Positions 1 through 40,134 of a DNA stretch of 40,134 bases are shown here, in pieces. Below the pieces are notes generated by a model that had not been told where the DNA came from, ran no database searches, and saw only the letters and a program-made list of their open reading frames with translations. Location: positions 1-40,134 of the forward strand of contig MNKP01000010.1 of assembly GCA_001920875.1 (NCBI GenBank). Reading direction: 5' to 3'. Made by a program: the position numbers and the translations under genes. This DNA is from Acidobacteria bacterium 13_1_20CM_2_55_15 (GTDB lineage Bacteria; Acidobacteriota; Terriglobia; 20CM-2-55-15). Positions within the stretch are counted from its first letter, which is position 1, and every line of letters begins with the position of its first letter.

Positions 1-1666
1 GAGCGCTCCTAACAAGTTGCTCGTGCGATACAGGTATATCGGGCTTTATGCGCAGGACAGTTGGAAGCTTCTTCCGAACCTGACTCTGAGCTACGGCCTT
101 CGCTGGGAACCTTACTTTCCGCAACACTATGGCGAGAACATGATGAACCACTTCGACATGGACGCGTTCGGGAAAGGAATCAAGAGCAACGTATTTGTGA
201 ACGCTCCAGCCGGCTCGTTCTATCCAGGCGACGCCTTGTTCGGTCCCAACGGCAACGCCGGAATCTACAAACAATGGAAGCATTTTGCACCCCGCGCCGG
301 GTTGGTTTGGGATCCATCGAATGACGGCAAGATGGTGATCCGCGCAGGCTACGGAATTTTTTACGACATTAACACCGTTGAACTCAACCTGGCTACCGGA
401 CAAGGACCGCCGTGGGGCGGAAAGGTTATAGTAACCAATCCCGCAGGCGGGCTGGACAATCCGTATCGTGATTATCCCGGCGGTATACCATTCCCATTTG
501 TTTTGAACAAAAACGTGCCGTACGCGGCAGATGGGGTCTACGATACCTTCGACCCGAACACCCGCGTCCCTTACGTGCAACAGTGGAATCTTGGGATACA
601 GAAACAGATCGGAACCAATTGGCTCGTATCGGCAAGCTACATTGGGAACGAACTCACACATATGACTGGCGCCCGCGAGTTGGACCCAGCCATCTTTTTT
701 CCAGGCAACCCGGTAAATGGTGTATGCACGGCACAAGGTTTTACTTTGCAGGTCGCGTCCGGAGCTTGCTCAACTGTTGCAAACACCAATGCGCGGCGCT
801 TGCTCAGGTTGATCAATCCCGCCGAAGGATCGAAGATGTCGATTCTGGATACCTGGGATGATGGCGGGACGCGAAGCTATAACGGCATGCTGCTGAGCGT
901 TGAAAAACGATTTAGCCGGGGCTATTCATTCGGCGCGAATTACACGTGGTCGCACTGTATCGGAAACCCAGCGAACACGCTGCTCAACGCTGGAGCCGGG
1001 GGCACTGGACTCTACATTGCACCGACACGTGACGGTGACCGTGGTGATTGCCTGAGGATACCCGGAATAAATGCCATCGGAGAAGACCGCCGCCATGCCG
1101 TGAATATGACGGGCTTGGTCAACTCGCCGAAGTTCTCCAATCACCTGCTCGGAATGTTGGCGGGAAACTGGAGACTGTCGTCGATTGTGAAGCTCCAGTC
1201 CGGAAGTGCTTTCGACGTGTATACCGGTATTGACGACATGCTGTCGGGTATCAACGTGACTGCTCAACGCGCGAATCAGATATCAGCGAATACGTATGGC
1301 AACAAATGCACGAGCGATCTGATTGGCCCGAATCCAACGTGTTACTGGGTTAATCGCAATGCTTTCGCCAGGCCTGCTCCCGGCACGGTCGGAAACATGA
1401 GGCCTGGCATGCTGCGTGGTCCCGGATACTTCAACATAGATGCCGGTCTGTCGCGGACCTTTACATTCAAAGAGACGAAACGAGTCGAGCTCCGCGCCGA
1501 AGCAACGAACGTTCTGAACCATACGAACTTCTACGGCCCCGGTGACGGGGGAACGACGAATGCGCAGCAGACCGCATTCGTCACATGGACCAGCAGTAAT
1601 TTCGGGCGGATACAGACTGCCCGTGATGCGCGCATATTGCAATTCGCGCTGAAGTACCTGTTTTGA
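1..1666 (+). CDS. TonB-dependent receptor (Oar-like), C-terminal part, 5' truncated by window
   Basis: Outer-membrane beta-barrel of a TonB-dependent receptor; only the last ~554 residues are present. The frame is open to the window edge (codons from position 2 read S-A-P-N-K before the TTG at 17), so 17 is not the real start and the N-terminal carboxypeptidase-like and plug domains lie outside the window. Barrel signatures include GLYAQDSWK near the start, alternating aromatic beta-strands such as FSRGYSFGANYTWSHC, a late RVELRAEATNVLNHTNF segment, and the C-terminal strand ending in ALKYLF. The final Phe is the usual outer-membrane insertion signal. The family is expanded in Acidobacteriota and is thought to import large oligomers or peptides; the substrate cannot be told here. 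A dispersed palindromic repeat begins 2 bp after the stop and could help end transcription. Family assignment is firm, substrate unknown. Confidence 0.9.
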   Translation, partial: SAPNKLLVRYRYIGLYAQDSWKLLPNLTLSYGLRWEPYFPQHYGENMMNHFDMDAFGKGIKSNVFVNAPAGSFYPGDALFGPNGNAGIYKQWKHFAPRAGLVWDPSNDGKMVIRAGYGIFYDINTVELNLATGQGPPWGGKVIVTNPAGGLDNPYRDYPGGIPFPFVLNKNVPYAADGVYDTFDPNTRVPYVQQWNLGIQKQIGTNWLVSASYIGNELTHMTGARELDPAIFFPGNPVNGVCTAQGFTLQVASGACSTVANTNARRLLRLINPAEGSKMSILDTWDDGGTRSYNGMLLSVEKRFSRGYSFGANYTWSHCIGNPANTLLNAGAGGTGLYIAPTRDGDRGDCLRIPGINAIGEDRRHAVNMTGLVNSPKFSNHLLGMLAGNWRLSSIVKLQSGSAFDVYTGIDDMLSGINVTAQRANQISANTYGNKCTSDLIGPNPTCYWVNRNAFARPAPGTVGNMRPGMLRGPGYFNIDAGLSRTFTFKETKRVELRAEATNVLNHTNFYGPGDGGTTNAQQTAFVTWTSSNFGRIQTARDARILQFALKYLF

Positions 1667-1668
1667 AA

Positions 1669-1822
1669 CCTCTCCCTGTGGGAGAGGTCGCCGCGTAAGC
1701 GGCGGGTGAGGGTCACAGGTTTCGCCAAATCTCTAGATCCTTATCGGCCGCGCTTTTTCTTGAGGCTTCGCGCTATCGCGCTCGCGCTTCGCGGCGCGCC
1801 GGCCTCTCCCAGAGGGAAAGGC
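1669..1822. repeat. Dispersed palindromic repeat, copy A (intergenic)
   Basis: Left arm: CCTCTCCC (1669-1676) paired with GGGAGAGG (1680-1687), then a second hairpin CGCCGC-GTAA-GCGGCG (1689-1704), then GGTGAGGGT. Right arm: a GC-rich block with cttcgcg repeats and CCTCTCCC...GAGGGAAAGGC at about 1766-1822. The same architecture recurs at 4454-4570, 19949-20076 and 38300-38402. This copy starts 2 bp after the TonB receptor stop and fills most of the gap to the next gene. The tandem hairpins could act as a terminator. No transposase is nearby, so it looks like a non-autonomous MITE/REP-like element. The outer boundaries are approximate. Confidence 0.8.
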
Positions 1823-1921
1823 TCTTCACGCGAAAATCTTGCCCAAATACGCATACCAAAGGTATAAAGGTAGCCGCTATAAATAGTCATGGTTGTCACA
1901 TCCCCATTGAGGAGGCCGATT

Positions 1922-3280
1922 ATGTTATGGAGACGAATGACCCTGGTTGCTTTGCTCGCAGTTGGAATTGCGGCTATGACCAGTTCGATGAAAGCGACGG
2001 CAGGGGAAAACTCCAGTTCCGTAACATTTTATAAAGACGTTCTTCCGATTCTTCAAAAGAACTGCCAAACCTGTCATCGTCCTGGTGAAATCGCTCCCAT
2101 GTCCTTCATGACCTACAAAGACACGCGGCCCTGGGCAAAAGGCATAAAGACGGCTGCAGTCAGCCGGCAGATGCCGCCGTGGTTTGCGGATCCGAATTAT
2201 GGTCACTTCGTCAATGAGCGGACGTTGAGCGATGCGGCGCTCAGGACGCTGGTCGCGTGGGCCGACGGCGGCGCAGTCGAAGGCGATGCGAAAGATGCTC
2301 CTCCGCCGGTGAAGTTCGTCGATGGCTGGAGCATCAAGCCCGACATGGTTATCGAGATGCCCCAAGACGTTCAACTGCCCGCGACAGGTACCATCAATTA
2401 CAAAAACATTCTGGTGAAGGTGAATTTCGCGGAAGATCGGTGGGTCGTCGCTGCTGATCTGAGGCCGGGAAATAATCAGGTGGTTCACCATATGCGGGCG
2501 AACGTCAGGCCTCCGGACTCAGACTTCATGAGGAACGCAGTACCCGGTGTGGCTTATGACGACGGCGATCCTGCCATGGGGCGTAAGGACGCAGGCATCG
2601 ACCTTCTCGGCAAGTTCAACCCGGGATTAGGCGCGCAGGACTTCAGTCTGTTCGAGTCGGCAAAGTTCGTGCCGAAAGGTTCCGATATCGTTTTTAACAT
2701 GCACTACACGGCCACCGGCAAAGAGACGACGGACCGGTCCAGACTCGCGATTGTCTTTGCCAAGAACCCACCCAAGTACCGGTACTACGTCGATGAAGGC
2801 CCAACCGCTGGGAATCTGGCGATCCCGGCAGGAGACCCCAATGCTGAAGTCGTCTCGGAAATGACGGCGCAGATCGATACGCAGCTGGTCTACATGCAGC
2901 CCCACATGCACCTGCGCGGCAAGGATTATGAAGTTCGTTTGATTTATCCGGATGGAAAAATGCAAACGGTCTTCAGAACCAAATGGGATTTCAACTGGCA
3001 GATCGGGGTGGACCTCGTTAAGCCGATACCGATTCCGAAGGGCACACGCGTCATTGGGATCGCGCATTTCGACAATTCGGCTAACAACAAGTGGAATCCC
3101 GATCCGACGAAGCTGGTCTTCTGGGGTCTGCAAAACTGGGAGGAAATGCAGAACTGCTTCATGGGTTACCTGATCGATCCCAATTTCAAAGACGTCAGGA
3201 ACATATTCAAGAGATCGGGACCGAGCCTGCTGCCGCGAAGCACATCGGGACCCGCGCTTTCCACGTTGGTGATCAAGTAA
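1922..3280 (+). CDS. Secreted cytochrome c / copper type II monooxygenase-like protein
   Basis: The start is set at ATG 1922 (452 aa) because a perfect GAGGAGG (1909-1915) lies 6 bp upstream; an in-frame ATG at 1889 lacks such a site. The N-terminus is a signal peptide (MLWRRMTLVALLAVGIAAM). A heme c motif CQTCH follows at about residues 48-52, preceded by a VTFYKDVLPILQKN segment typical of these cytochromes. The C-terminal two thirds resemble the copper type II ascorbate-dependent monooxygenase (PHM/DBH) fold: VVHHM at about 187-191, FNMHYT at 258-263, QPHMHLRG at 326-333 and EEMQNCFMGY near 407. The HMH pair plus a later Met match the CuM site pattern of that family. The protein is probably periplasmic and redox-active. 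Substrate unknown; the adjacent TonB receptor may be functionally linked, which is only inference. Confidence 0.8.
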   Translation: MLWRRMTLVALLAVGIAAMTSSMKATAGENSSSVTFYKDVLPILQKNCQTCHRPGEIAPMSFMTYKDTRPWAKGIKTAAVSRQMPPWFADPNYGHFVNERTLSDAALRTLVAWADGGAVEGDAKDAPPPVKFVDGWSIKPDMVIEMPQDVQLPATGTINYKNILVKVNFAEDRWVVAADLRPGNNQVVHHMRANVRPPDSDFMRNAVPGVAYDDGDPAMGRKDAGIDLLGKFNPGLGAQDFSLFESAKFVPKGSDIVFNMHYTATGKETTDRSRLAIVFAKNPPKYRYYVDEGPTAGNLAIPAGDPNAEVVSEMTAQIDTQLVYMQPHMHLRGKDYEVRLIYPDGKMQTVFRTKWDFNWQIGVDLVKPIPIPKGTRVIGIAHFDNSANNKWNPDPTKLVFWGLQNWEEMQNCFMGYLIDPNFKDVRNIFKRSGPSLLPRSTSGPALSTLVIK

Positions 3281-3309
3281 GGAGTTATCGCCTTTTTGTG
3301 GCTATTTCT

Positions 3310-4416
3310 TCACTCGATTTCGCGGAGTAATCGCTGCTCGATCACGCGAACGCGTTCGATCTGGCCTTTGGCGGGAAATCGTTCGTAGAAGCCTTCATTG
3401 CGGAATTCGTCCTTGAGATTGGCCCAGGGCGAGATCAGCTTTTCGAAAAGCCGGGGTGTTGGATTCTCGCGCCACTTTTCGATCAGGTCCTCGCGAAGCG
3501 TCAAATCGCCGAGGACTCGAATCACGGCCTTTAATGTGACGCTCGTTGTGAATTTGTAGCGATCATTATTGCCCCAGACCCGCTCCATCACCGTGCGAAC
3601 CGCCTTCAGGTAATCGACAATCAGTTCGAATGCACGATCGGGTTTTCCCCGGAAATCCTTCATGAAAAGTTTTTCGTTTTGGACGATGAGCTTTTTAATT
3701 TCATTGAATAGCTCGGCTTGCAGAATCCATTTCTCTTGCCGGCTGCGGCCGCCGAGACGGTTGATCTTGTATTGAAGCGGCGAAGTGGTTTCCTCGTACA
3801 GCTTGTGCACCAGAGACGCGGCCAGACGCGTCTCGTCGTCGTAGCGGCTGATACGATCCAGCAGGTCGACCAGGTGCGATTTGTTGATGCGCGTCTGGGT
3901 CGAATTGATGATGACGAACATTTCTGCCGCAAAATCGCCGGTTTTGCCGTCGAAAATCACGCAAGGCACTTCGATTTGATCCAACATGCTGCCGTTGCGC
4001 GCCCCATAAAAATGAAGCCCGGCGAGCCGGTGTTGGCCGTCGATGATGAGGAAGCCGGATTTGGGATCTTCCAAATCCCCAACCGACTGGTACTGACCTA
4101 AAGGACGGAATTTCAGGACTTCTTCAGAAAACAAGAGAATGCTGCCGGGAATAGCGGGCTGGGTTTCGGCGGAATCGTAAAAATTGACGATATCGCGCAC
4201 CTTCCGGCGGCTCAACATGCGCTGGAAAGCTTTCTCGCTTCGCTCTACTGAACCGATGAACTTTGCAATGGGATCATCCGCGTCGGCCTCAGCTTCAATG
4301 GTTGCGCCTTCAAAATAAAACCGGCTGGTGAACTTCACCCGATTCAGGATGTCGCGAGCCTTGAAAGAAACGAAGTAGAAGATCCCGTCCTTCTGCCGTA
4401 TCCGTGTTGCGAGCAT
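3310..4416 (-). CDS. DGQHR-domain (DndB-like) protein, orphan
   Basis: 368 aa, starting at ATG 4416. The diagnostic motif is GFLIIDGQHR at about residues 121-130, followed by FVIINSTQTRINKSH at 167-181, the paired signature of the DGQHR/DndB family (ParB/sulfiredoxin-like fold). DndB is the regulatory subunit of phosphorothioate DNA modification. Standalone DGQHR proteins occur on mobile or defence-related segments, and their activity is mostly uncharacterised. The C-terminal half is helical and charged. No dndACDE, dpt or ssp genes are visible on either side, and both neighbours are ordinary metabolic or transport genes. It converges with the cytochrome gene (29-bp gap) and is followed upstream by repeat copy B. 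Function not assigned; a DNA-related or defence role is inference from family. Confidence 0.8.
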   Translation of the reverse strand: MLATRIRQKDGIFYFVSFKARDILNRVKFTSRFYFEGATIEAEADADDPIAKFIGSVERSEKAFQRMLSRRKVRDIVNFYDSAETQPAIPGSILLFSEEVLKFRPLGQYQSVGDLEDPKSGFLIIDGQHRLAGLHFYGARNGSMLDQIEVPCVIFDGKTGDFAAEMFVIINSTQTRINKSHLVDLLDRISRYDDETRLAASLVHKLYEETTSPLQYKINRLGGRSRQEKWILQAELFNEIKKLIVQNEKLFMKDFRGKPDRAFELIVDYLKAVRTVMERVWGNNDRYKFTTSVTLKAVIRVLGDLTLREDLIEKWRENPTPRLFEKLISPWANLKDEFRNEGFYERFPAKGQIERVRVIEQRLLREIE

Positions 4417-4453
4417 AGAGTACCTAACACGATATTAGCATTAAATGCGGCTA

Positions 4454-4570
4454 CCCTCTCCCTCCGGCAGAGGGTAGGGTGAGAGATCGGGATTTGCCGG
4501 AAACTTTTTTGGGCTTCGCGCTATCGCGCTCGCGCTTCGCGGCGCCGCAGCCTATCCCAGAAGGAGAGGC
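4454..4570. repeat. Dispersed palindromic repeat, copy B (overlaps the 3' end of the RND gene)
   Basis: Left arm: CCCTCTCCC at 4454-4462 paired with the following GGCAGAGGG, then AGGGTGAGAG. The middle contains GGGATTTGCCGG, similar to the centre of the other copies. The right block, with cttcgcgctatcgcgctcgcgcttcgcggcg (split here across 4513-4545), is nearly identical to that of copy A, and the element ends AGAAGGAGAGGC. The stop codon of the RND pump (4521-4523) and its last 16 codons (4524-4570) lie inside the element, so this copy is partly translated. Confidence 0.8.
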
Positions 4571-7500
4571 GGACGCTGGCCCGCAGCCAGGTTGTCAGAT
4601 CATCGATGAGGGAATAAGCCACGGGACACATCAGCAGCGTCAAGAGCAGCGAGAGCATCTGCCCGCCGATAACCACAACTGCCACGGCTCGTCGCTCTTC
4701 CGCTCCCGGACCAGTTCCAAGGGCAAGCGGCAGCATACCGCCGACCAGAGCCATGGTCGTCATAAGAATTGGGCGCAGGCGGTCGCGGTTTCCTTCCAAG
4801 ATGGCTTCCAGCTTCGGCATTCCTTCGGCCCGCAAATCATTCATGTGATCGATCTGGAGAATGGCGTTCTTCTTCACAACTCCGAACAAAACCAGCATGC
4901 CCAGAGCGGAATAAAGATTCAAACTCTGGCCAAGCACCCAGAGCGAGAATAGGGCGAAGGGAACAGAAATCGGCAGGGCCAACAAAATCGTGAAAGGGTG
5001 TGTGAGGCTCTCGAAGAGCGACGCGAGAATCATGTACATGAAGACAACGGATAAAGCAAATGCGATGAGAAACTCTTTGAACGTTCGCTCCAGTTCCTTC
5101 CCGCGTCCAGTGACCAATACGGAATAGCCGGCGGGCATGTTCAGTTGGCGGGCGGCCTCGAGGAGGGCCTGGTTGCGGTCGGCGGTACCGTATCCTGGTG
5201 CAACGGATGCTTGCAAGGTGATTTGCCGCTCCCGGTCAAAACGACTAATCTGAGAGACGCTTTGCGTGGGTACAACGCGAACGAGATTATCGAGCCGGAT
5301 GAGTTTCCCGGTCCTTGAAGGCACATAGAGACGGGAAATGGTATCGAGATCATTGCGAGAACCTTCAGCGAGTCTCAATTCGACATCGTATTCCTGATTC
5401 ACCGATGTGTCATGGAACCGTGAAACCTTTTCGTCGCCGCCGACCATGATCCTCATCGCCGAAGCAATATTCGCTACATCGGTCTCGAGATCTGCGGCGC
5501 GCTGGCGGTCGATTTGCAGGTGCAATTCCGGCCGGTTCAATTGTAGCGAAACTTGCGCATCCAACAGTCCCAGTTCGGGGCCGCGTGCGGCGAGAGCCTC
5601 TCCGTACTGGACGAGTTTCTGAATATCCGGCCCACGAAGCGTTAAATTGATATCCGTTCTTCCCCCGACGCTGAGATTGATCGATTGAATATTATTGACC
5701 TGAAACTTCAGATCGCGAAGCTGCGCCAGTTCGCGGCGCACATTTGTCATTACCTCACGCTGGCTGTAGTTATGACGAAAGGCCCCGAAAGGATCGGCAT
5801 GAATGACGCCGTTCATCAAACGCACCCAAGAGAACACGCGTTCTTCGTGCGGAACGAGCTGCACGTAGATTCGGCCGGAGCTAAGCGTTCCGCTGTAATC
5901 TCCTCCTGACGTGCTGGCTATTACCTTTACTCCCCGCACAGCGCGTACTTTGTCTTCGATCATCTTCATGACGTCGTCCACTGCAGCCAGGCTCAGCCCT
6001 TCGGGTGGGGTCACGCGAACTTCGAATTGGCCATCGTCAACGTTGGTCGGCAAGTAGTCCTGACGAATCAAACGATAGGTCGGAACAGCCAGGGTTATGA
6101 CGCCCAACCCAACGACGGCGATAGCAAATCGATGTTTCATCGAAAATTTCAGGCTTGCCATATAACCCGCATCGATCCACCGATAGAAGCCCCGCCGGGA
6201 CCGCGCCCCGTCATGGCCGCCTTCGGCCCCGGAGACGCGCAACATTCGCGCACACATCATTGGAGTCAGCGTGAAGGAGATCAACAAACTGACCAGCACC
6301 GCTGCAGCCGCAGTGATTCCGAATTGATAGAGGAAGCGTCCGGCAATGCTCGACATAAAGGACACGGGTATGAAAATAACGACGAGGCTGAGAGTCGTGG
6401 CCAGTACCGCATGCCCGATGTCCGCTGTCGCGACACGGGCGGCCTCAAAGGATTCCAGTTTCTTCTCTTCCATGAATCGGAATGTGTTTTCGAGGACCAC
6501 CAGGGCATCATCGATAACAATGCCTACCATGAGGACCAGCGCTAACATGGTCACGCTGTTCAACGTAAAATGCAGCGCCCACATCGCCCCAAAAGCGGCG
6601 GTCAAGGACGACGGAATCGCCACCGCGGCAATGACCATGGCGCGCCAGTTGCGCATGAAGAGAAACACCACGAGGCTGGCTAGAATGCTGCCCACAATCA
6701 AATGGATATTGATTTCGTGGAGGGCCGCGTAGATAAATCCGGATTGGTCTTCCAGCAACTGCAGCTTCACGTCCGGAGGAATCTGCGAGGCGACGCGGCC
6801 TAAAGCCTGTTTGACGCCTGCGATCACAGCAACTGTATTCGCTCCTGACTGGCGCCGAATTTCGAGCGTGACCGTTGGCTTTCCGTTCAACCGAACGGAC
6901 GAGCGCTGTTCCTTGGTGCCGTCTTCGGCCCATCCGACATCCCTGATGCGAACCGGCGCGCCGTTGATTGTTGTGACGACGAGATCGTTAAAATCCCGCG
7001 AGCTGGCCATTCGTCCAATGGTCCTCAGATTTCGCTCTGAGGTGCCGGAGGTCACATTGCCTCCCGGAACGTCAACGTTTTGCCGGACAATCGCATCGCG
7101 GACAGCGTTAATCGGAAGCTGGTAGGCGGCTAATCTATCGGGATCGACCCAGATGTTAATCGCGCGGTCCAGGCCGCCGTTAATCCGGACTTCGCCCACG
7201 CCGGGACTGCGCTCCAGTTGTTGCCGGATGACCTTATCCGCCAGTTCCGTCAATTCACGCACGGGCCGGTCGCTGATCAGCGCAATGGAAATCGAGGGAT
7301 TCTGGTCGCTGTTGCTCTTTGTAATCGTCGGGGGATCCGCGTCCGGAGGCAACAAGCGAATAACTGTGGCAACGCGATCACGCACATCTTGAATTGCCGT
7401 CTCGATATTCCGATCAAGATTGAAGGTAGGAAATACTCCCGCCGTACCCTGGCCCGAGGTGGAACGCAATTCGGCCAAATCTTCAACAGTGTTTACCGCC

Positions 7501-7709
7501 TCCTCCAGAATTTGAGTAATCGAAACTTCAAGTTCCTCGGGTGACGCGCCAGGCAGAAATGTACGGACCTGGATTAAAGGAAGCTCAACATCCGGATGTT
7601 TGTCCACGTCCAAGTGGAAATAGCTGACCACGCCGACGACGACAAGGAACAGCACAATCATCGACGCGAAGACGGGAAGACGGATGCATAGCTCAGCCAG
7701 TTTTTGCAA
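4521..7709 (-). CDS. RND efflux pump, inner-membrane subunit (AcrB/MdtC-like, HAE1)
   Basis: 1062 aa, close to the usual size of hydrophobe/amphiphile efflux RND transporters. It is the proton-driven drug or solute pump that works with the fusion protein encoded just upstream. The N-terminal helix (residues about 10-30) is followed by the porter domain starting near DKHPDVELPLIQVRT. The TM4 proton-relay motif is GIVIDDALVVLEN with Asp400 and Asp401, and a second six-helix block occupies roughly 860-1040. The start is a TTG at 7709 with AAGGAG 9 bp upstream; MQKLAELCIRLPVF matches the family N-terminus, and no ATG fits. It is 21 bp downstream of the fusion protein gene, so one operon. No outer-membrane TolC-like gene is visible. 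The last 16 residues (RLSFWDRLRRREARAR) come from repeat copy B and replace the normal tail. Confidence 0.95.
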   Translation of the reverse strand: MQKLAELCIRLPVFASMIVLFLVVVGVVSYFHLDVDKHPDVELPLIQVRTFLPGASPEELEVSITQILEEAVNTVEDLAELRSTSGQGTAGVFPTFNLDRNIETAIQDVRDRVATVIRLLPPDADPPTITKSNSDQNPSISIALISDRPVRELTELADKVIRQQLERSPGVGEVRINGGLDRAINIWVDPDRLAAYQLPINAVRDAIVRQNVDVPGGNVTSGTSERNLRTIGRMASSRDFNDLVVTTINGAPVRIRDVGWAEDGTKEQRSSVRLNGKPTVTLEIRRQSGANTVAVIAGVKQALGRVASQIPPDVKLQLLEDQSGFIYAALHEINIHLIVGSILASLVVFLFMRNWRAMVIAAVAIPSSLTAAFGAMWALHFTLNSVTMLALVLMVGIVIDDALVVLENTFRFMEEKKLESFEAARVATADIGHAVLATTLSLVVIFIPVSFMSSIAGRFLYQFGITAAAAVLVSLLISFTLTPMMCARMLRVSGAEGGHDGARSRRGFYRWIDAGYMASLKFSMKHRFAIAVVGLGVITLAVPTYRLIRQDYLPTNVDDGQFEVRVTPPEGLSLAAVDDVMKMIEDKVRAVRGVKVIASTSGGDYSGTLSSGRIYVQLVPHEERVFSWVRLMNGVIHADPFGAFRHNYSQREVMTNVRRELAQLRDLKFQVNNIQSINLSVGGRTDINLTLRGPDIQKLVQYGEALAARGPELGLLDAQVSLQLNRPELHLQIDRQRAADLETDVANIASAMRIMVGGDEKVSRFHDTSVNQEYDVELRLAEGSRNDLDTISRLYVPSRTGKLIRLDNLVRVVPTQSVSQISRFDRERQITLQASVAPGYGTADRNQALLEAARQLNMPAGYSVLVTGRGKELERTFKEFLIAFALSVVFMYMILASLFESLTHPFTILLALPISVPFALFSLWVLGQSLNLYSALGMLVLFGVVKKNAILQIDHMNDLRAEGMPKLEAILEGNRDRLRPILMTTMALVGGMLPLALGTGPGAEERRAVAVVVIGGQMLSLLLTLLMCPVAYSLIDDLTTWLRASVRLSFWDRLRRREARAR

Positions 7710-7730
7710 GCTTCAAAACTCCTTGTCCGG

Positions 7731-8945
7731 TTAGTCGATGGCGACGGTTTCGCCGTCCTTCATATTGCCGGGATTGATGACGACGGAATCACCGGTGTCG
7801 ATACCTTCCAGAACCTCGACGCCTGTCTCCATGTGGCGACCGGTTCGGATGCGTTTTTCCGACGCCTTGCCGTCCTTCACCACAAAGACCCGGTCAACTC
7901 CGGCAAAGTTAACGATCGATGACGGCGGCACCATCAGCGCACGTTGACCTGAGGAGACGATGATTTCTGCTCGTGCGAAGGCGCCCGGCCGCAAAATGCC
8001 GGCGGTATTCGAAACTTCGGTTTCTACCAACAGCGTGCGATTGGCTTCATCGAACGAAGGGCTGATCCGCGCCACCCGGCCTGGATGAATACCGGGGGCG
8101 CCTTCGACGGTGACTCGCACCGGCAGGCCAGGACGAATACTCCGCGCCTCACGCTCGGGTACCGCAGTCTTCAAGCGGAGGGGATGCATTTGGACCAGCG
8201 TTGCTATCGGCGCACCGGCGGCGACATACTGGCCGGCATTCGCGTCTCGCTGCCGGATCACTCCGGGTATCGGCGCGTAAAGGACAGCATCAGCAAGTTG
8301 CTGTCGTGCGATTTCCAATTCCGACCGGCGTTGCGCGAGCAGCGCCTGGCGGTTTCGCGCTTCCTCCAGCGCATCCTCGTATTTGGTTTCGGCGATCTTG
8401 TAAGCGAAGTCAGTCGCATCAAAATCGGCCTTCGGCAGCAACCCCTTTGTGAATAGTTGCTGAGCCCGTTCCATCTGAGATCGCGCCGCGTCGGCAGTTG
8501 CCCGCGCCTGCCTGGCGATGGTGGTTTGTTCGAGAACGACGCTCTGATCCGAAGCATCCGGCGCTAACCCCAATCGCACTCGAGCCTGTTGCAACCCAGC
8601 GTCCGCCTGGCGGACGCGAAGTTCATAATCCATCGTATCGAGTTTTGCGATGGGGCTGTTCTTTTGAACGGCGCTACCAAGATCGACGGGGATTTCCGCC
8701 ACTCGGCCGGGCACCTTGAAACCCAGCACGACCTCTTGATCCGCTGCAAGAGTACCGGTGACTACAGCAGTCTGTTCGATGTCCTTCTGGTTTGCCACGG
8801 TAGTCTGGACGCGGCGAGACTGTTCGGATCCACCATCAGGACGTTCCTTGGCATCTGAAACTCCTGCGGCTTGAGGCGTACTGCCGCAGGCCGATAATAA
8901 GAGAGAAATGAAGACTGCGGTGAATGAACTCTTTAAAAAGTGCAT
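7731..8945 (-). CDS. RND efflux periplasmic adaptor (membrane fusion lipoprotein, AcrA/HlyD-like)
   Basis: 404 aa. A lipoprotein signal peptide ends in LLLSAC with the lipidated Cys at residue 20. The order of domains is typical: barrel-sandwich half VVLGFKVPGRVAEIPVDLGSAV (split as V..V near 71-92), a long alpha-helical hairpin rich in Glu/Arg/Gln (about 105-215), a returning lipoyl half with APIPGVIRQRDANAGQYV, then beta-barrel and membrane-proximal domains with GRHMETGVEVLEGIDTGDSV near the end. It bridges the pump to an outer-membrane channel across the periplasm. It is the first gene of the operon. The ATG at 8945 has AGGGA a few bases upstream, and the gene diverges from the peptidase gene at 9017 over a 71-bp gap. 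Confidence 0.93.
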   Translation of the reverse strand: MHFLKSSFTAVFISLLLSACGSTPQAAGVSDAKERPDGGSEQSRRVQTTVANQKDIEQTAVVTGTLAADQEVVLGFKVPGRVAEIPVDLGSAVQKNSPIAKLDTMDYELRVRQADAGLQQARVRLGLAPDASDQSVVLEQTTIARQARATADAARSQMERAQQLFTKGLLPKADFDATDFAYKIAETKYEDALEEARNRQALLAQRRSELEIARQQLADAVLYAPIPGVIRQRDANAGQYVAAGAPIATLVQMHPLRLKTAVPEREARSIRPGLPVRVTVEGAPGIHPGRVARISPSFDEANRTLLVETEVSNTAGILRPGAFARAEIIVSSGQRALMVPPSSIVNFAGVDRVFVVKDGKASEKRIRTGRHMETGVEVLEGIDTGDSVVINPGNMKDGETVAID

Positions 8946-9016
8946 AGGATCCCTAATTAGAGCAGACTTTCGTTCAAAACTGCTATTTCTGTCCGGCTAA
9001 ATTCTACAATAAGTTC

Positions 9017-10030
9017 GTGAAAGTTCGATTAGAACGCCTTACGGACCGCCAATTGCTCGATCTCCGCTTATGCGACTTGCCCCTGCGAATTCGCGGCACG
9101 CATTTAGAGCTACGGCTCGAAAGGCTTTATCGCGAGCTCGCGGCCCAATCGCTCGACTTTCGCCCGCACGTGTGGCTTGCCGAGGAATGGTTCACGCCCG
9201 ATGGCGTCGCGGGTTTCGCGATTCCATTTTATCTGGCGCATCCCAGGCTGATGAAGCTGGAACGTGCGCAGATGCTTGAAGTCGAAGGCGCTAGGGAAAG
9301 CGAATGCATGCGTATTTTGCGGCATGAAGCGGGACACGCGATCGACAATGCCTTCCGGCTCCATGCGCGCGGGAGCTGGACGGACACGTTTGGTTCATAT
9401 CGAGTTCCATATCCCGAGTGGTATCAGCCTCAGCCCGGAAGCCGCGATTACGTTCTGAATCTGGACGCCTGGTATGCCCAGGCGCACCCCGCCGAGGATT
9501 TTGCCGAAACGTTCGCCGTCTGGCTCAGGCCCGGGACACAATGGAGGCGGCAATACGCAGGATGGGGCGCGGAGCGAAAGCTCGACTATGTCCAGCAGAT
9601 TATGAGGGATCTGGCGGGAAAATCTCCGAAGCGCCTGGCCCGGCGTGAGGTTGATCCTCTCGAAACTCTGAAAAAGACACTGAGAGAACATTACCGGCGG
9701 AAGCGGGCTTACTACACTATCCACTGGCCGGCATCCTACGAGCGAAATCTCTACCGGGTCTTTTCGGAGGAGCCGCGACACCGATCATACCCCAGCGCGG
9801 CTCAGTTTTTGCGGCGCATCCGAGGCGAGATCTGCGAGATCGTCGCTCGAGTGACCGGAGTGCACCACTACACGATCAACCATATTTTGAAACATATGAT
9901 CGTGCGCTGCCGCGCGCTGAATCTGAGGCTGACGATCCCTGAAGAGGCGGCTCGAGAGCTCAGTGTTGTCGCATTGACCATGCAGGTGATGCAGGTCTTG
10001 CGCACGGGCTACCACCGGATTCCGTTGTGA
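9017..10030 (+). CDS. Putative zinc-binding metallopeptidase
   Basis: 337 aa beginning at GTG 9017; no clear ribosome site is visible. The zincin motif HEAGH is at residues 103-107 within ILRHEAGHAID. A downstream acidic motif HPAEDFAETFAVWL (157-170) probably supplies the third zinc ligand. This pattern matches the family annotated as putative zinc-binding metallopeptidase (Peptidase_Mx-like). There is no signal peptide, so it is likely cytoplasmic. The C-terminal 100 residues are basic and helical, with no recognised domain. Its stop overlaps the GTG start of the ATP-grasp gene by 4 bp (GTGA), implying translational coupling. The pairing suggests that the ligase makes or extends a peptide-like product that the peptidase trims or reverses, but this is inference. 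Substrate unknown. Confidence 0.75.
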   Translation: MKVRLERLTDRQLLDLRLCDLPLRIRGTHLELRLERLYRELAAQSLDFRPHVWLAEEWFTPDGVAGFAIPFYLAHPRLMKLERAQMLEVEGARESECMRILRHEAGHAIDNAFRLHARGSWTDTFGSYRVPYPEWYQPQPGSRDYVLNLDAWYAQAHPAEDFAETFAVWLRPGTQWRRQYAGWGAERKLDYVQQIMRDLAGKSPKRLARREVDPLETLKKTLREHYRRKRAYYTIHWPASYERNLYRVFSEEPRHRSYPSAAQFLRRIRGEICEIVARVTGVHHYTINHILKHMIVRCRALNLRLTIPEEAARELSVVALTMQVMQVLRTGYHRIPL

Positions 10031-11070
10031 GCTTCAAGCCGAAGATCAAACTCCGAATCCTCGTCCTCCTGTCTCAGGAGCTGATGCCGCCGGACGTCAT
10101 TCCCGAAGGCATCGAAAAAGAAGAGCAGCCGTGGAGGACGGAATATGACGTCATCTCCACATTGAAGCAAATGGGTCACGACGTCGCGCCCGTTGGACTG
10201 CGCAGCGATCTGGAAGTCATTGCCAAAGCGCGGGAGGAGCACAAACCGCAGATCGCCTTCAACCTTCTGGAAGACTTCGAGGGGCGCGCGCTGTACGACC
10301 AGCACGTCGTCAGCTATCTCGAGCTGATCAAGCAGCCGTACACCGGCTGTAATCCGCGCGGATTGACGATCGCGCATGATAAGGCGCTGACCAAGAAAAT
10401 TCTCTCGTATCACCGGATATTGGTGCCCGGATTTGCCGTATTCCCTATCGGGCAAAAAGTAGTGAGGCCCCGCCGGTTGAAATTTCCGCTGCTCGTCAAA
10501 TCGGTCGTTGAAGAGGGTTCCGTGGGCATTTCGCAGGCATCGGTCGTCGCCGATGATCAGAAATTGGCAGAACGCGTGGAATTCATCCACCGGCAAACCA
10601 ACAGCCACGCGCTCGCGGAGCAATACATCGAAGGCCGCGAGATTTACATCGGCGTTATCGGCAATCGGAAACTGCAAACGTATACGCCATGGGAATTGAT
10701 GATCACCAACTTGCCTGAAGGCGCGTTGAACATCGCAACAGGCCGCCTCAAATGGAACACGGATTACCAGAAAAAAGTCGGCCTGGTTACAAAACCGGCC
10801 GATCTCCCATCCGAATTGCAGCGGAGTATCCTTTTATTGTCCAAACGCATCTATCGTCACTTGAGCCTTAGCGGTTATGCCAGGCTCGATTACCGGTTAA
10901 CGAGTGAAGGCAAGTGTTACCTGCTGGAGGCCAATCCCAACCCGCAGATTGCGAAAGACGAAGATTTTGCCGACTCTGCGGCGCACTGCGGCATCAGTTA
11001 CCCGCAACTGCTGCACAAGATCGTCACGCTGGGCCTGAGCTACAACACGGCAGAATACGTCATCATCTGA
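10027..11070 (+). CDS. ATP-grasp ligase, D-alanine-D-alanine ligase-like
   Basis: 347 aa, starting at a GTG that overlaps the peptidase stop. ATP-grasp features: FPLLVKSVVEEGSVGISQ at about 153-170 (nucleotide-binding Lys and Gly-rich loop), LAEQYIEGREIYIGVIG near 197-212, and metal-binding residues in SGYARLDYRL (282-291) and LLEANPNPQIA (299-309). The N-terminal region AFNLLEDFEGRALYDQHVV resembles the Ddl substrate lobe. It is not a standard Ddl: the N-terminus is different, and no mur or cell-wall gene is nearby. It probably forms an amide bond between a carboxylate and an amine using ATP. Paired with the metallopeptidase and converging, 5 bp apart, with the matrixin-like protease gene. 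Acceptor and donor unknown. Confidence 0.8.
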   Translation: MSFKPKIKLRILVLLSQELMPPDVIPEGIEKEEQPWRTEYDVISTLKQMGHDVAPVGLRSDLEVIAKAREEHKPQIAFNLLEDFEGRALYDQHVVSYLELIKQPYTGCNPRGLTIAHDKALTKKILSYHRILVPGFAVFPIGQKVVRPRRLKFPLLVKSVVEEGSVGISQASVVADDQKLAERVEFIHRQTNSHALAEQYIEGREIYIGVIGNRKLQTYTPWELMITNLPEGALNIATGRLKWNTDYQKKVGLVTKPADLPSELQRSILLLSKRIYRHLSLSGYARLDYRLTSEGKCYLLEANPNPQIAKDEDFADSAAHCGISYPQLLHKIVTLGLSYNTAEYVII

Positions 11071-11075
11071 GGGCG

Positions 11076-11702
11076 CTAATCGCGATACTTGTCGCGGAGA
11101 ACATCGACATCGCTCATCGAAAGGCCTGAGTGTCTGGCGATATCGCCACGCGACTGGAGCTTATTGCGGTAGCGCATGAAGTAGTCGAGAATGTCACCGC
11201 CGTATCCGAAGTAATACATGATGTCCTCGAACTTGCGTGTGTGCGAGAGACCAACGGCGTGGCCAAGCTCGTGAACGCATGTCAGGTAGACGATCGTGTC
11301 ACGGAGCAGGACGTCTTGAACGGCGCGGCTGGCCAATGGCTCGCCCTGGACGGAGACTTGCGGCATCACGTAAACAATCGCTCCCGGTTTTCCGTTCACC
11401 TCGACGCGCTGGGTTTCGCCGTAGAGTCCTTCGGTTGGTGAAATCCATCGCAGCCGAATAAGCGCTCGCTCGCGCTCTTTCGATTCGATGAACTTCAGTT
11501 TCCCGCCGCTCTCTCGCGACCATGCGGCGAATGCCATCATCGCTAAATCGCGGTCCGTCTCGCGATAACCCGGTACGCTTCTCCCCTCCTCGATAAAAAA
11601 CGAAATGGCCTCGCGGGCATCGAGCACTCCGAGATTCGAGCGCCCGAATTGCGGTCGAAACGCGAGTGCCACAAGAATCATCGTTGCGCCAAGCTTAAGC
11701 AT
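11076..11702 (-). CDS. Matrixin-like (metzincin) secreted metalloprotease
   Basis: 208 aa with a short hydrophobic N-terminus (MLKLGATMILVALAF) that looks like a signal peptide. The extended metzincin motif HELGHAVGLSH (HExxHxxGxxH) is at 144-154, and a Met-turn candidate follows in FEDIMYYFGYGG (Met162). A conserved-looking Cys (142) sits just before the zinc site. The size fits a single catalytic domain of the matrixin/M10-like type found in bacteria, without a hemopexin or long propeptide. The ATG lies 8 bp inside the 3' end of pyrE, so it is probably translated from the pyrE message. Location is likely periplasmic or extracellular; target unknown. Confidence 0.8.
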   Translation of the reverse strand: MLKLGATMILVALAFRPQFGRSNLGVLDAREAISFFIEEGRSVPGYRETDRDLAMMAFAAWSRESGGKLKFIESKERERALIRLRWISPTEGLYGETQRVEVNGKPGAIVYVMPQVSVQGEPLASRAVQDVLLRDTIVYLTCVHELGHAVGLSHTRKFEDIMYYFGYGGDILDYFMRYRNKLQSRGDIARHSGLSMSDVDVLRDKYRD

Positions 11703-12249
11703 CCTTCAGTAACTCCTTTGCCGTAAAGAGCGCGTAAAAAGGATAGCGCTTCGCGATAAGTTCCGCGCCCCCTTCTTCGCGATCGACCACACAAAATGCT
11801 GCCACCACTTCGTAACCGGTTTCTTCGGCTCGATCGGCGGCCTTGAGGATCGAATCGCCGGTTGTGCAGACGTCATCGACAACGATCACTCGCGAGCCGG
11901 GCTTACCGTCATAGCCTTCGATCAATCTTTGTGTGCCGTGGCCTTTCGTTTCTTTGCGAACAATAAAGGCCGGAAGCGGCTGTCCTTCAAGAGCGCTGAC
12001 CACAGCGACGGCCGTTGCGATGGGATCTGCGCCTATCGTCAAACCGCCGATGGCATCCGCCTGAATATTACGTTTGCGGATGCAGTCCAACATCAGGCGG
12101 CCGATGAGGAGGGCACCTGTCGGATCAAGCGTTGTCATTCTGCAGTCAAGGTAGTAGGAACTTCTTTTTCCGGACGACAGCGTGAACTCGCCAATGCGCA
12201 GTGATTTTTGCCGAATGATGGCGCGGAGCTGCCGAAGTGCGTCATCCAT
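11695..12249 (-). CDS. pyrE: Orotate phosphoribosyltransferase
   Basis: 184 aa. Makes orotidine 5'-phosphate from orotate and PRPP in de novo pyrimidine synthesis, in the cytoplasm. The PRPP-binding signature is VIVVDDVCTTGDSI near 121-134. The N-terminal orotate-binding segment is GEFTLSSGKRSSYYLDCRMT, and FIVRKETKGHGTQRLIEG provides the catalytic flexible loop. The length is normal for the short bacterial form. The ATG at 12249 follows a 138-bp divergent intergenic region. It stands apart from other pyr genes and overlaps the downstream protease gene by 8 bp; that partnership makes no obvious metabolic sense. Confidence 0.95.
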   Translation of the reverse strand: MDDALRQLRAIIRQKSLRIGEFTLSSGKRSSYYLDCRMTTLDPTGALLIGRLMLDCIRKRNIQADAIGGLTIGADPIATAVAVVSALEGQPLPAFIVRKETKGHGTQRLIEGYDGKPGSRVIVVDDVCTTGDSILKAADRAEETGYEVVAAFCVVDREEGGAELIAKRYPFYALFTAKELLKDA

Positions 12250-12387
12250 GGGACAGTATTATATTTAACTGCCAGCGCATACAATCGGGCTCCGTTCTAA
12301 ACTCGGACGACATATTTCGATCATCTGACAAATCTATAACACTTCTGGTCTATTGAGCCGTGCGGATGAAGGAATCAAAATCGGTGA

Positions 12388-13821
12388 ATGACACTCAGGA
12401 CGCGGTTCATAGCGTTCACACTGATTTTTTGCTTTTCCTGCGGCGGTGGTTATGCCGACGTGATTTACCTCACAGACGGCAGCGTCCTATTGGTCAAGAA
12501 AGCCTGGGAAGAGGCAGAAGAAGTCAAGTACACAAATAATGAACAAATTGGCACTTTGCCAAAATCCCGCGTCCTGAGGATCCAGCAGGAGAAGGAAACT
12601 CCGGCGCCGCCGCCGGCCCAGCGATGGGGCATCGGGGTCGCGCAGGGCGGTCCCGCGGGACAGAGTTTCAGCCCATCAGCGCCGAACGCCATGGCTGGCG
12701 GCAGCACTGTTTCCAAAGAGGCGCTGGCGCGCTTGAGGGAGAATCTGAACGCCGATCCGTCGGACACGCGAGCCAAGGGCGAGTTGGTTTATGCGCTAAA
12801 TTCAGTGGCCGCTTTGGAGATGGCGCAAGGCGATCTGAAATCCGCTCAACGGGATCTTGAAGAAGCCCTCCGTCTCGACAGGAGCAACCCGATGATCTCG
12901 TCGAATCTTGCCGTCATCCTCCTTCGCCTGGGCAACTACCGCGCGGCTGAAGAGCTGTTGCTGACCTCTCTGGAATCGGACAAGAAGAATCAATGGACTT
13001 ACTACCTGCTGGGCGAAGCGTATTACCAGCAGGAAAAACTTTCGCAGGCCATCAATCAGTGGATGGCCGGATTAGAGTTGGGCCCCAGCCGGCAAATCTC
13101 AGACCGGCTCGAAAAAGCCCGGCGCGAAGCAGGCACACACAACGAACTCGCTGTCCTTCAAAGCCCGCACTTCATTCTGCGATACAACGACAAAGCATCG
13201 GATCGTCGGCTGGGGCAAGAGATCCTGGACACGCTGGAAGACTTGTACAACCATCTCAGCCGCGATCTGACGTCGCTGGCACCTGCTACAGTGGCGGTGA
13301 TTCTTTATCCGGATCAAATTTACTTCGACATTACGCAGGCGCCCAGTTGGACAGGCGCGGTATTCGACGGCAAAATTCGCGTTCCAACCAGAGGACTGAC
13401 CGGCGTCACGGACCGGCTTCGCGCGATTCTCGCCCATGAGCTGGCGCACTCCTTCATCGCTTCCCTGCCTGGCCGGGGGAGCCCAATCTGGTTTCAGGAA
13501 GGAGTGGCGCAACTTCAGGAAGGAAAGTCTGCTGCAAACGCTCGAAAGCTGCTCGCCCAGCTTCAACGCGAAAATCACCTGACGCCGCTCAAGAACTTGA
13601 GAGACTCTTTCATGGGACTGTCCCCGGACCTGGCCGGCATCGCCTACGCCGAAAGCTTGTCTGCCGTTGAATATTTGGCTTCACAATTCGGCAGGCCCGC
13701 AATTCGTAACCTGCTCGACCTGATGGGCCAAAATTACAATTTTGAAAACGCCTTCAGGACCGCATTGCAGCGCAGCGTTTCCGAGTTCGAAAGTGCCTGG
13801 CAGCAAGACTTGACGCAGTAA
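12388..13821 (+). CDS. Secreted TPR / peptidase MA-like (gluzincin) protein
   Basis: 477 aa. The signal peptide is at 1-23 (FIAFTLIFCFS, then GYADV). A short beta domain follows (VIYLTDGSVLLVKKAWEE, about 25-70), then a Pro/Gly/Ser-rich linker (71-108). TPR-like helices span 110-250, including LKSAQRDLEEALRLDRSNP and YYLLGEAYYQQEKLSQAIN. The catalytic part is a gluzincin domain: AILAHELAHSF with His350, Glu351 and His354, and WFQEGVAQLQEG with Glu371 as probable third zinc ligand. This arrangement matches peptidase MA-like secreted proteins common in Acidobacteriota. Probably periplasmic. Monocistronic, divergent from pyrE. Whether it is an active protease is not known. Confidence 0.8.
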   Translation: MTLRTRFIAFTLIFCFSCGGGYADVIYLTDGSVLLVKKAWEEAEEVKYTNNEQIGTLPKSRVLRIQQEKETPAPPPAQRWGIGVAQGGPAGQSFSPSAPNAMAGGSTVSKEALARLRENLNADPSDTRAKGELVYALNSVAALEMAQGDLKSAQRDLEEALRLDRSNPMISSNLAVILLRLGNYRAAEELLLTSLESDKKNQWTYYLLGEAYYQQEKLSQAINQWMAGLELGPSRQISDRLEKARREAGTHNELAVLQSPHFILRYNDKASDRRLGQEILDTLEDLYNHLSRDLTSLAPATVAVILYPDQIYFDITQAPSWTGAVFDGKIRVPTRGLTGVTDRLRAILAHELAHSFIASLPGRGSPIWFQEGVAQLQEGKSAANARKLLAQLQRENHLTPLKNLRDSFMGLSPDLAGIAYAESLSAVEYLASQFGRPAIRNLLDLMGQNYNFENAFRTALQRSVSEFESAWQQDLTQ

Positions 13822-14120
13822 GCGGCTGACGCTGCCTCAGTGAAGTGATTTCGCGCGCTTCATCTCACCATCGTGACTCATTTCAGAAATTCAAGTGCTC
13901 CAATGTCATGGCGAGGTCCTTTCCGGTGCCGATATCGAGATAATCGTTCCCGACGGCTTCCATGGAAAATCCGACTAAACGGCGACTATGCCGCCGCGCG
14001 CGTCTTACTGTGCCAGACGCAGTCTGGAAAATGAAATTATCAAAATAAATGCTATGTTGCGAAATAACTCGGCTTGTATGATAAATCTGGTCCTTATCCA
14101 CTGTATTGGAGAGGCATTAC
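13822..14120. other. Intergenic region before pckG
   Basis: 299 bp without a convincing gene. The pckG ribosome site GGAGAGG (14108-14114) is at its right end. An AT-rich stretch from about 14028 to 14085 contains a possible -10 TATGAT (14077-14082) with only a weak -35 candidate 17 bp upstream (ATGTTG), so a promoter here is likely but not well resolved. A minus-strand reading at 13883-14000 ends in YLDIGTGKDLAM..., loosely like the tail of a nucleotidyltransferase-type protein. This could be a decayed remnant but is too short to call. Confidence 0.4.
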
Positions 14121-15950
14121 ATGGCAAACGCGCCAGTCGATTCGCCGGTATCCGCGGCTGCCGGCAAAATCAAAAACAAAAAACTTCTGGATTGGGTCGA
14201 AGAAGTAGCTGCAATGTGCAGGCCGGATCGCGTTCACCTTTGCGACGGTTCCGATCAGGAATACCAGCTCATGATTCGCATCATGCTTCAGAGCGGCTCG
14301 GCCATATCACTCAATCCGGAAAGGCGTCCTAATAGTATTTACGTCCGTTCCACGACCGTTGACGTTGCACGTGTCGAAGATCGTACTTTTATCTGTTCCA
14401 AAACCCAAGACGAAGCCGGCCCCAACAACAACTGGGAAGAACCGACGCGAATGAGGCGCCGGCTCACAGAACTTTTCACCGGTTCCATGAGAGGCCGTAC
14501 GATGTACGTCATTCCGTACTGTATGGGTCCCCTCGGTTCTCCCATCGCCAAGGTGGGTGTTGAAATAAGCGATTCGCCTTATGTCGTCGCAAACATGCAC
14601 ATCATGGCTCGCGTCGGAACGAAAGTTCTCGAGCAGCTCGGTGCCGACGGCGATTTTGTAAAGGGATGGCATTCGGTCGGTGCTCCCATCGGTCCCAACG
14701 AGCAGGACTCGGCCTGGCCGTGCAACTCCGAACATAAGTACATCTGCCATTTTCCAGAAACGCGGGAGATTCTGTCATTCGGCTCCGGTTACGGCGGCAA
14801 CGCGCTACTCGGGAAAAAGTGCCACGCGCTACGGATCGCATCGGTGCAGGCCCGCGATGAGAGTTGGCTCGCTGAGCACATGCTCATTCTGAAGTTGACA
14901 AGCCCGAAAGGCGAAGTGAAGTACGTGACGGGCGCCTTCCCGTCTGCATGCGGAAAAACCAATTTGGCGATGTTGATTTCAACCGTGCCAGGCTGGAAGG
15001 TCGAAACCATTGGCGATGACATCGCGTGGATGAAGTTCGGAGACGACGGGCGGCTTTATGCCATCAATCCCGAAGCCGGGTTCTTTGGAGTTGCACCGGG
15101 AACAAGCATGAAGTCGAATCCCAACGCGATGCTCACGATCACGAAGAATTCCATCTTCACCAATTGCGCGCTCACGCCGGACGGAGATGTCTGGTGGGAA
15201 GGAATGACCGACGAAAAACCAGCGGAATTGATGGATTGGTTGCGCCGGCAATGGACACCGGATTCAGCGCGGCTCGCATCTCACGCCAACGCCCGCTTCA
15301 CTACTCCCGCCAAGCAGTGCCCCGTCATCGCAAAAGAGTGGGAAGATCCGAAAGGTGTTCCGATCGATGCCATATTGTTCGGTGGACGACGCGCCACGGT
15401 TATACCGCTGGTGATCGAATCTTTCGATTGGCAGCACGGGACGTTTCTGGGCGCGACCGCCAGCAGCGAGACGACGGCTGCAGCAGCTGGAAAAGTGGGA
15501 CAACTGCGCCGCGATCCCATGGCCATGCTGCCATTCTGCGGCTATGACATGGGAAGTTACTTTGCGCACTGGCTCAAAATCGGTGCGACTCCAGGCGCAA
15601 AGATGCCGAAGATTTTCGTCGTGAACTGGTTTCGCAAAGACGAGAAAGGTAAGTTCTTGTGGCCGGGTTACGGGGAAAACAGCCGCGTACTGAAATGGAT
15701 CTTTGAACGATGCAACGGGACGGCGAATGCGGTCGATACTCCGATCGGGCGACTGCCGCGTCCTGAGGATCTCGATGTGGGCGGTTTGGACATTCCCGCG
15801 GCCAATTTGTCGAAGCTCCTCAACGTGGATGTCGAAGGCTGGCTCGGTGAGATTCCGCTCATCCATCAGTTCTTCGACCAGTTTGGTGAACGCCTGCCAA
15901 AAGCACTTCGCGACGAAGTCAATCGGTTAGAACAGCGACTAAAGAAATAG
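14121..15950 (+). CDS. pckG: Phosphoenolpyruvate carboxykinase (GTP)
   Basis: 609 aa from ATG 14121, chosen because GGAGAGG lies 6 bp upstream; the longer TTG-initiated frame from 14106 would run through that site. Converts oxaloacetate and GTP to PEP, CO2 and GDP (gluconeogenesis; reversible anaplerosis) in the cytoplasm. Signatures of the GTP class: [10 protein letters not shown]-loop (about 273-281, with the hyper-reactive Cys and the Lys), [11 protein letters not shown] metal-binding segment, the substrate-binding [12 protein letters not shown] region near 122-133, and [14 protein letters not shown]. The length is normal. The last 85 bp overlap, tail to tail, the 3' end of ilvB on the other strand. 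Confidence 0.97.
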
Positions 15951-17797
15951 CGGGGAAAATTCGGGGCTGTGGGTTTGGCCGGCTTGGTTGTTTCCTGGGC
16001 CCGAGGGGTAATGTGCGGGCCCGTGACCATTTCTTTGTAGCTCAGGCCGGGCGCGACCATCGGGAAGACGCAAGCATCCGGGTCGATCATAATTTCGAGG
16101 AACGCCGGCCCATTATGATGCACAAACTCCTGTAAGACCCGTTCGACCCGATTCTTCTCACTCACCCGGACGGCAAATTCGAAACCGTCTGCCCTTGCGG
16201 CGTTCACGAAGTCCTTCCGGTGAAGGAATTTTTCCGTGCCGCAGAACCGTTCGGCAAAGAACATCTTTTGCCACTGGCGAACCATGCCATCGCCTTGGTT
16301 ATTGAAGAGAATCGTTTTTAGCGGCAAATTATAGTTCGTCACCGTTTCCATCTCGCCGATGTTCATCCGCAGACTGCCATCGCCGTCGATGTTAATGACG
16401 AGACGATCGGGACACGCGAATTGCGCGCCAATGGCGGCCGGCAACCCGAACCCCATGGTGCCCATGGAGCCTGAGGTCAGGAATGAACGGGGATGCTTGT
16501 AGTCGAGATATTGTGCTGCCCACATCTGGTGCTGGCCGACGCCGGTGCAAATAATCGCCTCACCCTGCGTAATCTTATTCAGACATTCCATGACGTAGTG
16601 CGGCTGAATGAAGTCACAACTCCGGTCGTAATCCAAGGGATGATTCTTTTTCAATGCGGCCACGTGGTTCAGCCATGGTGAGAAATCCTTATGGAAACCC
16701 CGCGCGAAATTCAACAGATCCTGCAAGCCGTTTCTTGCATCGGCGACGTGAGACCACGTGACCAGCTTTACTTTTCCGATCTCGCAGGCATCAATATCGA
16801 TATGAGCGATGTTGTTTGTATTGGGTGCGAACTTGGCAGCATTACCCGCGACCCGGTCGTCGAATCGCGCGCCGATCGCAATTAGAAAATCGCAGTCTTC
16901 GACGGCATAATTCGCGTACGCTGTGCCGTGCATGCCAAGCATGTGCAGCGATAGCGGATGCGTGGTATCGAATGACCCTATTGCCTGCAAGGTCGTCACC
17001 ACGGGAATCTTGAGCGTCGTTGCGAAGCGCCGCAAGTCGCGCGCCGCGTCGCTTTTGATGACACCCCCTCCGGCATAAATCAATGGCCGCTCGCTCTTGC
17101 GGAGAATGTCGAAAAACGCAGTTCCCTTGGACTCCGGCATGCGCGCGCCGTACAGATCCTGCATCCGCTCTCGATAACCTCGAAGGTCCAGCACGCCTTC
17201 ACCCCGGAAGGTGCCTTTCCAGTTCTGCACGTCTTTAGGAATATCCAAAACAACGGGTCCGGGACGATCGCTGCGGGCAATTTCGAATGCGGTTCGAACG
17301 GTCGCTTCGAGCTCTTCCGGATCGAGCACCAGAAACGCGCGTTTCGCGCACGCGCTCATGATGTTAAAGACCGGCGCTTCTTGAAACGCATCGGTGCCGA
17401 TGGCGGCGCGCGGAACTTGCCCGCAGATGAGAACGATGGGAATGGAGTCCGCCATACAATCGCGCACGGGCGTAACGCTGTTCGTGGCCCCTGGACCTGA
17501 AGTCACGATCGAAACGCCGACTTTACCGCTGGCCCGCGCGTAGCCGGCCGCCATGAAACCGGCACCTTGCTCATTGGCAGGAACGACCAGTTCGATGGGT
17601 TTGCGCCGCTTCGATTCCTGTTCAATGGTGTAACGTCCAAGTGCGTCCCATGTGGGCAGAATCGCACCGCCGCTGTAGCCAAACACGATCTCTACGCCTT
17701 CGTCGGCGAGCACCTGGATAACCATGTCCGCCCCGGTCATTGTTTGGCCTGCCAGCGGATGACGCGACGGCGAAGTCAACTCGGCTCGAACGGTCAT
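15866..17797 (-). CDS. ilvB: Acetolactate synthase, large (catalytic) subunit
   Basis: 643 aa. ThDP/FAD enzyme that joins two pyruvates, or pyruvate and 2-oxobutyrate, in the first common step of branched-chain amino acid synthesis. Visible: [16 protein letters not shown] (38-53; usually GYPGGA), the catalytic Glu in [16 protein letters not shown] (Glu76), the FAD-domain region around 190-370, and the ThDP motif [15 protein letters not shown]...NN. The normal family C-terminus ([14 protein letters not shown]) is reached near residue 590. A further ~45 residues rich in Pro, Ser and Arg follow, and the last 27 codons are antisense to pckG. This tail looks like read-on after loss of the original stop. 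The ATG overlaps the ilvC stop by 1 bp (TAATG), so the two are coupled. Confidence 0.95.
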
Positions 17798-18840
17798 TAC
17801 CTCTCCCGAGCGCCGGCGGCAGCTCCAACCGGCGCCGATTTTTGTTTAGGTTTCTGGAGGAAGGACATCATCTCGCGGAGCGATTTGCCGACTGCTTCAA
17901 TCGGGTGCTTCGCTTCGTCTTCACGCATCTTCTTGAAATTCGGCCGCCCGGCTTCGTTTTCCGCGATCCATTGTTTCGCGAATGTTCCGTTCTGGACCTC
18001 GTTCAAGATCTGCTTCATCGTCTCGCGAACATGGGAATCGATCACTCTCGGGCCGCGAGTGTAGTCGCCGTATTCGGCCGTGTCGCTTACCGAATACCGC
18101 ATGTAGCTCAAGCCGCCCTGATAAAAAAGATCGACAATCAACTTCAGCTCGTGCAGGCACTCGAAATAGGCGATTTCGGGCTGATATCCGGCTTCAACCA
18201 GAGTTTCGAAAGACGCCTTCACCAAAGCGCTGACGCCGCCGCACAGCACGGACTGTTCGCCAAAGAGATCACTTTCGGTTTCTTCTTTGAAGGTGGTTTC
18301 GATCACACCCGCTTTGAGATTGCCGGTCGCCCAGGCATACGCCAACGCGTTTTGCTTTGCCTGGCCCGATGCGTCCTGGTGGATGGCCAGCAACGCCGGT
18401 ACGCCGACACCCTCTACGAAGAGCTCACGCATGCGGTGGCCGGGACTCTTCGGCGCAATCATCGAGACATCGATGAAAGGCGGCGGTACGACCTGGCCAA
18501 AATGAATATTGAAACCATGAGCAAACATCAATGTCTGTCCCGCACGCAGGTGCGGCTCAATGGAGGCCTTGTAGACTCGCTTTTGAGTCTCGTCCGGAAT
18601 GAGAATCATGATCACGTCGGAGGTCTGGGTTGCCTGCTCGATTGTGGTTACAGCAAGTCCGTCTTCCTTTGCCCGGGCCCCCGACGGACTGCCGGCATAT
18701 GTCGCCACGCAGACATTGACGCCGCTGTCCCGCATATTCAGCGCGTGGGCATGTCCCTGGCTGCCGTAGCCGATGATCGCGACTTTCTTCGATTGGATCA
18801 GGCTCGGATTTCCGTGTTTTTCATAATAGACGTTGGCCAT
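17797..18840 (-). CDS. ilvC: Ketol-acid reductoisomerase (NADP+), class I
   Basis: 347 aa, the class I length. Second step of valine/isoleucine synthesis: rearrangement and NADPH reduction of 2-acetolactate or 2-aceto-2-hydroxybutyrate. The Rossmann signature is [21 protein letters not shown] at about 20-40 (given as [10 protein letters not shown] core). Other family motifs are [14 protein letters not shown], the metal-binding [17 protein letters not shown] (first Asp/Glu pair), and [18 protein letters not shown]. The N-terminus [16 protein letters not shown] aligns with the usual family start, so the ATG at 18840 is kept even though it lies 43 bp inside ilvN. The C-terminus has ~20 extra low-complexity residues. 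Confidence 0.96.
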
Positions 18841-19094
18841 GAAATCTCCTTGGTTGTCATCTCCACGGAGATGACATCGATCTGCTTGTGAACTTGTTTA
18901 ACAATTTGTTCCGCGAGGGCCGGACTGCAATGCGCGGTCATGGTGATGCGTGAAACCCCGGGTTCCGAATCGGGAACCACCATCAGACGCTCGATGTTAT
19001 AGCCGCGCGAGCTGAATAGAGCTGTAATATTGAAGAGGACGCCGAAGCGATTCTCCACCACGATCTCAAAAGTAAATACGGGCAGTTCTTCCAT
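18798..19094 (-). CDS. ilvN: Acetolactate synthase small (regulatory) subunit, ACT domain
   Basis: 98 aa, one ACT domain only: [18 protein letters not shown] (8-25), [15 protein letters not shown] and [10 protein letters not shown]. It binds and regulates the large subunit, usually with branched-chain amino acid feedback. The short length resembles IlvN/IlvM-type regulators rather than the ~160-residue IlvH, whose second domain is absent. It is the first gene of the operon; the order ilvN-ilvC-ilvB is unusual, since ilvB normally precedes its small subunit. Its last 14 codons and stop overlap the start of ilvC. The ATG at 19094 is separated from a perfect 24-bp palindrome by only 6 bp, suggesting operator or leader control. 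Confidence 0.88.
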
Positions 19095-19100
19095 AGAGAA

Positions 19101-19124
19101 TACCTACCGACCGATCGGTAGGTA
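19101..19124. promoter_or_regulatory. Perfect palindrome, candidate TetR-type operator between ilvN and fabI
   Basis: Two 10-bp arms, TACCTACCGA (19101-19110) and TCGGTAGGTA (19115-19124), separated by CCGA. The sequence strongly resembles operators of TetR-family repressors, which often carry nested ACCGACCGGTCGGT-like repeats. It lies in the 77-bp divergent gap, 6 bp upstream of the ilvN start and 47 bp upstream of the fabI start, so a bound protein could block both transcripts. As RNA it would also form a stem next to the ilvN start codon. No regulator gene is present in the window. Confidence 0.65.
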
Positions 19125-19171
19125 ATTGTAGCATGGATGAGGTTCCACCGCTATGGTAATGTGAGCCTTCT

Positions 19172-19945
19172 ATGACACGGCTCCTGGAAGGCAAAACCGG
19201 CCTTATTATGGGCATCGCCAACAAGCGCAGCATCGCTTGGGGAGTTGCCAATTCCGTCAATTCCGCGGGCGCTCGGCTCATTCTCACGCATCAAAATGAA
19301 CGGCTTGGAGAAAATGTCCGGGAATTGGCGCCGCTTTTGAACAATCCGATGGTACTTCCATGCGACGTAGCGAGCGACGAACAAATCCAGGCACTCATGG
19401 ATCGCATACGCGAGGAAGCCGGCCATTTAGATTTTCTCGTCCATGCCCTCGCATACGCACCGCGTGAGGCGCTATCCGGAATGTACGCTGAAACCAAGAG
19501 GGCGGATTTCGCGGTTGCGCTCGACGTCAGCGCGTATTCGCTGGCTGCAATTTCTCGAGCCGCTTTGCCACTCATGCAGGACCGTCAGGCCAGCATCGTC
19601 ACACTGACGTATTTCGGGAGCGAACGCGTCATACAAAATTACAACGTCATGGGTGTGGCTAAGGCAGCGCTGGAAGCATCGGTTCGCTACCTGGCCAACG
19701 ATTTAGGCCCACAAGGAATACGTGTCAATGCGATCTCCGCGGGACCCATCAAAACACTGGCATCTTCCGCCGTTAGCGGAATTTCCAACATGATCAAGCT
19801 GCACGCCGAACGCGCCCCTCTGCGCAAGCAGGTCGATATCGAGGAGGTCGGCGATACCGCGTTGTTCCTCGTCAGCCCGCTTTCCCGTGGTATTTCCGGG
19901 GAAGTGATCTACGTGGATGGCGGATATCACATCTTAGGCGTCTGA
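19172..19945 (+). CDS. fabI: Enoyl-[acyl-carrier-protein] reductase (NADH)
   Basis: 257 aa. Short-chain dehydrogenase-fold enzyme that performs the last reduction of each fatty-acid elongation round (FAS II). FabI-specific features: [17 protein letters not shown] (10-26) in place of the usual Gly-rich SDR loop, [11 protein letters not shown], and catalytic Tyr147 (TYFGS), Tyr157 and Lys164 in the Y-x6-K spacing [25 protein letters not shown] and [16 protein letters not shown] complete the family pattern, and the length is standard. The promoter region is shared with ilvNCB and holds the 24-bp palindrome. Repeat copy C starts 3 bp after the stop. The repeat-derived tail of the radical SAM gene overlaps the fabI 3' end by 19 bp. 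Confidence 0.96.
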
Positions 19946-21027
19946 GAGCCCCCTCCCCCGCTGGGAGAGGGCGGCGCGGCAGCCGCAGGCTGGCGCGCCG
20001 GGCGAGGGTACAGGATTTGGAAAGACCCGACACCCTCACCCGGCGCTTCGCGCCGGCCTCTGCCAAAGGGAGAGGCTATCTCCTGTGGATCTCGCCAGTG
20101 ATCAATGACGGATATCTTCTGAACGCATCCGACAGTACAGTGAGGCGCGCACGTTTTTTTGGTGAAATATTCCCGCTCGATGTCGGCGAAAGTGTATTGT
20201 TCGAGCGGGATGCCAGGATAGCCGCGTTGTTGGGAGCAGTAATGGACGAGGCCGTCTTCGCAAATGTACAAATAGCGGGCACCGGCGCGGCATCGCCAAT
20301 CATTCGGTTTGCCGCGGGCGAGATTTTCCTGGAACCAATGTAGACGGCTGTAGCTGTGCTTGCCATAGGTCTTGATTTCGCGATAGACGCGTTCTTCGCG
20401 GCGGTTCAACGGTTTCACCGAGCCCGTGCCGTCGTGAATGATGCCGAGGGAACTGGCGAAACCGAGATCCACAGCGCGTCTCGTAATGACCTCGGCGTCT
20501 TCAGGATTGCGAATACCGCCGCCGATCACAGAATTGATGTTTACAGCGAAGTCAGCCAACGCGGCAAGATACTGGAGTTTCTTGTCCAGGACTTTCAGGC
20601 TTTTTTTGGAAACATCGTCCGGCTCAATGTTATCAATGCTGATTTGAAGGTGTTCGAGTCCGGCTTCATTCAACGCGACAATTTTCTTTGGCGTCAGTAA
20701 GTATCCGTTAGTGATCAGTCCGGCGATCATTCCGTGATGCCGGATTCGTCGGATGATGGCTTCGATGTCCGGATGCATCAAGGGCTCGCCGCCACTGATC
20801 GTCACGATGGCGGTTTTCAAATACGCAAGCCTGTCGATGCGGCGCACCATTTCATCGGTTGGAACAGGTGGTGAAAAGTCGTCGTATTCGTTGCAATAGG
20901 CGCAAGCGAGATTACACCGGCGGATCGGAACGATGTGGGCCAGGAGAACATGCTTAGTGGACACCAATCCTCGAACAATCATCTGGATTTCGCGGCATCG
21001 CAACCGGAGCTTCTTTGACTGCTTCAT
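19927..21027 (-). CDS. Radical SAM protein with SPASM/Twitch-like auxiliary cluster
   Basis: 366 aa. The radical SAM cluster motif CNLACAYC has Cys38, Cys42 and Cys45; SGGEP is at 78-82 and the TNG turn near 106-108. The C-terminal region has Cys246-x12-Gly259-x4-Cys264 followed by Cys293, Cys297 and Cys301, the arrangement expected for an auxiliary [4Fe-4S] cluster of the SPASM/Twitch type. It should generate a 5'-deoxyadenosyl radical, and relatives modify peptides, sugars or lipids. No precursor peptide or partner gene is apparent, so the substrate is unknown. The recognisable protein ends near residue 316 (WRDPQE). The final 50 residues ([16 protein letters not shown] and onward) are translated from repeat copy C. 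Confidence 0.85.
19949..20076. repeat. Dispersed palindromic repeat, copy C (translated as the radical SAM tail)
   Basis: Left arm: CCCCTCCCCC..GGGAGAGGG (from 19949), then a GC-rich hairpin and CGGGCGAGGG. The centre is acaggatttggaaag, and the right arm is CACCCTCACCCGGCG-CTTCG-CGCCGG followed by CCTCTGCCAAAGGGAGAGGC. It lies between fabI and the radical SAM gene but is open on the minus strand throughout, so it supplies about 43 residues of that protein. Possibly also a bidirectional terminator for the convergent genes. Confidence 0.85.
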
Positions 21028-21119
21028 GTTGTACCGTTAACGGACCAGCAGGATGAAATCGAGTAAGATACCACATTCGAATTGCGAATTTCGAATCACC
21101 ACCTTATAGTGCCAACCGG

Positions 21120-22571
21120 ATGTCCTTACCAAACTTGGCCGACATTCTCAGTAAGATCAGCGAGGGTGTTTGCGTTCTCGATAAAAGCCGTCACCTGACG
21201 TTCGCGAACGAGACAGCTTCACAGATTATGGAAACGGATGACCAGGCGTTTCACGATCGCATTGCTCAGGTCTTGAACAACCCGGCCCCGGTGCGTTTCG
21301 AGCATCTGCATGTATCGATGAAACGCTGGTTCGAACATCAAACGTATCCCAACGCGGATGGTGGTCTTACGCTGTTGTCGCGCGATATCACCTCACGTCG
21401 CCGCCTCGAAGAGGCGTTACGCGCCAGTGAAGAACGCTTTCGGACGTTTGTCGAGTGCGGCAAAATTTTGGCTTCGTCTCTGGAATGTGAAAAAACGTTC
21501 GTCGAAACGGCAGACTTCTTAGTTTCGAAACTGGCTGATTCATGTTTCATTTTTGTCAAGGAAGAAGACACGCTCCTCTGTATGGCCGCAGCACACCAGC
21601 CACTCATGGCGGCAACAAACGGACCGGCCGCGGCGGAAATAGAACGAATCCTGTCGGGTGCGGATCCCGAGAACATCGTTTACTCTGCGTCACGAGTTCT
21701 CGTACCCATTCCTACTCGAAACGATGTTGCGGGAGTAATTGTGGTGACGCCGGCAAAACCCAGTGGTTTCGATGCTGAAGACGTTCGATTTTTCCGTGTT
21801 CTCGGGCGCCGGGCCGGACTCGCACTGGAGAACGCGCGTATGTACCGTGAAATGCAGCGAGCGAACCGGCTGAAAGACGAATTCGTCGCCATCATTTCAC
21901 ACGAGCTTCGCACGCCGCTCACACCCATTCTGGGTGGTGTGTATATGCTTCGCAGCGAACCGCACGACGAAAGGATATTCGCGCGGGCCCTCGACCTAAT
22001 CGAACGTAACGCGAAAACTCAAGTAAAAATCGTTGACGATCTTCTCGATCTATCTCGTGCGCTGAGCGGAAAGCTGCGTCTGAATATGGAAAACGTCGAT
22101 CTCGCCGCGGTGATCGAGGCTGCGGTCGAAACCATCCGCCCGGCCAGTGAAGCAAAAAGTATTCGTATCGATCTGCAATTGAAAACGATCGATACCCCCG
22201 TCTCAGGCGATGCGGACCGCCTTCAGCAGGTCGTCTGGAATCTGCTAGCGAATTCCGTCAAATTTACTCCCAACGGGGGCCGCATTTTGGTCAAACTTGC
22301 GAAAGCCGGCAATCATGCCGAAATCGACGTGACGGATACCGGCGTCGGAATCGAAACCGAATTTCTTCCATACGTCTTTGAACGATTTCGTCAGGCCGAT
22401 ACTTCACGAACGCGTTTGCGCGGCGGATTAGGCTTAGGACTTGCGATCGTCCGGCATCTTGTTGAGTCTCACGGCGGCACCGTCCACGCGTACAGCTCGG
22501 GTGAGGAGCAAGGATCCACCTTCGTTATAAAGCTGCCGCTGCGCCCGGCCGCGCAGGCCGCAAAACCATAG
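21120..22571 (+). CDS. Sensor histidine kinase (PAS-GAF-HisKA-HATPase), orphan
   Basis: 483 aa, no membrane segment, so probably cytoplasmic. An N-terminal PAS-like domain (about 6-95: ISEGVCVLDKSRHLTFAN ... LTLLSRDIT) is linked by a short coiled coil (RRRLEEALRASEERF) to a GAF domain (about 108-240). HisKA follows with the phospho-acceptor His261 in FVAIISHELRTPL. The ATP-binding domain has an N box near NLLANSVKFTPNGG (374-387), G1 DTGVGI (406-411), an F box (FERFRQAD) and G2 GLGLGLAI (436-443). All catalytic boxes are intact. No response regulator is adjacent, so its partner is elsewhere. The ATG at 21120 has no strong ribosome site. The signal sensed is unknown. Confidence 0.92.
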   Translation: MSLPNLADILSKISEGVCVLDKSRHLTFANETASQIMETDDQAFHDRIAQVLNNPAPVRFEHLHVSMKRWFEHQTYPNADGGLTLLSRDITSRRRLEEALRASEERFRTFVECGKILASSLECEKTFVETADFLVSKLADSCFIFVKEEDTLLCMAAAHQPLMAATNGPAAAEIERILSGADPENIVYSASRVLVPIPTRNDVAGVIVVTPAKPSGFDAEDVRFFRVLGRRAGLALENARMYREMQRANRLKDEFVAIISHELRTPLTPILGGVYMLRSEPHDERIFARALDLIERNAKTQVKIVDDLLDLSRALSGKLRLNMENVDLAAVIEAAVETIRPASEAKSIRIDLQLKTIDTPVSGDADRLQQVVWNLLANSVKFTPNGGRILVKLAKAGNHAEIDVTDTGVGIETEFLPYVFERFRQADTSRTRLRGGLGLGLAIVRHLVESHGGTVHAYSSGEEQGSTFVIKLPLRPAAQAAKP

Positions 22572-22580
22572 GAACCGCAA

Positions 22581-24149
22581 TCACGGCAGAAATTCCAGAA
22601 CGATTCGGATCTTTGCAGCGTCTCGTTGAAACTTCCATTCACGAATCGCAGCAGTGGCGAGAGTGCCGAAGATATCGGGCATCGCCGAGATGAGCCACAT
22701 TCCGCCGACACCCCCTTCGTTTGTTACTTGGACATCAACAATTACTTCACCAGACAATTTCTCTTCGGCAAGCTCAGATGGATAGTATGGCGCGACGAAC
22801 CTCTCGAGTTGCGGCTGAGTTTCAGATTCGGAGAAAAGATCGTACCTGAAATGGTCAGCCGTGGCTTGCGCGTAATGGCGCCGGGAAGGTTCGGGAGCGT
22901 AGTCAACGGCGGAAACACGCGGCCGGGTTACAGGCTGTGGGCTCTTTCGTGAAACCCGAACGGCCTCTTCGATTTGGCGTACATCCTCGCTGTAGATTTT
23001 GGTTAACGCCAAATATACCTCGGGATTTCGCGTACGCGCAGCCGCAGCCATTTCCAACACGTTCCGAACCGCGGGAATGTGCAACTCGCCCAGTTCCACC
23101 AGTCGAACAGCAGCGCGCGGCGCCAGAAATGGGTCCACTAGCGCATCAATAAAGAACTCCCGCGCACCGGCAGTTCCCGAAATCCCGGCCAGAACACCAC
23201 GATAGTAAGAGACTCGCGTCGAATCCGGCGCAGTTGTGGCCAGTATTTCAAGATGATGGCGTGCTTGCTCGGCCTTCCCATTGGCCAGGAATATTTCGGC
23301 TATCGAGATCTGAGCCTCGGTATCGGGAATGGAACGGATATTCATGGTCCATTGTTCAGCGGAGGCTTTTACAACGGTTCGCTTGGCGCGCGGCAAAGAG
23401 ACCTTCACGTACGTACTGAAAGCCGACTCCAGGTCGCGTTCACTGACGCCCAGGTACTCCAACAGATTGGCATCGCCTGTCGCCAACGCATCGATATAGC
23501 TCTTGAAGCGCGAGGCGTACTCGCCATGCATCAGATAATGAACAAACGCCCATGCCTGGACATAAAAGACGTTAGCCTTCGCCGATTCGTTGTAATACGA
23601 AGAAGTCGTATCAATGGTGAAGAAAGTTTTAAGCGGAATGAGTGATGCCGTCCTGAGTAGCTGCATCCGATCGGCGGATAGGCCGCCCAGCCAAATCGTA
23701 TCGTCCCGAATCTCGGCAGCCGCGAAATATTCCGACAGGCCTTCATTCAGCCACGCAGGCCGCACGGCCAGAGCGCGGCCGAGAAAATAATGCGTGAGTT
23801 CGTGATATACAACGTTGGTCAGCGTCTCGGGAAACACACGGCCCGAAAGCATAATGAAATCGCGGTCAGTTCCTCGCTGATAGTAACCGGCTACGGCGAC
23901 TTTGCGGCCATTGTATTCGGGTTCGAGTTCCCTCATCGTTGGTTCGTCGCCGATCAAAAGTACCTCGATGGGGAGTTCCGGAAGTTCGGTATAGCGAAAT
24001 ACCAGCGTGCCGACGAGCTGGTGGAAATGCTCGAGTTCTCTCAGGACACGCTTGGCGCGGTCTTCGCCCGCGGACGATTTCACGATGTAGGTTTCCGAGC
24101 TGACCTGAACCCAGGAAAGGAATAGCGAAACGGCCAGCGCGCCGAGCAT
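22581..24149 (-). CDS. DUF1570-type metallopeptidase fused to a TonB C-terminal domain
   Basis: 522 aa. The N-terminal hydrophobic segment (MLGALAVSLFLSWVQVSS) is a signal peptide or anchor. The peptidase-like part carries YHELTHYFLG (His116, Glu117, His120) and WLNEGLSEYF (Glu136), the gluzincin pattern of DUF1570/peptidase MA-like proteins. A helical repeat region spans roughly 280-420 (ISIAEIFLANGKAEQARHH). The end (about 450-520) resembles the TonB C-terminal domain: YPSELAEEKLSGEVIVDV, then TAAIREWKF. Such TonB_C domains occur on many acidobacterial proteins that lack a classical Pro-rich spanner, and here none is seen, so energy transduction is doubtful. It is the last gene of the minus-strand run, 29 bp after the M16 pair. 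Confidence 0.75.
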   Translation of the reverse strand: MLGALAVSLFLSWVQVSSETYIVKSSAGEDRAKRVLRELEHFHQLVGTLVFRYTELPELPIEVLLIGDEPTMRELEPEYNGRKVAVAGYYQRGTDRDFIMLSGRVFPETLTNVVYHELTHYFLGRALAVRPAWLNEGLSEYFAAAEIRDDTIWLGGLSADRMQLLRTASLIPLKTFFTIDTTSSYYNESAKANVFYVQAWAFVHYLMHGEYASRFKSYIDALATGDANLLEYLGVSERDLESAFSTYVKVSLPRAKRTVVKASAEQWTMNIRSIPDTEAQISIAEIFLANGKAEQARHHLEILATTAPDSTRVSYYRGVLAGISGTAGAREFFIDALVDPFLAPRAAVRLVELGELHIPAVRNVLEMAAAARTRNPEVYLALTKIYSEDVRQIEEAVRVSRKSPQPVTRPRVSAVDYAPEPSRRHYAQATADHFRYDLFSESETQPQLERFVAPYYPSELAEEKLSGEVIVDVQVTNEGGVGGMWLISAMPDIFGTLATAAIREWKFQRDAAKIRIVLEFLP

Positions 24150-24178
24150 AGGGAAAAGTTTAGCACCCTGCCGGAATC

Positions 24179-25648
24179 TCAGTTTCCGATCTTCTTCCCC
24201 TGAGCGTCGTACACTTCTACCGGTCCGTACTTTTCCATGATCGGCTTAATCCTGCCGGCATCGCCGACAGCGACAATCTGAAGGTTCTCGGGGTTTATAT
24301 ACTTCCGCGCGACGCGCTGAACATCATCTGCTGTAACCACCATAATCTGGGCAGGATATGTGTCCCAGTAATCTCGCGGAAATCCGTAAATCTTTCGAAC
24401 GATCGCGTAACCCAACAACTCTGCCGGTCTCTCGAGCGACAGCGCAAAAGATGCAACAAGGGCGCGCTTGGCTTCTTCCAATTCCTCTGACGGAACTTTC
24501 TCGTCGCGAATCCGCTGGAATTCGCGGTAAAACTCGGTCATGGCTCCGGCGGTAACCTCTGTGCGAACATCGCCCCCGGCGCGCCACGCGCCGGGGTATT
24601 TTACGGCGGCAAAGCTGCTGTACACGCCGTATGTATAGCCTTTCTCTTCGCGCAGATTCAGGAACAGTCGGGCCGCGGGTCCGCCGCCCAGAATATGATT
24701 CGTGACGGTCAACGCGACGTAATCCGGATCGCGCCGATCGATAGCGATATTGCCGAGCGTAACCGTCGTTTGAACGGAATTCGGGCGGTCCACCAATACG
24801 ACTCGTTTCGATACGGCCGGCTTGGGGTTGGGCGGAAGTAATTCTTTCAAGTCCGTTTTTTTCCAACCAGCCAACCACTTCTCGAGCTTCGGTACGATTT
24901 CCGAAGCCTTGACGTCGCCGGTAATGCCAAGGATTGCATTTTGGGGCGCATACCGCTCCTGATGCCATTTCGCCAACATGTCGGGCGTGATCGCGTCGAT
25001 CGACTCGTTTGTCGCCGAAACAGTGGCAGCTGGATGGGAGCCGTATACGGTCTTGTTGAACGCCTCGCGAGACAAGAAGTTGGGATTTGCGCGCTGCTGC
25101 CTGAGTTGTGTTTTTACCCGCTGTTTCAGGCGGTTTAATTCGTCGCCGGGAAAGGTCGGATTCAGCAGAAGATCATTCGTCAAGACGAACCACTGCTCGA
25201 AATTATCACTCAACCCCGAAGCATTGATCACAGTTGCGGGATCGCCAAAGGGCGCCGACGCCGAAATCGATGCTCCAAGCTGGTCCATCTGCTCGGCAAT
25301 TTGCAGGCTGCTTCTTGTTTTCGTCCCCTCCCTCAGCATCTGTGCGGTAATGCCGGCCAAACCGGGAAGGTTCGCCGCCTCGAATATCGGTCCGGCGCCA
25401 CTCAGGTTGAACTGCAGCGAGATTAGCGGCAGCCGGTGATTCTCTATGATGAGAACGGTTAAACCATTCGACAGCGTCGCTTCACTAGGTTTGGGCAGCG
25501 TAACCTTAAGGAGGTCCTTTGAAACGGGAGCGCGGCCCTTCCGCTCCACCTTGCTCGTGTCGGTTCCATGTTCCTCCTGCGCGTAGCTTGCGCCAATCCA
25601 GACCAGAGCGGTTACAAGAACAATTGCAATTCGCTTCGAGCGTTTCAT
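24179..25648 (-). CDS. M16 family peptidase, non-catalytic partner subunit
   Basis: 489 aa with a signal peptide (IAIVLVTALVWIGASYAQ). It has the M16/pitrilysin fold: N-terminal LPKPSEATLSNGLTVLIIEN, then NLSGAGPIFEAANLPGLAGITAQMLREG. The catalytic HxxEH motif is absent at the place where its partner has it (LAGITAQML). The second half contains the M16_C pattern, including GGGPAARLFLNLREEKGYTYG, the R/Y substrate-binding motif typical of the inactive subunit. Together with the upstream gene it should form a heterodimeric periplasmic peptidase, as in mitochondrial processing peptidase-like pairs. Its ATG overlaps the partner stop by 4 bp (ATGA), implying coupled synthesis. Confidence 0.9.
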   Translation of the reverse strand: MKRSKRIAIVLVTALVWIGASYAQEEHGTDTSKVERKGRAPVSKDLLKVTLPKPSEATLSNGLTVLIIENHRLPLISLQFNLSGAGPIFEAANLPGLAGITAQMLREGTKTRSSLQIAEQMDQLGASISASAPFGDPATVINASGLSDNFEQWFVLTNDLLLNPTFPGDELNRLKQRVKTQLRQQRANPNFLSREAFNKTVYGSHPAATVSATNESIDAITPDMLAKWHQERYAPQNAILGITGDVKASEIVPKLEKWLAGWKKTDLKELLPPNPKPAVSKRVVLVDRPNSVQTTVTLGNIAIDRRDPDYVALTVTNHILGGGPAARLFLNLREEKGYTYGVYSSFAAVKYPGAWRAGGDVRTEVTAGAMTEFYREFQRIRDEKVPSEELEEAKRALVASFALSLERPAELLGYAIVRKIYGFPRDYWDTYPAQIMVVTADDVQRVARKYINPENLQIVAVGDAGRIKPIMEKYGPVEVYDAQGKKIGN

Positions 25649-26985
25649 TGAGCGCCTCCCACTCGTGGTTTCGGGACCGTGGTGAGAACTGTTCGATTGC
25701 TATCGATCAAATACGTCCGTGCAACCTTTTGGATCTGCTCCTTCGTCACGCTCATCAATTTGTCATTGCCGGTATTGATCACATTCGGATCGTTGTAAAA
25801 GAGCGCATTCTCTCCGAGAGCCTGTGCGCGGAATAACGTGCCTTCGAGTTGCTCTACTTTTCCGCGCTTTACTTCCATTCGGATTTTTTGGAGTTCTGCG
25901 TCCGTAACCGGCTGGTTCTTCACGCGCTCCAACTCCTCATAGACCAGCCGTTCAACCTCCTTCGGATCTTTGCCAGGAACGAGCAGAAGATCCACAATGA
26001 ACAGCGATGGCCCTCTCCGCTCGAATGGTCCCGCTCCTTCCTGTACGGCGACTTGCTTTTCGCGAACGAGATTTTGATAGAACCTGGAAGATTGACCTGT
26101 CGACAGGATCTCGCCGAGAACGTACAACGCATACCAGTCCGGCGTGTTTCCCGGTGGAATTTTCCAGCCGATATCGAGCCGTGGAATCTGCGCCAAAGGA
26201 TCTTCGATCGTCTTTCGACGCTCGGCGGTTTGCTTCGGCTCAGTCATATCCGGTGCCGGTGGTGGCGCCTGCGAGGGAATATCGCCAAAATATTTTTCGA
26301 TCTTGGACAGAGCGTCGCTGGGTTTGAAGTCTCCGACCAGCGTCAGGACCGCATTATTGGGTGCGTAGTATGTCTTGAAGAAGTCGGCGACGTCCTTAAC
26401 GGACGCAGCATTCAGATCTTCCATGGAGCCGATCGTGGAGTGTTTATAACCAAAGCTATCGTAAGCGGTCTCGAACAACGTATCGAATGTCAGTCCATAG
26501 GGCTGGTTGTCGTACCGCTGGCGCCGTTCTTCCTTGACGGTTTCGCGCTGATTATCGAGATTTGCCTGGTTGATCACGAGCGACCGCATGCGATCGGATT
26601 CGAGAAACAACCCAAGATCAATCTGATTTGCCGGCAGCGTTTCGTGGTATTCCGTGCGATCACTATTGGTCGATCCGTTCATGCCGCCGCCGTTGTTCTC
26701 GATGAGCACAAAGTGTTCGCCCTTGCCCACATTTTCCGAGCCCTGAAACATCATGTGCTCAAAAAGATGGGCAAAGCCCGTTCTTCCGGGACGTTCGTCT
26801 CTCGAACCGGCGTTGTAAACGACCGAAATCGAATATGCGGGGGCGGAATGGTCTTCGGACAAGATAACACGCAGTCCATTCTTAAGCTTATGCTCCGTAA
26901 ACTTGACCGACTGAGCCATCCCTGCCTGAATCACCAGCAATAGTGAAAGTACGGCCATGAAGAGAATGCGTTGATTTAACTTCAT
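25645..26985 (-). CDS. M16 family zinc peptidase, catalytic subunit
   Basis: 446 aa from ATG 26985, which gives a clean signal peptide (MKLNQRILFMAVLSLLLVIQ, cleavage near AGMA-QS). The frame is open further upstream to 27150, but that part overlaps the preceding gene and lacks family similarity. The inverzincin motif HLFEH is at His73, Glu76 and His77, with the downstream Glu expected in LDNQRETVKEERRQRYDN. The M16_C domain follows. Probably degrades peptides in the periplasm with its inactive partner encoded downstream. It starts 5 bp after the ferredoxin/metallo-beta-lactamase gene. Confidence 0.9.
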   Translation of the reverse strand: MKLNQRILFMAVLSLLLVIQAGMAQSVKFTEHKLKNGLRVILSEDHSAPAYSISVVYNAGSRDERPGRTGFAHLFEHMMFQGSENVGKGEHFVLIENNGGGMNGSTNSDRTEYHETLPANQIDLGLFLESDRMRSLVINQANLDNQRETVKEERRQRYDNQPYGLTFDTLFETAYDSFGYKHSTIGSMEDLNAASVKDVADFFKTYYAPNNAVLTLVGDFKPSDALSKIEKYFGDIPSQAPPPAPDMTEPKQTAERRKTIEDPLAQIPRLDIGWKIPPGNTPDWYALYVLGEILSTGQSSRFYQNLVREKQVAVQEGAGPFERRGPSLFIVDLLLVPGKDPKEVERLVYEELERVKNQPVTDAELQKIRMEVKRGKVEQLEGTLFRAQALGENALFYNDPNVINTGNDKLMSVTKEQIQKVARTYLIDSNRTVLTTVPKPRVGGAQ

Positions 26986-26990
26986 AGAGT

Positions 26991-27857
26991 TCAGGTTCTG
27001 TTCTTCATCCATTCGATGCATTCTTTGAGCTTTTGATGCATCAGTTCTTCCGATTGGTGCCCGCGGCGGCCATGGCCGGGCAGCACCCACTGGAACCTCA
27101 GATCCAGCAGACGTTTCATCGATTTTGTTTGCTCCGGCCAAGAGTACCATGCCACATCGCGGAAAGCGATTAATCCACGGCGCGAGTCGGACCAGGCCAG
27201 GTGATCACCCGTAAACAAATATTTATCACGGTACAGCAGCACGATATGGCCACGAGTATGCCCAGGCACAGGCACGACAAGCAGATCTTTATCCAAAGCA
27301 AGGAGGTCTTGCCCATCGATCAGTTCTTCCGCGTTAATTCCTCGCGAATCCGCACGGTGGACGATGCGCCGGCACTCGAAGTGTTCGTGGAATTTCTCGT
27401 GGTCAGCAACATCGTCACGATGCGAGAAGACCATGAGGGAAACACCACCCAATTCCTCCAGCCGCCCTACGAGCGTTCGGGCGAACCGGGGCGAGTCAAT
27501 CAGGACGTTTCCCTCCGGACGCAAAATGATATAAGACGCTGCGCCGTAGGAATTGGGGGATGCGAAGCCGCAAAAGTAGACGTTCTCCTCGATCAATTCC
27601 GGATATGCCGCGGCGGCCGTCTTAATGTCGATTTTGCTGCGTGTTCCAATCGATCCTGTGGGACAAGCGACCAGAGCCATAGCCGCTCGGTGCGCCTCGA
27701 TGGGAGTCTCTGGTTGGCGATAAACGATGGAGTGATCGTCGTCTTCCGTAAACACCGCCGGGGCAATTTGCCGGCACAGATCGCAGTCGATGCAAGTGTC
27801 GTCGACAAAGAACGTTCCGGAGACATTCTCCGAATAGGCGCGCTTCGGATTCGCCAT
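26991..27857 (-). CDS. Ferredoxin-metallo-beta-lactamase fusion protein
   Basis: 288 aa, cytoplasmic (no signal). The N-terminal ferredoxin-like domain has Cys22, Cys25, Cys28 and Cys65 (DDTCIDCDLCRQIAP ... VACPTGSIG), enough for one [4Fe-4S] cluster. The MBL-fold hydrolase domain has SHRDDVADH (145-153; the usual HxHxDH is altered to H-x-D-D-x-x-D-H), PVPGHTRGHIVLLY, FTGDHLAW and VLPGHGRRGHQ. Fusions of this type are known in several phyla, and their substrate is not established. In the operon it sits between the IPT protein and the M16 pair (5 bp to the next start), a partnership without an obvious logic. Confidence 0.85.
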   Translation of the reverse strand: MANPKRAYSENVSGTFFVDDTCIDCDLCRQIAPAVFTEDDDHSIVYRQPETPIEAHRAAMALVACPTGSIGTRSKIDIKTAAAAYPELIEENVYFCGFASPNSYGAASYIILRPEGNVLIDSPRFARTLVGRLEELGGVSLMVFSHRDDVADHEKFHEHFECRRIVHRADSRGINAEELIDGQDLLALDKDLLVVPVPGHTRGHIVLLYRDKYLFTGDHLAWSDSRRGLIAFRDVAWYSWPEQTKSMKRLLDLRFQWVLPGHGRRGHQSEELMHQKLKECIEWMKNRT

Positions 27858-27907
27858 ACTACCATTATGTCGTTCTTGCCATCCCGGTCCAGCAGAACTG
27901 ACATGCC

Positions 27908-30856
27908 TCAGTTCACGCCGAACAGAACGCGATTCGAAGATCCTCCCGTCGGATTTGTCACGACGACAGGTACGAGACCGGGCTGAGTGACCAAATACGC
28001 AGGGACAGTGACGGTTATCGTTGTGGACGTGACCAACGCCGGAAAAAGTACCGCGCTGCCGAAACTGACGACGGCGCCAGGTTGAAAGTTCGATCCTGTT
28101 ATTGTGAGAGTGAAGGCTGGAGAACGAGCGGGTGCCACCGGCGGGAACAACCCAAGGTTGGGTGCGTTGTTAAACGCCGGATCGTCGATCGTAGGAGACG
28201 ACGATGGTGTGAAGGGAACAACATTGAACGCTAATGTCTTGGACACGCCTCCGCCTGGCTGCGGATTGCGGACGTCGACCATATATTGACCCGTGCAATT
28301 GATGGTAACGGTCATGACCGCTTCATGGGAACCGACCACTGTCGCTCCGACTGCCCCGACTCCGGTAACACCTCCTGTAGTCGCAGCGGGCGTTGACGTT
28401 ATCGTCACCGTGGCCACCGCAAACTTAGTGGGGTCTGAACTACTAGTCACTTTGACACTGACTGTTGCAGGATCCGGGACTGCCGGCGGGGCGGTGTAAA
28501 GACCAGTGGAGGATATCGAGCCGACAGTGAAGTTGCCTCCCGCAACGTCGTTCACGGTCCAAGTAACGGCCTTGGTGGCTACACCATCCAGATAAGCGGT
28601 GAATTGCCGCGTACCGCCTATCAGAACTGTTGCAGATGTCGGAGCGATCGCAAGCCCCTTGCTACATAGCGGTGGGGTCAATTCGAAAACGGATACTTTG
28701 CTGAAGTTGGACCCACGCAGGACAATCGGCGCATTATACGTCTCGCCTGGCCGGGTTGGATCAAACGTCAGCAAACTATCCGTTTCGACGGCAGCCAAGA
28801 TCGGAGTCAAATTTGACAACAACACCGGCAGCGCCGATGAGGGACCAACCGATGGGTCAGGGTTCACCACAGACACCGCGAACGCCCCACCAACCTCTAG
28901 CGACGACTGTGGAATCGAACCACTAAGCGAGTTCGAATTTTGAAATGTCGTTGGAATAGCCGTTCCGGCCACGAGTATTGTGGCGCCTTGCTTGAATCCA
29001 AATCCGCTTACGGTAATGGGCAGCGCCGGCGCGTTCGTTTCGAGACGCACATCGGCGCTGTTCGGTGATATCGAAAGCACGACTGGTACGGGATTCATGA
29101 CGGGCAGGTCCAGCGCATTCGATGCGCCAACAGTCGGTGACGGATTCATCGCGGTGACTTTGACAAGCCCTCCGATTGCGAGGTCTTCAGGCGGAATCGT
29201 TACCTGAATGGTGGTCGGCGTCAAAAGGATCGTCGGGCGAGGCACGCCATTGATAAGAACAGATACGCCCGGGAGAAAGTCTGTTCCGGTAACCGTTGTC
29301 GTGAAGCCGGCATTGCCGGCAATCAGCGGCACGGGCAGTACGCCGAAACTCGTCAACGTTGGGGCGGCACTCCCGCTACCCGAAGGTGCGGTGGGGCCGA
29401 CAGGAGTTGGTGGTGGTGGTGCGGTAGAGCTTGGCCCTGCGTAGTCGGGCTGCGAATGCATCGCGGCAAGGTTGCCCAGAACCGAATTGTCTACGGCCAC
29501 ATGGAGCGCTGTCGCAATGATCGGTACATCCGAACTCACGTAAACGAAACCAGCACTACGCACGCCCGAGAAAAGGTTCGCCAGTGTACGCATCCCTTGG
29601 GTCGAAGGATCAACGGTCAATGTTGTGGACGATATTATGGCGCCGGCGTCGGAAACGTACTGCAACATTAGATTAGCGATCGATGAGCTCGGGTTGAGAA
29701 AGACGAGTCCGATAAAGACCTGTGGATTAAAGTCACGAACACTGAAGACAAAGTTCGTGTCCGGCTGCGGACCCGCTGGTATGACCACGAAACCGCTCTG
29801 GTTGGCACTGGCAATGGCTTCGGCTGCTATAACCGGTGTCGTGCTTTGAAAAACAATAGAACCAAGAGTGGTTCCCACACCCAAATTAAAGACCCTTTGA
29901 ACGCTGCGGCGCGCGGCACCATTGGCCGGCAGAGCCACCGTTGCCACTGGAGTGCCTGGCACGAGATTCCCATCGATATCACGCGCGGTCAGAGTCACAG
30001 TGCCGGCGTCGCTGCTGGTATTGACGAATTGAAGCTCCGTCAGATAATCGCTGCCGTGGACAAAAAACGGAATGGTACCACTCAAAACCGCAGAACCAAC
30101 TGGCACTGCTGTGACCGCCGAAAAATCGCTGTGAGGCACTACAATTCCTTCGGCGGCATCAGAAAAATTGATCATCTCCGCCTGGACGAACACACGGTGG
30201 TCTGGGCCGAGGACTGATTTAGGAACGCGAATCAACAGATGCGATATATCTCGAAGCGGTCCCGTACTAGGCTGCGGAAAGAGAGTGGCGATGTCTAACT
30301 TAAGCGTGCCCAGCGCCGCTACCGTGGGAGCAGCATTACCCAGTACGGTTCCGTCTGGCGCAATCGGCAAAATGACAACACTCGTTGATCTGTCATCAGG
30401 ATTGTAGATTGTCGCTTTCATGCGGCCCGTCGTTCCCTGCGAGAAAGGAATAATCAGATCTGTCCCACTTGTTGCGGGAACTGCGGATTCAAACCCACTG
30501 CCCGTGGATAGCGTTGCAATGACGGATAAGCGGTTTGAACTGACGACGATTACGGTCCCGTCGAAGGAACTCAGAGCAAGAGAACCAGCGGTCAGTCGTA
30601 GTTGGGCTCCAGCAGGGATATTGATCCCGGCGTCGGCAACCTGGGCCTGTTCGGAGTTGCGAAACGTGACTTTTGCGCTGGCCAGCACGCTGCTCAAGTT
30701 ACTCAAAATGAGTTCCGACCCGGAATTGCTGTTGAAATGCGGAATCACATATTGGAAACTTCCAGTGGTTTGTGTTGAAACGGGAATGGCGGTCGCCAGT
30801 ATCGCAACGGTTGCCACCAAGCTGCAAAATAATCCGATGTAAATTCTCCGATCCAT
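27908..30856 (-). CDS. Large secreted IPT/TIG and Ig-like repeat protein
   Basis: 982 aa with signal peptide (IGLFCSLVATVAILATAIPVS). Residues about 30-470 form four repeats of a beta-sandwich module of ~110 residues beginning with patterns such as YVIPHFNSNSGSELILSNL and FFVHGSDYLTELQFVN. A Pro/Ser/Gly linker (PPPPTPVGPTAP, about 483-500) leads to IPT/TIG domains (VLPVPLIAGNAGFTTTVTG, ISPNSADVRL, and a last one ending in VVVTNPTGGSSNRVLF). One IPT domain appears split by a Big2-like domain (LAIAPTSATVLIGGTRQFTA through TVSVKVTSSSDPTK). No anchor or enzyme is recognised. Probably extracellular, perhaps adhesive. ATG 30856 has GGAAGGA upstream; the gap to the next gene is 50 bp. Confidence 0.8.
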   Translation of the reverse strand: MDRRIYIGLFCSLVATVAILATAIPVSTQTTGSFQYVIPHFNSNSGSELILSNLSSVLASAKVTFRNSEQAQVADAGINIPAGAQLRLTAGSLALSSFDGTVIVVSSNRLSVIATLSTGSGFESAVPATSGTDLIIPFSQGTTGRMKATIYNPDDRSTSVVILPIAPDGTVLGNAAPTVAALGTLKLDIATLFPQPSTGPLRDISHLLIRVPKSVLGPDHRVFVQAEMINFSDAAEGIVVPHSDFSAVTAVPVGSAVLSGTIPFFVHGSDYLTELQFVNTSSDAGTVTLTARDIDGNLVPGTPVATVALPANGAARRSVQRVFNLGVGTTLGSIVFQSTTPVIAAEAIASANQSGFVVIPAGPQPDTNFVFSVRDFNPQVFIGLVFLNPSSSIANLMLQYVSDAGAIISSTTLTVDPSTQGMRTLANLFSGVRSAGFVYVSSDVPIIATALHVAVDNSVLGNLAAMHSQPDYAGPSSTAPPPPTPVGPTAPSGSGSAAPTLTSFGVLPVPLIAGNAGFTTTVTGTDFLPGVSVLINGVPRPTILLTPTTIQVTIPPEDLAIGGLVKVTAMNPSPTVGASNALDLPVMNPVPVVLSISPNSADVRLETNAPALPITVSGFGFKQGATILVAGTAIPTTFQNSNSLSGSIPQSSLEVGGAFAVSVVNPDPSVGPSSALPVLLSNLTPILAAVETDSLLTFDPTRPGETYNAPIVLRGSNFSKVSVFELTPPLCSKGLAIAPTSATVLIGGTRQFTAYLDGVATKAVTWTVNDVAGGNFTVGSISSTGLYTAPPAVPDPATVSVKVTSSSDPTKFAVATVTITSTPAATTGGVTGVGAVGATVVGSHEAVMTVTINCTGQYMVDVRNPQPGGGVSKTLAFNVVPFTPSSSPTIDDPAFNNAPNLGLFPPVAPARSPAFTLTITGSNFQPGAVVSFGSAVLFPALVTSTTITVTVPAYLVTQPGLVPVVVTNPTGGSSNRVLFGVN

Positions 30857-31234
30857 TAGCCGCCATCCTTCCTATCAGCCGCCTGAAATTTGACAAAAGC
30901 CTTGGCACATTAACCAAGGGACTTGGGGATGTCAATAACAGCTATCTGTAGTGGTGAGAGTCCTGAGTCCCCACCAGGGTTCGAGCATGTGGATTCTGTG
31001 AGAGTCAACTTAGGGCAATGGTTCTGGGGCAACTTGAGTTTATTGAAACAGAGATTCTCGTAAGAAGCTCAAACTCAAGTCAGCAACGTTGAGATCTGGT
31101 TTTCCGAAGCAATCGCTTCGCGGGGTATTTTACGGGAATCGATTATTGCAGGTTCCCGATTCCGTTCACGCAGCTTTGCTCATGGCCGTCATGACCGTCG
31201 CATGTCTGTGTCAAGTTTGTGCAGCCTTTGGTTC
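30857..31234. other. Intergenic region, 378 bp
   Basis: No gene or RNA recognised. It is the upstream region of the IPT protein gene and the downstream region of the PPOX gene, both on the minus strand. A short inverted pair CCTTGG (30900-30905) / CCAAGG (30914-30919) is present but has no T-run. Nothing else stands out. Confidence 0.5.
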
Positions 31235-31633
31235 TTACCTCGCCCACGCCAGCACGTGATCGGGACGAATCTTGTAAGTCACTCGAACTTCGTTCGGCTG
31301 CTTGTAAGGGTACTTGTCCTGGTTGATGTATTTCTTTGCCAGCGCGTTGATGTGATCGTCGGTATTGTCTGTGATCTCTACAACCTGTCCACGCAGCGCG
31401 ATGAAACGATAAGGATTCTCGGGATCTTGGATGCTGAGTGCGACCTGGCGGTTGCGGCGCATATTTTTATCTTTAATTCGGCCTTTTGCGCTATTAATCC
31501 GCACGTGAGTGCCATCGTAGTCGCACCATACCGGCGTGACTTGTGGGCTGCCATCATTCATAACCGTCGCTAAATGTGCAAAAGCCTTCTTCTCGAAGAG
31601 ATCACGAAATTCGTTAGGTATTTTCGTGGCCAT
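31235..31633 (-). CDS. PPOX-class F420-dependent oxidoreductase
   Basis: 132 aa from ATG 31633, supported by AGGAGA a few bases upstream; a longer frame to 31708 would run through the promoter. It has the split-barrel flavin/deazaflavin-binding fold: FAHLATVMNDGSPQVTPVWC, VRINSAKGRIKDKNMRRN, VALSIQDPENPYRFIALRGQV and YKIRPDHVLAWAR. These match the F420-type PPOX proteins (TIGR03618-like) more than FMN pyridoxamine oxidases. Probably cytoplasmic, with an unknown reduction substrate. F420 use is inferred from family and no F420 biosynthesis gene is in the window. It is downstream of the HD-GYP gene but has its own promoter-like region. Confidence 0.8.
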   Translation of the reverse strand: MATKIPNEFRDLFEKKAFAHLATVMNDGSPQVTPVWCDYDGTHVRINSAKGRIKDKNMRRNRQVALSIQDPENPYRFIALRGQVVEITDNTDDHINALAKKYINQDKYPYKQPNEVRVTYKIRPDHVLAWAR

Positions 31634-31652
31634 GCATGTCTCCTGTTCAGAG

Positions 31653-31704
31653 TTAGACCTATTAGACCTATAGGTTAATAACACGTTAATTAAGGGGTAA
31701 TCAA
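31653..31704 (-). promoter_or_regulatory. Candidate promoter and operator of the PPOX gene
   Basis: On the minus strand a -35-like TTGATT (31699-31704) and -10-like TATTAA (31675-31680) are 18 bp apart. Just downstream, two adjacent identical 9-mers TAGGTCTAA (31662-31670 and 31653-31661) overlap a palindrome ACCTATAGGT. The repeats would lie at the transcription start and could bind a MarR- or similar-type repressor. Prediction only. Confidence 0.4.
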
Positions 31705-31726
31705 CCATGAGTACTGCGCGGAAGCG

Positions 31727-33838
31727 CTAGACTACGCAGTCGGCTACTGGACGGTCTGCAAATCGCTTGAAACGCGCTTTGATGGCGTACATACGCTTGT
31801 CGGCACAGTGCATTGCCTGTTCAATGTTTTTCCCATCAACAGGCGTAGTTGCTAATCCGCAGCTTGCGCCAAACAGCATTCTCTTGTAAGGCTCGTGGGC
31901 AGGATACCACACGACCATCCGGCGGAAGTTTCGAATCTGCGTGCGCAGGGTGCGTCTGTCGGCCTCACTAAACACGACGAACTCGTCTCCGCCTAACCGG
32001 CACGTCAATTGAGCGTCGTAAAAAGCAGCCTGCAGATGTGCCGCAATACGGACCAAAACCGCGTCACCGGCCTTGTGGCCGAAATTATCGTTGATGCTCT
32101 TTAAACAGTTCACATCGACGACAACGACGGAAACAGGCTTCCCGATAAGCTTGGCGGCCATCAGTTCCAAACCACGCCGGTTCGCCAAACCGGTCAATTT
32201 GTCGACCGCCGCTTCCCGCTGCGCGATTTCGAGAGCCAGCACTTTATTGAAGGGACCTGAGATTTTCTCGGCTACCGCTCGAATCAGCGCCACCTCATCG
32301 TCGTTGAAAGGTGCGGTGGGATGGGTAACCGAAATCGTGGCAATGGTCTGGTCTCCGAACTTGACGGGTACTCCTTCATGTGCCCCCGCCTTTAATTCGA
32401 CCCCGCACTGCGGAAATCGGTTCGTGATCAGATCCGAGACGAGTTGCGATATCTGTTCTGTCGTCGTTGCCTTTGCGATAGATTTTGTGAGCTCTTCCAG
32501 AATCTTGACGTCGGAAGTAACGCGCTCAATGCCGGAATAAGCTTCGGGGGAGGTCGTCCCCCAGTTGACGACATCGCGATAGATGGACTCCCAAACACGA
32601 ACAATTTCCGGATCAAAGCATGTTCCGCTGCCTTGCCGTAATGTTTCCATGCCGCCGTTGATCGTCTCTGCCGAGTCCAGCCGCCCGGACGTGTACGCAT
32701 CGAATACATCTGCAACCGCCAGCACGCGTGCGCCGAGCGGAATCGCTTTTCCGGCTAGGCCGTTGGGATAACCTTTGCCGTCGAAACGTTCGTGATGCGC
32801 AAGGATCGAATCGGTCACGGGATATCGAAACTTGATGTTCGAGACAATTTCGGCGCCCAATTGCGGATGCAACCGCATTTTGCGCATTTCCTCGGGAGTG
32901 AGGGGACCTTCTTTGCTCAGAATGTATTCGGGAATGGCCAGCTTTCCGATATCGTGAAGGAGCGCGGCAGCCGCGATCCCTTTAACTTCCAGTTCACTTA
33001 AGCGCATTGCTTCAGCGATGGCATGCGAATACTTCTGCACGCGCTGAATATGGCCGTGAGTATTCTTGTCCTTCGCATCGATAGCCAACGCGAGCGTCGA
33101 TAAGGTTGAATTGAAAAGTTCCGTCGCGTGTTGCTTTTCTTTCTCCAAGCTTTCGATGTAGACACGATACGAGTAATAACAAAGATAGAGTACGGGAGCG
33201 ACGACGAGTAGCAGTGTGGTGCGCTGTGAGCCAATGAACTCCGAAACGAGGAACGACAGGAGACCGGCGACGACAAAGGATGGCGCCGTGTAGAGGAAAT
33301 TGTCGTGCCAAAGGCGCAAGATCGACTTCTTACTCGACAGGCCAACAATCATCGAGACACAGACCGAGCACCCTAAGTAATAGACGATGGATGCCACCAA
33401 AGCTCCGGTCAGGCGGTCGATGCCCATCGCATGGATATTCCGGGCTACTGTGTAGTAGGCGGCACTGGACAACCATGTGGTGAGCACGATCATTCCGAGA
33501 TTGAAAATCAACTGATGGAAAACGAATTTTCGTGACGGGAATATGGATTGGACAAAGACACCGCAAATTCCAACGAGGGTTCCCGCCGGCGTGCCGAGCA
33601 TCATAACGGCGATTAGAACGACTGTTGTAATCAGCGATAGTGAAGAACCCGCGATCAATCGCACTTTCGCCTGCCCGGTGACAACCGCCAGGAACAGCAA
33701 TAGCCAGAAATATGAATAATCTAAGAGCTCGAGCGTGAGGATCGCCCCGATCAAGCCAGAGATGCCGATCATCCCAAACACACAAACAGCCACCTGTGCT
33801 GCCCGTGGAAGTGCCCAGAGTTGTCCCTGCTTACTCAA
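31727..33838 (-). CDS. Membrane HD-GYP / GAF / GGDEF c-di-GMP enzyme
   Basis: 703 aa. About six to eight hydrophobic helices (15-225) form a MASE-like sensory membrane domain. The HD-GYP phosphodiesterase domain follows: LLHDIGKLAIPEYIL (His295, Asp296), LAHHERFDGKGYPNGLAG with the GYP motif at 356-358, and RVLAVADVFDAYTSG. A GAF-like domain spans about 440-540, and the C-terminal GGDEF is at 616-620 in CRLGGDEFVVF with VDVNCLKSINDNFGHKAGD. Both catalytic signatures are intact, so it may make and degrade c-di-GMP. The inhibitory RxxD I-site is missing at its usual place (Y-D-A-Q instead). The usual SDRPYR after VFDA is replaced by TSGRLDS. The signal is unknown. Confidence 0.9.
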   Translation of the reverse strand: MSKQGQLWALPRAAQVAVCVFGMIGISGLIGAILTLELLDYSYFWLLLFLAVVTGQAKVRLIAGSSLSLITTVVLIAVMMLGTPAGTLVGICGVFVQSIFPSRKFVFHQLIFNLGMIVLTTWLSSAAYYTVARNIHAMGIDRLTGALVASIVYYLGCSVCVSMIVGLSSKKSILRLWHDNFLYTAPSFVVAGLLSFLVSEFIGSQRTTLLLVVAPVLYLCYYSYRVYIESLEKEKQHATELFNSTLSTLALAIDAKDKNTHGHIQRVQKYSHAIAEAMRLSELEVKGIAAAALLHDIGKLAIPEYILSKEGPLTPEEMRKMRLHPQLGAEIVSNIKFRYPVTDSILAHHERFDGKGYPNGLAGKAIPLGARVLAVADVFDAYTSGRLDSAETINGGMETLRQGSGTCFDPEIVRVWESIYRDVVNWGTTSPEAYSGIERVTSDVKILEELTKSIAKATTTEQISQLVSDLITNRFPQCGVELKAGAHEGVPVKFGDQTIATISVTHPTAPFNDDEVALIRAVAEKISGPFNKVLALEIAQREAAVDKLTGLANRRGLELMAAKLIGKPVSVVVVDVNCLKSINDNFGHKAGDAVLVRIAAHLQAAFYDAQLTCRLGGDEFVVFSEADRRTLRTQIRNFRRMVVWYPAHEPYKRMLFGASCGLATTPVDGKNIEQAMHCADKRMYAIKARFKRFADRPVADCVV

Positions 33839-34002
33839 TAGAACCTCATCCTATTTATCGGCGGATGATTATGAATCGTTAGTCTTTGTGGAGGCGGCAG
33901 AAATCAGTAAAGACAAATGAAAAACCTGCCGATAAGAGAAGGAAGAATCCTCAGGAACTCGGAATGCCGATAAGCGGATGCAGGGTGGAAAACGGTTCCG
34001 AG

Positions 34003-35478
34003 TTAGCTACCCGATCCCTGTTCTGGCGGTGCAGAAGTCTTTTTCTTCGCCCGCTTGCCGGCCGGACCGGCAGATTTACGCGGCGCCCCAGTCTTACGTT
34101 TGATTCCGCTCGGAGTGCGGCGTTTGCGAGCCGGTGATTCTTCGAGCGCCGCCGGAGACGTCAAGTTGAATTCTGTAGATTCGGGCTGTGTTTGGACGGG
34201 CTCTTCGGGAGGAGCTAACGTGGGTTGTGGTTCCGATTCTACGGCCGGCACTTGCTCTTCTACATCGTACGGAACCGCTGCCTGTTCGACACCGGCAGGC
34301 TCCTCGACGGGGGGCATGGGAGCAGGCTGAAGCTGAGACAGCAAGGCACCCGGAAAAACCCGCAAGATGCCTTGACGATTCCGCTCCAAACGCAACAACC
34401 CGGCGCGTTGGGCATGACGTACCGCATCAAGAAAGCTATGAAACCCGTAGCGATGTTCATCGAATGCCGGCGACGAATTCTTGATGAATTGCTTTACATT
34501 TCTCAAATACATTGGCCAGTGCGGCGTAATGGGTGATCTTTGAAACGCCTCCTGCATTGCACGGACACCTTCTTCCGCCTGCACTGGAATTGGTGCGGCG
34601 CGGGCGGCGTGCGAATGTTCAGCAGATTGACCGTTCCCCGGCGCTGCCGCAATTTCTCGCTCAGGTTCTTCCGATTGTCCGTGCGCTTGTTCTTTTAGTT
34701 CGACAAGCAGACTGCGGTCAACCTGTTTCAGTTTCACGTAACCGGCGGCAGCCATCTTTTCGATGAAATCGCGAAAGGTGCTGGCGCCGTAATCACGTTC
34801 CGAAAATGTCGAATCGAGTTGAAGAAGCGTGCTCTTCAGCAGTCCGAGTTGCGGAGAGACCTCGCGGTCCGTCAAAACTTTCAGGGCGCGCCGGACAAGA
34901 GGAAATGCTTTGGAAAGATCGCCCTCGCTCACGGCCCGACTCCGCTCCGCCTGCCGGCGTGGTCCGGGTTGCGGGCCGATTAGGTTCTCGTAAGCGATGA
35001 ACTCATGACAGTTCTTTTGAAGAATGATGCTGGTAAAACTGCGCCCGCCGACAACGAGGACTTTCTTGTCGTATTGTTTGAGCTTTTCGACCAGCGCGAT
35101 GAAATCGCTGTCGCCGCCAACAATAACAAAGGCATTGATGTGGTTTCGCGTGAATGCCATCTCCAGCGCGTCCAGCGCTAGGTTAATGTCGGCCCCGTTC
35201 TTGTCGCCGCCGGGCGTCAAGTTTCGTTGCACCATCTGGATCGCGTGCTGGGTCATGCTGCGACTGTGTTCGCCCGCGCGCTTCCAGTCACCGTAGGCAA
35301 TCTTAGTAACGACTTCGCCGCGTTCCTTAATGGCCTCGAGAACTGCGCCGATATCGAAGTGACGACTCAGCGTGGTCTTCACTCCGATCTCGATATTGTC
35401 AAAGTCGATGAATACGGCGATCTTTAAGCGGTCTTCAATCAATGGATCAAAACCCCCCACAAAAAAGGATAGCCACAA
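34003..35478 (-). CDS. NYN-domain (LabA-like) ribonuclease with two OST-HTH/LOTUS domains
   Basis: Up to 491 aa from TTG 35478; GTG 35460 and TTG 35442 are alternative starts, and none has a clear ribosome site. The NYN (PIN-like) domain is at about 17-168: VFIDFDNIE (Asp25, Asp27), KNGADINLALDAL (Asp97, Asp103) and VIVGGDSDFIALV (Asp123, Asp125), so all metal-binding acidic positions are present. Two OST-HTH/LOTUS domains follow at about 188-262 (FSERDYGASTFRDFIEKMA) and 303-377 (FDEHRYGFHSFLDAVRHA). A Pro/Glu-rich linker and a Lys/Arg/Ala-rich tail (SGIKRKTGAPRK...) end the protein. NYN-LOTUS proteins are predicted to act on RNA, and bacterial members are little studied. An RNA-processing role is inference. 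Confidence 0.87.
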   Translation of the reverse strand: MWLSFFVGGFDPLIEDRLKIAVFIDFDNIEIGVKTTLSRHFDIGAVLEAIKERGEVVTKIAYGDWKRAGEHSRSMTQHAIQMVQRNLTPGGDKNGADINLALDALEMAFTRNHINAFVIVGGDSDFIALVEKLKQYDKKVLVVGGRSFTSIILQKNCHEFIAYENLIGPQPGPRRQAERSRAVSEGDLSKAFPLVRRALKVLTDREVSPQLGLLKSTLLQLDSTFSERDYGASTFRDFIEKMAAAGYVKLKQVDRSLLVELKEQAHGQSEEPEREIAAAPGNGQSAEHSHAARAAPIPVQAEEGVRAMQEAFQRSPITPHWPMYLRNVKQFIKNSSPAFDEHRYGFHSFLDAVRHAQRAGLLRLERNRQGILRVFPGALLSQLQPAPMPPVEEPAGVEQAAVPYDVEEQVPAVESEPQPTLAPPEEPVQTQPESTEFNLTSPAALEESPARKRRTPSGIKRKTGAPRKSAGPAGKRAKKKTSAPPEQGSGS

Positions 35479-35582
35479 AGAGGCACAAAAATCACGAAAA
35501 GTTGATCTTTCATGTTGCTGATTCGATGGCAGCTTATAACCGCCGGGCGGCAGCGCTCACAGAACGGCGCTAGAGCTTGCAT

Positions 35583-36056
35583 TTACTTCTTAAACAGATT
35601 ATCGAAAGCGCTGCGAGCGTCAGACGGCTTTACGGAAGGTGCGCCACTAGTTGCGCCGCCGGAGTCCCGCGTTTCCCGCTCGATGGAGCTACGGGCCATG
35701 AAGAAATCACATCGATTACGCAGGTCTTTCTTGCTGATGCGTTTGGGAATATCTTGCGTGCACTCAAAACGGGCGGCAGTATCGAAATGACGGCAATTCT
35801 TGCAAGAACGAAGGTCGGCTTTGCACTTCGGGCACTGGCTTTCCAAAGCGATCTCTACCGGTGGCGGCACGATCGTTCCGCACAGCGCGCAACGCAGCAC
35901 TTCTTGAAAGCCAGGCATTTTCATCGGGCGCGGTGCGTCTCTGGCCTTGGAACCGCGCGGTCCGCCTTTCGGCTTCTGGCGCGGTTTTTCAGTTTCGCTC
36001 TCACCTGCTTGGCGATACCCATCCATGTAGCCGCGCGAGCCGTATTTTCGTTCCAT
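35583..36056 (-). CDS. Small zinc-ribbon protein of unknown function
   Basis: 157 aa, ATG 36056. The N-terminal ~48 residues are basic, polar and probably disordered (RGYMDGYRQAGESETEKPRQ). Two Cys clusters follow. The first is Cys56-x2-Cys59 and Cys75-x2-Cys78 (a zinc ribbon, LRCALCG ... SQCPKCKA). The second is CKNCRHFD (Cys85, Cys88, His90), then Cys99 (FECTQDI) and Cys116 (RNRCDFF). The second looks like a conserved CxxC(x)H..C..C metal site. The tail is Ser/Asp-rich ending DNLFKK. No enzymatic domain is seen. It lies between the NYN-LOTUS gene and the acyl-activating enzyme, on the same strand. A nucleic-acid or protein-binding role is only a guess. Confidence 0.7.
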   Translation of the reverse strand: MERKYGSRGYMDGYRQAGESETEKPRQKPKGGPRGSKARDAPRPMKMPGFQEVLRCALCGTIVPPPVEIALESQCPKCKADLRSCKNCRHFDTAARFECTQDIPKRISKKDLRNRCDFFMARSSIERETRDSGGATSGAPSVKPSDARSAFDNLFKK

Positions 36057-36120
36057 AGGAATGTCTAGAAGAAGGAAACCCCAGCGTTCTTATTCTGGCA
36101 TGCTGAGCATACCATTTAAA

Positions 36121-38841
36121 TTACAAATTGTCTCCGGAAAGCATTAGTACTTCTTTCCGTAGCACATTCGTAATCGCCCCGTAAGGATCGCTAGCTTGTG
36201 CGAAACTCTTCGGATCGATCGGCTTTCCGAAATGCAATTCGACTGGGTGGAACCGGAAACCACCCCCGCGCGGCCAAGCTTCGAATGTTCCCCGAATTCC
36301 CACTGGCACAATCGGGACGCCTAGCTCAAAAGCTAAGATTGCCGCGCCTTTCTTGAATTCTTGAACGTGGCCATCGATGGAACGTGTGCCCTCCGGAAAA
36401 ATGAGCAGCACGCGGCCGTACTTCAGGCCCATGGCGCCAAGCTGCATCGCACGGATGAGATTGACGTTCGGATCAATTGCGACGATGTTGCACACTTTGG
36501 CCAGACGCCGTGAAAACGCATTGTCCCAATAATCACTGTACCCATGGATGAACATGTTGTATATGACACGCCGAGGCAGAATCGCCGCCAGCAGAGGACC
36601 GTCAAGAAACGATTCGTGATTTGGGCAAATGAGGAAGGGCATTCTCTGGGGCAAGTTTTCGAGGCCATAATATCGGAGACGGAAAAAGATTCGTGAAAGC
36701 AGTTTCACGATGCGCATGGTGACAAAAGCAAAGGGATCCAGAAGGTACCTTTTATTTAGAACGTAATGCCGATTCAATTCATCGCCGGGCGGAACGTTGA
36801 GAATCTCTTTCCAAGTCCAGCCGCCCGCGGATTCCGCCGCCGATGCGGCCTCGAAGGCCTCTATTAATTCACCGAGCGTGAATATTCGGGCAGCCTTGTG
36901 CTCGGCGATATTCACACCGAGGCGTGCTTCCGCCAAGGACAGAAGTTCGACACGGCTGAGCGAGTCGTACGCAAGGTCGAGTTCGATGTTCATTCGAGGA
37001 TCAAGCGGTCCTACTTCCGGTTTCGTTTCGCGGACGAGTTTGGCAACGGTGGCGCCCACCTTTTCCTTAAACCGCGGATGGTCTTCGCCGGCCGGCTGCG
37101 CCGGGTTATCGGCGCGCATTTTTCGGCGCTCCAATTCCTCCGTCTGGATTTCGAAGCGTTTTAACTTGCGAGTGACGGTACGAGCAAAAGGCTCGTTTCG
37201 TACCGAAAGCGAGTGAATGCGGTAATACGTAGGTAGCTGCTTTGACAGGTTCTCAATGTCGAACCGGATCATCTCCATAATGGCGGTTTGCCCGCGGCGG
37301 CGAAATTCGTCCATTTCGGGGACAACCATGGCATGAAGAATTTCGTTCGCCGGAGTGTGGTCGTCCTCGGGAATCCCGACGATACAGATCTCTTTAATGA
37401 ACGGCGACTGCGAGTAGTGCGTCTCGAGTTCTTCGGGGTACACGTTTTTCCCATTTGCCAACACGATCACATCTTTGCTGCGGCCGGTGATCGAGAGAGC
37501 GCCAGCGGCGTCGATAAAGCCGAGATCCCCCGTATGCAACCAGCCGTCGAGTATCGTTTCGGAGGTCTGATCAGGCGCACGGTAGTATCCCTTCATCAAC
37601 ACTGGACCCCGGACCCAAACTTCACCGATCCCTTCGTGATTCGGCGAATCGATTCGGACCGTTACGCCCCGAAGTGGTATCCCAACGGTTCCGATATGAT
37701 TGTCGCCGACTGGCGTGATCGTTGCCGCAGCGGACGTTTCTGTTAATCCATATGCCTGCAGCACTGTGTACCCAAGGTCGTGAAGATCCTGCGCAATCCG
37801 GGCCTCGAATCGGGAGCCGCCACTGGCCAGCAACCACAGATCTGGGCCGATCGCGTTGTGAATTTTTGAGAAAAATTTGCGACGCACAGCCGGCTTGTTG
37901 ATCCGTTTGGCGATTGCTTTCATCGCCCCAAACAACACTCGCATATAGAACGGCCGCGAGTCGACCTGGGAAAAGATTCGTTTGTGAAGAACATAAAAGA
38001 ACTGGGGAACGCAAACGAACAGCGTGATGCGGTGGCGGTGAAACGCATCAATGATCCGCTGCGGCGAGATCGAATCTAAAAAAACGACGGCGGCTCCCGC
38101 GCATAACGGGCCTAGGGCATTTGCAATGAGCGGAAGAACGTGAGAAAACGGCAGGACCGAGAGAATACGATGATTCGGAGTAATCTCGAGCAATTCGATG
38201 GCTCCACGAATTTCATGGTTCAAATTGTCGAAGGTCAGTTCCACACCTTTCGGGTTGCCTGTGGTGCCGGAGGTGTAAACAATGATGGTCGTATCGCTGC
38301 TCTCCCCTTGGGAGAGGGCGGCGTAGAGCGCCGCCGGGTGAGGGTCACGAATTTCGGCAAAACCAGTGCCCTCGCCTCTGCCGGGGGGAGAGGCGAGGGC
38401 GCACTTTAGTTCTCTACACACCCGTTCGGCCTTCTCCCAGTTCTGCTCGTCTGCGACGATCATCCTGCAGCCGGCATGCTGCGCGATAAGGCGAAGGGAA
38501 TTTTCCGGTAGAGTGGTTGCGAGAGGGACTGTCACAGCGCCCATCCTCATGGCACCTAACAGCACGAATACCCACTGAGGAATATTCTCCATGAGGATGC
38601 CGACCTTATCGCCACGCTGGATGCCATGGTGCTGGAAGTCCATTACAATCGCGTTGACGTGATCGAGCACATCAGCGTACCGATGCTCCTCAACCCCGTC
38701 CCGGCGGTCGACCGCAAATGCCAATTGATTCGGAAATCGCGCGGCCCATTCTTCGAGACGATCGAAGACCCACCGCGCGGGTAGGTCGGCGGTGACTGGA
38801 GGACCGGAAATTTCGGTCAGGAAACCCATACGCGCTAGCAT
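36121..38841 (-). CDS. Acyl-CoA/acyl-ACP synthetase-ACP-acyltransferase (PlsC) fusion with an in-frame repeat insertion
   Basis: 906 aa, three domains. The AMP-binding domain (about 20-565) has P-loop IVYTSGTTGNPKG (187-199), YGLTE (364-368), TGD (437-439), the KNVYPEE hinge and a C-terminal catalytic Lys in RTVTRKLKR. The acyl carrier protein-like domain (about 595-668) has LAYDSLSRVELL, whose Ser627 is the probable phosphopantetheine site. The PlsC acyltransferase (about 715-890) has NHESFLD (His742, Asp747) and FPEGTRS (815-821). It probably activates a fatty acid, loads it on its own carrier and transfers it to lysophospholipid or a similar acceptor; the E. coli Aas enzyme has related parts in the opposite order. 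Residues ~147-181 are encoded by repeat copy D. The start could be ATG 38841 or Met5 at 38829. Confidence 0.9.
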   Translation of the reverse strand: MLARMGFLTEISGPPVTADLPARWVFDRLEEWAARFPNQLAFAVDRRDGVEEHRYADVLDHVNAIVMDFQHHGIQRGDKVGILMENIPQWVFVLLGAMRMGAVTVPLATTLPENSLRLIAQHAGCRMIVADEQNWEKAERVCRELKCALASPPGRGEGTGFAEIRDPHPAALYAALSQGESSDTTIIVYTSGTTGNPKGVELTFDNLNHEIRGAIELLEITPNHRILSVLPFSHVLPLIANALGPLCAGAAVVFLDSISPQRIIDAFHRHRITLFVCVPQFFYVLHKRIFSQVDSRPFYMRVLFGAMKAIAKRINKPAVRRKFFSKIHNAIGPDLWLLASGGSRFEARIAQDLHDLGYTVLQAYGLTETSAAATITPVGDNHIGTVGIPLRGVTVRIDSPNHEGIGEVWVRGPVLMKGYYRAPDQTSETILDGWLHTGDLGFIDAAGALSITGRSKDVIVLANGKNVYPEELETHYSQSPFIKEICIVGIPEDDHTPANEILHAMVVPEMDEFRRRGQTAIMEMIRFDIENLSKQLPTYYRIHSLSVRNEPFARTVTRKLKRFEIQTEELERRKMRADNPAQPAGEDHPRFKEKVGATVAKLVRETKPEVGPLDPRMNIELDLAYDSLSRVELLSLAEARLGVNIAEHKAARIFTLGELIEAFEAASAAESAGGWTWKEILNVPPGDELNRHYVLNKRYLLDPFAFVTMRIVKLLSRIFFRLRYYGLENLPQRMPFLICPNHESFLDGPLLAAILPRRVIYNMFIHGYSDYWDNAFSRRLAKVCNIVAIDPNVNLIRAMQLGAMGLKYGRVLLIFPEGTRSIDGHVQEFKKGAAILAFELGVPIVPVGIRGTFEAWPRGGGFRFHPVELHFGKPIDPKSFAQASDPYGAITNVLRKEVLMLSGDNL
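38300..38402. repeat. Dispersed palindromic repeat, copy D (inside a coding sequence, in frame)
   Basis: Left arm: CTCTCCCCTTGGGAGAG at 38300-38316, then GGCGGCG-TAGAG-CGCCGCC (a hairpin) and GGGTGAGGGTCACGAATTTCGGC, given here in parts. Right arm: CCTCGCCTCTGCC...GGGGAGAGGCGAGGGC. It lies wholly within the acyl-activating enzyme gene and keeps its frame, encoding ALASPPGRGEGTGFAEIRDP and onward to ALSQGE. It is read in the same phase and strand orientation as copy C. Other family members lack such a Gly/Pro/Arg-rich segment here as far as I recall. Confidence 0.88.
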
Positions 38842-38850
38842 AGCGCGTAT
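38828..38850. promoter_or_regulatory. Perfect inverted repeat over the start of the acyl-activating enzyme gene
   Basis: Arms ATACGCGCTA (38828-38837) and TAGCGCGTAT (38841-38850) with a 3-bp spacer GCA. On the minus strand the ATG at 38839-38841 falls at the loop, and the alternative ATG at 38827-38829 touches the end of the stem. It could be an operator or an mRNA hairpin controlling initiation; or, with the neighbouring stop at 38861, a terminator for the upstream pilus gene, although no T-run follows. Confidence 0.5.
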
Positions 38851-38860
38851 GAGCGCGGGG

Positions 38861-40134
38861 CTAATACGGCAGAATCCGGAAGCTCAGGACCTTGAGGGGT
38901 TTCGTCGTTGGCGGTGGCGTCCAATTAAAAGCGTCCATCAGCTTCGTGCTCCAGCAGTGATCGAACTGAACGGCGTTGACTCCGCCGCCGTTCCACTTGA
39001 AAGTCGGTGACCCAAGGCTGCTCAGTTTGGTCTTGGTCGTGTAGCTATCCCAAATCTTGGCGTCGATCAACTGTCCTATAATCTGCCCGTTGCCGCCTCC
39101 ATTAAATTCCATGTGACCGTCGCCTATGACGAGGACCAATCCATACCAAGTGAAATTTCCACTCATCGTCAGTGTGCCTGTCACGACCAAAGTACCGTAA
39201 CCTGTGGCGTTTCCGTTCAGTGTCAGGTCTCCCTCGACGTAATCGATAATTGTGTGACAGCTCGCGTCCGAAGTGTTGTGGGTCGGGCAGTCCCCTAGAG
39301 CGATACTGCTTGGATTGTTCCCGTAATGATTCGCACCCGTCTTGTTGTAGATCGTATTAATCAGTGATTCCAATCCCGCCGGCGTCCCCATGCTTTCACC
39401 TAACGACGCGTAGCCGTTTTGGACGGAGGGAGTTCCACCCGAGCCGGTGTAGTGATCCGGCCTTGGAAGGGAACTGATGATGTCCTCCACCGAATGTGTC
39501 GGCGGACTCGCGTTCGGATCATCATAACCATCGATGGCCGGATGATCCGGGTCTGCGATGTCGTTGCACAGGTTCTTGTCAGCTCCCTTAATTGTAAAAT
39601 TCAGGGAGTTTGGCATCGCGTCAATCACAGGATTTGGGCCATCGAGTGTGAGTGCGCCGCCGAACCCAAATCCCATAACGGGAGTGGATACCTCCATTTG
39701 CAACATCGAACGTCCCCCAGTCTTGGTTTGCGCCAAAGCCGTGACCAAATACACTTTGCCGTACTTAACTCCACCATTGATCTGCGATACCGCAGTTGCT
39801 CCGCTGCCGGGTCCGCTGCCGATAGGACAGCCAAACATACCCGCGTTGTTGGTACCGCAAATAGTTATCGTAGGATCATAGGTATAACCCGAACCAGCCG
39901 TATTGACGGTGATCGTATTGACAGAATACCCTCCCGTAAGTTGCTGTCCGATCGTGGCCGTCGCTGCAGCGTTCATGCCGCCACCCCCGCTGAAGCTGAC
40001 CGTGGTCAGCGCCGATGTATAGCCGGAGCCACCCGTGTTGACGTCGACATGGTCGACAGGATACGTCGTGGCAGTGGTTCCAGAGATATTTGCCATCGCC
40101 GCAGCGCCAGAACCGCTAGTGCTGCCGAAGCTCA
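38861..40134 (-). CDS. PilX-like pilus assembly/surface protein, C-terminal part (5' end outside window)
   Basis: At least 424 residues. The frame stays open past the Met at 40096 to the window end (reading SFGSTSGSGAAA before it), so the true start lies beyond. The first ~85 visible residues contain repeats of the type V-N-T-G-G-S-G-Y-T ... V-S-F-S-G-G-G-G followed by AAATATI. The later part has a single-stranded beta-helix look: DYVEGDLTLNGNATGYGTLV, VTGTLTMSGNFTWYGLVLVIG, and MEFNGGGNGQIIGQLI. It ends with WNGGGVNAVQFDHCW and PLKVLSFRILPY, a tail I associate with acidobacterial PilX N-terminal-domain proteins; the PilX domain itself is not in the window. Probably secreted or pilus-associated. 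It lies 19 bp upstream of the acyl-activating enzyme gene on the same strand. Confidence 0.7.
   Translation of the reverse strand, partial: SFGSTSGSGAAAMANISGTTATTYPVDHVDVNTGGSGYTSALTTVSFSGGGGMNAAATATIGQQLTGGYSVNTITVNTAGSGYTYDPTITICGTNNAGMFGCPIGSGPGSGATAVSQINGGVKYGKVYLVTALAQTKTGGRSMLQMEVSTPVMGFGFGGALTLDGPNPVIDAMPNSLNFTIKGADKNLCNDIADPDHPAIDGYDDPNASPPTHSVEDIISSLPRPDHYTGSGGTPSVQNGYASLGESMGTPAGLESLINTIYNKTGANHYGNNPSSIALGDCPTHNTSDASCHTIIDYVEGDLTLNGNATGYGTLVVTGTLTMSGNFTWYGLVLVIGDGHMEFNGGGNGQIIGQLIDAKIWDSYTTKTKLSSLGSPTFKWNGGGVNAVQFDHCWSTKLMDAFNWTPPPTTKPLKVLSFRILPY

Follow-up and report, generated by a model that had tools for sequence, protein, structure and literature searches.

In-frame copies of a TM/boxC-type palindromic repeat inside an acyl-CoA synthetase and other genes of a soil acidobacterium

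The window analysed here, the whole 40,134-nucleotide stretch of acidobacterial DNA, contains a fused acyl-CoA synthetase/acyltransferase gene (36121..38841, minus strand; 906 residues, open frame and Pfam) that carries, in frame within its AMP-binding domain, a composite palindromic repeat of TM/boxC type (38300..38402, minus strand), assigned from its own-genome family, its hairpins and an alignment of orthologues. In the reading that we consider very probable, a dispersed copy of this family entered a variable linker of the synthetase gene and now serves as that linker, selection having determined which insertions survived. The best documentation of palindromic repeats lying in frame comes from the intracellular Rickettsia and Wolbachia. 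The present repeat belongs to a very widespread class that is reported to be confined to intergenic DNA in Escherichia coli, and at least 16 genes of this soil bacterium contain it in frame.

A dispersed repeat in the linker of an acyl-CoA synthetase

Pfam places an AMP-binding domain at residues 29-420 of the host protein (E 3.5e-71), AMP-binding_C_3 at 457-554 and Acyltransferase at 721-849. The repeat encodes residues 147-181, roughly (A)SPPGRGEGTGFAEIRDPHPAALYAALSQGE(SS), and the open frame of 906 residues bears out the sequence-only reading, which had placed it in frame inside the synthetase domain. The P-loop region YTSGTTGNPKG (residues 189-199; 38244..38277, minus strand), which starts just after the repeat-encoded residues, is intact in translation, with Y189, S191, G192, T193, P197 and K198 occupying invariant columns among 28 homologues.

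Read in the gene direction, the element consists of a 12-bp hairpin, a short spacer, CCCTCACCC, a GGCGGCG/CGCCGCC hairpin and a CTCTCCC/GGGGAGAG hairpin. The left hairpin (GCCCTCGCCTCT/AGAGGCGAGGGC; 38366..38400, minus strand), whose 12-bp stem is seen in the fold, has diverged from the family consensus. The right half (38304..38344, minus strand; pattern match C134:38310-38344), comprising CCCTCACCC followed by the GGCGGCGctctaCGCCGCC and CTCTCCCaagGGGAGAG hairpins, is well conserved and nearly identical to many sites elsewhere in the genome. Peptides derived from the repeat are of the PSPSGRGR and DPHPA..RPLPEGEG types, and annotators should be warned that they stem from the repeat and not from conserved domains. 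The synthetase copy is presumably translated, with ...CALASPPGR and DPHPAALYAALSQGESSDTTIIVYTSGTTGNPK among the expected peptide sequences.

The family occupies about 62-72 places in the genome: a BLAST search with the repeat gives 63 matches, and the pattern CCCTCACCC-N3-33-CCTCTCCC matches 76 times in the 3.44-Mb assembly, against 0 matches for the reversed pattern. Both searches mark the repeat as genome-wide; four copies, the number given in the sequence-only reading, lie in the window. The three other copies, given without strand, comprise an intergenic one (1670..1822) that no called gene overlaps, one lying over the 3′ end of an AcrB-type pump gene (4454..4571; gene 4521-7709, minus strand), to which it gives a short tail, and one within the 3′ end of a radical-SAM gene (19950..20077; gene 19927-21027, minus strand), where the conceptual translation includes ...PSPSGGGG. 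In the latter two, the repeat is read in frame at the C-terminal end of the gene; gene ends overlapping a repeat copy recur elsewhere in the genome. Rfam returned no match to the repeat above its curated thresholds.

The sequence-only reading had the repeat adding about 34 residues to the enzyme and expected an alignment gap in homologues at residues 147-181. Alignment with orthologues from the genus, family and class contradicts this: the gap is absent, and every orthologue holds a hypervariable linker between the strand ending at about residue 146 and the P-loop strand. The orthologue of the sister species G003 (about 83% identical) has 36 residues at the site, three fewer than the 39 found here and unrelated in sequence, and the linkers of other orthologues measure about 25-39 residues. 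The solved structure of MatB, a malonyl-CoA synthetase, aligns across the same stretch with small gaps only and has a linker of similar length. Since these linkers are of like length, the repeat appears either to have taken the linker's place or to have been inserted while the old linker was lost; the orthologues include no clean empty site. In the AlphaFold model (mean confidence 85.5), confidence falls to 47-56 over residues 151-180 and is mostly above 85 on either side: the model shows a low-confidence loop flanked by confident strands, the picture that a flexible surface linker would give.

The G003 linker is not a repeat within the G003 genome, as judged from a search of that genome, and folds into hairpins in the same order as the synthetase copy (z -3.0). 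The same linker goes unrecognised by an HMM of the repeat and aligns with the synthetase copy at only p ~0.06; no claim is made that the two species have the synthetase insertion in common. Elsewhere in the genus, the G001 orthologue (L039, G001:C375) appears frameshifted at a repeat-like linker, through either a real disruption or an error of the draft assembly. In the orthologues L035-L039, the same linker before YTSGTTG holds a second, unrelated and AT-richer repeat of GAAATCCGAAATCC type (G006:C1:113573-113641), whose best other genomic match has an E-value of 2e-5 and whose matches often form inverted pairs about 50 bp apart. The linker before YTSGTTG may be a recurrent landing site for repeats.

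In-frame copies in other genes and in relatives

To place the family relative to genes, 72 repeat clusters were taken with their flanks and scored for coding potential by a hexamer model trained on the same genome, the gene calls coming from this custom scorer applied to a fragmented assembly that is 82% complete. Among 62 pattern-defined copies, 15 lie well inside genes with a strong coding signal on both sides and are in frame by construction of the test. Manual inspection added a sixteenth, in CobB, so that at least 16 of the 62 are in frame inside apparently intact genes, in several frames and on both strands; the search of the parent genome for in-gene copies, put forward with the sequence-only reading, thus came out in its favour. 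The hosts, named by Pfam for six and by eye for the remainder, include squalene-hopene cyclase, MutS2, an ABC-F ATPase, an MFS transporter, HisG, homocysteine methyltransferase/MTHFR, GcvP, an amidase, MurF, CobB and two spermidine-synthase-like proteins. An additional copy, in NFACT, was found by BLAST only, and a weak intragenic candidate (C187:9164) was dropped, its coding signal stopping at the repeat.

Sixteen copies with coding flanks on the same strand were also inspected for genes split by the repeat, and none was seen, the assignment being made by eye: 15 of the flank pairs belong to two distinct neighbours or show a left frame that is doubtful, and the remaining one is CobB. Neighbours separated in this way include HscB/HscA, MreC/MreD and IspG/glutamate dehydrogenase. 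Copies are strongly depleted in coding DNA relative to a coding density of 92%. Selection against insertion into genes, from which in-frame copies escape, accounts for this scarcity. At about 74% G+C, the repeat leaves about five of six frames open, which makes it a forgiving insert. Among the in-gene copies the core motif is read in five different ways, on both strands.

In ten genes compared with their orthologues (genomes G001-G005 and G008), the repeat lies in linkers or loops of variable length. The HisG of this species is longer by about 25 residues that none of the compared relatives has, and in GcvP the repeat occupies, as a replacement, a stretch that differs in relatives. In MutS2, the ABC-F ATPase and one spermidine-synthase-like protein, G003 has the repeat at the corresponding position, and it holds decayed traces in MTHFR, NFACT, the amidase and probably squalene-hopene cyclase; several insertions therefore predate the species split.

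The pattern is present in 17 of 61 genomes (the genome studied and 60 relatives), at none to 445 matches per genome. Copies lie in genes more often in the genus (22 of 78) than in three other genomes of the class (6 of 87; p 3e-4), a comparison in which manual inspection, applied to the genome studied and not to the others, raised its in-gene count by one. In G003, 5 of 12 copies lie in frame within genes. The pattern abounds in two genomes of the class: G056, with 445 matches, has one in-gene copy among 28 sampled, and G027, with 145, has 3 among 39. Within the genus, G001, a different species, has an in-frame TM copy in an apparent isoleucyl-tRNA synthetase, named by eye (G001:C331:16465; L261).

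Competing explanations

That a GC-rich linker, rich in Pro, Gly and Arg, should resemble the repeat by chance is conceivable given that the linker is hypervariable across all orthologues, and is nevertheless scarcely credible here. The right half of the synthetase copy is identical at 24 of 24 bases to another genomic copy (BLAST), E-values between the synthetase copy and dispersed copies go down to 8e-9, its entire modular order is common to copies of the family, and its fold (-61 kcal/mol, z about -5) is strong. The contrast between 76 matches and 0 for the reversed pattern, combined with the near-identical copies, makes 38300-38402 a member of a dispersed family, and chance resemblance was rejected on this search of the genome. 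A second alternative, that the insertion killed the gene and left a young pseudogene whose frame is open by accident, draws on the fact that the case for a live gene is built on sequence; we regard it as very improbable. Purifying selection acts on the gene (dN/dS ~0.125 against G003), its lineage-specific amino-acid changes show no significant excess (22 versus 13, p 0.18), its catalytic motifs are intact and invariant, and in-frame copies are also found in many other housekeeping genes. The invariant motif residues and the low dN/dS uphold the earlier statement that the rest of the enzyme is undamaged; the gene looks functional, and the enzyme is presumably active.

An unlikely explanation, less easily dismissed than these, is that the element persists on account of its DNA or RNA structure (as a triplex, a hairpin, or through a role in recombination or in mRNA), the protein merely tolerating it. 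For TM sequences, a triplex that is stable in vitro has been reported, as has their marking of unstable loci (PMC4666352). In MutS2 the stem sequences are kept in G003 while the loop has changed, and in the two genes compared, MutS2 and a spermidine-synthase-like gene, third codon positions agree with G003 more often within the element (27 of 31) than in the flanks (100 of 162; p 0.007). Such an excess could stem from constraint on the DNA or from gene conversion between copies, which would likewise raise identity; pure neutrality does not predict it for elements shared with G003. Two genes are a small basis for choosing between constraint and conversion. Against a structural role, the copies in MTHFR, NFACT, the amidase and squalene-hopene cyclase decay in G003, the host genes have no common theme, and the synthetase copy departs from the strict triplex motif, its 17-nt hairpin spacer exceeding the ITxF loop limit of 6.

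We therefore keep to a dispersed repeat turned linker, and read the repeat as a selfish or neutral element that selection has confined to in-frame positions in linkers able to tolerate it. The TM/boxC family would spread, or be copied, around the genome; one copy would have entered the synthetase gene between the strand after residue 146 and the P-loop strand; and selection would remove most insertions into genes, sparing those that are in frame, free of stops and situated where the chain forms a disordered linker or loop, so that added or exchanged residues would cost little. A bolder version, doubtful at present, makes TM/boxC an active source of linkers in this acidobacterial lineage, one that repeatedly overwrites the interdomain linkers of housekeeping enzymes and persists in frame across species, its hairpin DNA being kept by selection or gene conversion even within coding sequence. 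Insertions that outlived a species split provide a natural experiment on the conversion of short repeats into protein linkers, and the same in-gene copies also test whether the DNA structure of the repeat is selected.

Relation to known bacterial repeats

The family core, CCCTCTCCC / GGGAGAGGG / GGGTGAGGG, corresponds to the G/C-rich intrastrand triplex motif known as TM (TMECO) or boxC/PIT, described by Holder et al. 2015 in more than 260 genomes (PMC4666352). Both have the order CCCTCTCCC-loop-GGGAGAGGG-spacer-GGGTGAGGG, often as inverted pairs, and many family members, for example CCCTCACCCTACCCTCTCCC, have the short-loop (1-6 nt) form of TM; many others, including the synthetase copy, differ in that a hairpin interrupts the spacer. 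In E. coli the motif is 'always located intergenically' (PMC4666352), whereas here about a quarter of the copies lie in frame inside genes. The repeat itself thus matches a known class, and the earlier suggestion that such in-frame behaviour is little described in Acidobacteriota holds: the open-licence literature yielded no report of TM repeats in frame within genes and none of such insertions in Acidobacteriota, so that the occurrence of this class in coding sequence and the acidobacterial host are, as far as we have found, new.

Repeats translated in frame are a known kind, represented by Rickettsia palindromic elements (RPEs) and by the palindromic elements named Correia (107 bp), ERIC and Yersinia (PMC2229807). 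The last three are MITE-type repeats that, like the present repeat, can occur fused in frame to genes; as MITEs they possess terminal inverted repeats, along with TA termini or target duplications. The repeat studied here ends in hairpins, and the orthologue comparisons offer no clean empty site at base resolution. With REP/RAYT systems it has in common short dispersed hairpins, often paired. No Y1 transposase (PF01797) was found in the genome studied, which is 82% complete; the enzyme is present in most relatives, some of them without TM copies.

The closest parallel in behaviour is with RPEs and Wolbachia palindromic repeats, which are likewise roughly 100-150 bp long and occur both between genes and, at tolerated sites, in frame within conserved genes that are unrelated to one another. 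The published description of RPEs has them encode a conserved peptide (PMC10969869), whereas several frames on both strands are read here. The hosts of RPEs are obligate intracellular bacteria rather than a soil acidobacterium, and the element here often replaces a linker. The analogy with RPEs drawn in the sequence-only reading accordingly holds at genome scale, with 16 of 62 copies in frame, and breaks down in the homologue gap expected for the synthetase. The likeness in behaviour to Rickettsia palindromic elements is well supported at the scale of the genome; to judge by its match to TM and its use of frames, the repeat is probably not itself one of them.
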